DNA of 64,000 nucleotides from Clostridia bacterium (GTDB lineage Bacteria; Bacillota; Clostridia; Christensenellales; CAG-138), in contig JAFSLH010000025.1 of NCBI GenBank assembly GCA_017448545.1, forward strand, positions 1-64,000. Reading direction: 5' to 3'. Position numbers and translations under genes: made by a program. The notes under the pieces are model-generated. The model had not been told where the DNA came from, searched no databases, and was given only the letters and a program-made list of their open reading frames with translations. Shown piece by piece: positions 1 to 64,000 of the stretch; position 1 is the first letter of the stretch; every line of letters starts with the position of its first letter.

Positions 1-108
1 TGCGTTTGTTGTCTCTCTTTACTGCTGTAAAGAATTGACTGGCTTGTTTGTTGTTTTTTGCACTATATAGTTTTCAAGGTGCTTGCCCTGTCTTGCGACA
101 GCTTTTGT
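1..108 (-). other. rRNA operon leader (rRNA genes lie left of the window)
   Basis: Read on the minus strand this stretch starts just below a consensus promoter and contains a CTGTC-GCAA-GACAG hairpin, then ACCTTGAAAACTATATAG and a CTTTAC/GTAAAG hairpin. The CTTTGAAAACT-type box followed by small stems is typical of pre-16S or spacer leaders in Clostridia. No rRNA body is inside the window, so the identity is inferred. Confidence 0.65.
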
Positions 109-137
109 AGTATACCTCCCTTCTCCCCCTTTGTCAA
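109..137 (-). promoter_or_regulatory. Strong sigma-A promoter of the rRNA leader
   Basis: On the minus strand TTGACA (132-137) and TATACT (109-114) are separated by exactly 17 bp. Upstream (138-200 on plus) is a long A/T-tract region that would act as an UP-type element. It fires leftward, out of the window. Confidence 0.75.
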
Positions 138-274
138 TACCTTTTTTTCATCTTTTTTTGCCTTTTTTTGCCTTTTTTGAAAGTTTTTTCGTATATAATC
201 CGGCTTTTCCTGCATTTGGGGGAGGGTGCGGCATAAACGGTGCCGTTCGGCGCACGATCGGTACGGCACAGCCC

Positions 275-303
275 TTGAACGCATCGCTTCCTTTTGCTAT
301 ACT
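275..303 (+). promoter_or_regulatory. Candidate promoter upstream of the GH3 operon
   Basis: TTGAAC (275-280), 17 bp, TATACT (298-303). It points at the glucosidase operon 260 bp downstream. Between it and position 500 I see no gene, only a weak AAGCTTAT/ATAAGgCTT inverted repeat near 466-487, which could be a leader structure. Confidence 0.45.
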
Positions 304-503
304 GTAAGAGAATCGTAAAGCGGCGCCCTCCCGGCCGGCTGCGGACAGTAACGCGACGCAAAACGTGCTGTTTTTCCGTCCGCGGTACGAACGGCTTGTT
401 TTTTGGCACAACCGACCTCGTCCGCCGCTTTACACGGCCGCTAAAACCGTGTACAATAATAAAGGAAGCTTATGGGTGATAAGGCTTTCGCATCAATTAT
501 CCC

Positions 504-532
504 TTTACAAGCGTGCAAAAATCTTGTAAAAT
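504..532 (+). promoter_or_regulatory. Promoter proximal to the GH3 beta-glucosidase gene
   Basis: TTTACA (504-509), 17 bp, TAAAAT (527-532), about 35 bp before the TTG start codon. An AGGGAGGG ribosome site lies at 551-558. Confidence 0.55.
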
Positions 533-566
533 ACTAACGAAGTTATGATTAGGGAGGGTATACGCA

Positions 567-2993
567 TTGAAACATGAAGAACTGATCAAGCAGATGACGC
601 TCGAAGAAAAGTGCCACCTGCTGTCGGGACGCGATTTCTGGCAGACGCAGTCGGTCAGACGGCTCGGCATCGAAAACATGACGCTCTCGGACGGGCCGCA
701 CGGTATCCGCAAGCAGGAGGGCGCCGGTGACCAGCTCGGTCTGAACGGCTCCGTTCCCGCAACCTGTTTCCCGACCGCCGCGACCATGGCGAACTCGTGG
801 GATCCCGCCCTCGGCGAGGAGCTCGGCCGGCGCCTCGGCGCAGAAGCCGCCGCGCAGGACGTTTGCGTGCTGCTCGGGCCGGGCATGAACATCAAGCGCA
901 GCCCGTTCTGCGGCAGAAACTTCGAGTATTTCTCCGAGGATCCGTACCTTGCCGGCAAGATGGCGGCGGGCTATATCCGCGGCATTCAGGAAAACGGCGT
1001 CTCCGCCTGTCCGAAGCACTTCGCCGCGAACAACACGGAGCTTCGCCGTATGGCTTCGAACTCCGTCATGGACGAGCGCACGCTGCGTGAAATCTACCTG
1101 ACCAACTTTGAAATCGCCGTGAGAGAGGGCCATCCGAAGTCGATCATGTCCTCCTACAACCAGATCAACGGCGTCTACGCGAACGAAAACGCGCACCTGC
1201 TGCAGGAAATCCTGCGCGACACCTGGGGCTTCGACGGGTTCGTCGTTTCCGACTGGGGCGCGAACAACGATTTCACCGAGGGCGTCCGCGCCGGTTCGCA
1301 CCTCGAAATGCCGTCCACCGGCGGCGACGGCCCGCGCCAGCTCATGCAGGCGATTGCGGACGGCAAGATTTCCGAACAGGAAGTCGACGTGCGCGTGGAT
1401 GAACTGCTCGACGTGATGCTTTCCACCCGCAAGGCGGTCGATCCGCTCAAGGGCAAGGGCTTCGACAAGGAAGCGCACCATGCGTTCGCGCAGAAGGCGA
1501 GCGAAGAAAGCATCGTTCTGCTCAAGAACGAAAACAACATCCTCCCGCTGAAGAAGGGCGCGAAGGTCGCGGTCATCGGCGAGTTCGCGCAGAAGGCGCG
1601 GTATCAGGGCGCGGGCAGCTCGGTCGTGAACTGCACGAAGCTCGACCACACGATGGACGTGATCAAGAACTTCGACCTCGACGTGATCGGCTTTGAACCC
1701 GGCTATCCGCGGCACGGCGCGCCGAACCCCGAGATGCAGGCGAAAGCCGTTGCGCTCGCCGAGAAAGCGGACTATGTGCTGCTCTACATCGGTCTCGACG
1801 AGATCAGCGAATCCGAAGGTCTCGACCGGTCGACGCTCGCGCTGCCGCAGTGCCAGAACGAAGTCGTGGACGCGATCACCGCGGTCAACAAGAACGTCAT
1901 CATCGTGATGAGCGCCGGCAGCTCGGTCGAGATGCCGTGGATCGACAAGGTGCAGGGCCTCGTGCACGGCTACCTCTGCGGGCAGGCGGGCGCAAGCGCG
2001 GTGCTGAAGGTCATCCTCGGCGACGTGAACCCCTCCGGCAAGCTCAGCGAAAGCTATCCTTACAAATATGAAGACTGCTCGACTTCGACCTACTTCCCGG
2101 CGAAGGAGCGCAGCGTGGAATACCGCGAGGGCCTGTACGTCGGCTATCGGTACTATGAATCCGCGAAGATTCCGGTGCTGTTCCCGTTCGGCTTCGGCCT
2201 CTCCTACACGACGTTCGCCTACAGCGATCTGAAGGCCGACGACAAGCAGGTCACCTTTACGCTGACCAACACCGGCGACCGCGACGGCGCGGAAGTCGCC
2301 GAGCTGTACGTCCATGCGATCAACCCGTCCGTCTACCGTCCGGCGAAGGAACTCAAGGGCTTTGCGAAGGTCTTCCTGAAGGCCGGCGAGAGCAAGCAGG
2401 TCACGATCCCGCTCGACGACAAGGCGTTCCGGTACTGGAACAGCAAGACGAACCGGTTCGAGATCGACGGCGGCGACTATGAACTGCTCGTCGGCGCATC
2501 CGTTGCGGACATCAGGCTTTCCGCGAAGGTCGCCGTCAAGGGCACCGACGCCAAGAAATGCGAGGACAAGGCGAAGCTGAAATCGTATTACACGGCGGAC
2601 ATCAAGAACGTGACCGACGCGGAATTCACCGAGCTGCTGGGTCATTCGATCCCGAGCGGCAAGTGGGCCGGCAAGATCGAAGCGAACGACGCGATCGCGC
2701 AGCTCTATTACGCCAAGGCGCTCAAGGCGCGCTTCGTCTGGAAGATCATGACCGCGATGCTGAACAAGAGCATAGAAAACGGCGAGCCGGATCTGAACAT
2801 CACGTTCATTTACAACATGCCCGTCCGCGCGATCGGCAAGATGGCCGGCGGTATGTGCAGCCAGGAAATGTGCGACGGTATCCTGGACCTCATCAACGGG
2901 CACGGCATCTCGTTCTGCAAGGGCCTCGGCAAGATCATCATCGGCTTTATCAAGCAGCTCGGCGTCTCCAAGAAGCAGAAGGCGCTGGAATAA
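567..2993 (+). CDS. GH3 family beta-glucosidase
   Basis: Hydrolyses terminal beta-glucosides or related beta-glycosides. The 808-aa protein has the two-domain GH3 catalytic core. The conserved SDW motif near residues 228-230 supplies the nucleophile Asp229, and substrate-binding KHFAAN and NE-containing segments precede it. A fibronectin-III-like domain follows (about 550-640), then an extra C-terminal segment of about 150 residues seen in some clostridial GH3 enzymes. There is no signal peptide, so it should be cytoplasmic and act on imported glycosides. The TTG start is chosen because AGGGAGGG sits 8 bp before it and no in-frame ATG fits. It leads an operon with a membrane peptide and a GPH symporter, which suggests import-then-cleave use of a beta-glycoside. 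Confidence 0.93.
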   Translation: MKHEELIKQMTLEEKCHLLSGRDFWQTQSVRRLGIENMTLSDGPHGIRKQEGAGDQLGLNGSVPATCFPTAATMANSWDPALGEELGRRLGAEAAAQDVCVLLGPGMNIKRSPFCGRNFEYFSEDPYLAGKMAAGYIRGIQENGVSACPKHFAANNTELRRMASNSVMDERTLREIYLTNFEIAVREGHPKSIMSSYNQINGVYANENAHLLQEILRDTWGFDGFVVSDWGANNDFTEGVRAGSHLEMPSTGGDGPRQLMQAIADGKISEQEVDVRVDELLDVMLSTRKAVDPLKGKGFDKEAHHAFAQKASEESIVLLKNENNILPLKKGAKVAVIGEFAQKARYQGAGSSVVNCTKLDHTMDVIKNFDLDVIGFEPGYPRHGAPNPEMQAKAVALAEKADYVLLYIGLDEISESEGLDRSTLALPQCQNEVVDAITAVNKNVIIVMSAGSSVEMPWIDKVQGLVHGYLCGQAGASAVLKVILGDVNPSGKLSESYPYKYEDCSTSTYFPAKERSVEYREGLYVGYRYYESAKIPVLFPFGFGLSYTTFAYSDLKADDKQVTFTLTNTGDRDGAEVAELYVHAINPSVYRPAKELKGFAKVFLKAGESKQVTIPLDDKAFRYWNSKTNRFEIDGGDYELLVGASVADIRLSAKVAVKGTDAKKCEDKAKLKSYYTADIKNVTDAEFTELLGHSIPSGKWAGKIEANDAIAQLYYAKALKARFVWKIMTAMLNKSIENGEPDLNITFIYNMPVRAIGKMAGGMCSQEMCDGILDLINGHGISFCKGLGKIIIGFIKQLGVSKKQKALE

Positions 2994-3008
2994 GAGGAGG
3001 ATACGAAC

Positions 3009-3182
3009 ATGAAGAAAAGCATTAACGGAATCAATCCGATCGTTGCGATTTTGCTGACGCTCGCCATGTGCGGACTGGCGGTTCTGTTCTTCTGCACGCA
3101 TCACATCTTCTGGGGCGTCGTCTTTGCGCTGATCACCGTTGACTTTGCGGCGGACGCGGTTCTGTCGTTCAAAAAGGTATAA
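3009..3182 (+). CDS. 57-aa two-helix membrane protein
   Basis: Short gene with an AGAGGAGG ribosome site directly after the glucosidase and 21 bp before the symporter. The product has two hydrophobic helices (about residues 8-29 and 33-50) joined by a short CTHH turn, and basic ends. I do not recognise a family. Its place between enzyme and transporter, with its own good ribosome site, argues that it is translated. It may be a small accessory subunit of the symporter; this is inference. Confidence 0.7.
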   Translation: MKKSINGINPIVAILLTLAMCGLAVLFFCTHHIFWGVVFALITVDFAADAVLSFKKV

Positions 3183-3203
3183 AGGAAAACAGGAGGAAGT
3201 TCA

Positions 3204-5033
3204 ATGGAAAAAAAACAGGGTAACATTTTTGACAAGCTGAACGGCGTTTTTGATAAGCTGCCGCCGAGCCTGATCAAAAAGAACAACGTCACGCTGATCC
3301 CCGAAGCGGCGATCGGCTATCTCGTCGGGCCGACGCTCGCGCTGCTTGCGAACTCGGTACTTGCCAACTACTTCAACAAGTACATGTCCGATGTTCTGAA
3401 GATTACGGACTGGGCGCAGGGCTTCTTCACCTGGCTGCCGGTCATCTCGGTCATCTTCGTCGTGCTCGGCAACATCCTCGTCGGCCGTTTGATGGACAAT
3501 ATGAAGTCCAAGGCCGGCAAGGCGCGTCCGCTGCTCCTGCTCTCCCTCCCGATCAGCCTCCTCGCGCTGCTGTTCCTATTCGTATTCGCGCCGTATAACG
3601 GAGCCAATACCGACTGGCACCTCGGCATGCTGATCTGCATCGCGATCGGCTACAACCTCTGGTTCGCCTTTGCGTACCCGATGTACTACACGCCGCACGC
3701 GGGCCTCGTCAACCTCTCCACCCGTAACAGTAAGGACCGTTCGCTGCTCGCTACCGCTTCCAACGCGACGGCGCTCGCCGCGATGGGCCTTTCGAGCATG
3801 ATCCTCCCGTTCTTCCTCCCGCTGCTGTTCGTCTATGACATGAGCGGCGCAGGCACGGCCGTTGCGAACGAAGCGGGCGTCGTCCAGTATTATGTGGACG
3901 CGCAGGGCGCGGTTCTGTACGACGTGCAGGCCTCCTATGACCACTGGAAGATCTTCGTCATCGCCCTGATCGTCATCACCGCGATCGGCGCGCTCGTCGA
4001 ATACTTCTTCACCCGTGAGCGCGTCACCGAAGAATCGCTGAACCTCGAAGTGCAGGAAACCAAGAAGGCGCTGTCCTTCAAGGAGCAGGCCAAGATCTGC
4101 TTCAAGGATCGCTTCTGGATCATCATGATGGTCTTCTTCTTCCTGTATCAGTTCGGCGGTATGATCAAGAACGTGTCCCAGAACTACTTCTGCACCGCGA
4201 TGTTTGCGGACGCGCAGGGCAACTACACGGTTGCTTACGGCGGACAGCTGCAGGGCATCCTCGCCATCATCGGCGCGGTTCCGACCGCCGTCGGTATGGT
4301 CATCGCGCTGCCGCTCGCCAATAAGATCGGCAAGGGCAAAGCCATTATGCTCGGCGCCGGCCTCGCCGTCGTCGGCGGCGTGATCGGCCTCATTAAGCCC
4401 GACAACTTCGTCGTCGTCGTTGTCTCCTTCGTCATCAAGGCGCTCGGTTCCACCCCGGCGATGTACCTCTCGCTCGCCCTCTTGGCCGACATCCTCGACC
4501 ACCAGGAAGCGCTGCACAGAGAGCGTACCGACGGCTTTTCGATGATGTTCTACGGCGCGATCATGGCCGGCATGACCGGTCTGACCACCGGCGTTCTGAA
4601 CGCAGTCCTCTCCGCGACCAACTATGACATCAGCACGCTGAACACGAACACCGCGATCCGCGCGGCGATGCCGTGGGTCTTCATCGGCGGCGAAACGATC
4701 TGCTACCTCGTGATCGCGATCACGTTCATCTTCATGCTCGTCGAGAAGTTCGGCAAGCTCGACCACAAGGCGATCATTCAGGACCAGAAAGCCGTTGCGG
4801 AAGCCGAAGGCCGTCCGTTCATCTCTCCGGAGGAGAAGATCCGTCAGGAGGAAGGCGAAGAAGCGTATCAGGCGGAGCTGAAGAAGCAGGCCGACGCGGC
4901 AGCCGCCGAGGAAAAGAAGCTCGCGAAGCTCTCCCCCGAGCAGCGCAAAGCGCTCGAGGAAGCGGAAGCGAAGCTCCTCAACGAATACAACGAACTGCGC
5001 AAAGCCAACGGCAGAACGCCGATTGAAGCGTAA
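3204..5033 (+). CDS. GPH-family (MelB-like) sugar:cation symporter
   Basis: 609-aa major facilitator of the glycoside-pentoside-hexuronide family with about 12 transmembrane helices. Known members co-import di- or oligosaccharides or glycosides with Na+ or H+. The N-terminal part has the family's aspartate-containing helices (MSDVLKITDW...). After the last helix (about residue 515) comes a cytoplasmic tail of about 90 residues, highly charged and Glu/Ala/Lys-rich, predicted coiled coil and longer than in classical MelB. It has an AGGAGG ribosome site and is the third gene of the GH3 operon, so the substrate is probably the glycoside cleaved by that enzyme. A strong terminator follows. Confidence 0.88.
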   Translation: MEKKQGNIFDKLNGVFDKLPPSLIKKNNVTLIPEAAIGYLVGPTLALLANSVLANYFNKYMSDVLKITDWAQGFFTWLPVISVIFVVLGNILVGRLMDNMKSKAGKARPLLLLSLPISLLALLFLFVFAPYNGANTDWHLGMLICIAIGYNLWFAFAYPMYYTPHAGLVNLSTRNSKDRSLLATASNATALAAMGLSSMILPFFLPLLFVYDMSGAGTAVANEAGVVQYYVDAQGAVLYDVQASYDHWKIFVIALIVITAIGALVEYFFTRERVTEESLNLEVQETKKALSFKEQAKICFKDRFWIIMMVFFFLYQFGGMIKNVSQNYFCTAMFADAQGNYTVAYGGQLQGILAIIGAVPTAVGMVIALPLANKIGKGKAIMLGAGLAVVGGVIGLIKPDNFVVVVVSFVIKALGSTPAMYLSLALLADILDHQEALHRERTDGFSMMFYGAIMAGMTGLTTGVLNAVLSATNYDISTLNTNTAIRAAMPWVFIGGETICYLVIAITFIFMLVEKFGKLDHKAIIQDQKAVAEAEGRPFISPEEKIRQEEGEEAYQAELKKQADAAAAEEKKLAKLSPEQRKALEEAEAKLLNEYNELRKANGRTPIEA

Positions 5034-5055
5034 CGCATAGAGACGCAACAAAATT

Positions 5056-5085
5056 GCTCCACCGGCTGAGCCGGTGGAGCATTTG
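5056..5085 (+). terminator. Rho-independent terminator of the GH3/GPH operon
   Basis: Perfect 11-bp stem GCTCCACCGGC/GCCGGTGGAGC with a 3-nt loop, flanked by AAATT and ATTTGTT. It lies between convergent genes and may serve both strands. Confidence 0.85.
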
Positions 5086-5099
5086 TTCTGTTTCGGTTT

Positions 5100-6377
5100 T
5101 TACCGCACGCCGGTGATGGTGAGGCCGTAGAGGCGGGTTTCCTTCGGGATGACGTAGTTGTCGTACTGCTCGGTTTCGGCAGAGAATCGCATCGAAGGGA
5201 TGACGTCCTGCATTCTGCCGGAAACGCTGCCGCCCGTGATGACTTCGACCTTGCCGTCGTGGTGCCAATAGCCGAGCCGGATTTCGCCCATGATATCGCC
5301 GCCGATCGAATCCACCTGGAAATCGGAGAACTCGACGAGCTCGAGATAGTCGCCGTCATGCAGCGCGTCCGCGCTCTCGCGTCCGCCGGAAACGACGAAG
5401 TTGTAGACGATCGAGCTGTCCTCGGCCCCGAGGTACTGACTCGTCTTCCGGTTGCCCCAGACGTTTTCCGCCACGCCGTCGCGCACGAGGTACCGCTCGC
5501 GGATCAGCGCGCCTTCGCCGTCGACCGGGAACGAACGGGAGGAGTTTTCGAGCGTCGGCGTTGCAAGCAGGGAAACCCTGTCGCCCGTGGTATAGTCCGC
5601 GACCGGCTTGCCCGGCGTCCAGTCCGAAAGCTGCATGAACTGGAGCTGCGCGTTCATCCGCTCCGCAAAGTAATCATAGATCTCTGCCGCGTCGTCGGTC
5701 GAAAAGATCACGTCCGCCGTGCCGAGCTTCGGCGTCGGCTCCGCGGAGAGACGGTCCGTGCCGAAACGCATTGCCGCAGCGACGTCGCGCGTCAGCTTTT
5801 CGCGGTCGCACACGCCGGAGGTGAAGTTGCGGTAGATTTCGATCTCGTGATCGCCCTTCGCCGCGTTCACGACGACCTCGATCATCGACGACGGATACGT
5901 CACGACGCTCGTCACGCCGTTGGAGTTCTCAAACGTTTTGGTGATCTCGCGCACGAAAATCTCATAGGAATTGATGCGTTCGGTCTCGGTTTCGGGCACG
6001 GCCTGCATCGCTTCGATGAAGTCCTTCGCGATCGCCGCGACGTCCACGGGTTTCGATTCGATCGCGGGGACCGGCTTGTCGGTCAGCGTGTACGCCGGGT
6101 TCTTCACGAACGACGCCTGATAGTACAGCGTCTCGAGCGCTTTTTTGATTTCCGCCTCGTCCGCGGTCGGGCTGATCGGGCCGGACGCGGAACCGAGCAG
6201 CTTGCCGTCCTCCATCGGACGGTACAGCGTCGCTTCGAGCTCGCGCGTTTCGACGACGCGGTTCTGATCCAGCTTGTGCCGGATGAAGTAGAATTCCCAA
6301 ACGTTCTTTTTGACTTCGGTCAGCTCATAGGTGTCGCAGCCGATCTCTTTCAAAATCCTTTTTGTCTGTTCAAACAT
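5100..6377 (-). CDS. tldE: TldE/PmbA-family subunit of the TldD/E metalloprotease
   Basis: 425-aa protein of the TldD/PmbA (modulator of gyrase) family. It lacks the HExxxH zinc motif present in its neighbour, as expected for the non-catalytic partner of the heterodimer that trims peptides and unfolded proteins. The start at MFEQTKRIL is chosen because its ATG overlaps the tldD stop codon (TAATG), indicating translational coupling. A longer reading with 19 more residues would run into tldD. TldD/E pairs are linked to maturation of some modified peptides, of interest given the radical SAM pair at 20 kb, but no direct link is visible. Confidence 0.87.
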   Translation of the reverse strand: MFEQTKRILKEIGCDTYELTEVKKNVWEFYFIRHKLDQNRVVETRELEATLYRPMEDGKLLGSASGPISPTADEAEIKKALETLYYQASFVKNPAYTLTDKPVPAIESKPVDVAAIAKDFIEAMQAVPETETERINSYEIFVREITKTFENSNGVTSVVTYPSSMIEVVVNAAKGDHEIEIYRNFTSGVCDREKLTRDVAAAMRFGTDRLSAEPTPKLGTADVIFSTDDAAEIYDYFAERMNAQLQFMQLSDWTPGKPVADYTTGDRVSLLATPTLENSSRSFPVDGEGALIRERYLVRDGVAENVWGNRKTSQYLGAEDSSIVYNFVVSGGRESADALHDGDYLELVEFSDFQVDSIGGDIMGEIRLGYWHHDGKVEVITGGSVSGRMQDVIPSMRFSAETEQYDNYVIPKETRLYGLTITGVR

Positions 6378-7813
6378 TATCCGAGCCTCGCTTTCGTCTT
6401 GAGATACGGGCCGCCGTCCGCGACCTTGACCCATTCCTTATAGCCCTTGCCGCAGCCGCCGTTGCCTTCGACGACGCGGTCGGTGCTTGCCATCGAGATG
6501 TTGCCGAGCAGATCCGGCACATACCCGGTCATGATCACCGGTGAAACGACCTTGCCGGTCAGCTTACCGTCCTTGATTTCGTACCCGGCGGCGACGATGC
6601 ACTGGATGCCCCAATGCTTCGGGTCCTCCATGCCGCTCTGCGTGCCCGAGAGCAGGTAGCCGTGCTGCACGGACGCGATCATGTCTTCGACGGAATCCGT
6701 GCCGGAATCGAACACGGTGTTCGTCATGCGGGCGTACGCCTTATGCGCGAAGTTTTCCCGCTTGCCGTTGCCGGTCGGCTTCGTGCCGAGCCGCAGCGCC
6801 GAAAGCGCGTCCGAAATACCGGTCACCAAGATGCCGCGGTCGATCTCGGTTACGTCGCCCGCGAGCGTGCCTTCGTCGTCGAACGCATACGCGGTCACGC
6901 TCTCCTCGCACAGCGCGCCTTCGTGCATCGTCACAAGGTCGCTGCCGACGCGCTTGCCGAGGTACTGCGCGCCGAGCGCGCGCTCCTTGACGAACATATC
7001 CATTTCCACGCCGTGGCCGAACGCTTCATGCGCGATCAGGCCCGTGATGCCCGGATCGGTGATGATCTCATACTCGCCCGGCACGATGCGCTCGGAATGC
7101 AGCAGCTCCGGCATCAGCTTTGCGACCTCGGCGAGCTTGCCTTCGAGCCCGTCGAGGATTTCCGGCCCGCCGAGGCCCGAAACGCCCTTGGAGGCGATCT
7201 TCATTTCGCCCTCCTCGTTCGGCCCGAACGCCGCGATCATGCCCTCGGTGTAGACATAGCTCTGGCGCAGGAACCGGTTCTTGCTCACGAACATTTTGGA
7301 AATGTGCGTCGAGCTCGTGCGAACCATGCAGTCGACGATCCCTTCGATCGTTTCCATGCCGCGGTCGGACAGGCCCTGCAGCAGTTCGACGAGCGATTCA
7401 ATGTCCTCATCCTCGGGCAGCCGCCCGGTCTCCTTTTCCACGAACAGCTCCAGCGGTTCGTCGGGCAGCGCGCCGGTCGTATACACCGGCGTATTCGTCG
7501 CTTTCAGCACGGCAAGCTGCCGGTCGAGCGCGGTTTTGAGCTCCTGCACGGTCGCGCCGACGTCGTCGGGATCGAACGCATTGAACGCGTACTCGCTGTA
7601 CAGGCCGTCCCGGTACACGCGGACGACGGCGCCGCGTTCGGTCGTCATGGTCTCATTGGTCACGGATTTGTTGCGCTGCGACATTCCGACGGAAAACCCG
7701 ACGGAATCGGTGGACAGCAGACTGACGTAGTCATAGTCCCTGCCGAGCGCATCCACGATTTCCTGCATCTTCGGCGCAATGCCGTTGAGATAGGCGGAAA
7801 ACGGTGCTTTCAT
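6377..7813 (-). CDS. tldD: TldD metalloprotease catalytic subunit
   Basis: 478-aa TldD-family protease. The zinc site HEAFGH lies about residues 262-267 and the conserved Gly-rich C-terminal region ends with a GYKEWVKVADGG-type motif. It forms a two-gene operon with tldE by 1-bp overlap. An AGGAGG ribosome site lies 12 bp before the ATG chosen here. A TTG 9 bp upstream (giving MYDMK) is only 3 bp from that site, so it is less likely. The product is a cytosolic endopeptidase. Confidence 0.9.
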   Translation of the reverse strand: MKAPFSAYLNGIAPKMQEIVDALGRDYDYVSLLSTDSVGFSVGMSQRNKSVTNETMTTERGAVVRVYRDGLYSEYAFNAFDPDDVGATVQELKTALDRQLAVLKATNTPVYTTGALPDEPLELFVEKETGRLPEDEDIESLVELLQGLSDRGMETIEGIVDCMVRTSSTHISKMFVSKNRFLRQSYVYTEGMIAAFGPNEEGEMKIASKGVSGLGGPEILDGLEGKLAEVAKLMPELLHSERIVPGEYEIITDPGITGLIAHEAFGHGVEMDMFVKERALGAQYLGKRVGSDLVTMHEGALCEESVTAYAFDDEGTLAGDVTEIDRGILVTGISDALSALRLGTKPTGNGKRENFAHKAYARMTNTVFDSGTDSVEDMIASVQHGYLLSGTQSGMEDPKHWGIQCIVAAGYEIKDGKLTGKVVSPVIMTGYVPDLLGNISMASTDRVVEGNGGCGKGYKEWVKVADGGPYLKTKARLG

Positions 7814-7941
7814 ATCGTACAAACGCCTCCTTTTTAATGGCTTACGCCGAAGAGTATATCATAGGATGCGGAAAAAGAAAAGGGGTGTCCGGAAACAACT
7901 TTCCGAACACCCTGTTTGGGATATCAATTATTGTGAAGACT

Positions 7942-8000
7942 CCGGCCCTGCAATCCTCCCGATCGCTTCGCGATCCTCCCTCCTTTACACAAGGAGGGCT
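7942..8000. repeat. CCTCCC...GGAGGG intergenic repeat, short copy
   Basis: Begins CCGGCCCTGCAATCCTCCCG, contains a GATCGCTTCGCGATC hairpin and ends CTTTACACAAGGAGGGCT. The same unit recurs near 9863, 15264 and 21271. It lies between thyA and tldD and directly abuts the AATTCAC repeat. Confidence 0.8.
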
Positions 8001-8001
8001 T

Positions 8002-8100
8002 TTCACGGCGCAGCCAATTCACGCGGCGAAGTCGCAATTCACGACCGCACTGCGGTCAATTCACGGCGCAGCCAATTCACGCGGCAGCGCCGCAATTCAC
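8002..8100. repeat. AATTCACG-plus-hairpin repeat array, copy A
   Basis: Tandem units of (C)AATTCACG, each followed by a different small palindrome (GGCGCAGCC, GCGGCGAAGTCGC, GACCGCACTGCGGTC, GCGGCAGCGCCGC). Only the AATTCAC-oriented half is present here. Related larger arrays lie at 17910 and 28549. The array fills the gap up to the thyA stop codon. Confidence 0.8.
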
Positions 8101-8107
8101 TCCGGCT

Positions 8108-8956
8108 TCAGATCGCGATCGGGATGTTTTTGATCTGCTCGCCGAACTGATAGCCCTCGAGCCGGACGTCCTCCGGCTTGAAGTCGTAAAAGTTTTTCAC
8201 GTCGGGGTTCAGGAAGAACTTCGGCGCGGGGAACGGTTCGCGCTGAATCAGCGTTTCGATGATCGGGATATGCCGGTCGTAGATGTGCGCGTCCGCGATC
8301 ACATGCACGAACTCGCCGACCTCCATGTCGCAGACCTGCGCCAGCATGTGCACGAGCACGGCATACTGCACAACGTTCCAGTTGTTCGCCGCGAGCACAT
8401 CCTGCGAGCGCTGGTTCAAAATCGCGTTCAGCACGAGCTTACCGGTCTCTTTGTTCTTCGTGCAGTTGAACGTCATGCTGTACGCGCACGGGTACAGGTT
8501 CATTTCGTGCAGATCCGCGAAGTTATAGATGTTCGTCAGAATCCGGCGGCTGTACGGATTGTTCTTCAGGTCGAAGATGACGCGGTCGACCATGTCGAAC
8601 ATGCCTTCCTTGTACTGATGCTTGACCGACATCTGATAGCCGTAGGCCTTGCCGATCGAGCCGTCCGGATCGGCCCATTCGTCCCAGATATGCGAATGCA
8701 GGTCGTGAATGTTGTTCGACTTTTGCTGCCAGATCCAGAGCAGCTCGTCGACCGCCGACTTGATCGCGGTGCGGCGCAGCGTCATGATCGGGAATTCCTT
8801 CCGAAGGTCGTACCGGTTCACGACCCCGAACTTCTTAACCGTATAGGCGGGCGTGCCGTCCGGCCAGACCGGGCGCACCTTCTCCCCCGTGGTATCTACG
8901 CCGTTGTCGATGATGTCCCGACACATGGCGATAAAAACTTCGTCTGCGTATGCCAT
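8108..8956 (-). CDS. thyA: Thymidylate synthase ThyA
   Basis: Makes dTMP from dUMP with 5,10-methylene-tetrahydrofolate. The 282-aa protein has the family layout: the dUMP-binding arginine region near the N-terminus, catalytic Cys157 in LYPCAYSMTF, the QRSQD phosphate-binding motif, and the conserved NNWNVVQYAVL and HIYDRH segments. It ends with the usual hydrophobic IPIAI tail. A GGAG site lies 7 bp before the ATG. A 19-codon ORF with a strong ribosome site lies immediately upstream in the same transcript. Confidence 0.95.
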   Translation of the reverse strand: MAYADEVFIAMCRDIIDNGVDTTGEKVRPVWPDGTPAYTVKKFGVVNRYDLRKEFPIMTLRRTAIKSAVDELLWIWQQKSNNIHDLHSHIWDEWADPDGSIGKAYGYQMSVKHQYKEGMFDMVDRVIFDLKNNPYSRRILTNIYNFADLHEMNLYPCAYSMTFNCTKNKETGKLVLNAILNQRSQDVLAANNWNVVQYAVLVHMLAQVCDMEVGEFVHVIADAHIYDRHIPIIETLIQREPFPAPKFFLNPDVKNFYDFKPEDVRLEGYQFGEQIKNIPIAI

Positions 8957-8975
8957 TTCGTTTCTCCGTTCGCCG

Positions 8976-9035
8976 TTATTGCTCGGTAATGCCGCTGAAG
9001 CGCTGATCGCCCCGGGTCGTGTTTTTCGAAAGCAT
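8976..9035 (-). CDS. 19-aa leader ORF upstream of thyA
   Basis: ATG preceded by GAGGAGGAATCATAAC and followed by 19 codons (MLSKNTTRGDQRFSGITEQ). It stops 19 bp before the thyA start. The ribosome site is stronger than that of thyA itself. It may be a translated leader or a relic; no homology is recognised. Confidence 0.4.
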   Translation of the reverse strand: MLSKNTTRGDQRFSGITEQ

Positions 9036-9067
9036 GTTATGATTCCTCCTCGTTTGTCTTCAGGGAC

Positions 9068-9096
9068 AGTATATCAGTTTTACCGCCGTTTTTCAA
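9068..9096 (-). promoter_or_regulatory. thyA promoter
   Basis: On the minus strand TTGAAA (9091-9096), 17 bp, TATACT (9068-9073). It would start transcription about 25 bp before the leader ORF. Confidence 0.65.
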
Positions 9097-9148
9097 GCGA
9101 ACGCGCGAAAAAACCGGCCGATTGCGCCGGGCGGATTTGCAAAAATGC

Positions 9149-9177
9149 GTGACAGGACGCCGGGAATGTGCTACAAT
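9149..9177 (+). promoter_or_regulatory. Promoter of the LURP-one-related gene
   Basis: GTGACA (9149-9154), 17 bp, TACAAT (9172-9177), with an upstream TGc giving an extended -10 box. It is divergent from the thyA promoter 50 bp away. Confidence 0.7.
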
Positions 9178-9231
9178 GGTACAAACCGGTTCGGGCGAAC
9201 CGGCAACTACGCACAGGAGGACTGTTCATTC

Positions 9232-9837
9232 ATGGGTGTTGATTCCAAATTCCACCGTTTCCACGAAGCGGGCCAAAAGGCCAACGTGAACAACGTGGCC
9301 GCGTTCGGCGAACCGGCGCGTTCGCTGTTCACTTCCTCGAAGATCGTTTCGCTGCACCATCGCATCGAAATCACCGACGAGAACGAGCAGGTCGTTTACC
9401 GGGCGACGACGAAGTTCCCGTCCCTGCACGACAAGACCGATATCACCGACGCCTCGGGCGCGCACGTCTCGCACATTCAGAAGAAGATTTTCACGCTGCA
9501 TGAGCGGCACTTCATCACGATGGCGGACGGGTTCGAATTTCAGATTTCGAACGAGCTGTTCCACCTGGTCAAGGATATCACGAACATTCCGGAGCTCGGC
9601 TGGCAGCTTCGCGGCAACATTCTCGGGCTGAACTTCGAACTGTACGACGCAAACGGCGCGATCATCGCCGTGATCGGGCAAAAGCTGTTCTCGATCCACG
9701 ACAAGTACTGCGTCGATCTCTATCAGCCGGAGCAGGAAAAGATCGTCGTGACGATCCTGATCACGCTGCAGCACATGATTCGCGACCGCGAGAACGCCGC
9801 AGCCGCCGCTTCCTCCTCGTCCTCGTCGAGCAATTAA
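9232..9837 (+). CDS. LURP-one-related (LOR / YxjI-like) family protein
   Basis: 201-aa protein. A beta-rich LOR core (about residues 30-185) shows the family's repeated strand pattern: KIVSLHHRIEI, KKIFTLHERHFI and GQKLFSIHDKYCV each begin a similar hairpin. The family shares the Tubby-like 12-stranded barrel and its bacterial function is unknown. Phospholipid or membrane association has been proposed for the fold. The C-terminus is a low-complexity Ala/Ser tail ending in eight serines. The ATG is chosen with AGGAGG 11 bp upstream. It is transcribed alone. Confidence 0.75.
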   Translation: MGVDSKFHRFHEAGQKANVNNVAAFGEPARSLFTSSKIVSLHHRIEITDENEQVVYRATTKFPSLHDKTDITDASGAHVSHIQKKIFTLHERHFITMADGFEFQISNELFHLVKDITNIPELGWQLRGNILGLNFELYDANGAIIAVIGQKLFSIHDKYCVDLYQPEQEKIVVTILITLQHMIRDRENAAAAASSSSSSSN

Positions 9838-9862
9838 AGACAGTGCTTACATCCTGAAGAAT

Positions 9863-9983
9863 CCGGCCCTACAATCCTCCCGTCGGGCTTCGCCCGACCT
9901 CCCTCCTTTACACAAGGAGGGCTTTGCCTCCCCTGTGTAAGGGGAGGTGGATCGGCGTTAGCCGAGACGGTAGGGTTGTACGG
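9863..9983. repeat. CCTCCC/GGAGGG repeat, complete copy
   Basis: Most complete copy. The left end CCGGCCCTACAATCCTCCCG is mirrored by GGTAGGGTTGTACGG at the right. Inside are a GTCGGGCTTCGCCCGAC hairpin, CTCCCTCCTTTACACAAGGA and GTGTAAGGGGAGG arms, and a GATCGGCGTTAGCC segment. The element is therefore a long imperfect inverted repeat, MITE-like in build. Confidence 0.75.
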
Positions 9984-10002
9984 CGCCGCTCACATTCTTC
10001 CT

Positions 10003-10187
10003 TGCACATCCAACTTTACAACCCCACCCGGTGACTGCGTCATCGACCTCACCTTACACAGGGGAGGCCTTACAACCACACCGATCCGCCTGCAGCGTGC
10101 TGACAGCGGTCATCAAAGATTCTGCTTTCTCTCCCACCGGGAGCGCAGAATCTTTGTCCCCTTACACAGGGGAGGCATACGGCGAAG
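10003..10187. repeat. Degenerate tandem copies of the CCTCCC/GGAGGG repeat
   Basis: Two partial units in a row, each ending in TTACACAGGGGAGGC. The second carries the variable insert ATCCGCCTGCAGCGTGCTGA plus a GATTCTGC/GCAGAATC hairpin that reappears near 21310-21380. No gene is seen in 9838-10197. Confidence 0.6.
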
Positions 10188-10197
10188 TCAATTCACA

Positions 10198-10232
10198 GAA
10201 AAGAGAGTGTCCGATGGTCCGGGCACTCTCTT
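10198..10232 (-). terminator. Terminator of leuS
   Basis: On the minus strand the stem AAGAGAGTGcCC/GGaCACTCTCTT (10201-10232) is followed by TTCT. It lies 14 bp past the leuS stop codon. Confidence 0.75.
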
Positions 10233-10245
10233 GGTTTCCTCTGCT

Positions 10246-12654
10246 TTACGCGACGACGATATTCACGATGTTCTTGACGACGATGACCTTGCGGATCGTT
10301 TTGCCGGCGAGATAGGGCTGCACGTCCGCGGCGGCCCTGGCGGCCTGTTCGATCGCGGCTTTGTCCGCGTCGGCCGGGAGCGGGATGCGCGCGCGAATCT
10401 TGCCGTTGACCTGCACGCCGTACTCGACCTCCTGCACCGCAAGCGCGGCTTCGTCGTACGTCGGCCACGGGGCGTGGTGGAGCTGCTCAGGATAGCCGAG
10501 CTGCTCGTTCATTTCCTCGGTCATGTGCGGCGCAAACGGGTACAGCAGCTGCAGCAGCGTGTGCAGTTCGTCCTTCGTGACGCTGCCCTTGGCATAGAAG
10601 TCGTTGACGAGCGACATCATCGCGGCGATCGCCGTATTGAACTTCATGTGCTCGATATCGTCGGAGACCTTCTTGATGCAGGCATGGACGGCGCTGCGCT
10701 GCTTGAGGTCGGTATCGCCCTCGCCCTCGACCATATCCATGAGGCGCCATACACGATCCAAAAACCGCTTGCAGCCGTTCGCGCTCTGGTCGTTCCACGG
10801 CGTCGCCGCCATGTAGTCGCCCATGAACATGACGTAGGTGCGCAGCGTGTCCGCGCCGAACCGCTCGATCACGTCGATCGGATCGACGACGTTGCCCTTG
10901 GACTTGCTCATCTTGTCGCCGTCCGGGCCGAGAATCAGGCCCTGATACGTGCGCTTGGCGTACGGCTCCGGCGTGTTGACCTCGCCGATGTCGTACAGGA
11001 AATGGTGCCAGAACCGCGAATACAGCAGATGGCGCGTGACGTGCTCCATGCCGCCGTTGTACCAGTCGACCGGCATCCAGTACGCCATCTTCTCCGGGTC
11101 GCAGAACCGCTCCGCATTGTGCGGATCGATAAAGCGCAGGTAGTACCAGCTCGACCCGGCCCACTGCGGCATCGTATCGGTTTCGCGCTTCGCCGCGCCG
11201 CCGCACTTGGGGCAAGTGCAGTTCACGAACGACTCGATCCGCGCGAGCGGCGACTGACCGTCGGTGCCCGGTTCGAAGTTCTCAACGTCCGGCAGCGTCA
11301 GCGGCAGTTCGTCATACGGCACGCCGACCGTTCCGCAGACGGGGCAATGGATCAGCGGGATCGGCTCGCCCCAATAGCGCTGGCGGTTGAACGCCCAGTC
11401 CTTCATCTTATACTGCACGCCCTTATGCCCGATCCCCTTCTTTGCGAGGAACTCGAGCATCGCCGCGATGGAATCCTTCTTGTTGTCGTAGGCGTTCAAA
11501 AAGTCCGAATTGATCATCTGCCCGTTGCCGGTATACGCTTCCTTCGAAACGTCGCCGCCCGCGATGACCGGCAGAATTTCGACGCCGAACTTTTGCGCAA
11601 ACTCCCAGTCGCGCTGATCGTGCGCGGGAACGGCCATGATCGCGCCCGTGCCGTAGCCCATCATGACGTAATCGGCGAGGAACACCGGAATCTCTTTCCC
11701 GTTGACCGGATTGATCGCCGTGAAGCCCTCGAGCCGCACGCCGGTCTTGTCCTTGACGAGCTGCGTCCGCTCGAACTCGGTCTTTTTCGCACATTCGGCG
11801 CGGTACGCTTCGACCGCATCCCAATTCGCAATCCGATCGCGGTACTGATCGAGCAGCGGATGCTCCGGCGCCATGACCATGAACGTCACGCCGAACAGCG
11901 TGTCGCAGCGGGTCGTATAGATTTCGAGCGTTTCGGGAATCTCCTTGATTCTGAACTCCACGAACGCGCCGACGGACTTGCCGATCCAGTCGATTTCCTG
12001 CTGCTTGATCGAATCGGGATAGTCGACGTCGTTCAGCCCGTCGAGCAGCTTATCGGCGTACGCCGTGATCTTCAGGTACCAGACGTCTTTCGGAAGCTGC
12101 ACGACGTCGCTGTGGCAGATATCGCACTTGCCGCCCTGCGAATCCTCGTTGGACAGGACGACCTTGCAGTGCGGGCAGTAATTGACCTGCGTTTTCGCGC
12201 GGAACACGAGCCCGTGATCGAACAGCTTGCGGAAAATCCACTGCGTCCAGCGGTAATACTCCGGCAGGGACGTCGCGATCTCGCGATCCCAGTCGAACGA
12301 ATAGCCGACGCGGCGCATCTGCTCCTTGAAATGCTCGATGTTCGCGGTCGTGATCACATGCGGATGCGTATTCGTCTTGATCGCGTAGTTTTCCGCGGGC
12401 AGGCCGAACGAATCGAAGCCCATCGGGAACAGGACGTTATAGCCCTGCATGCGGCGCTTGCGCGCGATGACCTCGAGGCTCGTATACGCCTTGATGTGCC
12501 CGACGTGCATGCCCGCGCCGGACGGGTACGGGAACTCGACCAGGCCGTAAAACTTCGGCTTGTCGGTCGTTTCCTCGGCGGCAAAGCAGCGCTGCTCCGC
12601 CCATTTCTGTTGCCATTTCTGCTCGATTGCGGCAAAATCGTATCGTTCCGCCAT
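10246..12654 (-). CDS. leuS: Leucyl-tRNA synthetase
   Basis: Charges tRNA-Leu with leucine. The 802-aa class I synthetase has the HIGH-type signature HVGH at residues 50-53, Cys-rich zinc modules (CPHCKVV...CDIC and CPVCGTVG), the CP1 editing domain in the middle, and the KMSKS loop near residue 581. The C-terminal tail KTIRKVIVVKNIVNIVVA is typical of bacterial LeuS. The start at MAERYDFAAI is chosen for the GGAAG ribosome site; upstream in-frame codons lack one. It is a monocistronic unit on the minus strand with its own terminator. Confidence 0.96.
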   Translation of the reverse strand: MAERYDFAAIEQKWQQKWAEQRCFAAEETTDKPKFYGLVEFPYPSGAGMHVGHIKAYTSLEVIARKRRMQGYNVLFPMGFDSFGLPAENYAIKTNTHPHVITTANIEHFKEQMRRVGYSFDWDREIATSLPEYYRWTQWIFRKLFDHGLVFRAKTQVNYCPHCKVVLSNEDSQGGKCDICHSDVVQLPKDVWYLKITAYADKLLDGLNDVDYPDSIKQQEIDWIGKSVGAFVEFRIKEIPETLEIYTTRCDTLFGVTFMVMAPEHPLLDQYRDRIANWDAVEAYRAECAKKTEFERTQLVKDKTGVRLEGFTAINPVNGKEIPVFLADYVMMGYGTGAIMAVPAHDQRDWEFAQKFGVEILPVIAGGDVSKEAYTGNGQMINSDFLNAYDNKKDSIAAMLEFLAKKGIGHKGVQYKMKDWAFNRQRYWGEPIPLIHCPVCGTVGVPYDELPLTLPDVENFEPGTDGQSPLARIESFVNCTCPKCGGAAKRETDTMPQWAGSSWYYLRFIDPHNAERFCDPEKMAYWMPVDWYNGGMEHVTRHLLYSRFWHHFLYDIGEVNTPEPYAKRTYQGLILGPDGDKMSKSKGNVVDPIDVIERFGADTLRTYVMFMGDYMAATPWNDQSANGCKRFLDRVWRLMDMVEGEGDTDLKQRSAVHACIKKVSDDIEHMKFNTAIAAMMSLVNDFYAKGSVTKDELHTLLQLLYPFAPHMTEEMNEQLGYPEQLHHAPWPTYDEAALAVQEVEYGVQVNGKIRARIPLPADADKAAIEQAARAAADVQPYLAGKTIRKVIVVKNIVNIVVA

Positions 12655-12729
12655 ACCTGTCTTCCTTTCCCTGTTTGCCCCTTGCAATGTGGTTTTACTT
12701 TAACTTTTTCGGCGGCTTTTGTCAACCGC

Positions 12730-12758
12730 TTTACAAGAATTTGGGTTTATGATATAGT
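12730..12758 (+). promoter_or_regulatory. Promoter of lgt-capA
   Basis: TTTACA (12730-12735), 17 bp, TATAGT (12753-12758), about 50 bp before the lgt ATG. Confidence 0.55.
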
Positions 12759-12809
12759 AATATGAAAATTTGCCGGATCGGCGTCTTTCTCGGAAAGGAG
12801 TTTCTTCTC

Positions 12810-13823
12810 ATGATCGGAGAATACCTGTTTCATATCGGCTCGTTCGGCGTTCCGTCGATGGGCTTCTGCATTCTGGTCGGAACGATCCTCGCGATGTTCC
12901 TCTGCTACTACGCAAAGCGGTTCAGCAGCCTCGACTGGAACGACGAAATCCTGGACGGCGTGATCTGGGCCGTCATCGGCGGCTTCATCGGCATGAAGGT
13001 TCTGTACTGGATCGTCACGCCCGACGAATTCCTCGCCGTGTTCCGCGATTTTTCCTGGAAGCGGCTGCTCAGCCTGATCACCAGCGGCATGGTCTTTTAC
13101 GGCGGACTCGTCGGCGGCGTCGCGGGCTTGTTGCTGCTCTGCCGCAAGAGGAAGCGCAATTTCTTCACGTTTGCGGACCTGATCCTGCCGTGCTTCTGCG
13201 TCGCGCACGCGGGGGGCCGGATCGGCTGTTTGCTCGTCGGCTGCTGCTACGGCGTGGCGGAGGGACAAAGCTGCTTCGGCGGGCTCTGCACCTATCACGG
13301 CGCGCTTGCCGTCCGGTATCTGAACGGCACGATGCGGCTGCCCGTGCCGCTGCTCGAGGCGATCTTCCTGCTGCTGCTCGCGGGGCTGCTGCTGTTCCTT
13401 CTGAAGATCAACAAGCACCGCGGCACGGTCACCGGCTGGTACCTCGTCCTGTACGCGATCTGGCGGTTCTTCATTGAATATTTCCGCGGCGACGAAGTGC
13501 GCGGCATCTACGGCGTGTTCTCGACCTCGCAGTGGATCAGCATCGCGATCCTGGCCGCCGGCGTCGTGATTCTTGTGCTCTCGCGCAAGTGGCCGAAGGA
13601 CGAACCGATCCGTGAGTTTGCGGAGGACGATCTCGTCGTGCCGCCGGAAGAGCCCGAACCGATGCCGGAGCAGGAAATGCCCGAAGAACCGGACGAAGTC
13701 GCCGAGACGGAAGACGTCGCCGCCGTGGAGGAAGTCGCGGAAACGGCCGATGCAGGCGAAGAAATCGCTGCTCCCGACGCAGCGCCTGCGTCGGACGACG
13801 GAGCCGGGGACAGCGCAGAATGA
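12810..13823 (+). CDS. lgt: Prolipoprotein diacylglyceryl transferase Lgt with acidic tail
   Basis: Transfers diacylglycerol from phosphatidylglycerol to the lipobox Cys of prolipoproteins at the membrane. The protein is 337 aa with about seven hydrophobic helices. The Lgt signature appears as HAGGRIGCLLVGCCYG, with Cys where enterobacterial Lgt has Asn/Glu, as in many clostridial forms. YRFFIEYFRGDE-type residues follow. The last 70 or so residues form a Glu/Pro/Ala-rich acidic tail absent from most Lgt proteins. The ATG at 12810 is chosen because AAGGAG sits 9 bp upstream; an earlier ATG adds 16 residues without a ribosome site. It overlaps capA by ATGA. Confidence 0.9.
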   Translation: MIGEYLFHIGSFGVPSMGFCILVGTILAMFLCYYAKRFSSLDWNDEILDGVIWAVIGGFIGMKVLYWIVTPDEFLAVFRDFSWKRLLSLITSGMVFYGGLVGGVAGLLLLCRKRKRNFFTFADLILPCFCVAHAGGRIGCLLVGCCYGVAEGQSCFGGLCTYHGALAVRYLNGTMRLPVPLLEAIFLLLLAGLLLFLLKINKHRGTVTGWYLVLYAIWRFFIEYFRGDEVRGIYGVFSTSQWISIAILAAGVVILVLSRKWPKDEPIREFAEDDLVVPPEEPEPMPEQEMPEEPDEVAETEDVAAVEEVAETADAGEEIAAPDAAPASDDGAGDSAE

Positions 13824-15193
13824 AACGGTTTCGGACGGCAGCTTTGCTGCTTGCACTCCTGACCGTCGCGTGCGTTGTGCCGACGGCGCTCCTTCCGCAG
13901 CCGACCGAAGCGCCGACCGCCGAGCCGACCGCGCCGCCGACGGAACCGCCCGTTTTGATTGCGGACGTCACGCTTGCGCCGACGCCCGAGCCGACGGCGA
14001 CGCCGACCCCGGAGCCGACCGCAACGCCGGAGCCGACCGCAACGCCAAAGCCCACGCCCGAACCGACGCCGACGCCGGAGCCGACGCCGATGGTCGCAAC
14101 AATCGGCGCGGTCGGCGACATTATGGTTCCGAGCGGCATCGTTTCGGACGTGAAGCGTTCGGCCGACAACTATGATTTCTCCCGCCTGTTCGCGCCGGTC
14201 AGCGATCTGTTTCATTCCGTGGACTTCATGTGCGCGAACCTCGAAGCGCCGCTGGCGGGCGCGCAGGCGAAGTACAGCGTACAGGCCGCGAGCGGCGAAA
14301 TTCCGCGGTTCAATTCGCCGGATTCGATTCTGGACGCCCTGCGGGACGCGGGCGTGGACCTCTTGACGACCGCGAACAATCACATGCTTGACAAGGAGCT
14401 GGACGGGCTTCTGCGCACGACGCAGACGATCCGCGACGCGGGCTTTTATCAGACCGGCTCGTACCTCGATGCGGAGGACCGCAAGTCCGTCTGCGTGGTC
14501 GACATCAACGGGATTCGCGTCGGGTTCATCGCCGAAACGCGGCTGATGAACGAGCGCACGAAGCATATTTCGGCGGACGCGCTGCCGATCCACGTCGGCA
14601 TGCTGGTCGACGGTACGGAGCTTTCGAAAGACGTGCCGGACGACATTGCGCGGTGCCGGGAAGCGGGCGCGGAATTCATCATCCTGTTCCCGCACTGGGA
14701 CTATGAAAACGACAACCCGCCGGACAAGCAGACGCAGCGGTACGCACAGCTGCTGCTCGAAGCCGGTGTGGACGCGATCGTCGGTTCGCACCCGCACAAC
14801 ATCAAGCGGACCGAGTACATGACCGTTTCGCGCGACGGCGGGGACTACACCGGCCTCGTCGCCTACTCGCTCGGAAACTTCACGGCCAATCAGGATACGC
14901 CGCGCTCGACCGGCCTGTTTCTGAAGCTGACGCTGACGAAGGACCTCGTGACCGGCGAAGTGACGCTGACCGACGCCGCGTACCTGCCGACGCTCGTGAT
15001 GCGCCGCGACATCGACGCGCAGCGCTTTGCGGTCTTCCCCGCCTATGCGGAGCGTGACTTTGTGCCGGGCGACCCGTCGAACGCCGAATGGAAGCGGATC
15101 GGCAACGCCCGCGCCTTTGCGATCGGGATCGTCGGCGAGCCGGACGGCGTGCGCGTGATGGAAGCGCCGGAAGGGGCTGCCGCGGGAGAGTAA
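13820..15193 (+). CDS. CapA-family (poly-gamma-glutamate synthesis type) calcineurin-like protein
   Basis: 457-aa exported protein. An N-terminal hydrophobic segment ends in TVAC, a weak lipobox, followed by a long Thr/Pro/Glu spacer (about residues 28-90) that spans the wall. The PGA_cap metallophosphoesterase fold follows, with GDIM, NLEAPL, TANNHMLD, FPHWD, GSHPHNI and YSLGNF motifs in order. HWD replaces the usual HWG. CapA proteins are linked to poly-glutamate capsules, but no capB/capC lies nearby, so an envelope hydrolase role is equally possible. It is translationally coupled to lgt by ATGA. If lipidated, it would be a substrate of its neighbour. Confidence 0.85.
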   Translation: MKRFRTAALLLALLTVACVVPTALLPQPTEAPTAEPTAPPTEPPVLIADVTLAPTPEPTATPTPEPTATPEPTATPKPTPEPTPTPEPTPMVATIGAVGDIMVPSGIVSDVKRSADNYDFSRLFAPVSDLFHSVDFMCANLEAPLAGAQAKYSVQAASGEIPRFNSPDSILDALRDAGVDLLTTANNHMLDKELDGLLRTTQTIRDAGFYQTGSYLDAEDRKSVCVVDINGIRVGFIAETRLMNERTKHISADALPIHVGMLVDGTELSKDVPDDIARCREAGAEFIILFPHWDYENDNPPDKQTQRYAQLLLEAGVDAIVGSHPHNIKRTEYMTVSRDGGDYTGLVAYSLGNFTANQDTPRSTGLFLKLTLTKDLVTGEVTLTDAAYLPTLVMRRDIDAQRFAVFPAYAERDFVPGDPSNAEWKRIGNARAFAIGIVGEPDGVRVMEAPEGAAAGE

Positions 15194-15212
15194 AGCAAAT
15201 TGAATACCCAAT

Positions 15213-15240
15213 CGGAGGGAGAACATCCCTCCGTTTTTTT
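15213..15240 (+). terminator. Terminator of lgt-capA
   Basis: CGGAGGGA (15213-15220), a 5-nt loop, TCCCTCCG (15226-15233), then seven T residues. Confidence 0.92.
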
Positions 15241-15263
15241 GTCCGGCAATCTTCCCTGCGCAT

Positions 15264-15322
15264 CCGACCCTACAATCCTCCCGATCGCTTCGCGATCCTC
15301 CCTCCTTTACACAAGGAGGGCT
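15264..15322. repeat. CCTCCC/GGAGGG intergenic repeat, short copy
   Basis: Near-identical to the copy at 7942: CCGACCCTACAATCCTCCCG, a GATCGCTTCGCGATC hairpin, and a CTTTACACAAGGAGGGCT end. Confidence 0.8.
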
Positions 15323-15359
15323 GTTTTGTAAAAACGAGTTAAAAACTTGCAAAAAGCAC

Positions 15360-15388
15360 TTTACAACTTTAGCGTGCTAAAGTATAAT
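15360..15388 (+). promoter_or_regulatory. Importer promoter with palindromic operator in its spacer
   Basis: TTTACA (15360-15365), 17 bp, TATAAT (15383-15388). The spacer is filled by a perfect inverted repeat ACTTTAGC-GT-GCTAAAGT (15366-15383). A protein bound there would block RNA polymerase. The operon's last gene encodes a TrpR/YerC-type DNA-binding protein, an obvious candidate ligand (inference). Confidence 0.75.
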
Positions 15389-15421
15389 GCGGCCATACCA
15401 ATTCCACGGAGGACAAAAACC

Positions 15422-16189
15422 ATGAAAAAACGGATCATTTGCCTGTTGGCGGCATTGCTGCTTGTGAGCGCGGCGTTCGGCTGCGCGGGAAAGGCCGCAT
15501 CGACCGATTCGGCGAAAATCAAGGCGAAGGGCAAGCTGGTCGTCGGCATTACCGATTTTGAACCGATGGACTACCTCGACGAGAACGGCAACTGGATCGG
15601 CTTCGACGCGGACCTTGCGGTCGAGTTTGCGAAGAGTCTCGGCGTACAGGCGGAATTCACCGTAATCGACTGGGACAGCAAGACGATGGAACTCGACGCG
15701 GGCAACATCGACTGCGTCTGGAACGGCATGACGCTGACGGACGGCGTCAAGGCGGCGATGGAGACGAGCAAGCCGTACTGCGGCAACGCGCAGGTCATCG
15801 TCACGACGGCGGACAAGGCGGCCGCGTTCCATAACGGCGCCGCGACGTTTGCGGTCGAAGCCGGTTCGGCGGGCGAAGAAGTCGCCAAGGAAAAAGGTTG
15901 GAACGTTGTGGCGGTGCAGTCGCAGGGCGACGCGCTGCTGGAGGTCGCTTCCGGCACGAGCGACGCGTGCATCATCGACCGGCTCATGGCCCGCGCGATG
16001 ACCGGCGAAGGCACGAGCTATCCGGACCTCGTCATTACCGAAGCGCTGAACGAGGAGGAATACGGCGTCGGCTTCCGCAAGGGGTCCGACCTCGCGGCGA
16101 TGCTGGATACGTTCCTCGACGGCAAATATGCGGACGGCAGCCTGGCGGCGCTCGCCCAGAAATACGACGTAGACCTGCTCGCCCGGTAA
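15422..16189 (+). CDS. Polar amino-acid ABC transporter, substrate-binding lipoprotein
   Basis: 255-aa family 3 extracellular solute-binding protein. A lipoprotein signal has its lipobox at AAFGC (Cys about 20). Mature domains begin KGKLVVGITDFEPMDYLDENG and GFDADLAVEFAKSLG, typical of binding proteins for glutamine, histidine, arginine or cystine-type amino acids. The motif that follows is IDCVWNGMTLTD. It has a GGAGGAC ribosome site. It is the first gene of a four-gene operon with permease, ATPase and regulator. Exact substrate cannot be assigned from the sequence. Confidence 0.9.
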   Translation: MKKRIICLLAALLLVSAAFGCAGKAASTDSAKIKAKGKLVVGITDFEPMDYLDENGNWIGFDADLAVEFAKSLGVQAEFTVIDWDSKTMELDAGNIDCVWNGMTLTDGVKAAMETSKPYCGNAQVIVTTADKAAAFHNGAATFAVEAGSAGEEVAKEKGWNVVAVQSQGDALLEVASGTSDACIIDRLMARAMTGEGTSYPDLVITEALNEEEYGVGFRKGSDLAAMLDTFLDGKYADGSLAALAQKYDVDLLAR

Positions 16190-16194
16190 CGGTT

Positions 16195-16854
16195 ATGCTC
16201 GGCGAAGTCCTTGTTTCGCTCGGAAACGGTTTTCTGCAGTCGCTCGAGCTGTTCGGGCTGACGCTGCTCGGCGGACTCCCGCTCGGACTGATCATTGCGT
16301 TCGGTTCGATGTCGAAGTTCAAGCCGCTGCAGACGGCGGTGCGCGGGATCGTCTGGGTCGTCCGCGGCACGCCGCTGATGCTGCAGCTGATCGTGATCTA
16401 TTACGGTCCCGGACTGCTCGCCAAGGGCAGCAATTTCTGGGGCGGCGGTTCCGGCGGCCGAATGACGGCCGCCGCCGTTGCGTTCATTGTGAACTATGCG
16501 TGCTACTTTTCGGAGATCTATCGCGGCGGCATCGAGAGCATCCCCCGCGGGCAGATCGAGGCGGGGCGCGTGCTCGGCATGTCGAACGGGCAAATCTTCT
16601 TCCGGATTCAGCTCAAGCAGGTCTATAAGCGCATCCTGCCGCCGATCGGCAACGAAGTCATTACGCTCGTGAAGGATACGTGCCTGGCGCGCATCATTGC
16701 GATCTACGAGCTGACCTATGCGGGACAGGCGTACATCAAGTCGGACGGTCTCATCTGGCCGCTGCTGATGACCGGCGCGTTCTACCTGCTGTTCTCCGGC
16801 CTGCTTTCGTGGCTGTTGAAGCGCGGCGAGAAGCGGCTCGCGTATTTTGAGTGA
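16195..16854 (+). CDS. Polar amino-acid ABC transporter permease
   Basis: 219-aa membrane subunit of the His/Glu/Gln/Arg/opine (HEQRO) type. It has about five helices and the EAA loop IEAGRVLGMSNGQIFFRI, which docks on the ATPase. The segment IIAIYELTYAGQ late in the protein is also typical. The start ATG follows the binding-protein stop by 5 bp. A much longer reading frame upstream in the same phase is a shadow of the binding-protein gene and was discarded. Confidence 0.92.
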   Translation: MLGEVLVSLGNGFLQSLELFGLTLLGGLPLGLIIAFGSMSKFKPLQTAVRGIVWVVRGTPLMLQLIVIYYGPGLLAKGSNFWGGGSGGRMTAAAVAFIVNYACYFSEIYRGGIESIPRGQIEAGRVLGMSNGQIFFRIQLKQVYKRILPPIGNEVITLVKDTCLARIIAIYELTYAGQAYIKSDGLIWPLLMTGAFYLLFSGLLSWLLKRGEKRLAYFE

Positions 16855-16863
16855 GGTGCGACG

Positions 16864-17604
16864 ATGGCATATCTGGAAATGGAACGACTCGGCAAGCGGT
16901 TCGGTACGACGGAAGTGCTGCGCGACGTGACACTTTCTTTGGACAAGGGGCAGATCCTGACCGTAATCGGGCCGTCCGGCGAAGGGAAAACGACGTTTTT
17001 GCGCTGTCTGAACCTTTTGGAAACACCGGACACGGGGATCGTCCGGCTGAACGGGGAACTGCTGTATGACGCGTCCGCGATCGACCGCGAAGCGCAAAGG
17101 CGCGTGCATCGCGCGTTCGGATTCGTGTTTCAGGCGTTTCATCTGTTCCCGCAGTACACGGTGCTCGAGAACGTGATGCTCGCGCCGACGATCGTCAAGC
17201 GTGAGCCGAAGGAGCCGCTGAAAGCGCGGAGCATGGCGCTGCTCGAGAAGGTCGGGCTTGCACAGCTTTGGAACCGCTACCCGATCACGCTTTCGGGCGG
17301 GCAGCAGCAGCGCGCGGCGATCGCGCGGGCGCTTGCGATGGAGCCGGAGGTGCTCTGCTTTGACGAGCCGACGAGCGCGCTCGACCCGGAGCTGACGCAG
17401 GAAGTGCTGAAGGTAATCCGGCTTTTGAAGGACGAGGGACGGACGATGATCGTCGTCACGCATGAAATGGCCTTTGCGCGCGACGCTTCCGACGTGATTC
17501 TGTTCCTGAAGAACAACACGATCGGGGAAATCGGAACGCCGGACGAGCTGTTCGGCGCGCCGAAAACGGAAGCGCTGAAGCGGTTTTTGCTGCAGGCGGA
17601 CTGA
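16864..17604 (+). CDS. Polar amino-acid ABC transporter ATP-binding protein
   Basis: 246-aa GlnQ/HisP-like ATPase. Walker A reads GPSGEGKTT, with Glu where most family members have Ser or Cys. Signature LSGGQQQRAAIARA, Walker B VLCFDEPTSALD and H-loop VVTHEM are intact. It follows the permease by 9 bp with a GAGGTG ribosome site. It energises import of the amino acid bound by the first gene's product. Confidence 0.93.
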   Translation: MAYLEMERLGKRFGTTEVLRDVTLSLDKGQILTVIGPSGEGKTTFLRCLNLLETPDTGIVRLNGELLYDASAIDREAQRRVHRAFGFVFQAFHLFPQYTVLENVMLAPTIVKREPKEPLKARSMALLEKVGLAQLWNRYPITLSGGQQQRAAIARALAMEPEVLCFDEPTSALDPELTQEVLKVIRLLKDEGRTMIVVTHEMAFARDASDVILFLKNNTIGEIGTPDELFGAPKTEALKRFLLQAD

Positions 17605-17628
17605 ATAGGGAAACGGGGGAAATCGAAC

Positions 17629-17904
17629 ATGGAGAAACGGAAAACGGAAGAACTGATCCCGGAGCTGTACGAAACGATCGTGCGGCTTGAGACGACGGAG
17701 GACTGCGCGGCGTTCTTTTCCGACCTCTGCACGTTCAAGGAGCTGGAACAGATGGCGCAGCGGCTCGCCGCGGCCAAGCTGCTGCTCGACGGGAAAACGT
17801 ACGTGCAGGTCATCGACGAGGTCGACATTTCGTCTGCGACGCTGAGCCGCGTTTCGCGCTGCATCCGCTACAGCGACGGATACGCGAGGATGCTGAAAGA
17901 GTGA
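17629..17904 (+). CDS. TrpR/YerC/YecD-family transcriptional regulator
   Basis: 91-aa all-helical protein of the TrpR-like YerC/YecD family. The C-terminal helix-turn-helix is about residues 55-85 (KTYVQVIDEVDISSATLSRV). Relatives bind palindromic operators in the presence of an amino-acid co-repressor (TrpR) or unknown signals (YerC). It is the last gene of the importer operon, 24 bp after the ATPase. A perfect palindrome overlaps the operon promoter, so autoregulated feedback control of uptake is likely (inference). Confidence 0.85.
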   Translation: MEKRKTEELIPELYETIVRLETTEDCAAFFSDLCTFKELEQMAQRLAAAKLLLDGKTYVQVIDEVDISSATLSRVSRCIRYSDGYARMLKE

Positions 17905-17909
17905 GAATG

Positions 17910-18106
17910 GTGAATTCTCGCTTCGCTCCGTGAATTGTCCTGTAGACGTGAATTGACCGCTTCGCGGTCGTGAATTGCCTGCGGCATGAAAGCTGTCGTG
18001 AAGGTGCGGTTTCCGGACGAAACTCCATTATCACGACAACGCAGTTGTCAATTCACGCATTTATGCAATTCATGGCGAAGCCAATTCACGCGCTTGCGCA
18101 ATTCAC
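17910..18106. repeat. GTGAATT/AATTCAC palindromic repeat, copy B (complete)
   Basis: The left half holds units of (C)GTGAATTG plus small hairpins (ACCGCTTCGCGGT, GCCTGCGGC). The core runs from GTCGTGAAGG to TTATCACGACAACG. The right half holds inverted CAATTCACG units with hairpins (GGCGAAGCC, GCGCTTGCGC). The whole is a roughly 200-bp imperfect inverted repeat ending at a shared terminator. No coding sequence lies here. Confidence 0.8.
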
Positions 18107-18107
18107 C

Positions 18108-18145
18108 AAAAGGGTGCTCGGAATCCGGTTTCGAACACCCTTTTT
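18108..18145. terminator. Bidirectional terminator between yerC-like gene and NlpC gene
   Basis: AAAGGGTGcTCG (18109-18120) pairs with CGAaCACCCTTT (18132-18143), followed by TT on plus and flanked by A residues for the minus strand. Confidence 0.8.
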
Positions 18146-18162
18146 CATTATAGTATGTTGTT

Positions 18163-19611
18163 TTACCAGGGGCGGCGGGCGTTGACGAAGTTGCGCTTCC
18201 AGTAGTTGGACAGGGAACGCTTGACCACCTTGCCGTTGCCGGACGAGGCGTCGATCATCATACCGCCGCCGATATAGATGCCGGTATGGCTGACGCTCTT
18301 GGAATCGTCGCTGCGGAAGAACAGGATATCGCCGCGCTGCAGATCGCTGATCGACTTGATTTCCTTCCAGTCCGACTTTTTCGAGTAGCCGGACGCGCTG
18401 AGCCGCGTGACCGAAACGCCCGCCTGCCGCAGGCAGTAATAGACGAAGCCGGAGCAGTCGAAGCTGTTTGGGCCGCGGTCGCCGAGGACGTATTCGCAGC
18501 CGATCTTCGACGTGGCGGCGGAAATGAATTTATCGATCCGCTTCTCCTTCGAGGACTGCTCCTGCGCTTTCTTTTCGGCTTCCTTCGCCTTCTGCTCCTC
18601 CGCCTTCTGCTTGGCGGCTTCCTCCTTGGCCTTGCGCTCGGCTTCTTCCGCTTCGGCCTTCTGCTTCGCTTCGAGCGATTCGGAAATCTTCGCGTCGTCG
18701 CTGTACAGCTTGTCGAGCGTCTTCTCCCCCGCCTTGCCGTCCGCCGTCAGCTTGTTCCGCTTCTGGAACGCCATGACGGCTTCGGTCGTGATCGCGCCGT
18801 AGACGCTGTCCACCTGACTGCTCGAGAGGTAGCCGAGGTCGACGAGCTGCTCCTGCAGCATCTTGACGTCGCGGCCCTCCGCGCCCTCTTTCAGCGTGTA
18901 CTTCTGCGCGTCGCCGCTGTAGAGGAGTTCGAGCGTCTGCGTTCCCGCAACGCCGTCCATTTCCAGTCCGTGCTGTCGCTGGAACAGCTTGACCGCGTAT
19001 TCGGTCGCGCTGCCGTAATAGTTCGTCGGCTCGTCGATTTCGAGGTAGCCGAGTTTGATCAGCCGCTTTTGCAGCGTCAGGACTTCGTCCCGCTCGTCGT
19101 GCTTTTTCAGCACCAGCGGTTCGGCGGTCGGTTCCGCCGCAATCACGACGGTTTGCTGTTCCGCTGCCGCAGCGTTCCCCTCAGCGACCGCTTCCGCCTG
19201 TGCTTCGGGTTCGGACAGCGCTTCGGGCAGCGCCGGTTCGGCTTCGATCCACGCTGATTCGGCTTCGGACAGCGCTTCGTCCGGTTCGGGCATCGCGCGC
19301 TCGATCGGTTCGGCGGCCTCGTCGCTTTCCGTGACAGCCGCGCGCACGGCGTTCCCCCTGCGGCAGGCCGACACGCCGACGGACAGCGCGATGATAAACA
19401 GCAGCAGCGCAAACACGAAGACGACCGACGCAGCGATCATGCGCTGCCGGTCGAGACTCTGCGCGCGAAACCGCTTCCAAAGCCGGCCGGCCCATGCGCC
19501 GATCGCCTTTGCAGCGGTCACAACGATATGCTGAACGGTTTGCCAAACCGTGCCGAGGACGGCGCCCGCGGACGATCCGGCGGTTCGATTGTTCGATCTG
19601 TTTCCTTCCAT
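18163..19611 (-). CDS. Membrane-anchored NlpC/P60 endopeptidase with two peptidoglycan-binding domains
   Basis: 482-aa cell-wall hydrolase. Cytoplasmic N-terminus, one transmembrane helix (about residues 60-82), acidic Glu/Ala/Pro spacer to about 165, two PG_binding_1 domains (about 170-230 and 240-305), a Lys/Glu/Ala coiled coil (about 310-355), then the NlpC/P60 domain. Catalytic Cys lies in NSFDCSGFVYY, His in SVSHTGIYIGGG, and the third polar residue lies in the MIDASSG region. It probably cleaves D-iGlu-diaminopimelate bonds in wall peptides. It is transcribed alone, convergent with the importer operon and divergent from the radical SAM pair. Confidence 0.9.
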   Translation of the reverse strand: MEGNRSNNRTAGSSAGAVLGTVWQTVQHIVVTAAKAIGAWAGRLWKRFRAQSLDRQRMIAASVVFVFALLLFIIALSVGVSACRRGNAVRAAVTESDEAAEPIERAMPEPDEALSEAESAWIEAEPALPEALSEPEAQAEAVAEGNAAAAEQQTVVIAAEPTAEPLVLKKHDERDEVLTLQKRLIKLGYLEIDEPTNYYGSATEYAVKLFQRQHGLEMDGVAGTQTLELLYSGDAQKYTLKEGAEGRDVKMLQEQLVDLGYLSSSQVDSVYGAITTEAVMAFQKRNKLTADGKAGEKTLDKLYSDDAKISESLEAKQKAEAEEAERKAKEEAAKQKAEEQKAKEAEKKAQEQSSKEKRIDKFISAATSKIGCEYVLGDRGPNSFDCSGFVYYCLRQAGVSVTRLSASGYSKKSDWKEIKSISDLQRGDILFFRSDDSKSVSHTGIYIGGGMMIDASSGNGKVVKRSLSNYWKRNFVNARRPW

Positions 19612-19775
19612 GCCCCCAGTTTACGACCGACTTCGCGTGCGTGCAAGCGGCTGCGGCATCTGTTAACGCAAAATTCAAGGTTCGGACGCATTTTGTCCGC
19701 AATTTCGAAAATAATGCAACCATTTTGGCGAATCTGTGGTATTCTGTATAGGAAAACAGGAAAGGGGAAACGCCC

Positions 19776-20132
19776 ATGAAACAGCAAAAAATGACCGATT
19801 ACAAGCCGAGCTACCCGAAACGGTTCTTTCAGGGTGCGGCGATCACCGCGGCGACGGTGCTTGCGCTCTCTCCGATGACCGGCTGCAAGCCGCTCAGTGA
19901 GCTGACGACCTCCGGCGCGGTCGCGATCGATCAGCCGACGGACGATCCCGGCGAATTGGTGCTGGACGGCGAAGTCATGATTGACGAGCCGACCGACGAA
20001 GGAACGCTGCCGGATGAAACCGAAGCGTGCCCGGATGACGTGCTTGTGACCGACGGCGAAGTCGCGGTGGACGAACCAGACGACATGGTGCGGACGGACG
20101 GCATTGTGGCCCTGCCCGAAGACGGCGAATAA
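19776..20132 (+). CDS. Acidic repeat protein, probable substrate of the adjacent radical SAM enzyme
   Basis: 118 aa. The N-terminal KRFFQGAAITAATVLAL segment ends in MTGC (Cys37), resembling a lipoprotein or other export signal. The rest is strongly acidic. It carries a repeated motif: SGAVAIDQPTD (46-56), DGEVMIDEPTD (64-74), DGEVAVDEPDD (93-103) and a degenerate DGIVALPEDGE at the C-terminus. A second Cys is at 85. The ATG is chosen with AAGGGGAA upstream. It lies 17 bp before the radical SAM gene, the normal arrangement for a peptide substrate and its maturase. I know no named family for this repeat; the substrate role is inference. Confidence 0.7.
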   Translation: MKQQKMTDYKPSYPKRFFQGAAITAATVLALSPMTGCKPLSELTTSGAVAIDQPTDDPGELVLDGEVMIDEPTDEGTLPDETEACPDDVLVTDGEVAVDEPDDMVRTDGIVALPEDGE

Positions 20133-20149
20133 TCCGAACGGAGGGCGCT

Positions 20150-21232
20150 ATGAACCTGACGCTGCACCTGACCGCGGACTGCAATCTGCGCTGCCGGTAC
20201 TGCTATGAAACGCATCGGCGCGTCCGGATGTCCGAAGAAACGGCGAAACAGGCGGTCGATCTTGCGTTTGCCGCAGGGCATCCGAAAAACGGCTTCTCGC
20301 TGTTCGGCGGGGAGCCGCTGCTCGAGCGCGGACTGATCGAGTCCGTGTGCCGGTATGCCTCGGACCGCGCCGCGCGGGAGGGCAAGGCCGTCCGGTTCAA
20401 GATGACGACGAACGGGGCGCTGCTGGACGAGGATTTTTTGCGCTTTGCAACGGCGCACGGAATCGAGATCGCGCTCTCGCACGACGGGCTGCTGCAGGAC
20501 GTGCAGCGCCTGACGCGGGACGGCAGCCCGACGCGGGAAACGCTGGAGCCGGTCGTGGATCTGCTGCTGGCGTATCAGCCGAACGCGGTCGCGATGCAGA
20601 CCGTGATGGCCGAAAACGTCGGCCGAATGGCGGACTCGGTAGAATGGCTGTATCGGCGCGGGTTTTCGCGCGTCAACACGGCGATCGACTACCGGCCGGA
20701 CGCCGGCTGGGACGACGGTTCGATGGCCGTGCTGCGCGCGCAGTACGAGCAGGTCGCGGCGCTTTGCGAAAGGCAGTTCGACACGGAACGGCCCCTCCGG
20801 TACCTGAATTTTTGGTCCAAGATCGCCGCGTACCTGAACAACCGGCCGTGCCTCGAATGCAAGCTCGGCGTTCGCCAGCCCTCGGTCGCGCCGGACGGAA
20901 CGATCTACCCGTGCAACCAGTTTCTGAACCTGCCGGACTACCGGATGGGCGACGTGACGAGCGGGATCGACAAAGCGCGGCAATGGGCGATCGTGCAAAA
21001 ATCGCTTGCGCCGGAACCGGACTGCCTTGGGTGCGCGATCGCGGACCGCTGCCGCCACCATTGCGCGTGCCTGAACTTCAGCCTGACCGGCGACATGCAT
21101 ACGGTTGCGCCGGTGCAGTGCGAGCATGAACGCATCCTGATCCCGATCGCGGACGCGCTCGCCGGGCGGCTCTATGCCCGCGGAAGCGTCCGGTTTTTGC
21201 AGCAGTATACGGGGGATGAACTCGCGCAGTGA
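20150..21232 (+). CDS. Radical SAM/SPASM peptide-modifying enzyme
   Basis: 360-aa radical SAM enzyme. The CxxxCxxC cluster motif is at Cys11, Cys15 and Cys18 (ADCNLRCRYCYE), the GG[E]PL region is FGGEPLLERG, and an auxiliary-cluster SPASM domain covers about residues 240-330. SPASM cysteines appear as CLECKLG, YPCNQF, CLGCAIADRCRHHCAC and VQCEH. Such enzymes crosslink or epimerise ribosomal peptides or mature sulfatases. No sulfatase is nearby, while a repeat-bearing small protein is immediately upstream with the same strand and a 17-bp gap. GGAGGGCGCT precedes the ATG. Confidence 0.88.
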   Translation: MNLTLHLTADCNLRCRYCYETHRRVRMSEETAKQAVDLAFAAGHPKNGFSLFGGEPLLERGLIESVCRYASDRAAREGKAVRFKMTTNGALLDEDFLRFATAHGIEIALSHDGLLQDVQRLTRDGSPTRETLEPVVDLLLAYQPNAVAMQTVMAENVGRMADSVEWLYRRGFSRVNTAIDYRPDAGWDDGSMAVLRAQYEQVAALCERQFDTERPLRYLNFWSKIAAYLNNRPCLECKLGVRQPSVAPDGTIYPCNQFLNLPDYRMGDVTSGIDKARQWAIVQKSLAPEPDCLGCAIADRCRHHCACLNFSLTGDMHTVAPVQCEHERILIPIADALAGRLYARGSVRFLQQYTGDELAQ

Positions 21233-21270
21233 ATGCGGGGAAAGGTGCCTTTGCATTCTTCCCCGCACGT

Positions 21271-21402
21271 CCGACCTTACAATCCTCCCGGCTCGACAAA
21301 GTCTCGCCAAACCGCCTGCAGCGTGCTGACAGCGGTCAATAAAGATTCTGCTTTTTCTCCCACAGGGAGCGCAGAATCTTTATCTCGTTACACAAGGAGG
21401 GC
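21271..21402. repeat. CCTCCC/GGAGGG repeat with variable insert
   Basis: CCGACCTTACAATCCTCCCG at the left and TTACACAAGGAGGGCT at the right, as at 15264. The centre is replaced by the GCCTGCAGCGTGCTGACAG segment and a GATTCTGC...GCAGAATC hairpin. Confidence 0.7.
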
Positions 21403-21448
21403 TGTTTTGTTTTCAAAGTGCCTTTTGCGGCAGGCCCTTTTGTTTTAC

Positions 21449-21477
21449 TTGCGTTTTGGGGGCGGAGCGCGTATAAT
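21449..21477 (+). promoter_or_regulatory. Promoter of the M18 aminopeptidase gene
   Basis: TTGCGT (21449-21454), 17 bp, TATAAT (21472-21477), 29 bp before the ATG. GGAGG lies about 7 bp before the ATG. Confidence 0.65.
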
Positions 21478-21506
21478 GGGTACATCGCACAGAATATGGA
21501 GGCAAT

Positions 21507-22877
21507 ATGGAACGAATCAACGTATGGACCACCTACTCCGAGGAGCAGGAACAGCAGGTGTTTGCGCTCGGCGCAAAATACCGCGCGTATCTGGACGCAG
21601 GCAAGACCGAACGGGAAGCCGCTGCAGAGACGATCCGCCGCGCCGAAGCCGCCGGTTACCGGAACCTGAACGACGTGAAGACGCTGCAGCCCGGCGACCG
21701 CGTGTACGTCAACACGATGAACAAGGCCGTGCAGCTGTACATCATCGGCAAAGCCCCGATCGAACAGGGCGTCAACATCATCGGCGCGCACATCGACAAT
21801 CCGCGGCTGGACGTGAAGCAGAACCCGCTGTATGAGGATTCCGATTTCGCGTACCTCGATACGCACTACTACGGCGGCATTAAGAAATACCAGTGGGTGA
21901 CGATCCCGCTCGCGCTGCACGGCGTCGTCGTGAAGAAGGACGGCACGACCGTTCCGGTCGTGATCGGCGAGGACGAGGACGATCCGGTCGTCGGCATTTC
22001 CGATATTCTGGTCCACCTTTCCGCTTCACAGCTCGACAAAAAAGGCGCCGTCGTCGTTGAGGGCGAGGATTTGGACGTGATCGTCGGCGGCAAGCCGCTC
22101 GCGGGCGAGGAGAAAGAGCCGTTCAAGGCGACGGTGCTTTCGATCCTGCAGGAGAAGTACGGCATCGAGGAGGAGGATTTTATCTCCGCCGAACTCGAAG
22201 TCGTTCCCGCGGGCAAGAGCCGCGATTTCGGTCTCGACCGCAGCATGATTCTCGGCTACGGCCACGACGACCGCGTTTGCGCGTTTGCGCAGATCGAAGC
22301 GATGTTCAGCGTGACCGAAACGCCGGACGTGACCTGCTGCTGCGTGCTGGTCGACAAGGAAGAGATCGGCAGCGTCGGCGCGACGGGGATGCGGGCCCGG
22401 TATTTTGAGAACGCGATGGCGGAAATCCTCAATAAGTGCGGCGCATACAGCGACCTGACCCTGCGCCGCGCGCTGCAGAACAGCCGGATGCTCTCCTGCG
22501 ACGTCAGCGCGGGCTACGATCCGCTCTACGCCGCGAACTTTGAGCGCAAGAACGCTGCCTTCGTCGGCCGCGGCGTGTGCTTCAACAAGTTCACCGGTTC
22601 GCGCGGCAAGTCCGGCAGCAACGACGCGAACGCCGAATACCTTGCCAAGCTGCGCAAGATCATGGACGACAACGACGTGCATTTCCAGACCGCGGAGCTC
22701 GGCAAAGTCGACGTCGGCGGCGGCGGAACGATCGCCTACATCTGCGCGCTGTACGGCATGGAGGTCGTGGACAGCGGCGTTGCCGTGCTCTCGATGCACG
22801 CGCCGTGGGAGATCATCGACAAGGGCGACCTGTACGAAGCGAAAAAGGCGTACCGCGCCTTCCTGCTGAACGCATAA
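21507..22877 (+). CDS. M18 family aminopeptidase
   Basis: 456-aa cytosolic zinc aminopeptidase of the aspartyl-aminopeptidase family. Metal ligands lie in IIGAHIDNPRLD (His and Asp), VDKEEIGSVGATGM (Glu pair) and VLSMHAPWE (C-terminal His). The central domain with GHDDRVCAFA is also characteristic. It removes N-terminal acidic or other residues from peptides. The ATG follows a good ribosome site and promoter. A flavin-reductase-like gene follows after 4 bp. Confidence 0.92.
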   Translation: MERINVWTTYSEEQEQQVFALGAKYRAYLDAGKTEREAAAETIRRAEAAGYRNLNDVKTLQPGDRVYVNTMNKAVQLYIIGKAPIEQGVNIIGAHIDNPRLDVKQNPLYEDSDFAYLDTHYYGGIKKYQWVTIPLALHGVVVKKDGTTVPVVIGEDEDDPVVGISDILVHLSASQLDKKGAVVVEGEDLDVIVGGKPLAGEEKEPFKATVLSILQEKYGIEEEDFISAELEVVPAGKSRDFGLDRSMILGYGHDDRVCAFAQIEAMFSVTETPDVTCCCVLVDKEEIGSVGATGMRARYFENAMAEILNKCGAYSDLTLRRALQNSRMLSCDVSAGYDPLYAANFERKNAAFVGRGVCFNKFTGSRGKSGSNDANAEYLAKLRKIMDDNDVHFQTAELGKVDVGGGGTIAYICALYGMEVVDSGVAVLSMHAPWEIIDKGDLYEAKKAYRAFLLNA

Positions 22878-22881
22878 CGGT

Positions 22882-23442
22882 ATGAGCAGAACGAATTTCG
22901 GCGCAAAGCCGCTGACCTATCCGCAGCCCGTCTGGATCATCGCAACGTATGACGAGAACGGCGTGCCGGACGCGATGAACGCCGCGTGGGGCGGCATCAG
23001 CGAGGAAAACGAGGTTTCCGTTTGCCTCTCCGCCGGACACAAGACCTGCAAGAACTTTGCCAAAACCGGCGCGTTCACCGTTTCGATGGCGGACGCGAAG
23101 CACGTTGCGGCGTGCGATTACGTCGGCATGGCGTCGGGCAACAAGACGCCCGACAAGTTTGCGCGCGCGGGCTTTACCGCGACGAAGAGCGATCGCGTCA
23201 ACGCGCCGATCATCAACGAGCTGGCCGTTTGTCTCGAATGCCGCGTGATCGAATACAATCCCGAAACCTGCATCCTGCGGGGCGAGATCGTGAACGTGAG
23301 CGTGGACGACAGCGCCATGACGGACGGCAAGGTGGACGTCAAAAAAGTCGCGCCGATCTGCTTTGACCCGTTCAACAACGCATACGTCGTGCTCGGCGAC
23401 GAGGTCGGCAAGGCCTGGGGCGCGGGACGGGCGCTGCTCTGA
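22882..23442 (+). CDS. Flavin reductase-like FMN-binding protein
   Basis: 186-aa protein of the flavin reductase (FMN-binding split barrel) family: PVWIIATYDENGVPDAMNAA gives the FMN-phosphate region, and SVCLSAGHKTCKNFAKTGAF is typical of the clostridial branch. Such proteins bind FMN and may reduce flavins or quinones with NAD(P)H. It is cotranscribed with the aminopeptidase (4-bp gap), without an obvious functional tie. A strong hairpin follows. Confidence 0.85.
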   Translation: MSRTNFGAKPLTYPQPVWIIATYDENGVPDAMNAAWGGISEENEVSVCLSAGHKTCKNFAKTGAFTVSMADAKHVAACDYVGMASGNKTPDKFARAGFTATKSDRVNAPIINELAVCLECRVIEYNPETCILRGEIVNVSVDDSAMTDGKVDVKKVAPICFDPFNNAYVVLGDEVGKAWGAGRALL

Positions 23443-23460
23443 TCAAAAAAAAAATTCAAA

Positions 23461-23495
23461 ATTAAGCGGGAGTTGCTTCCCGCTTAATGTTTATT
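23461..23495 (+). terminator. Terminator after the flavin-reductase gene
   Basis: 11-bp perfect stem ATTAAGCGGGA/TCCCGCTTAAT with a 6-nt loop, preceded by an A-tract and followed by GTTTATTT. Confidence 0.8.
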
Positions 23496-23566
23496 TAAGG
23501 AAGACAGGGTATACTGAACGTATCAAAAGGGCAAACGGCAAGCGCCGCGCCCGGAAGGAGACTAAT

Positions 23567-25705
23567 ATGAAACAGATTCTCGCACTTTTCCTCGTCGGCA
23601 TGCTTCTGCTGACCGGCTGCGGCACGGCGGCCGCAGGATCGACCGGCAGCAATGCGGCGACCGCGACACAGGCGACGGCAACCGAAACCGCGACCGCCGC
23701 GGATACCACGCCGGTGACCGAGCAGCCGACCGCTGCAACGACCGACGACGCGGCGACGCTTTCCGATCCGGCCGACGCCGCGAAGGAAGCGACCGGCGCA
23801 TTCTCGATCGTCACCGAGGACGGCGCGTTCTCCGAGAAGGGTTCCGTCTATACGATCACGAAGGGCGGCGAATACACGGTTTCCGGCGTGCTTGAAGACG
23901 GCCAGATCGTCGTGAACGTCGCAAGCGACGAAGAAGTGAAGCTGATCCTGAACAACGCTTCGATTTCGTGCAGCACCGACGCGCCGATCGTCGCAGTCAG
24001 CGGCGCGGAACTGACCGTCAAGTCCGAGACGGACACGTACAACACCGTGACCGACCTCCGCACCGGCGCATCGGACGACGCCGAATACGACGCGGCGATC
24101 TATGCGGCCTGCGACCTGAAGCTTTCCGGCAAGGGCACGCTGATCATCACGACCGCGTTTGACAACGGCGTCAAGTCGAAGGACGACCTGACCGTGAAGA
24201 ACGTCACGCTGAAAGTCACCTCGACCGGCGTTGCGCTGAAGGGCAACGATTCCGTGACGATTGAGTCCGGCAGTCTGATCCTGACCTCGACGGCTTCGGA
24301 CGCCATCAAGACCGAGAACAGCGACGTGTCCTCGAAGGGCAAGCAGCGCGGCACGATCGCGATCCTCGGCGGCCAGGTCGACATCTATGCGGCCTGCGAC
24401 GGTCTCTCGGCGGCGTACAACGTGGAAATCTCCGAAGAAAGCGACTGCGTCGTGAACGTCTACACCGCCTCCTACGCGTCCGGCCCGGTTGCGACGCTGA
24501 GCGAGCAGTACCTGATCGTGCCGATCTCGCTGTACAGCAACAGCAGCGACTACTATGCGTACTTCTACAACGACGACGACACCGCGGGCGTCTGGGTGCA
24601 GTGCGTCTATGAATCAATGGTTTACAGCGGCGGCCGCGCGAGCTACTACGCGCTGCTGTTCCGGGTTCCGAGCGGGTACGAAAACATCCTGTTCCACGCG
24701 GTTGCTTCCGGCACGACGCCGGACGGCTCGAACTTTACGGCGGCATCGACCGGCGACACGATCAACCGCGCGATGACCGGCTATCTGATCAAAGGCGTTT
24801 CGGACACCGTCATTTCCGGCGACTGGGTGCAGATTTCGAGCAGCGGCGACGGCAAAACCACCTACTCCTCCAAGGGCATCAAGGCGTCGAACGAGATCCT
24901 GATCTCGGGCGGCGCGGTGACCGTCTATGCGGCGGACGACGGTATGCACGCAAACGGCGACATTGCACTGGACAGCGGTTCCGTCGGAACGGGCAACATC
25001 CGCATTTCGGGCGGCTCGGTCACGGTCACGTCGGCGGACGACGGCATCCACGCGGACGGCGCGCTGACGATCGACGGCGGCACCGTCAACGTTGCGGAGG
25101 CGCATGAAGGCATGGAAGCAAACGTGATCACGCTCAACGCCGGCACGGTCTTTGTCTACGGCAAGGACGACGGCATCAACGGCTGCGCCGGCAGCGCGAC
25201 GCCGCTCGTGCAGATCAACGGCGGCTACCTGCAGGTGCAAACGCCCTCGGGCGACACGGACGCGATCGACGTCAACGGCAGCTTCGTCATGACCGGCGGC
25301 ACGGTGCTCGTACTCGCCGGATCGCAGATGGGCGGCGTTGCCGGTTCGGTCGACGTCGACGGCACGATCAGCGTCACGGGCGGCACGATCATCGCGTTCG
25401 GCGGCATCTGTGTGATTCCCTCGTCCGGTTCCGTCAACGTCTACACCGCGAACGGCACGACGTTCCAGGCCGGCAGCTACGCGCTGCTCGACAGCGACGG
25501 CGGCACGATCTTCTCGTTCACGCTTGACAGCGCGTATACCTCCTGCTGGATCGCTTCCGAATCGTTCGTTCTGAACGGCTCGTACCGGCTCGAAAAGGAC
25601 GGCGCGTCCGTGCTGAACTGGACGCAGTCTTCCGCGAGCGAGGGCAACTACAGCAACAGCGGCTCCGGCGGCCGCGGCGGTTTCGGCGGCAGCGGCGGAT
25701 GGTAA
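23567..25705 (+). CDS. Carbohydrate-binding (DUF4353-type) surface lipoprotein
   Basis: 712-aa lipoprotein with lipobox LLTGC (Cys about 18), then an Ala/Thr-rich linker to about 65. The body is repetitive beta-helix-like sequence of the DUF4353 'carbohydrate-binding domain-containing' type: recurring blocks of G-x-V-x-V-x-x-A-D-D-G-(I/M)-H (as in TVYAADDGMHANG, TVTSADDGIHADG, FVYGKDDGINGC). It ends in a Gly-rich tail. Family members are often linked to CotH-like or polyphosphate genes, none of which is nearby. Likely a surface adhesin or glycan-binding protein. The ATG at 23567 has GAAGGAG upstream; longer readings cross the previous gene. Confidence 0.8.
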   Translation: MKQILALFLVGMLLLTGCGTAAAGSTGSNAATATQATATETATAADTTPVTEQPTAATTDDAATLSDPADAAKEATGAFSIVTEDGAFSEKGSVYTITKGGEYTVSGVLEDGQIVVNVASDEEVKLILNNASISCSTDAPIVAVSGAELTVKSETDTYNTVTDLRTGASDDAEYDAAIYAACDLKLSGKGTLIITTAFDNGVKSKDDLTVKNVTLKVTSTGVALKGNDSVTIESGSLILTSTASDAIKTENSDVSSKGKQRGTIAILGGQVDIYAACDGLSAAYNVEISEESDCVVNVYTASYASGPVATLSEQYLIVPISLYSNSSDYYAYFYNDDDTAGVWVQCVYESMVYSGGRASYYALLFRVPSGYENILFHAVASGTTPDGSNFTAASTGDTINRAMTGYLIKGVSDTVISGDWVQISSSGDGKTTYSSKGIKASNEILISGGAVTVYAADDGMHANGDIALDSGSVGTGNIRISGGSVTVTSADDGIHADGALTIDGGTVNVAEAHEGMEANVITLNAGTVFVYGKDDGINGCAGSATPLVQINGGYLQVQTPSGDTDAIDVNGSFVMTGGTVLVLAGSQMGGVAGSVDVDGTISVTGGTIIAFGGICVIPSSGSVNVYTANGTTFQAGSYALLDSDGGTIFSFTLDSAYTSCWIASESFVLNGSYRLEKDGASVLNWTQSSASEGNYSNSGSGGRGGFGGSGGW

Positions 25706-25730
25706 AAAACAGCATACGAACGCTTCTTCT

Positions 25731-25921
25731 GGGGCTGTCGCAAAAGGCGCCAGACCATTGCGGCGAATCAAATTATTATTATACTGAGTGGTGGAAATGG
25801 CGCAAATCGCGCCATTTCTCCTTTTATTTCGCCGCAATTAGCCGGTTTTTCGCTCTCGGCGTAGCGTTAGTACAGCCTTCGAGCGAAGAAACCGGCTTCT
25901 GGCATCCTTATCAACAGCCCC
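25731..25921. mobile_element. 191-bp MITE-like element with internal terminator
   Basis: Both ends begin GGGGCTGT and continue for 24 bp as imperfect inverted repeats (18 of 24 positions match). Inside are an ATTGCGGCGAA/TTCGCCGCAAT inverted repeat (25757-25767, 25828-25838) and a perfect hairpin GAAATGGCGC/GCGCCATTTC (25794-25818) followed by TCCTTTT, which likely terminates the upstream lipoprotein gene. It has no coding capacity and no clear target duplication. Confidence 0.55.
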
Positions 25922-26004
25922 TTCCGGGGGCGCAAACAATTTTGAGACAACGCCGGTTTTTTGCCGAAAGTTGTATCAGATTTGTCTTTTTTCTGAAAAG
26001 TCGA

Positions 26005-26032
26005 TTGACGGACGGCGCGAAAACGGTATAAT
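26005..26032 (+). promoter_or_regulatory. Promoter of the phosphodiester glycosidase fusion gene
   Basis: TTGACG (26005-26010), 16 bp, TATAAT (26027-26032), 31 bp before the ATG. Confidence 0.7.
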
Positions 26033-26062
26033 GGAATCACTACGAAATCGTGGCGGAACAGG

Positions 26063-28543
26063 ATGCGGGCAATTCGTTTGACAATCTGGGTACTTTGCTT
26101 TGTCCTTCTGGCGACGGTTCCCGTTTCTGCCGGCGCGGCGGAAACCGGATCGCTGCCGGCGGGCGTTTTGGCGGTTATCGCGGAGGGCCCCTCCGCCGTG
26201 CAGCCCTCGCTCCCCTTCCTTTCGGACGGGCGCACCGATACGACGCTGACCCTGAACACGCGCGAAGAACTCGTTCTTTCGCGTGCGGAAGGCGAGACGC
26301 GCCCGATCGACTCCCTGTATTTCGATTTTTACGAGCAGCCCGGTTCGTTCGTGCTGACGTTCTGTGACGCGGACGGGAACAAGATCGCGTCGCAGCAGTT
26401 CAACAACGCGGAGCTTTTGCTGCGCGTTCCGACGGAGGAGCTGCAGCCTGCGTCGATCGTGCTCACCGTAATCAGCGGCCCCGTCCGCATCACCGAAGCG
26501 TACCTTTGCGACGCGTCTTTTTCCGCGCCGTTTTCCGATGCGAGCGAGACGGCGGACGTTTTCATCCTGCTCGGTTCGCCCGGCGACGAAGTGTTCAAGC
26601 TCGGCGGTCTGCCGCTGCTGCTCGCGGGTGAACACGGGCTTTCCGTGCGCGTCGCGTATCTGTTCGGCGCGGACGGGTACAAGACGCATCAGTGCATGGA
26701 AGCGCTGCGCGCGCTCGGGGTCCGGCAGGAACCGGTCTTTTTCAACGCGACCGCAACCGACGCGACAAACGATACGGCCGTCTGGGGCCGGTTCGGGTCC
26801 GAAACGTCGCTGCTCAACAAACTGACTTCCCTGATTCGCACGACGCAGCCCCGCCTTCTGATCGTGCCGGACGCTGCGAAGAATACCGATCCGTATTCGG
26901 ACGGCGTGATCGGACGCGCGGCGCTCAAAAGCGCCGCGATGGCCGCGGACGAGCAGCGGAACGTGCAGAAACTGCCCGCGCATACGGTCGACAAGGTGTA
27001 TTCGCTGACCGCTGCCGGAACCGAGGGCGCGACCGTCGTTACGCTTGACCGGGCGCTGTTTGCCTTTGACGGCGCGAACGGCGCGGCCATGGCGCAGTCG
27101 ATCGCCGAACTCTACCGCGAAGAACGGCTTTACCGCCGCACCGTGCCGCAAACGCTTTCGTTCGTGCTGCAGTCCTCCGCCGTCGGTGAGGACGCGGCGA
27201 AGGATGCGCTTTGGGAAAACCTCGATCTGACGCAATTTTCGGGCTGGTGCGAACCGACCGCGACGCCCGCGCCGACCGCGACGCCGGGCCCGACGGACAC
27301 GCCTTCCCCCGTGCCTGCCGAAACGCCCGCGCCGACCGAGGCCGCGACAGCCGCGCCGGCCGCGCAGCCGACCGCCGTACCGGAAGAACCGGACGAGCCG
27401 GCGGAAAGCCGGCTTTGGCTGCGGCTTTTGCCGGGCGCTGTTGCGGTTGCGCTGTTTGTGCTGTTCCTTCTGCTGAAAAAGAAGCCGAAATGGCTGCCGG
27501 TGCTGTCGGCGGTTCTGCTGCTCCTCTGCGCCGTTCTGCTGCTGCGGCAGGTTCGCTGCGCGACCCCGCAAACTGTGGAAGCGACGGTCCTCCCGACCGC
27601 CGTACCGACCGCCGCACCGACGGCAACGCCTTCTGCCGCGCCGACCGTAACGCCGACGGCGGCCCCGACCGAAACGCCCGCGCCGACCGCGACGCCGGAG
27701 CCGACGCCCGATCCGCTCGCCGCGTACTTTACGGAGGACGGCTCGGAGGAGATCGTTTCGGACTTTACGGAGGGGCATTGGTCGTACAAAAATGACGCGC
27801 TTTCGATCGACATCGTGCGCGTCAACACGCAATACGAAAAAAACGGCGGGCCGCTCGTGTACTATGTGGCGGACATCCGGATGCGCGACTATTCGAGCTT
27901 CCACACCAACGTCCGGAGCTTTACGCAGCCGTGGAGATACGCGCGGCTGGAACACGCGGTCTTTGCGCTGACCGGCGACAACCTGACTTCCTCCGAAGCG
28001 GAGCTGAAGGGCTGCCTGATCCGAAACGGAAAATACTATTCCGATCGCGGCGCGCAGGCGACGCTGGTGCTGAACGACGATCTGACGCTCGAGATTCTGC
28101 ATCCCGGCACGTTCACGGCGCGGCAGCTGCTGGATCGCGGCGTGCGCAATACGTTCAGCTTCGGCCCGGTGCTGCTCGAAAACGGCGAAGTGTCGCCGGA
28201 GGTCTACACGCACCGCGTGACGCACCCGAACCCGCGCTGCGGCGTCGGCATGATCGAAGCCGGGCATTGGATCGCGATCGCGACGGACGGACGCAGCAGC
28301 AGCTATTCGATGAGCATTTCGCTCGAATACTTTGCCGGACTGTTCCAATCCTACGGCTGCACGCTGGCGTACAACCTCGACGGCGGCGCGTCGACCGGCA
28401 TGGTGTTCATGGGCGAAGCGCTGAACCTGCACACGCCGGACAACAACGATCCGCAGCGGCCCTGGGTCGACTGCTTCCTGCTCGGCTACAGCGACAAGGT
28501 TCCCTCGGTCAGCGATCCGGTGTATCATAAGGGAGAGCGGTAA
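26063..28543 (+). CDS. Degenerate PIG-L deacetylase domain fused to a NAGPA-type phosphodiester glycosidase
   Basis: 826-aa exported protein. Signal peptide about 1-26. A PIG-L-like Rossmann domain (about 165-350) has SPGDE at 172-176 where active enzymes have HPDDE, so the zinc ligands are probably lost. Thr/Pro-rich linker (about 395-435), two hydrophobic helices (about 450-500), a second Thr/Pro linker, then a phosphodiester glycosidase (NAGPA, DUF2233-type) domain (about 560-826) with the YNLDGGASTGMVF motif. Such domains cleave GlcNAc-phosphodiesters, including wall teichoic acid or glycan links. The two-helix hairpin puts both globular domains on the same side, outside. It stands alone after a strong promoter. 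Confidence 0.8.
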   Translation: MRAIRLTIWVLCFVLLATVPVSAGAAETGSLPAGVLAVIAEGPSAVQPSLPFLSDGRTDTTLTLNTREELVLSRAEGETRPIDSLYFDFYEQPGSFVLTFCDADGNKIASQQFNNAELLLRVPTEELQPASIVLTVISGPVRITEAYLCDASFSAPFSDASETADVFILLGSPGDEVFKLGGLPLLLAGEHGLSVRVAYLFGADGYKTHQCMEALRALGVRQEPVFFNATATDATNDTAVWGRFGSETSLLNKLTSLIRTTQPRLLIVPDAAKNTDPYSDGVIGRAALKSAAMAADEQRNVQKLPAHTVDKVYSLTAAGTEGATVVTLDRALFAFDGANGAAMAQSIAELYREERLYRRTVPQTLSFVLQSSAVGEDAAKDALWENLDLTQFSGWCEPTATPAPTATPGPTDTPSPVPAETPAPTEAATAAPAAQPTAVPEEPDEPAESRLWLRLLPGAVAVALFVLFLLLKKKPKWLPVLSAVLLLLCAVLLLRQVRCATPQTVEATVLPTAVPTAAPTATPSAAPTVTPTAAPTETPAPTATPEPTPDPLAAYFTEDGSEEIVSDFTEGHWSYKNDALSIDIVRVNTQYEKNGGPLVYYVADIRMRDYSSFHTNVRSFTQPWRYARLEHAVFALTGDNLTSSEAELKGCLIRNGKYYSDRGAQATLVLNDDLTLEILHPGTFTARQLLDRGVRNTFSFGPVLLENGEVSPEVYTHRVTHPNPRCGVGMIEAGHWIAIATDGRSSSYSMSISLEYFAGLFQSYGCTLAYNLDGGASTGMVFMGEALNLHTPDNNDPQRPWVDCFLLGYSDKVPSVSDPVYHKGER

Positions 28544-28548
28544 GCAAT

Positions 28549-28828
28549 GTGAATTCTCGCTTCGCTCCTTGAATTCTCGCTTTGCTCCGTGAATTCTCGC
28601 TTTGCTCCGTGAATTGTGCCTTACGGCACGTGAATCGACAAAGTTTTTGCGCTCCCTGTTGGAGAAGAAGCAGAATCCTTGTCCCCTTACACAGGGGAGG
28701 CATACGCAAAGCCGTCGTGAAGGGTAGATTTCCGGGTTGAAACCCTTTATCACGACAACGCAGTTGTCAATTCACGCGCTTGCGCAATTCACGGCGAAGC
28801 CAATTCACGCGGCAAAGTCGCAATTCAC
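28549..28828. repeat. GTGAATT/AATTCAC palindromic repeat, copy C, with nested GGAGG repeat
   Basis: The left half holds three GTGAATTCTCGCTT(C/T)GCTCC-type units and a GTGCCTTACGGCAC hairpin. A fragment of the other repeat family (GAATCCTTGTCCCCTTACAC) is inserted near 28625-28700. The core GTCGTGAAGGG...TTTATCACGACAACG and the inverted CAATTCACG units match copy B almost exactly from 28758 onward. Confidence 0.8.
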
Positions 28829-28833
28829 AAAGA

Positions 28834-28868
28834 GCTGTTCAACAACGCACGTTGAACAGCCCTTTTTT
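28834..28868. terminator. Terminator between convergent genes
   Basis: GCTGTTCAAC (28834-28843), 7-nt loop, GTTGAACAGC (28851-28860), then CCTTTTTT on the plus strand. Confidence 0.75.
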
Positions 28869-28876
28869 GGTTGGCT

Positions 28877-30670
28877 TTATGCGATTTGGTGGCCTTCTTC
28901 GAACTGGAGACGGTAGAGCTTCCAGTAGTGGCCGCGGTTCGCCAGCAGCTGCTGGTGCGTGCCGCGCTCGATGATCTCGCCGTTCTGCAGCACGATGATC
29001 TGATCCGAATGCTGGATCGTGGATAACCGGTGCGCGACGACGAGCATTGTGCCGATGCTGCGCATCTTTTCGAGCGACGCCTGGATCAGCGATTCGGTCT
29101 CGGTGTCGATGTTCGCGGTCGCTTCGTCGAGGATCAGGATTCGCGGACGGTGCAGCACGGTCCGCGCAAACGACAGCAATTGCCGCTGCCCCTGCGAGAA
29201 GTTCTCACCGCGCTCGATCACGGGCTCGTCGTAGCCCTTCGGCAGCTTTTCGATGAACGTATCCGCGTTGACATAGCGGCAGGCCTCCTGGATCGCGTCG
29301 TCCGGGATCGTTTCGTCGTGCAGCGAAAGGTTCGTCTTGACCGTGCCGGAGAACAGGAACACGTCCTGCAGCATCTGGCCGACGAGCCGCCGCAGCGACT
29401 TGATCTGAATGTGCGCGATGTCCACGCCGTCGATCAGGATCTTGCCCTTCTGAATCTCATAGTTGCGAACGATCAGGCCGAGAATCGTGGTTTTGCCCGC
29501 GCCGGTCGCGCCGACGAACGCGCAGGTCTGTCCCGGCTCGATCACGAACGACACGTCGCGCAGAATCCAGTTCTCGCCCTCATACGCAAACCAGACGTTC
29601 TGAAATTCGATGCGGCCCTCGACGTCCTTGAGGTCGATCGCGTCCGGCAGGTCGCGGACTTCGGGCTGCACGTCGAGCAGATTGAACAGCCGCTCGGATG
29701 CGCTGCGCGCGCGCTGGATGTTGTTCAGCTGGTCGGCGAGCATTTCCACCGGGTGGAAGAACCGGCCCGTATACAGGTAGAACGCGACGATGGAACCCGG
29801 CGTCAGGCCGATCCTGACGCCGAACCAGAAGATCAGCGCCAGCGTCGTCACATACACGAACGTCACGAACGGGCGGTACAGGCCGAATCCCTTGATCACG
29901 TTGAACCGTGCCTGGCGGTAGCCGTCGTTCTTTTCGTCGAACGCTTCGAGCTTCTTGTCCTGCCGGTTGAAGATCTGAATGATGCTCATGCCGGACAGGT
30001 TTTCGTTCAGGAACGTGTTCAGCTCGGAAATCTTCTGCCGCTCGGTGCGGAACGCGCCGCCGACATACTTCGAGAAGAACAGCGACGAAACGAAGATCAC
30101 GCTGACCGGAACCAGCAGGATCGCGGCGAGCTGCACGTTGATGAAGAACATGATCACGTACACGCCGAACACGGTCAGAAAGTTCTTGATGACGCTGACG
30201 ATCACGTTCGTGAACAGGTCGCTCATCGACTGCGTATAGGAGGTGACGCGCGTCACCAGCGAGCCGACCGGCATTTCCGTGAACTGGTTGCGGCTCATTT
30301 CCTCGATGTGCGTGAACACGTCGATGCGCAGGTTGTAGATGATCTTCTGCCCGGCCTTCTGCAGCACCATGGATTCCGCGTACAGGAACACGTTGTTGAG
30401 GAGGCAGATCACGAGGTACACGACCGCAAGGATGATCAGGTACCGAAGGTCGATCGCGTCCGACGTGAGGTTGTCGGTCATGCGCGAGGTGAGCAGCGGC
30501 AGCAGGATATCGAGCACGACGTTGATCATAAGCAGCAGCGCCGCGAGCAGGAACCGCCCGATCTCCGGCCGGAGATAATGCGCGATGCGGCGGATGAACT
30601 CGCCGGCGGGAAGCTTTCGATCGCCCTTCAATCGGTCTTTCTCATCGATTTCTTCGATAAAGTCTTCCAT
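28877..30670 (-). CDS. ABC exporter half-transporter, consensus-site subunit
   Basis: 597-aa fusion of a six-helix ABC transmembrane domain (about 30-330) and an ATPase (about 365-590). Walker A GATGAGKTT, signature FSQGQRQLLSF, Walker B ILILDEATANID (catalytic Glu present) and H-loop AHRLST are intact. It overlaps the upstream half-transporter gene (TGATG). The pair fits heterodimeric BmrCD/YheIH-type exporters of drugs, lipids or peptides. The signature SQGQ instead of SGGQ is usual in this group. Confidence 0.9.
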   Translation of the reverse strand: MEDFIEEIDEKDRLKGDRKLPAGEFIRRIAHYLRPEIGRFLLAALLLMINVVLDILLPLLTSRMTDNLTSDAIDLRYLIILAVVYLVICLLNNVFLYAESMVLQKAGQKIIYNLRIDVFTHIEEMSRNQFTEMPVGSLVTRVTSYTQSMSDLFTNVIVSVIKNFLTVFGVYVIMFFINVQLAAILLVPVSVIFVSSLFFSKYVGGAFRTERQKISELNTFLNENLSGMSIIQIFNRQDKKLEAFDEKNDGYRQARFNVIKGFGLYRPFVTFVYVTTLALIFWFGVRIGLTPGSIVAFYLYTGRFFHPVEMLADQLNNIQRARSASERLFNLLDVQPEVRDLPDAIDLKDVEGRIEFQNVWFAYEGENWILRDVSFVIEPGQTCAFVGATGAGKTTILGLIVRNYEIQKGKILIDGVDIAHIQIKSLRRLVGQMLQDVFLFSGTVKTNLSLHDETIPDDAIQEACRYVNADTFIEKLPKGYDEPVIERGENFSQGQRQLLSFARTVLHRPRILILDEATANIDTETESLIQASLEKMRSIGTMLVVAHRLSTIQHSDQIIVLQNGEIIERGTHQQLLANRGHYWKLYRLQFEEGHQIA

Positions 30671-32469
30671 CAGGCTTCGCCTCCCTTCACTTCTTTTTCG
30701 AGCTCCTGCAGATAGACCATGCGGCTGTAGGTCGGGGAGACGGACAGGAGGTTCTGCGGCGTGTCGAACGCTTCGACGGCGCCCTCGTTCAGAACAAGAA
30801 TCCGGTCCGCATGCGCCACGGAGGACACGCGCGACGCGATGATGATCGTCGTTTTGCCCGCGCGCTCGCTGCGGATGTTGGCGAGGATCTTCTCCTCCGT
30901 CTGCATATCGACCGCGGAAACGGAATCGTCGAGCACGAGGATCGGCGCGCTCTTCAGGTACGCGCGCGCCAGCGAGACGCGCTGCTTCTGCCCGCCCGAG
31001 AGCGTCACGCCGCGCTCGCCGGTCATCGTATCGTAGCCGTCGGGGAAGCCCTCGATGTTGTCCGCAACGTCCGCAAACGCCGCTGCGCGCTTCACGTCGT
31101 CCTCCGACGCGTTCTCCGCGCCGAACGCGATGTTGTTCCGCACGGAATCGGAGAACAGGAAGTTATCCTGCGGCACGAACGCGACCGCGCTGCGCACCGA
31201 GTCGATCGTGGCGTGCATAATGTCCTTGCCGTCGATCGAAACGGTTCCGTCCGGCACGTTATAGAGCCGCAGCAGCATCGTCAAAAGCGTGGTCTTGCCG
31301 CTGCCGACACGGCCGACGACGCCGATCAGTTCGCCCGGCCTGACCGAGAACGAAACGTCCTTCAGCACTTCGATTTCCGGCGACGCCGGATAGGCGAACG
31401 TCAGGTGCGAGAACGCGACCGCACCCTGCACGTTTTCGAGCGGTTTTGCGTCCGACGCGTTATGGATCTCCTCCTCCGCGTCCAGGAACGCGTCGATGCG
31501 TTTCAGCGACGCTTTTGCGCGGCCGCGCATGCTGACCAGCGAGCCGAGCGCGATCATCGGCCAGATCAGCGTATCGAAGTAGCCGATAAACGTAATCAGT
31601 TCACCGGGCGTCAGCGCGATCGCATGGCCGAGCAGCACGATCGGAGTCTGCGTAACCGTTGCCCACACGAACCAGCTGCCGAAGCCGAGGATGAACGACA
31701 GGATGATCGCGATGATGACCTCGATCAGCGTATCGAACAGGATGCTGACGCGCACGAACGCGATGTTCGCGTCCTGGTTCTTGCGCGCGACCTTGGCGAA
31801 CGCGTGCAGCTCGCTCGTTTCCTTGACGAACGCCTTGATGACGTTGATGCCGGTAAAGTTTTCCTGCGTGAAGTCGTAGAGTTTGTCGTACTTTTCCTGC
31901 CGGTCCTTCCAGCGCTCCGCCATGAACTTTTCGACGAGCGCGCCCCAGACGATGATCAGCGTCATCGGGATCAGTGCGAACGACGCCATGACCCAGTCCA
32001 AAAGGAACATCCGCACGATGACGAGGATGCCGAGGAACGACGCGTCGACGATCTGCACCGTGCCGAAGCCGGTGTACTCCTCGATCGTTTCGAGGTCGGT
32101 CGTGAACCACGACATGATCGAGCCGACCGGCGTGGCGTGGAAGTAGCGCGGCGACAGGCGCTCGCTCTTTCGGAACATCTCGCGGCACACGCCCGCCTGG
32201 ATCCGCTGCGACGCATTGAACAGCGTGAAGCGCCACAGCATCCGCCCGCCGAACATGACGACCGCAATCCCGAGCAGCTTCAGGCACAGCGAACCGATGA
32301 ACGCGATATCCACCGCGCCCTCGGCTTCCGAGAGGTGATCGACGATCTGGCCGAGGAAGATCGGCTCGAACAGCTGCACGTAGTCCACTGCGATCAGCGC
32401 CGCGACGCCGAGCACGAAGAAGTACCAGTATTGCTTATAGTATTTGTTGATATGCTTTCCGAGAAGCAT
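30670..32469 (-). CDS. ABC exporter half-transporter, degenerate-site subunit
   Basis: 599-aa partner. Six helices, then an ATPase with Walker A GRVGSGKTT and a canonical LSGGQKQRVSLARA signature. Walker B reads ILVLDDSVSAVD, with Asp in place of the catalytic Glu. One degenerate and one consensus site is the pattern of asymmetric heterodimeric exporters such as BmrCD. It is the first gene of the pair and shares the stop/start overlap with the second. Substrate unknown; a membrane-sensing regulator gene lies just upstream. Confidence 0.9.
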   Translation of the reverse strand: MLLGKHINKYYKQYWYFFVLGVAALIAVDYVQLFEPIFLGQIVDHLSEAEGAVDIAFIGSLCLKLLGIAVVMFGGRMLWRFTLFNASQRIQAGVCREMFRKSERLSPRYFHATPVGSIMSWFTTDLETIEEYTGFGTVQIVDASFLGILVIVRMFLLDWVMASFALIPMTLIIVWGALVEKFMAERWKDRQEKYDKLYDFTQENFTGINVIKAFVKETSELHAFAKVARKNQDANIAFVRVSILFDTLIEVIIAIILSFILGFGSWFVWATVTQTPIVLLGHAIALTPGELITFIGYFDTLIWPMIALGSLVSMRGRAKASLKRIDAFLDAEEEIHNASDAKPLENVQGAVAFSHLTFAYPASPEIEVLKDVSFSVRPGELIGVVGRVGSGKTTLLTMLLRLYNVPDGTVSIDGKDIMHATIDSVRSAVAFVPQDNFLFSDSVRNNIAFGAENASEDDVKRAAAFADVADNIEGFPDGYDTMTGERGVTLSGGQKQRVSLARAYLKSAPILVLDDSVSAVDMQTEEKILANIRSERAGKTTIIIASRVSSVAHADRILVLNEGAVEAFDTPQNLLSVSPTYSRMVYLQELEKEVKGGEA

Positions 32470-32512
32470 CGGGCATCCCCCATTTCCGGTTTCGTCAAAA
32501 GACGATATCTGT

Positions 32513-32541
32513 ATTTTACCAAATTCTGCCGCCCTTGTCGA
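32513..32541 (-). promoter_or_regulatory. Promoter of the ABC exporter pair
   Basis: On the minus strand TCGACA (32536-32541), 17 bp, TAAAAT (32513-32518). Confidence 0.5.
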
Positions 32542-32694
32542 GGGATCGGCTTGTAAAGAATGCGTTTTTTCCTTATTTTACAGGCGTTTCAGCCAAAACG
32601 GCGATCCGGACATCCATCCGAATCGCCGCCTGCGCCTGTTCGATCCATCCTATCTTCTATCCTGTTCGCGCGGGGTTCGCTTCGATCTTTCCGA

Positions 32695-33711
32695 TCAATA
32701 GCGAAGCTCGAGGTTCCCGAAGTTCACGTCGCCCTTCAGGTAGGCCGTCTGATCGGCGTCCGCATCCGGACAGCCGCTCACGCGAACCGCGGAAAACGCA
32801 GTGTCGGTGGATTTGATGATGTTCACATGCCGCGGCAGCAGGATGATGACGTTGCCGAAGCTCACGTCCGCTTTGATGACGCAGTTGTTGAACATGCGCA
32901 CGCCGCGGAGGTCGATTTCATGGTTCCCGAAGTTGGTTTCGATGTTTGCGCCGTTCAGCGTGTCGTGCGGGTACACGATTTTGTTGCTGCCGAAGTCCAT
33001 CTCCGCGTTGAGCCGGTAATCTTCGTCGCTGTATTCACAGACGCGGTTCGGCGCGTTGCCGTTGATTTCCACGTGCGACTTGTTCCGATCCTTCCACAGG
33101 CCGAGCTTCTTCAGGATCGTCTTGAGCAGAACCGCGACGGCGAAGAACAGCAGCACGATGTACCACTGAATCTCAAACGGAACGCCCCAGCCGAACCAGA
33201 CCAGTTCATACGCGCCGAACGCCATCGCGACGACGCCGAAGATCACGTTTTCCCGCAGGGAAACGAGCCCGAGACCGAAAATCAGCAGCGGCCAGATATA
33301 GCTCCAGGTAGTAACGCCTTCCCGGTTGAACAGCGGCGTTGTCGAGCGCAGAATCAGCATGACGCAGACGAGAATCGCCGTGATGCACAGCGCGATCGTG
33401 CTCCAGTGCCCGTCCTCGCGGGTAAACGTCATATTGAAATGCTTCCCGGACTCCTTTTCGGCTTCCGGTTCCTTATCCAATACGACGACGTGCGGTTCGA
33501 TCGGCTTGATGCCGAGCAGTTCATCGGTCGTGACGCCAAACAGGTCCGCAAGCAGCGGCAGCGTTGCGATGTCCGGGCACGCGATGTCGTTTTCCCACTT
33601 GCTGACCGCCTGCGCGGAGACGCCGACCTTTTCGCCGAGCTGTTCCTGCGTCCAGCCCTGATTTTTCCGCAGCATTGCGATGCGCTTTCCGAGTGTCATT
33701 TGTTGTTCCAT
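32695..33711 (-). CDS. XRE-type DNA-binding protein with LiaF-like membrane sensor domain
   Basis: 338 aa. N-terminal helix-turn-helix of the XRE/Cro type (about residues 7-62, WTQEQLGEKVGVSAQAVSKW), a short linker, four hydrophobic helices (about 105-215), then a C-terminal LiaF/DUF2154-like beta domain rich in NFGN/DFGS/SFGN turns. A single-component membrane-bound regulator that could sense envelope state is the natural reading. It has GGGAGG 8 bp before the ATG. It lies upstream of the ABC exporter pair on the same strand, but a separate exporter promoter exists. Three identical octamers spaced by 32 bp lie in its 5' region. Confidence 0.8.
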   Translation of the reverse strand: MEQQMTLGKRIAMLRKNQGWTQEQLGEKVGVSAQAVSKWENDIACPDIATLPLLADLFGVTTDELLGIKPIEPHVVVLDKEPEAEKESGKHFNMTFTREDGHWSTIALCITAILVCVMLILRSTTPLFNREGVTTWSYIWPLLIFGLGLVSLRENVIFGVVAMAFGAYELVWFGWGVPFEIQWYIVLLFFAVAVLLKTILKKLGLWKDRNKSHVEINGNAPNRVCEYSDEDYRLNAEMDFGSNKIVYPHDTLNGANIETNFGNHEIDLRGVRMFNNCVIKADVSFGNVIILLPRHVNIIKSTDTAFSAVRVSGCPDADADQTAYLKGDVNFGNLELRY

Positions 33712-33760
33712 TGGTTTTGCCTCCCTGCTTTTGATGGCTTCATCCTACCATGGACGGTCC

Positions 33761-33850
33761 GGTTGTTCCACAACCTGTCGGTTGAATTGTCGAAAACTGC
33801 TTACCCGCGTCGGTTGAACAGCCGTTTTTCGCTCTACACCCGCGGTTGAA
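33761..33850. promoter_or_regulatory. Candidate operator array upstream of the XRE/LiaF-like gene
   Basis: CGGTTGAA occurs at 33779-33786, 33811-33818 and 33843-33850, exactly 32 bp apart each time (three helical turns). A perfect GGTTGT-TCC-ACAACC palindrome (33761-33775) lies between the array and the gene. The likely binder is the gene's own product. Confidence 0.55.
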
Positions 33851-33893
33851 TCGGTCGTTTCGGGACCGATTTTGCGGGAATCGTACAACCGGA

Positions 33894-35357
33894 TCAGTTA
33901 TCCGCGCGGCGATAGCCGTTTTTCATGCAGACGCTGGCTTCGTGCAGCACCTTGGTCAGGGCCGCGTTCGTTTCCTCGCGCGCCATGCGGCACAGCGCTT
34001 CGTTCGCCTCGGTCTGCAGCGTGAGGTCGCCGGTCTCGGCGATCTTTTTGTCGTATTCGCGCACGATCTGCCGGCCGCGGACGAACACGGCGGCCTGATA
34101 CCGTTCGATCAGCTGCACGCACTGTCCGAAATGCGCGTCCGCGAGCGCGCCGATCAGGCGGCTGGCCCAATAGAAGTTCTCGGTCGACGCTTCGAGCGAA
34201 ACGTCCGACAGATAGTCCGGCATTTTCTGCACATTCGGGTACACCGGCAGCAGCGCGTCGAACGTCGTGGAGCCGAAGCAGATCCATTCGAGGCCGCGAA
34301 TCGGCTTCGGCGCGTCGGGCCGAATCTGGCAAACCGAGGTCACGCCGGTGCGGTTGATGCCGATCGACCGGTACATGCCGCGCTTGCCCGTATCCTGCGC
34401 CGTGTACGGATCGTACGGCGTTCCCTGATAGTGCGACGACAGCATATACTTCACGTCCTCGACCGCGACCTTGCGATCCGGCACGAGCGCCCACGGGATA
34501 TTGTCGCTTTCCGGCGTGAACTCCGCGTTCTCGCCCTCCCAGCGGTGCGAAAACGGCGTGAGGTACCGGCCCATGAACCATGCGCGCGGCGTATTGTAGA
34601 CGTGATCGGAGTCGATATGCGAGCCGAACACGTCGCGCGGGTTGAACTTGCCGCCCTGATTGCAGTCGAGCTTGTTCTCGGCGATAAACTCCCGAAGGTC
34701 GGCCGAGCAAAGATGCGCTGTCTGCTTTCCGAACGCGTCGTCGAGATCGAAGCTGTCCATGCCGAACTGGTTCGGCGCGATCACGCACATGTCGTCCGGA
34801 ACGCGCTTCGCCATCCAATGGTGACCGCCGATCGTCTCCATCCACCAGACCTCGTTTTCGTCGTTGAACGCGATGCCGTTCGATTCATACGTGCCGTACT
34901 GTTCAAGCAGCGACGCAAGCCGCAGAACGCCCTCGCGTGCGGAATGGATGTACGGCAGCACAAGCACGACGAAATCTTCCTCGCCGACGCCGCCGGGCAC
35001 GTCCTTTTCGCCGCGCGACTTTGCCTTCTTATACCGGACGAGCGGGTCCGCCGAGAGTACGCGCGGATTCGAAGTGATCGTTTCGGTCGCGGTCATGCCG
35101 ACCTGCGCAGCGTTGATGCCGGTCGCCGCCCAGACGCCTTCCTTCGAGTCGACGCTCGGGCACGCGGTATAGCGCATCGGGTTGGCGGGCAGCTCGATTT
35201 CGAGGTGGGAAATCACGCTTTGGTACCGCTGTTTCTGCTGTTTGGGGCGAACCACAACGAGCTTTTTGACGTCAAAGAACCCGTCGTCGGTGCGCGCGAT
35301 CATTGTGGAATGGTCATTGGAAGCATTTTTGCCGACCAATACCGTTGTGCAGGGCAT
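33894..35357 (-). CDS. C69 family dipeptidase
   Basis: 487-aa Ntn-hydrolase dipeptidase. The N-terminal MPCTTVLVGK places Cys3 as the autoprocessed nucleophile, exactly as in PepD-type enzymes. DRTDDGF-like (ARTDDGF), NPMRYTACPSV and WWMETIGGHHWMAKRVPDD segments are family hallmarks. The start is fixed by Cys3: an upstream extension would bury the nucleophile. The enzyme cleaves a broad range of dipeptides in the cytosol. It lies 44 bp downstream of a PIG-L deacetylase gene, on the same strand. Confidence 0.92.
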   Translation of the reverse strand: MPCTTVLVGKNASNDHSTMIARTDDGFFDVKKLVVVRPKQQKQRYQSVISHLEIELPANPMRYTACPSVDSKEGVWAATGINAAQVGMTATETITSNPRVLSADPLVRYKKAKSRGEKDVPGGVGEEDFVVLVLPYIHSAREGVLRLASLLEQYGTYESNGIAFNDENEVWWMETIGGHHWMAKRVPDDMCVIAPNQFGMDSFDLDDAFGKQTAHLCSADLREFIAENKLDCNQGGKFNPRDVFGSHIDSDHVYNTPRAWFMGRYLTPFSHRWEGENAEFTPESDNIPWALVPDRKVAVEDVKYMLSSHYQGTPYDPYTAQDTGKRGMYRSIGINRTGVTSVCQIRPDAPKPIRGLEWICFGSTTFDALLPVYPNVQKMPDYLSDVSLEASTENFYWASRLIGALADAHFGQCVQLIERYQAAVFVRGRQIVREYDKKIAETGDLTLQTEANEALCRMAREETNAALTKVLHEASVCMKNGYRRADN

Positions 35358-35401
35358 AGTGTTTGTTCTCCTTTTCCGATACAGTCTTATAAAAGGTATA
35401 T

Positions 35402-36178
35402 TCAGCCGATCTCGCCGGATTCCGGCAGACAGTGCAGATGCGTCTGTCCGAGCACGCGGAAGCCCTCGGCCCCGCGCGAAACCGTGCGAAGCCCGAACTG
35501 CAGCGAACGCAGCCGCAGATACAGCCGCAGGGCGTCCGCCTCCGCGCTCCCCGCGGGATACTGGCTTACATGGCAGTCGAAGATTGCCGAAAGCTGCGCC
35601 GCAAGCCGTCCGCCGGTTTTGACGAACCGGTTCGGCCGCGCGGTCATGTAGAACGCGACGCCGCGCACCGGCGCCGGCTCCGTGCCGTACCGCGCGCGCA
35701 TCAGACTCCCGTACGGCGCAAAGCAGACGAGCTTTTTGACCGCGTTCCCGACGGCGAGATGGTCCGCATGGCACTCGCTTTTCGAATCCGGATCGGGTGC
35801 GAACACAAGGTCCGGGCGCACGTTTGCGATCGTTTCGGCAAGGCCCTGTTCGAGCGCCGTCGCCGAATAGCCCGCGCCGTCCTCGAGATCGAGAAAGCGC
35901 ACGTCCGTCACGCCGAGCTTTGCGGCCGAAGCGAGCGATTCCGTCCGCCGCAGCGCAGCCAGCGCGTCGCCCGTGACGCCGCCGGAAGCGCCGTCGCCGT
36001 AGCGGCCGTCGGTGCAGATCAGGAACGTGATCTGCTTCCCCGCGTCCATCAGCTTGCGGACCGTCGCGCCAGCGCCGATCTCAATGTCGTCCGGGTGCGG
36101 CCCGACAAACAGATAGCGGTCGAACGATTCGACCTTCGGCAGCGGCACGGCCATTCGGATTGCGGTCTTGACCAGCAT
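35402..36178 (-). CDS. PIG-L family (LmbE-like) deacetylase
   Basis: 258-aa zinc-dependent N-deacetylase. The metal motif HPDD is at residues 28-31 (VGPHPDDIEIG), and the second His lies in ECHADHLAVG. Family members deacetylate GlcNAc-linked substrates, including bacillithiol or mycothiol precursors and N-acetyl sugars. The start at MLVKTAIRM has AGGGGAGG 8 bp upstream. It is the first gene of a two-gene unit with the C69 dipeptidase. It is the active counterpart for judging the degenerate PIG-L domain encoded at 26 kb. Confidence 0.88.
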   Translation of the reverse strand: MLVKTAIRMAVPLPKVESFDRYLFVGPHPDDIEIGAGATVRKLMDAGKQITFLICTDGRYGDGASGGVTGDALAALRRTESLASAAKLGVTDVRFLDLEDGAGYSATALEQGLAETIANVRPDLVFAPDPDSKSECHADHLAVGNAVKKLVCFAPYGSLMRARYGTEPAPVRGVAFYMTARPNRFVKTGGRLAAQLSAIFDCHVSQYPAGSAEADALRLYLRLRSLQFGLRTVSRGAEGFRVLGQTHLHCLPESGEIG

Positions 36179-36329
36179 ACGGTGCGCCTCCCCTTTCGTC
36201 AGCTTTCTACAGTATACTCCCGCGCCGCCCAAATAGCAAGCGAATCGGCTTTCCTTTTTGATATTTGTGCCGGGAAAGGCCGCTTTCGGGGCCGTATCCC
36301 GCTTTTCGGGACGATCGATAAAAAATCCA

Positions 36330-36358
36330 TTGACAAGTATGTAAAAATCATATAAAAT
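36330..36358 (+). promoter_or_regulatory. Promoter of the PRTase gene
   Basis: TTGACA (36330-36335), 17 bp, TAAAAT (36353-36358), in an A+T-rich stretch. Confidence 0.7.
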
Positions 36359-36404
36359 ATAGATTCATTGAAAGGCTTTGCACATCGGAAAGGAGAGGAT
36401 CGTT

Positions 36405-37049
36405 ATGGCAATTCAATTTACGGAGCTTCTGAATCCCGGCAACGGCAATCTGCCGATCCGCGTGGCGCGCGGGCATTTCGCGACGAGCCACAGCCACATC
36501 AACTACTACATCGATCTGACGCAGACCAAATACAAGCTGTCCGAAGCGCGCGAAGCGGCGGTGCAGCTTGCGAGCCGGTTCAAGGGGACGACGATCATCG
36601 ACACGATCCTTTGCCTCGACGGCACGGAGGTCATCGGCGCGTGCATGGCGAGCGAGCTCACCAAGGTCGGCTTTACGAGCGTCAACGCGAACCGCACGAT
36701 TTATATCGTCACGCCGGAGCACACGACGGGCAGTCAGCTGATCTTCCGCGACAACACCGCCCCGATGATCGTCGGAAAGCACGTCCTCGTGCTCGCCGCT
36801 TCGGTCACGACCGGTTATACGGCGCAGGGCGCGATCGAAGCCGTCCGCTACTACGGCGGCATGGTCGTCGGCGTCTGCTCGATCCTTGCGACTTCGACGG
36901 AATGCTTCGGCTATCAGGTGACGTCGATCTTCCGCACGCAGGACCTGCTGTCGGACTACGAAAGCAAGCCGTCCTATGAATGCCCGCTTTGCCGAGCCGG
37001 TCAAAAGCTCGACGCGATGGTGAATACCTACGGTATTTCCGGTTTTTGA
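36405..37049 (+). CDS. Orotate phosphoribosyltransferase-like PRTase
   Basis: 214-aa type I phosphoribosyltransferase fold. The PRPP-loop region reads VLVLAASVTTGYTAQGAIEA: the TTG-T turn is conserved but the two acidic residues usual before it (DD or ED) are replaced by Ala-Ala. The C-terminus CPLCRAGQKLDAMVN is characteristic of a clostridial PyrE-like subgroup. AAGGAGAGG precedes the ATG; the earlier in-frame ATG lacks a site. Substrate is uncertain, since no pyrimidine genes are adjacent. Confidence 0.75.
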   Translation: MAIQFTELLNPGNGNLPIRVARGHFATSHSHINYYIDLTQTKYKLSEAREAAVQLASRFKGTTIIDTILCLDGTEVIGACMASELTKVGFTSVNANRTIYIVTPEHTTGSQLIFRDNTAPMIVGKHVLVLAASVTTGYTAQGAIEAVRYYGGMVVGVCSILATSTECFGYQVTSIFRTQDLLSDYESKPSYECPLCRAGQKLDAMVNTYGISGF

Positions 37050-37070
37050 TGTCTCAATCACAGCGCAATC

Positions 37071-37113
37071 GGCCGCTGCTTCCCGATTTCTCGGAGGCTG
37101 CGGCCTGTTTTTG
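37071..37113 (+). terminator. Terminator after the PRTase gene
   Basis: GGCCGC (37071-37076) pairs with GCGGCC (37100-37105), with an inner TCCCGA/TCGGAGG-type stem, then TGTTTTTG. Confidence 0.65.
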
Positions 37114-37169
37114 TCCGCGCCGGGGAATGTGAACAGGCAGTGGATTTTTTGTAAACGGTCGCTGCGGGG

Positions 37170-37198
37170 TTGCATCCGACCCGAAAAGCGTGTATACT
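37170..37198 (+). promoter_or_regulatory. Promoter of the LCP gene
   Basis: TTGCAT (37170-37175), 17 bp, TATACT (37193-37198), 25 bp before the TTG start. Confidence 0.65.
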
Positions 37199-37223
37199 GA
37201 ACGCGTCCGAAAGGAGAGGGAAT

Positions 37224-38738
37224 TTGGAACAGCAAACGACGAAAAAGAAAAAGCATCTTGTGCTCTGGATCGTGCTCGGCATCCTGGTCGCTGCGCTCGG
37301 CCTCGGCGCGTGGTATGTGAGCCGGATTCTGATGCGGCCCGAATCGTTCTTCGATGCGACGCCGGATTCGTCCGCCGCGCCGCAGCTCGAGGTGACGCCG
37401 ATTGCGCCGCTTTTCCCGATCGAAACGACCGCTTCAGAAGGCGAGGCGCAAACGCAGGCAACGCCTGCGCCGACCGCTGTCCCGCAGGATGAAACGCCCG
37501 GGGACGAAACGCCGGAGGAACCGAACCGGCTGAACATCCTTCTGATGGGCATCGACGCCTATGAGGACGGGCGTTCCACGAGCGGCACGATGCCGCACGC
37601 CGACGCGACGATGGTCATTGCGATCAATTTCGATACCGAAACCGTGGACCTGATCTCGCTCCCGCGCGACACGTTCACGACCGCGCCGGGCTACCGCGGG
37701 TTCTATAAGCTGAACGGCGTGTTCAACGTCGGCGGCGGCATGAAGGATACGGACGCGGGCTTTCAGCTGATGTGCCGTCTGGCGGAGCAATGGCTCGGCG
37801 GCATTTCGATTCCGTACTACTATGCGCTCGATTTTCAGGCGGTCATCGACATTGTCGATAAGATCGGCGGGATCGACTTTGACGTGGATCAGCGGTTCGG
37901 CGAATGGGGCGGCACCAAGCAGTATTCGACCGGCATGCACCATCTCGACGGCAAGGCGGTTATGGGCTACCTCCGCATCCGCAAAGGCGCCGACGGAAAA
38001 GACAGTTCCCGTACCGCGCGGCAGCGCAGAATGATGGTCGCCATCTTCAAAAAGCTGAAGGAAGAGAACCTGCTGACGCAGATTCCGCTGCTGATCAACA
38101 CGGCGTCGAGCGGCATCTACACGAATACGACGCTGTCGCAGACGTCCGCGCTTGCGAGCTATGCCGTGCAGCTTCCGACGGAGAACGTCCACACGTACGC
38201 CATGAGCGGCGCGATCCACGGCCGGTATGACTACGGATTCTGCTTTGTAGATCAGGAATACCGGATCAGTCTGATCCGCGATATCTTCGGCATCGAAGCG
38301 GAACCGGTCGGCTACTGCACCACCGACTATGAAACATGGCTCCACGAGATCGGCTTTTATACGCTGAAATACATCCGGCAGGCCGAAAAGGTGCTCGCCT
38401 ATCTGGCGGACGAGACTGCCGCGGGCACAACCTATACCGAGGAGCAGCTTGCCCCGTATGCGGACTGCTACAACGCCTACCTCCTGCTGCGGGACGATTT
38501 CAACCGCGCGACCGACGAGCTCGGCGCGCTGTATACGTCGGAGCACACCGCACTCGACAAAAAGGCGGCCGAGAGCGCATGGGAAACCGTGATCAATGCC
38601 GATATGCAGACGCTGAAGAGCGCGACCGAAACGCTCGCAAAAAGCGTGAACTGCACGGTCAAGCTGAGCTGGAACGTGTACCTTGCCGGCTGGTATGAGG
38701 ACCTCGACATCAACGAGATTTACGTGGATTTCCGGTAA
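37224..38738 (+). CDS. LytR-CpsA-Psr (LCP) family wall glycopolymer ligase
   Basis: 504-aa membrane protein. Short basic N-terminus, one transmembrane helix (about 12-33), acidic/Pro spacer to about 105, then the LCP domain (about 110-290) with LNILLMGID, HADATMVIAINFDTETVDLI, SLPRDTF, KIGGIDFDV and a DSSRTARQRRMM Arg cluster that binds the pyrophosphate lipid. It attaches teichoic acid or capsule polymers to peptidoglycan outside the membrane. The TTG start is chosen because AAGGAGAGG lies 5-10 bp upstream and no ATG fits. A 200-residue C-terminal region of mixed helix follows the domain. Confidence 0.9.
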   Translation: MEQQTTKKKKHLVLWIVLGILVAALGLGAWYVSRILMRPESFFDATPDSSAAPQLEVTPIAPLFPIETTASEGEAQTQATPAPTAVPQDETPGDETPEEPNRLNILLMGIDAYEDGRSTSGTMPHADATMVIAINFDTETVDLISLPRDTFTTAPGYRGFYKLNGVFNVGGGMKDTDAGFQLMCRLAEQWLGGISIPYYYALDFQAVIDIVDKIGGIDFDVDQRFGEWGGTKQYSTGMHHLDGKAVMGYLRIRKGADGKDSSRTARQRRMMVAIFKKLKEENLLTQIPLLINTASSGIYTNTTLSQTSALASYAVQLPTENVHTYAMSGAIHGRYDYGFCFVDQEYRISLIRDIFGIEAEPVGYCTTDYETWLHEIGFYTLKYIRQAEKVLAYLADETAAGTTYTEEQLAPYADCYNAYLLLRDDFNRATDELGALYTSEHTALDKKAAESAWETVINADMQTLKSATETLAKSVNCTVKLSWNVYLAGWYEDLDINEIYVDFR

Positions 38739-38778
38739 GGCATTTTTGCCGGGTTTCCGGTAAGGCAATTTTGCCGGG
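38729..38778. repeat. 25-bp tandem duplication across the LCP stop codon
   Basis: Two adjacent 25-bp units (38729-38753, 38754-38778) differ at one base. Each starts TTTCCGGTAAGGCA and can fold as GGCAA/TTGCC or CCGG hairpins. The LCP stop codon TAA (38736-38738) lies in the first copy; the second ends just before the nagB promoter. Confidence 0.85.
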
Positions 38779-38782
38779 GGAA

Positions 38783-38811
38783 TTGACAACGTCCCGGATT
38801 CATAATAATAT
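38783..38811 (+). promoter_or_regulatory. nagB promoter
   Basis: TTGACA (38783-38788), 17 bp, TAATAT (38806-38811), about 60 bp before the ATG. Confidence 0.7.
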
Positions 38812-38871
38812 ATAGGAAGAGTGTTTCCGGCCGCCGCTGCGCCGCCGGTCAACAGAAAGGAAGAATACAAT

Positions 38872-39603
38872 ATGTTTCATGTAACCGTCAAAGACACCTA
38901 CGATGAGGTTTCCAAGGAAGCGTTCAAAGTCATGCACGAAGTTCTGACCGGCGACCATACCCCCGTGCTCGGCCTTGCGACCGGTTCGAGCCCCGTCGGC
39001 CTCTACAAGGAAATGATCCGCGATCACGAGGAAAACGGCACGAGCTACCGGGATATCATCACGTTCAACCTCGATGAATACATCGGTCTGCCGCGCGACC
39101 ATCGCGAGAGCTACTGGACGTTCATGCACGTGAACCTGTTCAACCACATCGACATTCCGGACGAAAACGTGCACGTACCGCTCGGCTGCGGCAAGGATCC
39201 CGAAGCGGACTGCGCGGCGTATGAAGCGGAGCTTCAGAAGTACACGGTCGACGTGCAGGTGCTCGGTATCGGCAGCGACGGTCACATCGCGTTCAACGAG
39301 CCCGGCTGCCCGTTTGACAGCGTGACGCATCTGATGGATCTGACCGAGCAGACCCGCCGCGACAACGCCCGGTTCTTCGACGGCGACATCAATCAGGTTC
39401 CGACGAAGGCCGCGACGATGGGCCTTGCGAGCATTATGCGCGCGAAGAAGATCATCATGATCGCGACCGGCGCGAACAAGGCGGACGCCGTTAAGGGCAT
39501 GATCGACGGCCCGAAGACCGTGGATTGCCCGGCAAGCATCCTGCAGGATCACCCCGAGGTCTACGTCTTCCTCGACAAGGAAGCGGCCTCGAAGCTCGCG
39601 TAA
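38872..39603 (+). CDS. nagB: Glucosamine-6-phosphate deaminase
   Basis: Converts glucosamine-6-phosphate to fructose-6-phosphate and ammonia. The 243-aa protein matches the short Gram-positive NagB class: GLATGSSPVGLYKEMI binds the phosphate, FNLDEYIGL holds the catalytic Asp, and GIGSDGHIAFNEPG contains the His-Glu pair region. The ATG at 38872 has AAAGGAAG upstream. No nagA is adjacent. Links to the deacetylase and wall genes upstream are metabolic only. Confidence 0.95.
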   Translation: MFHVTVKDTYDEVSKEAFKVMHEVLTGDHTPVLGLATGSSPVGLYKEMIRDHEENGTSYRDIITFNLDEYIGLPRDHRESYWTFMHVNLFNHIDIPDENVHVPLGCGKDPEADCAAYEAELQKYTVDVQVLGIGSDGHIAFNEPGCPFDSVTHLMDLTEQTRRDNARFFDGDINQVPTKAATMGLASIMRAKKIIMIATGANKADAVKGMIDGPKTVDCPASILQDHPEVYVFLDKEAASKLA

Positions 39604-39623
39604 AACAGTTCCAAAAATCAAAC

Positions 39624-39660
39624 AGGCGGTGCAGTTTGAAGCTGCACCGCCTTGCTGTTT
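39624..39660 (+). terminator. nagB terminator
   Basis: Perfect 11-bp stem AGGCGGTGCAG/CTGCACCGCCT with a 7-nt loop, then TGCTGTTTT. Confidence 0.88.
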
Positions 39661-39738
39661 TCCTCCATTTTCCTGTTTCCGGAGCGCTTTGCGGACTGGC
39701 TTCGGGCCCCCGGTCATACGGTTCCACGGGGTTTCGCC

Positions 39739-40147
39739 TTATTTCTGTTCTCCATCCCCTGCCGGGGTCGGTCGGTTCCGCTCCGCTGCGAACGGGCAAT
39801 CCTCGAAGAATTCCCGGTCGGCGTCGGCCAACAGCGAAAGCAATTCCAAAATCTCCTCGCGGAGCGCGTCGTTATTAAGTCCCGCGCGGAAGAAACAGAC
39901 CTGCGGCCAGCCCGCGACGAGCGCAATCCAGGTATAGTACGGCAGCGCGGCAAAGCCGCAGCACCCACTTGTTGTCGACGATATAGTGCAGCCGCACGTC
40001 GGTCTCCGAAAACGACGTGTCGATCAGCCGGATTTGTTCGCCCGCAGAACCGTAGTCCGCCAGCAGCGCGCGAATATCGTCCCCCGTCGGCGCGCGCAGC
40101 TCTTTCGGGAAAAACTTCCCCGGTGTCAGATTCGCCTGTTCCGCCAT
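39739..40147 (-). pseudogene. Frameshifted small gene of unknown function
   Basis: On the minus strand a good start (AGAGGAGGGGGCGC then ATG at 40147) opens a frame MAEQANLTPGKFFPKELRAP... that runs to NKWVLR. Past a shift near 39957-39970 the next frame continues as CGFAALPYYTWIALVAGWPQ and on to a stop at 39739. The second part is protein-like (LREEILELLSLLADADREFF). Joined, it would encode about 135 residues. I do not recognise the family. Either a real +1 mutation, a sequencing error, or programmed shifting could explain it; there is no clear slippery heptamer. It has a consensus promoter, so the decay, if real, is recent. Confidence 0.55.
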
Positions 40148-40178
40148 GCGCCCCCTCCTCTTTGTCTGTTCGAATTTG

Positions 40179-40207
40179 ATTATATACAATACTGCCGAAA
40201 AATGCAA
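40179..40207 (-). promoter_or_regulatory. Promoter of the frameshifted gene
   Basis: On the minus strand TTGCAT (40202-40207), 17 bp, TATAAT (40179-40184). Confidence 0.65.
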
Positions 40208-40278
40208 CAAAAACCGCCTCTGCAGGGCAGCAAAAGCGGCTTGGAGCGTTTCTTCTGCATTGGGCGACAGCCCCTTGG

Positions 40279-40806
40279 TTACTCGCGCATCAGACCGACG
40301 GCTTCCTCGACCGTGACCGATTCCACAAGCTCTTCCCAAACGTCCTCGTTGTAATACCGGACGGTGGTTTCGGCGGTCATGTAGTTATTGTCGAAGGTGG
40401 AATTGGTCCCCTCGGGGATGATGACCGTATAGCCGCGCTCGAATGCGGATTTGACGGTCGCGTCGATGCAGTAGTTCGTCTGCAGACCGATGATCATCAG
40501 CCGCTTGTCCTTGTCGCGATGCTTCTTCAGGTACTTCTTCAGCTCCTTGTTGCCGAACGCGCTGTTGATCGTCTTGACAAATACCTTTTCGCCCGGCGCG
40601 GGGCGCACCGCGTCGGCAATTTCAAAGCCCTCGTCTCCGGCGGACAGACCGCTGCCGGGGCCCGCGTCGTGCTGCACATAGACGACCTCCACGCCGTTCT
40701 TGCGGGCGGCCTCGATCAGTCGAACGGCGCCGTCCACCAGCGCGCCGTAGCCGTACATCGCCTCGTCCAACAGAATTTTCTGCATATCCACAACCAATAA
40801 GATCAT
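40279..40806 (-). CDS. Isochorismatase-like cysteine hydrolase
   Basis: 175-aa cysteine hydrolase of the isochorismatase/nicotinamidase superfamily. The triad is Asp7 (LLVVDMQ), Lys in VFVKTINSAF, and Cys in LQTNYCIDATVKSAF. Substrates of such small members include nicotinamide, N-carbamoyl amines and isochorismate; no neighbour decides among them. A CGGAGGAAG site precedes the ATG, and the gene is monocistronic with its own promoter. Confidence 0.87.
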   Translation of the reverse strand: MILLVVDMQKILLDEAMYGYGALVDGAVRLIEAARKNGVEVVYVQHDAGPGSGLSAGDEGFEIADAVRPAPGEKVFVKTINSAFGNKELKKYLKKHRDKDKRLMIIGLQTNYCIDATVKSAFERGYTVIIPEGTNSTFDNNYMTAETTVRYYNEDVWEELVESVTVEEAVGLMRE

Positions 40807-40860
40807 ACCGTACTTCCTCCGTTCCTGATCTCGTCCGCGTCCGGACGTGTTTCTGAAAGC

Positions 40861-40889
40861 AGTATACCATGCTCCGGCAAAGAAAACAA
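40861..40889 (-). promoter_or_regulatory. Promoter of the cysteine hydrolase gene
   Basis: On the minus strand TTGTTT (40884-40889), 17 bp, TATACT (40861-40866). Confidence 0.6.
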
Positions 40890-41010
40890 CCGGAATTGCT
40901 TTGCAAAGCCGGAATTACTGTTCCTTTTGCGCGACGACGACCGTATAGCCTCCGTCGCCGGATCCCCCGCCGAAGAAACGACTTTGTCCCATTGCACGGC
41001 AGGGAGGGCG

Positions 41011-41103
41011 TCACAGCGCGTCTTTGGGGCAGTTTTTGACGCACTCCATGGCGATCGCTTCAAAGACCGCCAGCAACAGAATCGGCAACAGGTATTTTTT
41101 CAC
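41011..41103 (-). pseudogene. 30-codon remnant of a 4Fe-4S membrane ferredoxin gene
   Basis: GTG start with GGAGG 5 bp upstream, then 30 codons. The first 18 residues (MKKYLLPILLLAVFEAIA) match what I know as the N-terminus of NapH/YccM-type membrane-bound 4Fe-4S proteins. The last 12 (MECVKNCPKDAL) match the final cluster-binding motif of the same family. The roughly 250 residues between (helices, first Cys cluster) are absent. An in-frame internal deletion is therefore inferred. The remaining C-x2-C-x3 half cluster cannot hold a cluster alone. Confidence 0.55.
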
Positions 41104-41121
41104 GTTTGCCTCCGTTCGTTC

Positions 41122-41172
41122 GGGAGAAAAGAAAGAACGAGTGGTGATACCGGAATCCGGTATCACCACTCG
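41122..41172 (-). terminator. Perfect 17-bp hairpin, terminator of the kinase gene
   Basis: CGAGTGGTGATACCGGA (41138-41154) and its exact complement (41156-41172). On the minus strand it is followed by TTCTTTCTTTTC. It ends the kinase transcript 78 bp past the stop codon, and marks the change from A+T-rich to G+C-rich sequence. Confidence 0.75.
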
Positions 41173-41249
41173 ACTTGGTACGAGTGTTGATAACGGACTT
41201 AGTTAAAATGATGGAAGGACAGTCGCATACACATTCCAAAGATTAGTGT

Positions 41250-42509
41250 TCATACATTAAAATCATCAATCGCTTTAATCATCTCTTCACAGTCTTTATA
41301 TCGGTTTTCTATTTTCATGGAGAGTGATTTCATTATCTTCCCAATCTGCACTTCAGTTAGATTTGAATTGCTTTCTCTGAGATATGCTTCCGGATCTCCT
41401 CCTGTTGGGGCTTTGCCACAAAGGAGAAAATACATAATTGCCCCTACAGAATAAATATCCGATCTGGCATCCCTCATTTGTGGATCATCAAACAGTAATG
41501 GATCTATATACGACCCTCCTGCAATATGTTCCCCTGTTCTTGTAAGCTTTGAATATCTGTCCGCATTTATAAATGCGCTGATACCAAAGTCGATTATTTT
41601 GCATGTCCATTTCTTTCCAGTTTTTTCGACCATAATATTGCTCGGTTTCAAGTCTCTATGAATAATCCCAATTTTATGTGCATGTTCTAACCCCGCAAGG
41701 ACCTGTTTCATTGCCCTTGATGCAGCATCATACGTAAAATTACCTCGATCAGTACGAACTTTCTCAAGCGTTGTACCATTAACATACTCCATTTTAATAT
41801 AGGGATTCCCATTTTTGCGCCCTACATCATATATCCTGACAATATTAGGGTGATTAAGTTTAAAAAGCATAGAAGCTTCTCGGAAAAAGCGTTTCTCGTT
41901 TATAATACGATCTTCATCTGAAACGAACTGTGGTTCAAAAAACTTTACAGCAAAGTCTAAATCAATAATCGGGTGATGGAATTTATAAACTGATCCGAAA
42001 CCTCCTTGATCTATGAATTCTCCGTCATTTGAAAGAAGAGCGCTTTCTCCAAATGAAATCACATTATTAGACGGTAAAAAGATCGGTTTAATGAAATATA
42101 AGGTCACTTTTTCCCGTCCCGGAGGGATAGAACTTCCCCCACTTGAAGAAAGCCATTTGCTACAGTCAGATATAATAGTTTCATAGTACTCATCTATAGT
42201 AAAGGCATATTTTGTTTCTCTCAAATTGTTTTCAAGGTCACGAATTACTTCTATAACCTTTAACAGTGCTCTACTAGGCTCTGCCCAAAAATGAGCAGAT
42301 GTTTCTCCCGTAGGTAATCTTTCGTTCATGGTTTTGCATAAATCTACGATTTCGCAATGAAGTATGGTCAGCATTTCCCTAAGTCCTTGATGTGGAAACG
42401 AAGAGCTTGCATACAAAGAGCGAATCTTGTCATCACATGCACTATATGTTTCATGGCTAAAGTTCTGACGAAACACGCTTTCTAAATAATTCTCAACATC
42501 GATATTCAT
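41250..42509 (-). CDS. Hanks-type Ser/Thr protein kinase (A+T-rich island)
   Basis: 419-aa soluble kinase. About 160 N-terminal residues form an all-helical region I do not recognise. The kinase domain follows with GGFGSVY near 168, VAIK-equivalent FAVKFF near 188, HRDLKPSN near 283 and DFG near 306. The APE-type region is altered to GSYIDPLLF. No transmembrane segment or PASTA repeat is present, unlike housekeeping PrkC. Base composition is clearly A+T-richer than both flanks, and TnpV lies just beyond, so it was probably acquired. Phage defence or signalling are options; nothing decides. The start at MNIDVENYL has AGAGG upstream. Confidence 0.82.
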   Translation of the reverse strand: MNIDVENYLESVFRQNFSHETYSACDDKIRSLYASSSFPHQGLREMLTILHCEIVDLCKTMNERLPTGETSAHFWAEPSRALLKVIEVIRDLENNLRETKYAFTIDEYYETIISDCSKWLSSSGGSSIPPGREKVTLYFIKPIFLPSNNVISFGESALLSNDGEFIDQGGFGSVYKFHHPIIDLDFAVKFFEPQFVSDEDRIINEKRFFREASMLFKLNHPNIVRIYDVGRKNGNPYIKMEYVNGTTLEKVRTDRGNFTYDAASRAMKQVLAGLEHAHKIGIIHRDLKPSNIMVEKTGKKWTCKIIDFGISAFINADRYSKLTRTGEHIAGGSYIDPLLFDDPQMRDARSDIYSVGAIMYFLLCGKAPTGGDPEAYLRESNSNLTEVQIGKIMKSLSMKIENRYKDCEEMIKAIDDFNV

Positions 42510-42666
42510 TATAAATCCTCTGCTCTTACCTGAAAAAAATACCATTAAAATTATATCACGGAGAAAGAAAATAAAAAAGCCTATTCCCTATATTCATTTT
42601 CGCACATTCGCCTTTTCCGTTTGCTTTTGCTATGCTGAAAATAGAAAAATACAAGGAGGTGCGAAT

Positions 42667-43041
42667 ATGGAAAAGTATGTTGTGGATGAGCGGAATGGAT
42701 TGGAGTATGAACTGGTCGGGGATTATTACATCGTTGCCGGTGAGGATGAACCGCCGGCGCGGCCGATCGGGATTTGGGGCGCGATGCGTCGGGACTATCT
42801 GAAGCAGCATCGGCAGAATGTGTACTATGGGTTGCTGTTTTCCGGGAAGCTGAACGATCACCTTGCCGACATCGAAGAACAGGCGCAGGAAATGATGTGG
42901 ACGCTACCAAAGCAAATGGCAAAAGCCGAAGGTGTTACCGAAGAGTTGAAGCGCAAGGATCAAATGGCATGGGTCGGCGCGATGAATAACATTCAGGCTC
43001 GGGTGCGAGAAATCATAAGCAACGAACTGATCTATAGCTGA
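42667..43041 (+). CDS. TnpV family transposon-encoded protein
   Basis: 124 aa. Matches the TnpV family found in Tn4451-like and related clostridial elements: an initial LxYELVGDYY segment, GxWGAMRRDYLKQHR, LNDHLADIEEQA, and the terminal KRKDQMAWVGAMNNIQARVR. Function in transposition is not established. AAGGAGG lies before the ATG. It is divergent from the kinase gene. With the MobV and serine recombinase genes at 61-64 kb it supports a Tn4451-like origin for parts of this region. Confidence 0.82.
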   Translation: MEKYVVDERNGLEYELVGDYYIVAGEDEPPARPIGIWGAMRRDYLKQHRQNVYYGLLFSGKLNDHLADIEEQAQEMMWTLPKQMAKAEGVTEELKRKDQMAWVGAMNNIQARVREIISNELIYS

Positions 43042-43093
43042 ACGCAGAATAGCCGCCGAGATGATCCCGGCGGCTGTTTCTATGCTCAATCAG

Positions 43094-43210
43094 TTATTTC
43101 ATCCGCAGTAGGCGCGAGAAGCGAGCGATGACGATGATGGCGACAAGGATGACGGCAAAGGGAGATCCGCCACTGCGAAAGGGTTTGCTGCCCGACGATT
43201 CACCCGACAT
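43094..43210 (-). CDS. 38-aa single-helix peptide overlapping the lipoprotein gene
   Basis: ATG lies inside the last codons of the preceding lipoprotein gene (11-bp overlap) and the frame encodes MSGESSGSKPFRSGGSP followed by one hydrophobic helix ending ARFSRLLRMK. The helix and tail are nearly identical to the C-terminus of the CARDB-like protein in the same operon (ARFARLLRMK). It is either a translated membrane peptide or the tail left from a deleted paralogue. Confidence 0.5.
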   Translation of the reverse strand: MSGESSGSKPFRSGGSPFAVILVAIIVIARFSRLLRMK

Positions 43211-44561
43211 GCAGATAGCTGCCGTCGATCGCGTTGATCAACATGAGCTTTTCATGTCCCTTCACCTTTTCGGAGCGGCTGTCATTATAGACGACGACCC
43301 ACGCAGGTACGAGCGCTGCTTCATCGGGATCGTTCGGGATCCGTTCGATCGCACAGGAGAGAATGATTTTGCTGACGTGCAGTTCGGTAATACCGCGGCT
43401 GTCTTCATCCGTCCACGCGTAGGAGTAGCGAAGATCGTCCCGGATATGCGATTGAATCTCAGAAAAAGGCATCAGCTGTACGTTTTCGCTCGCTTCCGCT
43501 ACAAGCTCGTTCGGATCAAACCAGCCGACGTATCCGACGCCGTTTTCCGAAACATAGAGTTCGAACCAGTCCTGACTCCATTCTTGCGCAAAGCTTTCTT
43601 CGGTCGGCATCTCAAACAGCGCGCTGCGTTGATCCTCCATATAGACGCCGCCGCCCTGCGGGAACGGTACGTAACCGCCGCCGTTTCGGGAGATACGCAG
43701 AAGGTATCCTTCCGAAAGGACCTGATAATACGGATCCTCCACGATCGCGCGGGCGATCCGTCCTTTTTCCATGAGGCCGATGCCGAACTGTCGGGACAGC
43801 CCCGCGCGGTCCAGCACGGCAGCCGCCTTCTCTTTGGCTTCTTCCTCCGTGACCGTAATATGATCGAGCGTTCTATGCCACGGTTCGCCGATAAATCCGC
43901 CGCTCCAGACGGTATGCTCATCCTGCACCTGCCCGTTCCGCGCGGTCTGAACCTGAATGGCACTCTTTTGGAAAGACAGGTATAAGAGCGTTCCGTCTTC
44001 CGTACGGATCACGTACGGTTCGCTGCGCGTACTCAGCTTTGCGGGATCAAATGGCACAAATGTATCCTCGACGGGACATTGCGCCATCATCGTCCTTAAT
44101 TCGGTCAACCGTTCCGTGTCTTCGATCAGCGGTTCAAATGTGACCTCGCCGGTCTCATCGTCCCAATCAACCACGTTTCCGCGCAGCTCAAAGCGGATAT
44201 CCTCCTCGAGCTCCACCATGCTGTACGTGTTCTCACGAAGCTCGAACGGCCCCGTGAAGCAGGCGTTCAAAAGTGTCTGTACATCCTCGCCGGTGAATGT
44301 ATGCCGTTGGATCGTCTGCAAAGGATACCGATCCGTCTCCGGCAGCACGACATCCGCGTCGATCACAATGTTCAGATTTTTCATTTCGATCGTTTCATTC
44401 CAATGCTCCGGCGCTTCGTAGCGATACGCTTCCGCATCCCGCGCGGAAAGCGTGTCCTTGATCGAATGGTCTGCCTTGTTTACGACAGCCTCCTGATCGG
44501 GCGTCGGCACGCAGGCACAGAGCAGTAAAAAAGAAAACAGAATCGTCAAAAGCCGTTTCAT
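43200..44561 (-). CDS. CxPTP-type lipoprotein, DUF6034-like, paralogue 1
   Basis: 453 aa. Lipoprotein signal ending LLLCAC with mature start CVPTPDQEAVVNKAD, close to the CQPTPETE start of two paralogues at 50.6 and 52.1 kb. The body is mixed alpha/beta with no catalytic motif. The C-terminus LMLINAIDGSYLHVG is the paralogues' shared ending (INAVDGS). I believe this is the DUF6034 family, of unknown function. It is the fifth gene of the ABC/CARDB operon, overlapping the preceding lipoprotein gene by ATGA. Confidence 0.75.
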   Translation of the reverse strand: MKRLLTILFSFLLLCACVPTPDQEAVVNKADHSIKDTLSARDAEAYRYEAPEHWNETIEMKNLNIVIDADVVLPETDRYPLQTIQRHTFTGEDVQTLLNACFTGPFELRENTYSMVELEEDIRFELRGNVVDWDDETGEVTFEPLIEDTERLTELRTMMAQCPVEDTFVPFDPAKLSTRSEPYVIRTEDGTLLYLSFQKSAIQVQTARNGQVQDEHTVWSGGFIGEPWHRTLDHITVTEEEAKEKAAAVLDRAGLSRQFGIGLMEKGRIARAIVEDPYYQVLSEGYLLRISRNGGGYVPFPQGGGVYMEDQRSALFEMPTEESFAQEWSQDWFELYVSENGVGYVGWFDPNELVAEASENVQLMPFSEIQSHIRDDLRYSYAWTDEDSRGITELHVSKIILSCAIERIPNDPDEAALVPAWVVVYNDSRSEKVKGHEKLMLINAIDGSYLHVG

Positions 44562-46042
44562 TGTGCACCTCCTTGTGAAAATGATAATGCATCGGTGGAG
44601 ATCGAAAACTCGGTCAGCGGTATAAGTGCATCGCACACGTATTCATGATTGGTTTCAATGTAGTACGGTTCGCCGGTTGTGAGATCGATCTCCTTGTCGC
44701 TGTTATCGAATCGGATCTTGGGGAAGTATTCGAGCCAGACCTTGAACGTCAGCTTCTGTTTCGGGATAGGATCGGAAAGAGAAAAATTCTTTTGGTCGTG
44801 AACGAGATACTGTTCCGTCAAACGCGAATCATCGTCCCCCATGCTGAGCCAACCGCTCGTACTTTTGAAATATGGGCGCGATACCCTTCCGTTTCGGACC
44901 TGCTCACCATACGGCTCGCCGTCCGCATACGCTTCGATGCAAAGCCTCACATTCTTGATCACTTCCTCAGACCAGGATTCCGGGTAGACGATATGCAGCG
45001 TATAGAAAAATCCGTGCTCCCAGTAATAGAATCGCTCGATATGAAATTCCAGTTCGGAAAAATCGACTGTCTCGTTCCGATACGTGCCGTAGACCACAAA
45101 CTCCCCGCCCTTCAAACGTCCGTCCGCACCGTAATGTCCGGCGGCTTTATTACGCTCGACGTCCTCCGTCCAGATCGTAACCTGCAGCATTTTCGGCTCG
45201 CACGCAGCTTCAGACATGTCCTCAGTATGCTCAATCGGCAATTGTACGGACAACGCAGGAAGCTCTGTGACGCCGATTGTACCGGGATAATATGCTTTCT
45301 CGGCTCCGTTGAATCGGACAACTTCGTCCTGCTCCAGATCAAGCTGCCCTCCGGGATGATCGTTGTAGTTGCTGCCGCCAAACATTTTCCGGAAACAGAA
45401 GAACGGTACGATCTTCCACTCATGCGCGGCGTGCATGACCGTGTCGGTCACGGTGTCGCTGCGATAGGTCATGGTAACGGAATTGCAGCGCGAGACGGCA
45501 AGCGCTTCGCTCATGATCGGAAACTGATCGACCAATCGGAAATCGTTCTGCGACTTTTCGTCCAGATAGAAGCGGAAGCCGAAGCACGGATTCATGGAAA
45601 GGCATTGGAGGTCCGTCCACTCGTCCGGCAAATCGAGCCGCAGCGTGAACTGCGTTCCGCTTTCGCCCGACGCAAAGCTTATGACTGTCATGCGAAGGTT
45701 CTGAAAGTTCACCGTTTCGTTGTAAAACTTCGTTTCGTACTGCTTTCCGGCACAGAGCTTTTCCCAGTCGATCTCCTTGATCGTGATTGGCAATTCGATC
45801 GGCTCAGTCTGCGCTTCGCTTGTCGTGCCGACATACGGATGCTGCGTTTGAGGCGCTTCGGCCGGTTCCAGCGCAGGACTTTCCGAAGGTTCGTTCGCCG
45901 CGATAGCCGTTGTGGCGGGGCGGTTCTCCGATTCAAGTACGATCTCCGATACAGGCAAAACCGTATCGGGTGCTTTTTCGTTCAGCGGCATACAGCAGAC
46001 AAATATTGCCGCTGTCAATAGAAGGCACAATACTCTTTTCAT
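44558..46042 (-). CDS. Lipoprotein of unknown function in the export operon
   Basis: 494 aa. Signal peptide with Cys at IFVCCMPL, then a Glu/Pro/Ala-rich spacer to about 75. Two similar beta-rich halves follow: WEKLCAGKQYETKFYNETVNF at the start of the first, and YGTYRNETVDFSELEFHIERF at the start of the second, each followed by a WT/WS-containing strand (LPDEWTDLQ, YPESWSEEV). This suggests an internal duplication. No known family is recognised. It lies 4 bp after the CARDB gene and overlaps the next by 4 bp, so is translated from the same message. Confidence 0.7.
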   Translation of the reverse strand: MKRVLCLLLTAAIFVCCMPLNEKAPDTVLPVSEIVLESENRPATTAIAANEPSESPALEPAEAPQTQHPYVGTTSEAQTEPIELPITIKEIDWEKLCAGKQYETKFYNETVNFQNLRMTVISFASGESGTQFTLRLDLPDEWTDLQCLSMNPCFGFRFYLDEKSQNDFRLVDQFPIMSEALAVSRCNSVTMTYRSDTVTDTVMHAAHEWKIVPFFCFRKMFGGSNYNDHPGGQLDLEQDEVVRFNGAEKAYYPGTIGVTELPALSVQLPIEHTEDMSEAACEPKMLQVTIWTEDVERNKAAGHYGADGRLKGGEFVVYGTYRNETVDFSELEFHIERFYYWEHGFFYTLHIVYPESWSEEVIKNVRLCIEAYADGEPYGEQVRNGRVSRPYFKSTSGWLSMGDDDSRLTEQYLVHDQKNFSLSDPIPKQKLTFKVWLEYFPKIRFDNSDKEIDLTTGEPYYIETNHEYVCDALIPLTEFSISTDALSFSQGGAQ

Positions 46043-46046
46043 CCTG

Positions 46047-47897
46047 TTACTTCATCCTGAGCAGTCGTGCAAAGCGGGCGATCACGATGACGGCGATCAG
46101 GATAATGATGATCGCGATCGCGACAAGCAGAGAGATCCACCATTGCGACAGCGTCTGCTGCTCCTTTTGCGCCTGCTCCTGTTTGCGTTTTTCCTCGTCC
46201 GTCTGCTGCTGCGGCTCCAGAATCGAGCATCTCAGATCTTGAAACAGCATCTGCTGCTCACCGTTTTCGTCCTCACAGGTCAGTTCAAAGCTGCCCCAGG
46301 TATCGCCGTATTTGCTGCTGCCGGACAGCGTCGTAACAAAGATGGACAGGTCCTTGACCGCGGAATCCTGCGGGTTGATATTGCCGAGATAGGCTGACGA
46401 ACAGATCAGGCCGTCCACACGAAGCACACCGCGCACGTTATACAGCGGCGAAAAGCCGGTATTGTAAACACAGATCGGCAGCACAAAGGTCTCGCCGCTT
46501 GTCAAGGTCTCAGGCAGCTTGATCGCGTCGTAGCCGATCGCCGCCTTTTGATAAACGGTCAGTTCATAGTGCGTGCTGTCCGAATACGTTCCGGTGCTTG
46601 CGGTATCCGCATAGGTGCAGAGGAAGTCCACCGCGTGCCGCCCCTCGCTTGCGGAGGGCAGCGCGCGCAGATCGAAGGTGACGGTCGTCGATTCACCATT
46701 TTTGAGTTCGCCGATCGTAACGGAATCCTGTATACCCTTTTTACGGATCGCTTCATCCGCCGAGGTATAACGAACGACAACATTTTTCGCGTCGCGCGTG
46801 CCTGTATTTTGAATCGTCAGCGTTGCGGTGAAGTCCTCTCCGCCGCTGACCACTTCGTTATAGACGCACGAAACAATCTCCACCTTCGGCTGCGTGATCC
46901 GCACGCGATATTTGCCTTCTTCGCTGTACACGCCGCCGTAAGCGTCTTCGTAGGTGATATATGTTTGCGCCACCACGTCACCCTCGGTTGCGCCGGGCGC
47001 GACCGACAACGTAAAGTCCGCATCGAACGTCCCGTTCACCGCAAGCAGCGCCAAAAACTGCGCGTTCAGATCGGATTGCAGCGTGAGCGCGTCACTTTCC
47101 GGCGCGACGGAAATGCGGATATTTTTTGCTTCGCGGTTGCCGACGTTCTTCACCGTGAGCCGGAAGGAAGCCGTGTCTCCGCCGGAAACCTCCGTCGGCG
47201 CGATCGTGCATGTCTCGACCAGAAGAACCGGCTTCCGCACCGCGGACTGTCCGCCGCTCCCGCCCGAGGACTGCGTTTTGCCGTCAGCAATCGTAAGCTG
47301 CACGGTAAACGTCTGCTGCGTCTGCGAACCGTCCTCCGAGACGTATTCAATCCGGAACGGGATCGGATATGTGCCGTTGTAGCGCGTCGCATTCAGCGGC
47401 AGGTCGAGCCGCACCAGAAAGAGTTCGTGCGTCGAGCCGTCTGCTGCGACCGCCGCGCCCTTCTGAACATCGAACTGGTAATTGCCGTACAAGTACGGCC
47501 CGCCGGAGGAAAGTTCCGGCGTGACGCGAATGATTTGTCCGCGGGTATTGCCGACGAGCGGAAGCACGATCACGGCAGTGTTGTTCGCAACGGTCGGAAG
47601 ATACCCCTTGCCGTAGCTTTTCTCCATGCCGTTATACACGTTGACCGTGTCGATCGAAAGCGCTTCCCCGATGATCGGCGTGTCTGCCGGCTCGTTGCCC
47701 GTTGTTCCGGGATCGGCAGGATCATCCGTCGTTCCGGGATCGGTCGGTTCATCCGTCGTTCCGGGATCGGTCGGATCGTCTGTCGTTTCCGTATCGGCTG
47801 GATCGTTCGGAGTGCTGTCCGTCCCCTCCGCGATCGCCAGCACCGGCGTCAGCGCCAGGATCAATACCAACATCCATGCAAATACTTTCTGTTTCAT
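46047..47897 (-). CDS. Exported CARDB-like repeat protein with C-terminal membrane anchor
   Basis: 616 aa. Signal peptide (about 1-23), then tandem TDDPTDPGTTDEP-type spacers (about 25-70). A beta domain and at least two CARDB-like adhesion domains follow (VEVSGGDTASFRLTVKNVGNREAKNI and VVSGGEDFTATLTIQNTGTRDAKNV). A Gln/Lys/Glu stalk (about 560-585) and one transmembrane helix precede a short basic tail ARFARLLRMK. Similar COG1361-type proteins accompany ABC-2 exporters. It lies 11 bp after the ATPase gene. An envelope-spanning adaptor or surface scaffold for the transporter is the natural guess. Confidence 0.78.
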   Translation of the reverse strand: MKQKVFAWMLVLILALTPVLAIAEGTDSTPNDPADTETTDDPTDPGTTDEPTDPGTTDDPADPGTTGNEPADTPIIGEALSIDTVNVYNGMEKSYGKGYLPTVANNTAVIVLPLVGNTRGQIIRVTPELSSGGPYLYGNYQFDVQKGAAVAADGSTHELFLVRLDLPLNATRYNGTYPIPFRIEYVSEDGSQTQQTFTVQLTIADGKTQSSGGSGGQSAVRKPVLLVETCTIAPTEVSGGDTASFRLTVKNVGNREAKNIRISVAPESDALTLQSDLNAQFLALLAVNGTFDADFTLSVAPGATEGDVVAQTYITYEDAYGGVYSEEGKYRVRITQPKVEIVSCVYNEVVSGGEDFTATLTIQNTGTRDAKNVVVRYTSADEAIRKKGIQDSVTIGELKNGESTTVTFDLRALPSASEGRHAVDFLCTYADTASTGTYSDSTHYELTVYQKAAIGYDAIKLPETLTSGETFVLPICVYNTGFSPLYNVRGVLRVDGLICSSAYLGNINPQDSAVKDLSIFVTTLSGSSKYGDTWGSFELTCEDENGEQQMLFQDLRCSILEPQQQTDEEKRKQEQAQKEQQTLSQWWISLLVAIAIIIILIAVIVIARFARLLRMK

Positions 47898-47908
47898 ATC
47901 CTTTACCC

Positions 47909-48559
47909 TCAATTCCTGTTTAATAGCATTGTCATGACGCCTGCGTCCATCTCGCAAACCGTATCGCACAGGGCTTCGATGTCGGCGATGTTGTGGCTCG
48001 CAAGCAGGATGGTACGCCCGTCGGTGGCGAGCGATTTGAACAGATCGCGCATCTCGGCGACGCCGTGCTTGTCGAGGCCGTTCATCGGCTCGTCTAGGAT
48101 CATCAGCGACGGCTCCTCCATGATCGCCTGCGCAATGCCGAGCCGCTGCCGCATGCCGAGACTGTACTTTCCGACAGGCTTAGAGCTCATCGGATCGAGC
48201 CCCACGCGGCGGATCGTGTCGGCAATCTGTTTCAGATTGATCTTGCGCTTCAGCGACGCGAGGATCTCGAGGTTCTTGAGCCCGGAAAGCTGCGGCAGAA
48301 AGCCCGGTGTTTCGATGATCAGCCCGATGTCCTCCGGAAAGTCGACGTCCTTTCCGATCTGCTTGCCGTTCACGAGCACCTTGCCGCTGGTTGGCTGCAG
48401 AAAGCCGCAGATGCACTTGAACATGACCGTCTTTCCGCTGCCGTTGTTGCCGACGACGCCGTGAATCTTGCCCGCCTCGAAATTGCGGTTGATGCCCTTC
48501 AAAACCGTGTCCTGCCCGAACACCTTGATAAGATCGTGTACTTCAATTGCGTTTGTCAT
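47909..48559 (-). CDS. ABC-2 type transporter ATP-binding protein
   Basis: 216-aa single-domain ATPase. Walker A GNNGSGKTV, signature YSLGMRQRLGIAQA, Walker B LMILDEPMNGLD and H-loop LLASHN. The class is that of lantibiotic-immunity, antibiotic and ABC-2 exporters. It is shorter than most (no C-terminal extension). It sits 11 bp after the permease gene and 11 bp before the CARDB gene. Confidence 0.93.
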   Translation of the reverse strand: MTNAIEVHDLIKVFGQDTVLKGINRNFEAGKIHGVVGNNGSGKTVMFKCICGFLQPTSGKVLVNGKQIGKDVDFPEDIGLIIETPGFLPQLSGLKNLEILASLKRKINLKQIADTIRRVGLDPMSSKPVGKYSLGMRQRLGIAQAIMEEPSLMILDEPMNGLDKHGVAEMRDLFKSLATDGRTILLASHNIADIEALCDTVCEMDAGVMTMLLNRN

Positions 48560-48570
48560 AGATACTCTCC

Positions 48571-50328
48571 TTACGATTGTTCCGTGCCGAGGAACATAAA
48601 GTTATACTTGCGGATCGCAAGCAGAATGCCGATCATCAAAAGGATGATCAACGCCGCAAAGATGCCGTAGGTCTGCCAGAGCCGCGGCAGAAGGTCATAG
48701 CCGAAGTTGTGCATGTGATAGGTGGCCTGATTGAGCGGGCTGAGCCAGCCCACTGCGACGTTTGCCTTGTACATCAGCTCGTCCGGGAGGTTGAACATCT
48801 GCTTGATGAGCTGTGGATTCAGAAGCAGCCCGTAGAGCGAGAAGCCGAACGCCGCGACCACGCCCGCGCTTTTGCCGCGCAGCAGCTTGAACAGAAGCAT
48901 CAGCAGCGCAAGCACGAGCGTGTACAGCAGCATCAGGAGGAAAATCGTTTCGGCACATTGGTACGGACGCGACATCTCGAGCGTTTTGACGAGCGCCGGC
49001 AGTGCCACCGCCTTGCCCGCGCCGGAATACCCGAGGATCGCCGCCGTTTCCGACCACATATTGCCGATAAAGCTGTTCTGCATGCAGATCAGCGTCGTCG
49101 CGATCAGAATGAAAACCATATAGATGAGCGTCGCAAGGATCAGATACACGAGCTGTCCCCACGCCCACGTCGAGCGCTTCATGCGCACCAGATAATACGG
49201 CACGCCCGCGCCGAGGAACGGAATGTCCGCAAATAGCAGAACGAGCAGAAGTGAGATCAAAAGCACCGAGTTCGCGTCGCCGAAGGTCCAGACGAACGGT
49301 TCAAACGCCTGCATGGCCGTGCCCATATCATAGGCGAAGCTTGCCGCCTTGTCCGAGAGCAGAAAGCACAGGATGAACGCGAGCGCAAACGTCAGCACAA
49401 TGCGTACGTTGCCGCGCCACATACGGAAGTTATAGCGCACGACCGCCGCGACCTGCGAGAGACCGTAGAGCCCCGGGATCTTCTTGCCCTTCTTCGGCTT
49501 GGCGCGCTCGATGCGCTTTGCAAGGCGCTTTTGCGAAAGGTTCTGCGCAAAGTAGTGCCGCTTCTGCCGCTTATCGTCTCGCAGTTCCGTCTGCGCGGTC
49601 ATGTAAAAGACAAGCTGCAGAATGACCACGAGCATCAAAAGCGTCAGCGCCGCGCTCTTGCCCTGCAGCGGCCACGCGCCCTCCATGGTGAGATAATTCT
49701 TGGGGTTCAGCATGAAGGTCGTGCGGAAATAGCGCTCCTGCAGGATGATCAAAACATAATAGAAGATGAACGGCGCGGCATACGCAAGGTACACGTTCTG
49801 GGTCAGCGACGAGGCTAAAAGCCCCACGCTTGCCCACAGCGCGCCCGAGAGAAAGAACAGCACAAGCCGCAGCAGGATATCCGGGATCAGCGACTTGACC
49901 GCGTATTCCCCGTAGACCTCGATCGGCGCGAACACGAGAAAGAACACGCCGAGCGCCGTCACGATACCGAGTACCAGCGCAAGCCCGCCGGAGACCGCTG
50001 CGTCGATCCCCTTGCCGAGGATGTAGCGCGATACGCTTGTCCGCGTCAGATACGGTTTCAGATACCCTGATTTCACGTCGTCGGTGAACGCGGTGGTGTA
50101 GGGGATCGCGGCAAGGATCGGGACGGCGAACAGGATGATGTCGCTGCCCAAAGCGTTCAGCAAAAGCTCGCGATGATAGCCGTACAGCACCGCCCGTTCC
50201 TCCATACGAAACACGGAAAGCGCGTCCGAAAACGCGCCGATGCAAAGGCACAGCGCCATGCCGAGGAATGCGATCAGAAATGATCGCGAAAATACCGCCC
50301 GTTTGATGTCTCCAAAAATATGCTTCAT
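48571..50328 (-). CDS. ABC-2 type transporter permease
   Basis: 585-aa membrane protein with about 12 helices in two groups of six: an ABC-2 fold duplicated in one chain. The halves are joined by a basic loop (KRQKRHYFAQNLSQKRLAKR, about residues 255-285). The N-terminus MKHIFGDIKRAVFSR is typical of export permeases. The start is set by GGAAG upstream. It is the first gene of the operon; its promoter carries the ATTACA direct repeat. Confidence 0.85.
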   Translation of the reverse strand: MKHIFGDIKRAVFSRSFLIAFLGMALCLCIGAFSDALSVFRMEERAVLYGYHRELLLNALGSDIILFAVPILAAIPYTTAFTDDVKSGYLKPYLTRTSVSRYILGKGIDAAVSGGLALVLGIVTALGVFFLVFAPIEVYGEYAVKSLIPDILLRLVLFFLSGALWASVGLLASSLTQNVYLAYAAPFIFYYVLIILQERYFRTTFMLNPKNYLTMEGAWPLQGKSAALTLLMLVVILQLVFYMTAQTELRDDKRQKRHYFAQNLSQKRLAKRIERAKPKKGKKIPGLYGLSQVAAVVRYNFRMWRGNVRIVLTFALAFILCFLLSDKAASFAYDMGTAMQAFEPFVWTFGDANSVLLISLLLVLLFADIPFLGAGVPYYLVRMKRSTWAWGQLVYLILATLIYMVFILIATTLICMQNSFIGNMWSETAAILGYSGAGKAVALPALVKTLEMSRPYQCAETIFLLMLLYTLVLALLMLLFKLLRGKSAGVVAAFGFSLYGLLLNPQLIKQMFNLPDELMYKANVAVGWLSPLNQATYHMHNFGYDLLPRLWQTYGIFAALIILLMIGILLAIRKYNFMFLGTEQS

Positions 50329-50356
50329 CTTTCTTCCTTTCAATTTCCTTGATTCA

Positions 50357-50410
50357 ATCATACCTTTCTACATCGAAAAAGTTGTTTTCAAATTGTAATG
50401 GAATTGTAAT
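50357..50410 (-). promoter_or_regulatory. Regulon promoter of the ABC/CARDB/lipoprotein operon
   Basis: Minus strand: ATTACA (50405-50410), 5 bp, ATTACA (50394-50399), 31 bp, TATGAT (50357-50362), preceded by GG. There is no -35 hexamer at the right distance, consistent with activator-dependent initiation. Same layout as at 53549-53602 and 55843-55896. Confidence 0.8.
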
Positions 50411-50415
50411 TGATC

Positions 50416-50442
50416 AAAAAAAGGACCGCTGAAAAGCAGTCC
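50416..50442 (-). terminator. Terminator of the CxPTP lipoprotein pair
   Basis: Minus strand: GGACTGCT-TTTC-AGCGGTCC (one G-T pair) followed by seven T residues. It ends the 52-kb lipoprotein transcript immediately before the next regulon promoter. Confidence 0.8.
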
Positions 50443-50445
50443 TGT

Positions 50446-50565
50446 CAAGGTTGTATGACGATCATTCAAGAACGAATAATTCACGTTCCGCGGGTCGATC
50501 ACGCTGCCGTCGGCAGCATTGATCGAAAGCAATGGGTGAAGCTCCGTGCCACTATTGTTATTCAA
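50446..50565 (-). pseudogene. C-terminal remnant of a fourth CxPTP lipoprotein
   Basis: A minus-strand frame reads LHPLLSINAADGSVIDPRN, matching the shared lipoprotein ending (IINAVDGTVV, TINAVDGSIIKRD). No signal peptide or body precedes it. It lies just after the intact paralogue at 50581, consistent with tandem duplication followed by deletion. Confidence 0.6.
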
Positions 50566-50580
50566 GGAACTGTGGAAGCA

Positions 50581-52080
50581 CTATCTTTTGCTTTCGGAGA
50601 ACACGACCGTGCCGTCCACGGCGTTGATAATGATTGCATCGTGCGACAAGCGACGGTCGATGCGGTTTTCGGGATTGTTCGAGTGGAAACCGTCAAACAG
50701 CACGACCCAGCACGGCACCTCGTAATAATCGGTCGAATCGGGCACGCGCAGCGTCTGCGTGGTCAGCATCATGCGGTAGATCTCCAGGGAAATCTGCCGG
50801 TTCTCGTTTCCCTGATACCGGAGGCTCGGATAGCACACCGACAGCGTATTTTTTACGATTCGCTGCACGTCCTCAAACGGAAGCAGCGCGACGTTCGGGT
50901 TCACCTCCGAAAGCACTGTCTTTTGTCCGCTGTACTCAAAGTATTCGATCCCGTTTTCATCGACAAAGACGCAAAGATATTCGGTCCGAATCGGCTCATT
51001 GGCAAGGTATCCGTCTTCGGCGCTGAATTCCAGAACGCTGCTGATCCGGTACGGAATGTCGAATACTGGGTAATCAAAGCTGCGCTTCAGTTCAAAGCCC
51101 CACCCGCCGGACACGCCGACAGTACTTGTTTCCGAGGCGTCAAACAGCGTCGCGTGTTCCGCCGCCGAAACAGTAAAGCCCTCGATGCCGAGCTTCTCAA
51201 GCCCTTGTCGCAGCATTGCTTCGGCGTCCTCCCTCATCAGGTCGGAATCCTTCCAGTACCGGTTTGTGTCGGTGGTCGGGTCGTCCTTGTCCCCTGTATA
51301 ATCGTGTTCCCAGTAAAGATACCCGATATGCTTGCACCGATTGGACAGAATCACGTAGTTTCGCGTATCCCTCCCGTACGATGTGATCGTGGCGTTTTCG
51401 CCGTTCTCCGTCCGATAGCGTACCGTCTGCCCGATGCGATAACCGGAATAGTCCGTTACAGCCACGGTGTCGAGCGCATCCGGGGCATGTTTGATTTCAT
51501 TCATGTACCATTCCGTTGTCTGCTTGACTTCCTCCGGATCGTAGCCCGTTTCGTCCCCGTCTCCCTGCATGCCGTTCGCCGCCCATTCTTCCCATGCGGC
51601 GACTTGGTCGAGGAACTGCTGCAGCTCGGCTTCCAGTTCCTTCTTCGTTTTTGCTTCGAGCATTTCCCGCGCAACCGGATGCGGCAAGAGCGCGTCGGCA
51701 ATGCGGACGATCTGCTCCTCGGTGAACTGCTTGCCCCGTGTGCGATAGGCGGGATATTGGCGGTCCGCGCGCGTCTCAACGTTGGTGTGGATCGACAGCG
51801 TCACGTAGTCACGAAGCGTGATCCCGTCCTCGTCCCACCGCTCCGGGAAGGTTTGTACCATCGGCGCCGCCGTCGGCTCAGCAACTGTTTCGACGTTCGG
51901 CGCTGCGGTCGGATTTCCGGCAATTTCCATCGTTTCCATGACCGGCTCCGCCGTCGCGTACAGCTTTTGTTCCAACACGTTATCGCCCTTGTTCCCAACA
52001 AACTCCGTCTCCGGCGTCGGCTGGCAGGCGCAGAGAAGGAGAAGGACTGCGATTAGAATGAAAATAAACTGTTTTTTCAT
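50581..52080 (-). CDS. CxPTP-type lipoprotein, DUF6034-like, paralogue 2
   Basis: 499 aa. Signal LLLLCAC, mature start CQPTPETEFVGNKGDN, C-terminus IIINAVDGTVVFSESKR. It contains a Glu/Lys-rich helical stretch (about 150-185) and a late YHTVSVCYPSL-like segment common to the family. The function of the family is unknown. It follows paralogue 3 by 12 bp in the same transcript from the 53.6-kb promoter. Sequence identity among the three is moderate, so they are old duplicates, perhaps with different ligands. Confidence 0.75.
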   Translation of the reverse strand: MKKQFIFILIAVLLLLCACQPTPETEFVGNKGDNVLEQKLYATAEPVMETMEIAGNPTAAPNVETVAEPTAAPMVQTFPERWDEDGITLRDYVTLSIHTNVETRADRQYPAYRTRGKQFTEEQIVRIADALLPHPVAREMLEAKTKKELEAELQQFLDQVAAWEEWAANGMQGDGDETGYDPEEVKQTTEWYMNEIKHAPDALDTVAVTDYSGYRIGQTVRYRTENGENATITSYGRDTRNYVILSNRCKHIGYLYWEHDYTGDKDDPTTDTNRYWKDSDLMREDAEAMLRQGLEKLGIEGFTVSAAEHATLFDASETSTVGVSGGWGFELKRSFDYPVFDIPYRISSVLEFSAEDGYLANEPIRTEYLCVFVDENGIEYFEYSGQKTVLSEVNPNVALLPFEDVQRIVKNTLSVCYPSLRYQGNENRQISLEIYRMMLTTQTLRVPDSTDYYEVPCWVVLFDGFHSNNPENRIDRRLSHDAIIINAVDGTVVFSESKR

Positions 52081-52092
52081 AGCTTTCTTCTC

Positions 52093-53517
52093 TCATCCGA
52101 CCCATGAGTCACGTTTGATAATGCTTCCATCGACAGCGTTGATTGTCAGAAAAGAGTATCGCTCGTCGGATGCGAACGAAGCAAGGTTCTCGTCGACCCG
52201 ATAGCCCAGAAAATCCCACGCAGGAACCAAAAGTCCGCCCTCGCCGTTCTGCTCCCGAATGCTGACCAGACCGAGCCGTACAGACGTGATGCAATACTGC
52301 TCGTCACGATCCATCGGATCTGCGTTGTTATCCACAATTACTACCATTTTTTCGAAGATGTCCAGAATCTTTTCATATGAAAGCAGGGTCGCGGCAGACA
52401 CGGTAACTTCCTGCGCAACGCAAGGGTTGTTGTAAAACAGTCCTGCTACGCCGTCATCATCTACCAACACATAGCAACGCTCATATTCCCAATTGCGCGC
52501 ATAATCATTCGGTTCAACACCGGATTGCTGCGTGAAAGTGGTCTGTGCACCGTTGACCGCCATCGTATACACGAACGCCCAATAAGCGCGGTACGGAACG
52601 GCGTCAAGCCGTACATCGCCCGGATAGACGCGTACACTTTTCGTAAACGCGCATTCAAGGTGTTCCAATCCCATCGTCGCAAGTACGCACTCTGCCTCTG
52701 CGCGGGCATCCGCTTCGGAGATATCCAGTCCGTTCTGCCATTTCGTTCCGTCAATCGGATAGTGTACATCGTCGACGATGTCACGCTGGTAGTACACGCT
52801 GCTGTTCCCGAATTCGCTGCTGCTGAAGATGTCCAGTCTCGACTGCGAATCGTCGGCGTTTACCGTCAAAAATGTCAGATAGCGGTCATTGGTTCTCTTC
52901 TCGCCTCCCGGCGTCCAGACATGCGGCGTCTCCCATTCATAGGTCGGCGCAAAGGTCTCTGGTTTTTCCGGTGCATTCGCCGCTTGTGCCATCAGTTTCT
53001 GAAGGTATCGTTCAAAGTTCTCTTTTGTTTCGAAGTTTTCACCGTATACTAGATTTCCGTACTCGTTCCAATGCTCCAATGCATCCTTGTACGTCAAGAC
53101 TTCCTTTTCATACGACGCACGCGTGCGGTTATTCTCGCCCCACGGATCGACGCACTGCGGGTTCTCGCCCAAAAGAGCGGTCACGAAACGGTGCGCATCT
53201 TCATCGGAGAACAGGACGGGCGCAATCCGAACAATCGGGAGCTCCGTATCCGGCAGAACGATCGGCGCGTCGACCTCAGTCTTCAGATGCCCGCCGCCGC
53301 TTACGAGCGACGCTGTATAATGCGTCGGCGCACCGAGTCTCTCGTACCAGTCGACAGTCAGTTTTTCAGGGTCGGCTGTTTCATAGGTCGCTTCCTCTTC
53401 GGCTTTGCCGATCATGATATCCTGATCTTTTCCGACCACAATCTCCGTCTCCGGCGTTGGCTGACAGCCAAAAAGCAGAAGGACTGCAAAGAATAGGATA
53501 AAAATGCGTTTCTTCAT
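52093..53517 (-). CDS. CxPTP-type lipoprotein, DUF6034-like, paralogue 3
   Basis: 474 aa. Signal LLLFGC, mature start CQPTPETEIVVGKDQD, C-terminus FLTINAVDGSIIKRDSWVG. It has the same overall plan as paralogues 1 and 2. The start at MKKRIFILFF is chosen because AAGGAG lies 7 bp upstream; a longer reading would cross the promoter. It is the first gene after the regulon promoter at 53549-53602. Confidence 0.77.
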   Translation of the reverse strand: MKKRIFILFFAVLLLFGCQPTPETEIVVGKDQDIMIGKAEEEATYETADPEKLTVDWYERLGAPTHYTASLVSGGGHLKTEVDAPIVLPDTELPIVRIAPVLFSDEDAHRFVTALLGENPQCVDPWGENNRTRASYEKEVLTYKDALEHWNEYGNLVYGENFETKENFERYLQKLMAQAANAPEKPETFAPTYEWETPHVWTPGGEKRTNDRYLTFLTVNADDSQSRLDIFSSSEFGNSSVYYQRDIVDDVHYPIDGTKWQNGLDISEADARAEAECVLATMGLEHLECAFTKSVRVYPGDVRLDAVPYRAYWAFVYTMAVNGAQTTFTQQSGVEPNDYARNWEYERCYVLVDDDGVAGLFYNNPCVAQEVTVSAATLLSYEKILDIFEKMVVIVDNNADPMDRDEQYCITSVRLGLVSIREQNGEGGLLVPAWDFLGYRVDENLASFASDERYSFLTINAVDGSIIKRDSWVG

Positions 53518-53548
53518 GGAATCACTCCTTTTCTCGGTTTCTGCTTTC

Positions 53549-53602
53549 AGCATACCGAAGGGCCGCGGGAAAGACATCATCAAAGTGTAATGAAACTGTA
53601 AT
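53549..53602 (-). promoter_or_regulatory. Regulon promoter of the CxPTP lipoprotein pair
   Basis: Minus strand: ATTACA (53597-53602), 5 bp, ATTACA (53586-53591), 31 bp, TATGCT (53549-53554), preceded by GG. Spacing is identical to the other two copies. Confidence 0.8.
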
Positions 53603-53640
53603 GAAAATGCGTTATGGGGGTTGCGTCCCCGAAAAGCGCA

Positions 53641-53735
53641 AGGATCCTTCGACTCGCTGCGCTCGCTCAGGATGACAGCCATTTGGGTTCAACGCTGCCC
53701 GTCATTCCGAGCGAGGAACGAGTCGAGGAATCTTT
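53641..53735. repeat. GTCATTC/GGATGAC inverted repeat element
   Basis: Arms 53642-53676 (GGATCCTTCGACTCGCTGCG...) and 53701-53732 (GTCATTCCGAGCGAGGAACG...) are inverted copies separated by 24 bp. This arrangement resembles dispersed repeats seen in many bacterial genomes. It sits downstream of the histidine kinase gene and may double as its terminator. Confidence 0.75.
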
Positions 53736-53768
53736 TCCGGTGCAAAAGGCGAGGATCGTGTCGCCCAC

Positions 53769-55151
53769 TTACGGCAGCGTCACCGACACCGTCGTGCCTT
53801 TGTCCGGTTCGCTGTCCACGGCTACGCTTGCGCCGTGGGCGTCGGCGATCCTTTTGACCAGCGCGAGGCCGAGGCCGCTGCCGCCCTGGCGCTTGCTGCG
53901 GGATTTGTCCACGCGGAAAAACGGCTCGAAGATGCGGCTTTGCGCCTCCTTCGGAATGCCGCGCCCGTGATCGGAGACCGAAAACGTCCTGCCGGTGACC
54001 GAAAGCACGATCGGCTTTTCGGGCGCGTCCGCGTCGTAGGCGTTCGCCGCGTTGACGATCAGATTGGAAAGCAGCGAGCGCCAAAGATCGGCGTTCAACA
54101 CCAACGTTTGCGGTTCGCACTGAACGGAAAGTGTCGCGCCGCGCTCGTTCAGCTTCGGCTCCACGCCCTCCCTGATCTCGTCCAGCAGTTCCGGGAGCTC
54201 GACCGGCCTTTTTTCGATGTCGTCCTCCGAGGTCGTCAGCTTCAAAAGGTTCTGCGTCAGCCGTTCAAGCCACGCGGTCTGCGATTCGATATGCGCAAGC
54301 GACGCGTCGCGCTCGTCTTCGCTGAGGTTCGCGCGGCGCAGAAGCCCCGCATGGAGCAAAAGCCCCGTCATCGGCGTTTTGAACTCGTGCGTGACGCCGC
54401 CGATGAACAGGCGCTGGCGCTCGTTGCGCTCCTCGAGCTCGGTGATTTTCGTTTCGACGGCGGCCGCCATGCGGTTGAAGTCCTCGCCTAAGCGCCCGAC
54501 CTCGTCCTTTGTGCGGATCGCGACGCGTTTTTGGTACGCGCCGTCGGCGATCTCCTTTGCCGCGTCGGACAGCAGCGTGATCGGTTTAGTGCTGTGCCGA
54601 ACGAGCAGCGCCACCGCTGCTGCGCCGATCACGATCGCGCCGAAGCTGACCGCCGCAAAGATCCACGCCATGCGTCGGATGCCCGTGTGCACGTCGGTCA
54701 CATCCTCGACCACATAGACGCTGTAGGTTCTGCCGCTCACCCGCGCGGCGCTTCCCGCGATCAACAGGTTCCGGCCCTGCACGGTCACGGCGACCGGCGT
54801 ATTGTCGCTGTATGCGCTGTCGTCGATTGGTACATACGCCGACGGATCGACGCTGACGCCGGAAACAATCACTTCGCCGTCGCGCATCAGCACGGAATAC
54901 CGGTCGGCAAACCGCGAGAAGCAGAGCTTGATCAGGGAGTAATGCACCGCATCGGAATCGCTGCTTGCCGCATAGTAGTTCGCCATCTCGGAAAACGACG
55001 TGGAAAGGTTCTGCTGCTTGCGCTGCGTCTGCTCGACCGCCAGAGACAGCGTCGTATTCCGCACATACAGCAGCAGCGACAGCGATACGCCGAGAATGGT
55101 CGCGGCAAGAACGATCGAAACCAGCAGGGTAATTCGCTTGCTCAGCTTCAT
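53769..55151 (-). CDS. Sensor histidine kinase of the export regulon
   Basis: 460 aa. Two transmembrane helices (about 7-29 and 160-184) enclose an extracytoplasmic sensor of about 130 residues. HAMP domain (about 185-237), phospho-acceptor His255 in GGVTHEFKTP, then HATPase with N-box NLIVNAANAYDAD, DHGRGIP and GSGLGLALV. The ligand is unknown; the lipoproteins it probably controls could also feed its sensor. The gene starts 1 bp after the response-regulator stop codon, with GGAGGAG inside that gene's end. Confidence 0.93.
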   Translation of the reverse strand: MKLSKRITLLVSIVLAATILGVSLSLLLYVRNTTLSLAVEQTQRKQQNLSTSFSEMANYYAASSDSDAVHYSLIKLCFSRFADRYSVLMRDGEVIVSGVSVDPSAYVPIDDSAYSDNTPVAVTVQGRNLLIAGSAARVSGRTYSVYVVEDVTDVHTGIRRMAWIFAAVSFGAIVIGAAAVALLVRHSTKPITLLSDAAKEIADGAYQKRVAIRTKDEVGRLGEDFNRMAAAVETKITELEERNERQRLFIGGVTHEFKTPMTGLLLHAGLLRRANLSEDERDASLAHIESQTAWLERLTQNLLKLTTSEDDIEKRPVELPELLDEIREGVEPKLNERGATLSVQCEPQTLVLNADLWRSLLSNLIVNAANAYDADAPEKPIVLSVTGRTFSVSDHGRGIPKEAQSRIFEPFFRVDKSRSKRQGGSGLGLALVKRIADAHGASVAVDSEPDKGTTVSVTLP

Positions 55152-55152
55152 A

Positions 55153-55815
55153 TTATCGCTCCTCCAGTCGATAGCCGAGCTTGGGGATCGTGCGGATCGT
55201 ATCCTCGAGCCCGAGCTTTTTGCGCAGCGCGGAAATCTTGACGTCGACCATGCGTGTCTCTCCGAGGTAGTCGAAGCCCCAGACCTCGGAAAGCAGCCGT
55301 TCGCGCGAAACGGTCATGTTCTTATGCCGCAGCAGCGCCACCAGCACATCGAATTCCAGCGGCTGCAGCTCGATCGGCTCGCCGCCCTTCGTGACCGTGT
55401 GCGTTTCGGTGTTGACGACGATATCCTTGACGCGATAGACGGCGTTCCACTTGCCGACGCGCTTCAGGACCTTTTCGATGCGCACCATGAGCGTCAGCGG
55501 GTCGAACGGCTTTACGATATAGTCTTCCGCGCCGTCCCGAAGCCCTTTGATCTCGGAGGCGGAGTCGGTCTTTGCGGTCATGTAGATGACAGGGATGCCG
55601 TACTGCTCCATAAGCCCGAACAGCTCGAACCCGTCCATGCCGGGCAGCATGATATCCAAAAGCGCAAGGTCGTACGCGTGATCGCATTCGAGCGCATCCG
55701 CGGCTTTCTTTCCGTCGTCGAACGCGACGGCGTCATAATCCGCAAACTGCAGATTCAAAAGCACCGCGTCGCGGATCGCCGCGTCGTCCTCTACCACAAG
55801 AATCCTGTTTTTCAT
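55153..55815 (-). CDS. OmpR/PhoB-type response regulator
   Basis: 220 aa. Receiver domain with DD pair at 10-11, phosphorylated Asp54 (ALLDIMLPG), Lys in IVKPFDP; winged-helix DNA-binding domain (about 125-218) ending TIPKLGYRLEE. This class binds pairs of direct repeats with an 11-bp period. The gene's own promoter and two others in the region carry exactly such ATTACA repeats. AAGGAG lies 6 bp before the ATG. Confidence 0.95.
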   Translation of the reverse strand: MKNRILVVEDDAAIRDAVLLNLQFADYDAVAFDDGKKAADALECDHAYDLALLDIMLPGMDGFELFGLMEQYGIPVIYMTAKTDSASEIKGLRDGAEDYIVKPFDPLTLMVRIEKVLKRVGKWNAVYRVKDIVVNTETHTVTKGGEPIELQPLEFDVLVALLRHKNMTVSRERLLSEVWGFDYLGETRMVDVKISALRKKLGLEDTIRTIPKLGYRLEER

Positions 55816-55842
55816 CGCATTCTCCTTCGATTCGTTGTCTAA

Positions 55843-55896
55843 AGTGTACCATATTTCGCACACTTCCGGCATACGGGGATGTAATCAAAATGTAAT
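55843..55896 (-). promoter_or_regulatory. Regulon promoter of the two-component system
   Basis: Minus strand: ATTACA (55891-55896), 5 bp, ATTACA (55880-55885), 31 bp, TACACT (55843-55848), preceded by GG. It implies autoregulation. Confidence 0.8.
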
Positions 55897-56024
55897 TTCT
55901 GTGAAAACAAAAGAGCAGAAAACGGATATGCATGTTATCATCCGTTTTATTGGACAGGTAATCGTGTATGATTAGCGTAACAGTAGTGGAAGTATCCTTT
56001 TCGGCAGGTAAGGAGGTGTGGACA

Positions 56025-56930
56025 ATGCAGGCAATCAAGATTCGACAAGCTGACGAAACGCTGCGGCGGTATCAGAACGCAGAGTTTATTCCCGCGTTCC
56101 TTATGATCCCCGAAGTACTGCTGAATCGCACCAATCAGGAAATGATTACGCTCAAGCGTACGCCGCGAGCGCTGTTTTCCGATCCAGAAACCATTGCACG
56201 CGTGGAAAGCGACAATTATCTGCAGGCCGTGATGGATGTATATGCATACCTCGCGTGGCCGTATATGGGCATTCACGGAAAGATGGAAGATTACTCCGGC
56301 TACGATCCCTTTTGGCGTGTGGCGCACTGCGCGCCGATCTGGATCGATGCGATGGAAGAACTGCAAATCCTGCCGAAGGTCGGGGAGTTCTATCGGCAGA
56401 CAATGCAGAATCCCGATCAGCATTTCGGCTTCGTGCCGGAGACGGAGATCATTGCAATCATGGAAACCGTCGTGCCGTACGCCATGGAAAAGCACGGCTT
56501 CCGTGAGATGTATCAGTATATCAGAAAGCATCGCTGTCACGAGGACTTCGGCTCGCGCAGGAGTTTTGATAAGACCAATTTCTATGTTCGCTGGTATCAC
56601 TCGGACACGAAGCACCCGACAAAGATTTCTACGGATGTACTGCGAATCAAAAACTATACGAAGCCGGATTTCTGTGTCAACCCCGACGGTGAGCTGGAGG
56701 AATCCGTTTGGGATCGCGTCGAGGCAAAGGCGTTTTGGGACACCTTATCCGAAACCGATCAGAAGATCCTCTGGTTGCGTTGGAACGATATGAAAATGGA
56801 GGATGTCGCCAAAGCCGTCGGGCTCTCCACGCACAGCGCCGTTTCAAAGCGGATACAGAGCATTGGACGGCGGTATGAGGAGTTTACCGGGGAGAGGTTG
56901 GGGCTTAAATACAAAGAAAAGGAAGGTTGA
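56025..56930 (+). CDS. Unknown protein with C-terminal sigma-region-4-like helix-turn-helix
   Basis: 301 aa. The first 230 residues are unfamiliar (aromatic-rich, WPYMGIHGKMEDYSGYDPFW). The last 65 resemble sigma-70 region 4: LSETDQKILWLRWNDMKMED, then VAKAVGLSTHSAVSKRIQSI. It has no region 2, so is not a complete sigma factor. It may be a transcription activator carried by mobile DNA. AAGGAGG lies before the ATG. It is transcribed away from the two-component system. Composition is intermediate between core and island. Confidence 0.55.
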   Translation: MQAIKIRQADETLRRYQNAEFIPAFLMIPEVLLNRTNQEMITLKRTPRALFSDPETIARVESDNYLQAVMDVYAYLAWPYMGIHGKMEDYSGYDPFWRVAHCAPIWIDAMEELQILPKVGEFYRQTMQNPDQHFGFVPETEIIAIMETVVPYAMEKHGFREMYQYIRKHRCHEDFGSRRSFDKTNFYVRWYHSDTKHPTKISTDVLRIKNYTKPDFCVNPDGELEESVWDRVEAKAFWDTLSETDQKILWLRWNDMKMEDVAKAVGLSTHSAVSKRIQSIGRRYEEFTGERLGLKYKEKEG

Positions 56931-56952
56931 ACAGCCTTCCTTTTCAACGCTC

Positions 56953-57216
56953 TTAAAACATTGCTCGAAGATTAGTATCTCCACACATTACATTTCGCCA
57001 TGCGGCTTGTCCCGATAGTTCTGCAACGAATACTCTATCATCGACATCGGTGCAAGCAATCAACATATTTGCAACTTCTAAACATGTTTTGTTTGTGTTG
57101 ATCGCCCACGCGGATTCGGATAGACGCGCCCATTTGGGGAAGCTTCTGATTGTGTTATGTAACGCATCATAGCTTTTGTTGACACCGCAAAGGTCATACG
57201 AAATCACCATCGTCAT
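56953..57216 (-). CDS. SinR/Cas2-fold small protein
   Basis: 87 aa. MVISYDLCGVNKSYDALHNTI, then a WARLSESAWAI strand and DRVFVAELSGQAAW follow the compact ferredoxin-like fold of Cas2/VapD/'SinR family' proteins: YDL at the first strand, a Trp-rich second strand and DDRVFVAEL at the fourth. No CRISPR array or cas1 is present. Relatives include toxin nucleases (VapD). It is the second gene of a two-gene unit, 12 bp after a YjzC-like gene. Confidence 0.6.
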   Translation of the reverse strand: MTMVISYDLCGVNKSYDALHNTIRSFPKWARLSESAWAINTNKTCLEVANMLIACTDVDDRVFVAELSGQAAWRNVMCGDTNLRAMF

Positions 57217-57228
57217 GTGCAGGAGACC

Positions 57229-57396
57229 TCATTTTTTCATAGCATGCTTAGTGGTATCGACCAAGGTAAATGTGGTCACACCGGATGATGTCGGCGGAAC
57301 TCTCTTGCCTTCGACAAGAGTAATCTCCGTCTTACTACCAAAAGGACGATACTGTCCTGACACAGGGGCTTTTTGCCCAGTCTTGATTTTTGTCAC
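57229..57396 (-). CDS. YjzC-like small protein
   Basis: 55 aa starting with GTG (AAAGGA 8 bp upstream). KTGQKAPVSGQYRPFGSKTE, a central VPPT segment and TFTLVDTTKH follow the pattern of YjzC family proteins, of unknown function. It is too short for most gene finders. It precedes the SinR/Cas2-fold gene, an arrangement reminiscent of small two-gene toxin-antitoxin units, but that role is inference. Confidence 0.65.
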   Translation of the reverse strand: MTKIKTGQKAPVSGQYRPFGSKTEITLVEGKRVPPTSSGVTTFTLVDTTKHAMKK

Positions 57397-57471
57397 AGCA
57401 AAAATCCTTTCTGTATTTTATTGAAAACAACTTGGAGTCCTGTTTTTTACTTTCCGTCGGCAAAGTTTGAA

Positions 57472-57500
57472 TTGCAAATTGGTGATCAACGTGGTAAAAT
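57472..57500 (+). promoter_or_regulatory. Promoter of candidate small RNA
   Basis: TTGCAA (57472-57477), 17 bp, TAAAAT (57495-57500), facing rightward into a short noncoding segment closed by a terminator. Confidence 0.55.
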
Positions 57501-57506
57501 GAATTG

Positions 57507-57578
57507 TCATGTCATGTGCCCGCGTGAGTTTGCACAATGCCGGCACAGGGAGGCGCTTCACCAAAGCGCCTTTTTCCA
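57507..57578 (+). ncRNA. Candidate 70-nt small RNA with terminator
   Basis: Downstream of the promoter, no ORF with a ribosome site is seen. The segment contains a GTGCC...GGCAC stem (about 57516-57548) and ends with AGGCGCTT-CACCA-AAGCGCCT (57551-57571) followed by TTTT. Promoter, structured body and terminator within 110 bp make a small RNA likely. It is divergent from the YjzC/SinR-like unit. Confidence 0.45.
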
Positions 57579-57706
57579 TACCGTTTTCTAAAACCATTAT
57601 AGCTGCATTTTGCGTTCGTGTCAACGCGTTTTTAACATTAAGCATGATATATGAGAGTGAAATTATCGTAAAATAAACTTATTGATGTTATTAATTTATT
57701 TTAGTC

Positions 57707-57735
57707 TTGACAGACGCTACTCTGCATGGTATTAT
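57707..57735 (+). promoter_or_regulatory. Promoter of the AAA15-type ATPase gene
   Basis: TTGACA (57707-57712), 17 bp, TATTAT (57730-57735), about 22 bp before the ATG. Confidence 0.75.
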
Positions 57736-57756
57736 CCGGTAAAAGGAGAGATGACC

Positions 57757-59085
57757 ATGTTTACTAAAATTTCATTAAAAAATTTCCGCTCTTTTGATAG
57801 TATCGTTTTTGATCTATCAGAAAACAAGAGCGCGAAAACAATGGCTTTGATATATGGTGAAAACGGTTCGGGAAAAACAAACCTTCTTCTTGCATTTAGT
57901 TTTTTAAATGAGCTGCTGCAAACGATGAATATACGCGATAGATATGAAGCTCTGCTTAGCAGATCTATCGATTTCAATAATGACGAGCTAAACAAACTAT
58001 GGAAAGAGCAAATTCTCTCTGATATGAGAGATATTAAGGCTATTATTCAAGAGTATCATATGGTTGACTCAGACGAACCAATGGTTGCTGAATATGAGTT
58101 TATTATCCATGGTAATATTGGCTTATACCATGTCGAAATAGACAAACAAGAAATAATCAATGAACGTTTGGAATATAAATTGAATCAAAGACGAGGAGTA
58201 TATTTTGATTGTCGCAAAGGATCCTTGAATATCAATCGAGGGATCATTAAAGATCCTGATTTTCTACAGGATGTTAAGTCTGCTGCAAAACGTTTCTGGG
58301 GAAAACACACCTTGCTTTCTATTTTGATGCATGAGTCTTATGATAAATCCGTATCTTATGGTCAAGAGAACATTGCCGAAAACTTGACATTAGTACTAAA
58401 TGAAATGTATTCAATTTCAAGTAATAAGGGAAGAGAAAAATTATTTTGGGATGTTTCTTTTGCACCGATTAGTATCTTGGATTCACCAATATCAGGGAGG
58501 ATACGGAATGAGCAGCAAGAGCAATTAACTCTTGCAGAAGAAGTATTATCTCGCTTTTTCGCTTCGATTAACTCAAACATTAAGCGAGTTAAATATCTAA
58601 CTAATCTTACGGATAAATATGTTGAATATAAATTGTACATGGAAAAAATGATATCAGGAACATATCGGTTAATTGATTTTGACAAGGAATCAAACGGGAA
58701 TCATCAGTTAGTTTATTTACTGTGTCAACTATTGATTGCGTGTATCGGATATACTGTTGTTTTAGATGAACCGGATGCATCAATCCATGATGTTCTGTTT
58801 AAGAAAATAATACAGGAAATACAAAGCGAGATTACTGGTCAACTGATATTAACGACGCACAATACAATGCTAATGGAATCAAATATAGGAAGGAATTCCA
58901 TTTATATTCTTTCAGAAACAGAAGATGGTCATAGCAAGATACAGTGTATTTCCGATTATGATAAACGAACATATTTAGGGAATAATATTAGAAATAAGTA
59001 TCTAAACAATGAGTATCGAGGAATCCCGATTGTTCAGGAAATTAGATTTGGTGAATTGGTTCATAAACTTATAGAATTATTATAG
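57757..59085 (+). CDS. AAA15/RecF-like ATPase, possible phage-defence protein
   Basis: 442 aa. SMC/RecF-type nucleotide-binding fold: Walker A GENGSGKTN (34-42), a helical middle section, then Walker B region VVLDEPDASIHD near 335 and the His switch TTHNTMLME. There is no TOPRIM domain, so it is not a full OLD nuclease. Stand-alone members of this class (AAA15/AAA21) occur in abortive-infection systems. It is A+T-rich relative to flanks, flanked by its own promoter and terminator, and sits beside mobile-element genes. The ATG at 57757 is chosen since AAGGAGAG is 8 bp away; another ATG 6 bp earlier is too close. Confidence 0.8.
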   Translation: MFTKISLKNFRSFDSIVFDLSENKSAKTMALIYGENGSGKTNLLLAFSFLNELLQTMNIRDRYEALLSRSIDFNNDELNKLWKEQILSDMRDIKAIIQEYHMVDSDEPMVAEYEFIIHGNIGLYHVEIDKQEIINERLEYKLNQRRGVYFDCRKGSLNINRGIIKDPDFLQDVKSAAKRFWGKHTLLSILMHESYDKSVSYGQENIAENLTLVLNEMYSISSNKGREKLFWDVSFAPISILDSPISGRIRNEQQEQLTLAEEVLSRFFASINSNIKRVKYLTNLTDKYVEYKLYMEKMISGTYRLIDFDKESNGNHQLVYLLCQLLIACIGYTVVLDEPDASIHDVLFKKIIQEIQSEITGQLILTTHNTMLMESNIGRNSIYILSETEDGHSKIQCISDYDKRTYLGNNIRNKYLNNEYRGIPIVQEIRFGELVHKLIELL

Positions 59086-59092
59086 GCATCAA

Positions 59093-59124
59093 GGCATCTG
59101 TCAAATCGGCAGATGTCTTTTTTT
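59093..59124 (+). terminator. Terminator of the AAA15 ATPase gene
   Basis: GGCATCTG (59093-59100), 9-nt loop, CAGATGTC (59110-59117), then seven T residues. Confidence 0.85.
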
Positions 59125-59212
59125 GCTCTGAAATAAAATATATCATTTTCTTGTGGAACATTTGTATAGACTTGTCCTGTTTCAATGTGTAAGCGATCGC
59201 CGATCGGGTGGG

Positions 59213-59389
59213 ATGACCGATCCGATTCTTACAGAAACTACTCCCACCGTTCACGGTTCATGGGATGGAAACTGCGGATGCGTGGAGACCGGAGGTGAAA
59301 ATGAAAAGAACAGTATCGCACCGGAAACGGGAAGTGAACCAAAGGGACAAGAACAGAATAGGACGCAATCTTGGGAGTCGGTCGTTTGA
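59213..59389 (+). CDS. Possible 58-aa ORF at the element's left part
   Basis: ATG-initiated frame of 58 codons rich in Thr, Glu, Gly and Gln. The ribosome site is poor and no family is recognised. A terminator overlaps its end. Could be noncoding leader sequence. Confidence 0.25.
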   Translation: MTDPILTETTPTVHGSWDGNCGCVETGGENEKNSIAPETGSEPKGQEQNRTQSWESVV

Positions 59390-59402
59390 TCGGCTTTTTT
59401 CT
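59376..59402 (+). terminator. Terminator or attenuator before the RepA-like gene
   Basis: AGTCGGTC-GTTT-GATCGGCT (two G-T pairs) followed by TTTTTC, 28 bp before the RepA-like start codon. Confidence 0.6.
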
Positions 59403-59430
59403 TTTGCCGTCCGGAAAGGAGGAACCCGAA

Positions 59431-60426
59431 ATGAGTGAATTGAAGCTCAAACCGTTAAGCACGGTACAGCCGCAGTCGGTGGAATGGCTGTGGTATCCGT
59501 ACATTCCGTTCGGTAAGGTCACGATCCTGCAGGGTGATCCCGGCGAGGGCAAGACGATGCTCATGCTGCATCTGATCGCCGATCTGACAAGGGGCAGAAA
59601 CCTTTGGGAGCAGGAAGAACCGAATGCGCCTATGACCTGCATCTATCAGACTGCGGAGGACGGCATTGCAGATACGATCGTTCCGCGTTTGGTCGCAATG
59701 GACGCCGATCTTGACAAGGTTGTGGTGATCGACGAGGAAGATGCTTTGCTGTCCTTTACGGACGACCGGCTCGAACAGGCGATTCTTGCAACCGGCGCGC
59801 TGCTGCTGGTACTCGATCCGCTGCAGGCGTACCTCGGCGCGGACGTCGATATGCATCGTGCAAATGAAGTGCGTCCGGCATTTCATGTGCTGTCGAACAT
59901 CGCACAGAGGACAGGCTGTGCGATCGTTTTGATCGGGCACATGAACAAGATGAAAGGCATCGGCAGTCTGTACCGCGGGCTAGGTTCGATCGACATTGCC
60001 TGTGCGGCGCGGAGCATTCTGCTCGTCTGCAAACCGGACAAGAAACGGGACGAAGTGTATCTCGCCCATGTGAAGACGAACATCGGTCCCATGGGCGAAA
60101 CCATGGTGTTCGTCCGGGACGATGATCGCACGGAATACATCGGTACCTGCGACGATACTGCGGACGATTTGTTGTCCGGCGGTAAGGGCGAAGAAGCGGA
60201 AACCATGTCGAAGGTTACAAGAGCGACACTGTACCTGCAGGAGCTCGCGCAGCAATGCGACGAGATGCCGAGTACAGACGTGTACGCATGGATGCTGCAG
60301 AAGGGCATTTCCAAGCGCACGACGGAAGAAGCGAAGAAACTGCTCGGCATTGCTTCCATTCGGCGCGGTAACCAATGCTTCTTCGATCTCAAACCGCCGC
60401 AGCTTCCGCAATTGGAAGAAGCGTAA
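59431..60426 (+). CDS. RepA-like AAA_25 ATPase of a mobile element
   Basis: 331 aa. RecA/DnaB-like hexameric ATPase fold: Walker A GDPGEGKT (35-42), Walker B ALLLVLDPLQAYLG, then LIGHMNKMKG and SLYRGLGSIDIACAAR. The last 90 residues look like a winged helix (LYLQELAQQCDEMPSTDVYA). Such genes accompany MobV relaxases in clostridial mobilizable elements and may act in replication. It has AAGGAGG before the ATG. A 15-bp imperfect inverted repeat follows the stop codon. Confidence 0.82.
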   Translation: MSELKLKPLSTVQPQSVEWLWYPYIPFGKVTILQGDPGEGKTMLMLHLIADLTRGRNLWEQEEPNAPMTCIYQTAEDGIADTIVPRLVAMDADLDKVVVIDEEDALLSFTDDRLEQAILATGALLLVLDPLQAYLGADVDMHRANEVRPAFHVLSNIAQRTGCAIVLIGHMNKMKGIGSLYRGLGSIDIACAARSILLVCKPDKKRDEVYLAHVKTNIGPMGETMVFVRDDDRTEYIGTCDDTADDLLSGGKGEEAETMSKVTRATLYLQELAQQCDEMPSTDVYAWMLQKGISKRTTEEAKKLLGIASIRRGNQCFFDLKPPQLPQLEEA

Positions 60427-60429
60427 GAC

Positions 60430-60472
60430 AACAACGCCGCAAAATGGTGGGTACGAGTTTTGCGGTGTTGTT
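60430..60472. other. Long stem-loop after the RepA-like gene
   Basis: AACAACGCCGCAAAA (60430-60444) pairs with TTTTGCGGTGTTGTT (60458-60472) with one G-T pair. There is no T-run, so it may be a regulatory or replication structure. Confidence 0.5.
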
Positions 60473-60630
60473 GCGTGGCGGCAGAATCGAAACCTTGAGG
60501 GAGCAAGGTTGCCGCTGCCGACACTCGCGGACGGAAGAAACGTGCGAAAAGCGCGGTTCGACGCCGTCCGCAGAGGCTGACGAGAACGGTCAAACACCGT
60601 TATACGGCAGCCGAAAAGCTCCCTGCAAGG

Positions 60631-60667
60631 GCACACGACCTACCGTGTAGGTCTAGTGTGTTATACT
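60631..60667 (+). other. oriT of the pMV158/MobV type with nick site
   Basis: A hairpin ACCTAC-CGT-GTAGGT (60638-60652) lies inside outer arms CACAC/GTGTG, followed by TAGTGTG/TTATACT (60654-60667). TAGTGTG/TTA is the known nick sequence of pMV158-family MobM relaxases, so cleavage is predicted between 60660 and 60661. The MobV gene begins 370 bp downstream. No gene is recognised in 60473-60939. Confidence 0.8.
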
Positions 60668-60939
60668 GCTCGGCGAAGTCAAAGGATTTCTTCGGGATAA
60701 GGGATGGATTTCGAGCAGTCGCCGCCGCGGGAGGACGGTTCACAGTGCGAACCTCCGATCGCGGCATGAGCAGAGCAGTATTCTTTCCCCCGCGAGGGTG
60801 AGAACTACACCGCAAACGGCGCACTCCATACTTGCGGCGTTGTTCTGCATCGACCGTAGCGCTGCCATGCAGCACAGCGTTATGGTACATCTTTTTGCTG
60901 CAAATACAAATGTACAAACACAGAAAGGAAATCAAATCA

Positions 60940-61047
60940 ATGCTGAAACAGCATACCAATCAAATCACCGTTGTGCATATCCTTCGGGATATGTTTTTGA
61001 ACCACACCTGCCGAAAGGAGGAGACCGTATGCCCTACGCGATCCTGA
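60940..61047 (+). CDS. 35-aa ORF overlapping the MobV start
   Basis: ATG with AAAGGAA upstream, 35 codons (MLKQHTNQITVVHILRDMFL...), ending 19 bp inside the relaxase gene in another frame. It could couple or restrain relaxase translation. Unproven. Confidence 0.35.
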   Translation: MLKQHTNQITVVHILRDMFLNHTCRKEETVCPTRS

Positions 61048-62027
61048 GATTTCAGAAGGCGCAAGCCGGCGGCGTTGCCGGACGCGACCGTCACAACGAA
61101 CGGAAAAAGGACGAATACAAGAGCAATCCGAACATCGACCGATCCAAGTCGGAACAGAACTATCACCTGATCGAGCCGTCCGGCAAGTACAAGCAATGCT
61201 GCATGGATCGTATCCAAGCGGTCGGAGCACGAACACGATCCAACAGTGTAATCATGGTCGAAGCGCTGATCACCACGTCTCCGGAGGTCATGGAAAAACT
61301 GAATAGCTCCGAGCAGCGGCAGTTCTTTGAAAGGGCTGCCGCTTTCCTGTACGAGCGGATCGGCAAAGAGAACGTGATCTCGGCGGTCGTTCACATGGAC
61401 GAGAAAACGCCGCACATGCACTTCTGCTTCGTACCGATTACAAAAGACGGAAGATTGTCCGCAAAGGAAGTCCTCGGCAACAAAGCCGCGTTCAGCAAGT
61501 GGCAGGATGATTTCTACGATCGGATGCATGGCTTCTACCCGGAACTGGAACGCGGCTTGCCTGCCGCGATCACCGGACGCAAGCACATCCCACCGTATCT
61601 GTTCCGTTCGGCTGAGAACGTCAGCAAATCGTATGACGCGATCAGCAAAGCGATCTCGGACATCAATATCTTCAATGCGGGCAAGAAACGAGAGGAAGCG
61701 ATCCGTGCGATCGGTCGGTATCTGCCCGATTGCTACAAGCTGATCGAGCAAAGCAAGAGCATCGACGGGTATGTCACAGAACTCGAGCAAAAGCTTGCCG
61801 ATCAGAAGAAAGACACAGCTTTTGAGTCGCAGCGTGTACGGAATCGGGAACAGCAAATCCGTATGCTGAACGAACAGTTATACGAGCACGAACAGGATCT
61901 GAAGAAACTGCAAAGGGAGCGCGACAAGGCGCAGAAGATCGTAGATGCGATCCCTGCCGATGTACGCGCCGAAATCGACAAATCCATGAAAAAGAAAGGA
62001 GCCAAGCGTTATGACTATGAACGATAA
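61029..62027 (+). CDS. MobV-family relaxase (Mob_Pre)
   Basis: 332-aa plasmid recombination/mobilization enzyme. The N-terminus MPYAILRFQK has the family start, the metal-binding motif HMDEKTPHMH lies at 122-131, and a C-terminal coiled coil (about 250-310) follows. It nicks oriT and stays attached to the transferred strand during mobilization by a co-resident conjugative element. AAGGAGGAG precedes the ATG. It overlaps the ParB-like gene by 17 bp. An oriT of the matching type lies upstream. Confidence 0.92.
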   Translation: MPYAILRFQKAQAGGVAGRDRHNERKKDEYKSNPNIDRSKSEQNYHLIEPSGKYKQCCMDRIQAVGARTRSNSVIMVEALITTSPEVMEKLNSSEQRQFFERAAAFLYERIGKENVISAVVHMDEKTPHMHFCFVPITKDGRLSAKEVLGNKAAFSKWQDDFYDRMHGFYPELERGLPAAITGRKHIPPYLFRSAENVSKSYDAISKAISDINIFNAGKKREEAIRAIGRYLPDCYKLIEQSKSIDGYVTELEQKLADQKKDTAFESQRVRNREQQIRMLNEQLYEHEQDLKKLQRERDKAQKIVDAIPADVRAEIDKSMKKKGAKRYDYER

Positions 62028-62913
62028 AAAGAAAGCACCGAAGCCGGTTTTGATCCCTTTGGACAAGCTGCATCCGTTCCCCGATCATCCGTATAAGGTG
62101 AAAGACAACGAGGAAATGGATCGGCTGGTCAACAGCATTCTAGAGCACGGCATCCTGACGCCGATCCTTGCGCGTCCGATCGAAAACACGGACGGTGAGC
62201 TTGAGATACTTTCCGGGCATCGCCGCTGCCACGCGGCAAAGAGAGCTTTTCTTTCCGCCGTACCGACGATTGTGTGTGCGCTCACCCGTGATGAAGCCGC
62301 GGTTTTAGTCGTGGACAGTAATCTCCACCGGGAACGGTTGTTACCGTCCGAGAAAGCAAAAGCGTACAAGCTGAAATTCGATGCGTTGAAGCACCAAGGG
62401 CGATACGACTATATTTTCGGCAACGACACTTCGGGACAAGTTGTCCCGAAGCCGGATGATCGGCGGACGTCAGCGTTGATCGGCGAAGCAATGGGCGAAA
62501 GCTACAAAACTGTGGATCGCTACATCCGGCTCACGGAACTGATCCCGGACCTCATGTCGTTGGTGGATTCCGGCAGAATCGCCTTCTCGGTAGGTGTGGA
62601 GCTTTCCTACCTGAACGAAGAACAGCAGCATGAGATCAGTCTCGACGCGGAGGTGTGGGAACGGACGCCGTCCTATTCACAGGCGGTTCGGATGCACAAG
62701 GAGCAGAACCTCGGCACGCTGACGATCGAGCGGATGCAGGAGATCATGAACGAGGACAAGCCGAATCAGAAGGAGCATCTGTCCCTCCCGATGGAGCGCA
62801 TCTCCAAGTACATCCCCAAGGGCTATACGCCAAAACAGGCACAGGAATACGTCGAAAACGTACTGGAACAGGCGTATAAGCGCCGGATGCGTTCCCGTGA
62901 GGAGGAGCGATAA
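62011..62913 (+). CDS. ParB/RepB-like DNA-binding protein
   Basis: 300 aa. ParB N-terminal nuclease-like domain (about 12-110): IPLDKLHPFPDHPYKV, then LEILSGHRRCHAAKRA and SNLHRERLLPSEKA. A helix-turn-helix follows (about 140-200). It is common on Tn4451-like and other clostridial elements, where it probably aids element maintenance or regulation. AAGGAG lies 9 bp before the ATG. Confidence 0.9.
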   Translation: MTMNDKKKAPKPVLIPLDKLHPFPDHPYKVKDNEEMDRLVNSILEHGILTPILARPIENTDGELEILSGHRRCHAAKRAFLSAVPTIVCALTRDEAAVLVVDSNLHRERLLPSEKAKAYKLKFDALKHQGRYDYIFGNDTSGQVVPKPDDRRTSALIGEAMGESYKTVDRYIRLTELIPDLMSLVDSGRIAFSVGVELSYLNEEQQHEISLDAEVWERTPSYSQAVRMHKEQNLGTLTIERMQEIMNEDKPNQKEHLSLPMERISKYIPKGYTPKQAQEYVENVLEQAYKRRMRSREEER

Positions 62914-62915
62914 CG

Positions 62916-63188
62916 ATGCAGACAACCGAAATCAAGATGCTCCGAAATATGGAGCAGCAGGATCAGGAATACGTTGTCAACGGGGTGCGATATATCGTCG
63001 CATCCCGTTTCCTCCCGTTCCACCCGAAGAAGGAGAAGCCGATCTTCTTGCGGGATCGGCTCGAACACCACCTGACCGCATTCGCGGCAGAATTGACAGC
63101 GGAGACAGAACCATCTACGATAACGTCGGAATGTGTATGTACGGCTGTCGGAAAGGAGGCATATGCAGCCGAAAAAGAAAAAGGTTGA
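62916..63188 (+). CDS. Small conserved mobile-element protein
   Basis: 90 aa, starting 2 bp after the ParB stop codon with GGAGGAG upstream. The sequence opens YVVNGVRYIVASRFLPF and holds no known motif. Similar short proteins sit between ParB and the recombinase in clostridial elements. It overlaps the recombinase start by 26 bp. Confidence 0.65.
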   Translation: MQTTEIKMLRNMEQQDQEYVVNGVRYIVASRFLPFHPKKEKPIFLRDRLEHHLTAFAAELTAETEPSTITSECVCTAVGKEAYAAEKEKG

Positions 63189-64000
63189 GGGCATCACCGC
63201 CCTTTACTGCCGTTTGTCGAAGGACGACGGACAGGACGCTGAGAGCAATTCGATCTCGAATCAGAAACAGTTCCTTGAACAAAAGGCACGAGAGTATGGG
63301 CTTTCGGACACACGCTACTATGTGGACGACGGATATACAGGTACCAATTTCAATCGTCCCGGCTTCCAGAAGATGCTGGAGGACATTGAGCTCGGATACG
63401 TTACGACAGTCATGGTGAAAGACCTTTCCCGTCTCGGACGCCATTACGTGGAGGTCGGCAACTACACGGACACCTACTTCCCGGAACACGATGTGCGGTT
63501 CATCGCGGTCAACGATATGGTGGACTCTGACGAGGGCGAAAATGAGCTGGCGCCGTTTCGCAACGTCATGAACGAAATGTACGCCCGTGATATTTCCCGC
63601 AAGATCCGGTGTTCGCACCGCCTGCGTGGAAATATGGGTGAGCCGCTGTCGCAGCCGCCCTACGGGTACATGAAATCGCCGGAGAACAAGAAAAAGTGGA
63701 TCATAGATCCGGAGCCCGCCGAGGTTGTCAAAACGATCTTTCGGTTGACATTGGAAGGTAACGGCCTTGAAACAGTCGCCCATATTATGAGCGATCGGCA
63801 GATCCCGATCCCTATGGCGTATTGGTTCAGCAAAGGTCTTCCCCGTGGTGGGAAACGTCCGCAGAGTGAACCATATCATTGGCGGACGAGCGGCGTCAGC
63901 CAGATCCTTCGGAATCAGGAGTATTGCGGGGACATCGTGAACTTCAAGACGTATTCCAAATCGTTCAAGAACAAGAAACGGATCGAGAATTCCGAGGAAA
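63163..64000 (+). CDS. Large serine recombinase (TnpX-like), cut by the window edge
   Basis: The first 279 residues are present. Resolvase domain: YCRLSKDDGQDAESNSISNQ with catalytic Ser19, TGTNFNRPGFQKML, KDLSRLGRHYVEVG. The recombinase domain begins near residue 150 (GNMGEPLSQPPYGYMK) with its helical LSR features (SQILRNQEYCGDI). It inserts and excises the element as a circle. The ATG has AAAGGAGG 2-3 bp upstream and lies inside the preceding gene. The zinc-ribbon and C-terminal parts lie beyond 64000. Confidence 0.93.
   Translation, partial: MQPKKKKVEGITALYCRLSKDDGQDAESNSISNQKQFLEQKAREYGLSDTRYYVDDGYTGTNFNRPGFQKMLEDIELGYVTTVMVKDLSRLGRHYVEVGNYTDTYFPEHDVRFIAVNDMVDSDEGENELAPFRNVMNEMYARDISRKIRCSHRLRGNMGEPLSQPPYGYMKSPENKKKWIIDPEPAEVVKTIFRLTLEGNGLETVAHIMSDRQIPIPMAYWFSKGLPRGGKRPQSEPYHWRTSGVSQILRNQEYCGDIVNFKTYSKSFKNKKRIENSEE

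Follow-up and report, generated by a model that had tools for sequence, protein, structure and literature searches.

SPASM enzymes are a main source of new peptide chemistry, and their known products are mostly released peptides or cofactors. In the stretch of DNA examined here (64,000 nucleotides from a relative of rumen Clostridia, referred to as the window), one of these enzymes is encoded beside a small acidic repeat protein that appears to carry an export signal. The locus raises the question of whether the enzyme acts on a protein that is kept at the cell surface. As far as sequence can indicate, the analysis suggests that it does, and that it chemically modifies this protein in a way not yet described.

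The features of the locus are listed in Table 1. The initial annotation reported a 118-aa ORF and a 360-aa ORF, both on the forward strand with a gap of 17 bp, and they were found as described. The four copies of the repeat in the smaller protein are real, with Gly-x-Val in 4/4 copies and D-[EQ]-P-x-D in 3/4.

Table 1. Positions of the precursor and enzyme genes, their parts and selected neighbouring genes in the window.
Feature	Position	Strand	Remarks
Precursor gene, 118 aa	19776..20132	+	Leader, lipoprotein-like signal sequence and acidic four-core tail
Putative maturase-recognition leader, residues 1-16, MKQQKMTDYKPSYPKR	19776..19823	+	Y-P conservation, lowest dN/dS
Hydrophobic signal sequence, residues 17-36, then Gly-Cys37 end (putative lipidation site)	19824..19886	+	
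Core 1, SGAVAIDQPTD	19911..19943	+	Gly47 nearly invariant
Core 2, DGEVMIDEPTD	19965..19997	+	ORF translation
Core 3, DGEVAVDEPDD	20052..20084	+	ORF translation
Core 4, degenerate, DGIVALPEDGE	20097..20129	+	Gly109 nearly invariant
Ribosome-binding-site-like GGAGGG ahead of enzyme gene	20140..20145	+	Read from sequence
Radical SAM/SPASM enzyme, 360 aa, without N-terminal RRE	20150..21232	+	
CX3CX2C radical SAM cluster motif, C11/C15/C18	20180..20203	+	Invariant, 17 sequences
SPASM cysteines C237 to C324	20858..21121	+	Invariant, 17 sequences
Strong hairpin 3' of enzyme gene	21339..21383	+	MFE, shuffles
lgt, prolipoprotein diacylglyceryl transferase, housekeeping	12762..13823	+	Pfam LGT E = 1.9e-43
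M18 aminopeptidase gene	21507-22877	Same strand as pair	274 bp 3' of enzyme gene
NlpC/P60 peptidoglycan hydrolase with peptidoglycan-binding domains	18163-19611	minus	Divergent, adjoins pair

A contig scan identified 34 enzyme loci with enzymes 60-79% identical to that of the window. The locus records are titled Clostridia, Clostridiales, Bacillota or Christensenella, and 10/34 name a ruminant-stomach chamber. Where DNA upstream of the enzyme is available, the ORF immediately before it contains cores (33/33 loci); the remaining locus, L026, starts inside the enzyme. In addition, 103 genomes of the family were searched. Enzyme clade members were called at E <= 2.6e-69, the next matches being 1e-35 or weaker. 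Precursors were searched with a profile built from 32 precursors, against which the window precursor scored E = 7.5e-29, and matches with E <= 4.2e-10 were classified as strong. The enzyme clade was present in 43/103 genomes, a strong precursor match in 42, and both in 41 (Fisher p = 4e-25 for co-occurrence). The 34 loci and the 103 genomes share species, partly via two collections, and their counts are neither additive nor fully independent.

The possibility that the repeat protein is common without the enzyme was checked in the 103 genomes and is not borne out, as 41/42 precursor genomes contain the enzyme. The two proteins form a dedicated pair: 57/60 strong precursor places are upstream of an enzyme, on the same strand and within 1.5 kb. 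The other three are at contig ends (G043:C95, G049:C2 and G075:C68). Weaker precursor matches (E 1e-8 to 0.01) comprised further pieces of the same precursors, a reading from G056 with an internal stop, and others, mostly short stretches of long frames, that were taken for chance matches to signal sequences. One internal stop codon was seen in the enzyme at G063:C27 and in each of the precursors at G056:C77, G061:C14 and G066:C103.

The precursors open with a Y-x-P-x-Y-P leader, which is followed by a lipoprotein-like signal sequence that ends in Cys and then by an acidic tail rich in Pro. A leader pattern caught 74 ORFs, and removal of 19 (enzyme fragments and one unrelated ORF) left 55 precursors. 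With the second precursor of L005 the set becomes 56, which was used for alignments and for the aromatic, leader and lipobox counts. The L097 and L098 precursors were missed by the leader pattern and lie outside both sets.

The consensus leader is M-K-[QIRV]-x-[KQ]-[LVI]-x-x-Y-x-P-x-Y-P-[KR]-K. Y-P is present in 56/56 precursors, the first Y in 53/56 and the P two residues on in 55/56, frequencies that are partly built in because the collecting pattern demands Y-P. Among 33 upstream ORFs picked by position, cores and acidity instead of leader, 32 contain Y-P; the 33rd (L004) is truncated where its contig ends. When 8 pairs were pooled, dN/dS was lowest in the leader (0.14), followed by the signal sequence (0.27) and the tail (0.38), and thus the precursor is under selection throughout.

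The hydrophobic stretch ends in [AG]-C in 53/55 precursors, and this Cys is invariant in the 32 rows of the precursor alignment. The initial annotation had assigned the window protein an export-like or lipobox N-terminus. Such an N-terminus is general among the precursors, 51/56 of which match a PS51257-like lipoprotein pattern, although the window protein itself misses this pattern because of Pro at -4. Nor does the window protein match a G+LPP-like pattern, which fits 23/56 precursors. A strict [LVI][ASTVI][GAS]C box is matched by only 7/56 precursors. Since the window lipobox (PMTGC) is imperfect, the protein may instead have a plain membrane anchor. The lipidation machinery of this genome comprises Lgt, which is encoded in the window, and LspA.

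Two loci have an additional precursor without a hydrophobic stretch or Cys (L014, 5429-5686, and L019, 2382-2627). Each sits between two normal precursors and retains the leader and a core, HAVGIVP. Leader and core can therefore exist apart from the export signal, an argument against reading the leader as just the n-region of a signal peptide. At L098, a leader-bearing ORF of 71 aa without a clear signal sequence contains MGSIMIPE and adjoins a normal precursor.

The tails, with a median net charge of -16, contain 1-7 cores with the consensus L-x-[LT]-x-G-x-[VI]-x-[VI]-[DE]. Counted from the core Gly, the preferred residues are L/T at -2, V/I at both +2 and +4, and D/E at +5. V/I accounts for 48% of residues at +2 and 39% at +4 in 330 Gly contexts, so these positions are enriched and not fixed; V, I, P, T, A and other residues occur. 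In orthologue alignments cores are gained and lost and linker lengths shift while the core Gly stays. Conserved cores whose number changes between relatives are what was expected of a multi-core substrate. The repeat motif itself needs revision: what is conserved is the Gly with its flanking aliphatic positions, and not D-E-P-x-D. The pair has the organization by which a RiPP system is recognised, in which the gene next to that of the modifying enzyme specifies a precursor with a conserved leader and separate cores.

The enrichment of cores was examined using shuffled sequences. The window tail has 4 occurrences of G-x-[VIPMA]-x-[VIPYLMA] after the Cys against a mean of 0.94 in 5000 composition-preserving shuffles (P(>=4) = 0.005), with a pattern chosen post hoc, after the sequences had been seen. 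The 55 precursors, for which leader and acidity but not cores had been the selection criteria, contain 195 core-pattern occurrences compared with a mean of 58.6 in 500 shuffles (sd 6.5, max 83).

These results bear on two readings in which the repeats are not substrates. In the first, the enzyme targets the Cys-anchored or leader region, or another protein, and the repeats serve only as an acidic spacer holding something away from the membrane. The leader is indeed the best conserved part, the linkers vary and have low-complexity sequence, and the type II relatives described below pair with a different, larger protein. A spacer is harder to reconcile with cores 3.3 times above shuffles, with a Gly conserved between orthologues, and with a core kept in precursors without a membrane segment, and we regard this reading as unlikely. 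In the second, the tail is a folded, bactofilin-like beta-solenoid in which the repeats are structural. Core spacing peaks at 14-18 residues (79/143), and one relative, L153, has a weak, below-cut-off match to Bactofilin (E = 0.053). The spacing is nevertheless wide (over 30 residues in 9/143), the linkers are rich in Pro and acidic residues, and in the AlphaFold model of the precursor, which is of low confidence (mean pLDDT 60) and hence little informative, the signal helix is followed by no strand. A solenoid is considered highly improbable.

The second ORF was annotated as a SPASM radical SAM enzyme, and domain searches agree. The cluster cysteines C11, C15 and C18, together with C237, C255, C292, C295, C301, C305 and C324, are invariant in 17 aligned sequences. 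The Pfam Radical_SAM model (E = 8e-17) and the NCBIfam SPASM domain model (41 bits, cut-off 27) were over their cut-offs; the Pfam SPASM model was under its own (15.9 bits, cut-off 21.5). The top NCBIfam model is PapB (NF047865) with 192.4 bits, and because this is far under the cut-off of 340 the enzyme was not filed as PapB. The SCIFF model TIGR03974 (128.8 bits, cut-off 425) and the HxsB model (83 bits, cut-off 370) were not reached either. Many of the same genomes also encode separate SCIFF-like paralogues with lower scores than the window enzyme clade; the one scanned, in a sister genome (G065), is a true SCIFF maturase with 736 bits against the cut-off of 425.

The AlphaFold model of the enzyme is confident (pLDDT 85.5) and opens with the first barrel strand. 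The closest solved folds are CteB (TMq 0.81), anSME (0.78-0.81), ChlB with its substrate leader (~0.74) and TigE (8vpo, 0.68). CteB, the SCIFF maturase (PDB 5wgg/5why) whose substrate is a Cys-rich peptide, is the best solved-structure match by both sequence and fold. It has ~98 extra N-terminal residues; the alignment begins at CteB residue 99, and hence the N-terminal RRE of SCIFF/PapB-type enzymes is absent from the window enzyme. The same genome has a PqqD-like protein, a member of the RRE family, on a different contig (C37:28348-28536, L175, in a 153-aa frame), so a free-standing RRE is possible.

These matches would be explained if the enzyme were a PapB/SCIFF-type ranthipeptide synthase that makes Cys-Asp/Glu thioethers in the tail. 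It shares the SPASM architecture with PapB, which is its best NCBIfam match as CteB is its best PDB match, and the tail is rich in Asp/Glu and in the window contains one Cys (EACPDD). The family score is less specific than it appears, as it is far below the curated cut-off and the true SCIFF maturase also scores 272 bits on the PapB model. Moreover, PapB has an RRE according to the available text of PMC9413430, which the window enzyme lacks, and the substrates differ in that they carry a signal sequence and are mostly Cys-free. With no Cys in 43/55 tails, PapB-type thioethers cannot be the general product. Thioether formation was rejected as the general chemistry on this ground and on the unmet PapB and SCIFF cut-offs, and the thioether reading as a whole is very unlikely. 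Cyclophanes were likewise rejected as the general product: F/W/Y/H residues are absent from 16/56 tails and number one in 15/56, giving 31/56 with at most one. The other 25/56 tails have two or more, and a cyclophane could still be formed in some precursors.

TvgB provides the closest Cys-free chemical precedent. In the available text of PMC9062424 it is a SPASM enzyme, like that of the window, that acts on short, Gly-containing, Cys-free repeats and converts Val of the Gly-flanked TVGG repeats to cyclopropylglycine, with 2 Da lost per Val. The tvg cluster differs in having an oxidase and transporters, and the same text mentions no signal sequence in the substrate (PMC9062424); the window-type cores differ in being acidic.

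A specific version of our main explanation is that the window enzyme, like TvgB, makes cyclopropylglycine or a dehydro-residue from a Val or Ile in each core. The enrichment of aliphatic residues at +2 and +4 and the structural match to TigE, a SPASM enzyme that makes a related cyclopropane residue, fit this version. By sequence, TigE is a weak match (41 bits), at superfamily level only, and the comparison with TvgB is by its described activity. Many cores have Pro, Thr or another residue at +2. Given the variation at +2 and +4, a single side-chain chemistry at one of these positions misfits some cores, and because V/I is not constant there this version was judged rather doubtful. For the core product in general, the leading guesses are a 2-Da loss per core (as in Val to cyclopropylglycine) or epimerisation.

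We think it probable that the two genes make up a RiPP-like system for maturing a surface protein, in which the enzyme would modify the cores, Sec would export the chain and lipoprotein processing would anchor it. In this scheme the enzyme, having no RRE domain of its own, would recognise the Y-x-P-x-Y-P leader in the cytoplasm. Each G-x-[VI]-x-[VI] core would be a target, with a hydrogen probably abstracted from one of its aliphatic residues or from its Gly. The Sec machinery would export the chain after the cores have been modified, Lgt would lipidate the Cys and LspA would cut before it. A single LspA cut would both shed the leader and anchor the modified chain outside the membrane. Having one cut do both jobs would explain why no dedicated protease or exporter was seen. 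A surface signal, an adhesin tether and a metal-binding acidic brush are guesses at the biological role.

The neighbours of the pair were surveyed at 32 loci and the window. Inspection by eye of the 22 commonest neighbour clusters revealed no dedicated protease or peptide exporter, in a survey that is weak for rare partners (spurious antisense ORFs were present at some loci, and the enzyme was caught in 24/33 stretches). The commonest neighbours, again judged by eye, were PRPP synthase, RecA, CarD-like and F420-ligase-like proteins, which are housekeeping-like and none of which is found at all loci. The M18 peptidase, flavin reductase and NlpC/P60 genes of the window had no match at 1e-10 in the 34 loci, and thus they are not regular companions of the pair. 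In 5 loci a gene that looked dipeptidase-like by eye is 2.6-4 kb off on the other strand. A role for it or for the M18 aminopeptidase in the system is conceivable. TldD/E proteases had been placed 12 kb from the pair, but the window yielded no TldD/E gene. Matches to PF01523 in this genome, which is 60% complete, are confined to contigs C16 and C34, neither of which is the window's contig, C4, and TldD/E involvement was rejected.

The next same-strand gene, the M18 aminopeptidase, lies beyond a hairpin whose outer stem is 13 bp long and whose inner stem is GC-rich. The surrounding region (21325-21400) has an MFE of -28.2 kcal/mol (z = -4.9), and 0/200 shuffles were as stable. There is no T-run at the hairpin and a terminator scan was negative; the hairpin is possibly the transcript end after the enzyme gene.

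The enzyme clade was then followed outside the family. An order sample (396 genomes) contained no match at clade level outside the family of the window. A class sample (391 genomes) contained 14 further genomes with clade members (322-377 bits) and one more partial match with an internal stop (230 bits), followed by a gap down to 175 bits. In a phylum sample (398 genomes) the clade level was reached in two genomes of other classes. Phages had only distant SPASM matches, with <=28% identity in the 5 listed of 12 records.

Surroundings were covered for 13/14 class genomes, the upstream region of L157 being left out. Five loci of one family (f74: L149, L151, L153, L154 and L156) have one to three short, repeat-bearing, lipoprotein-like ORFs each, whose leader reads [YH]-[KSR]-K-P-L-Y-A and whose tails include sequences like VELDGDVIVNT. 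At L148 a 192-aa partner combines both features. L145, L146, L147 and L150 (a C-terminal fragment) have a larger upstream partner, with an HGxGR[GS]xxGC motif where complete, and at L144 a large partner is ~0.7 kb downstream of the enzyme. The large type also occurs at the phylum-level loci L173 and L174 and in the two enzyme-only genomes of the family (G015 and G101; L101 and L099). L152 and L155 have other lipoprotein-like partners of 200-260 aa. The partners of the window, L011, L148, L153 and L099 reached no Pfam or NCBIfam cut-off.

The larger partners at L099, L101, L144, L145, L146, L147, L173 and L174 are ~200-280 aa long and mostly have a leader and a lipoprotein-like signal. They contain a [HN]GxGR[GS]xxGC...[PS].[FY]LSEEEA-like domain, and the C-terminus often resembles LREQVRDFLxWLxxxGI. 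In the enzyme tree, the repeat-type enzymes of the two families group together with those of L148 and L152 (93/96), and the large-type enzymes form a separate branch (99/98).

Y-x-x-P-x-Y-P leaders, or near variants of them, recur before different tails, for example YKAPTYPEK (L173), YKKPGYPDK (L144) and YKKPLY (L151/L153); L152 and L099 fit this form poorly. The recurrence of the leader before quite different tails is the best argument that it serves the enzyme. A broader proposal, which we hold more tentatively than an even chance would warrant, is that these proteins form a class of radical-modified surface lipoproteins in the Clostridia and neighbouring classes. The leader would precede the signal peptide, LspA would be the leader peptidase and Sec the exporter, and a single enzyme clade would install a modification needing neither Cys nor aromatic residues. 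Type I members would have multi-core acidic tails, and type II members would be the larger [HN]GxGR[GS]xxGC lipoproteins.

Other SPASM systems share parts of this arrangement. The anSME enzymes modify proteins in the cytoplasm, many of which are exported later, and convert one Cys/Ser in a CxPxR motif to formylglycine; in contrast to the window system they have no multi-core substrate or leader. HxsA/HxsB (His-Xaa-Ser) is likewise a repeat protein with a SPASM enzyme, and its repeat differs. In the literature covered, mainly open-licence papers with subscription journals and preprints mostly outside it, nothing matched the pair of enzyme and repeat lipoprotein. The substrate looks membrane-anchored, and most cores are without the Cys or aromatic residues of many known crosslinks, so the modification is likely to be of a less usual kind. 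Genome mining designed around a protease, a transporter or Cys-rich cores could miss such partner proteins. The pair consists of only two genes, and so can be tested in a single co-expression.

Two further observations concern the neighbourhoods of divergent or grouped enzymes. L100 (G101:C18) encodes a divergent clade enzyme, 39% identical, with a 263-aa lipoprotein-like protein (KPVIYLYPE) 17 bp downstream; no leader-bearing ORF was seen upstream of this enzyme. At the g23 loci L102, L103, L104, L106, L107 and L108, a membrane protein (NGNIGIGIAIGGAFGLVRFRSAPGTARDILAIFL and similar), presumably DUF4956-like, is encoded near the enzyme.
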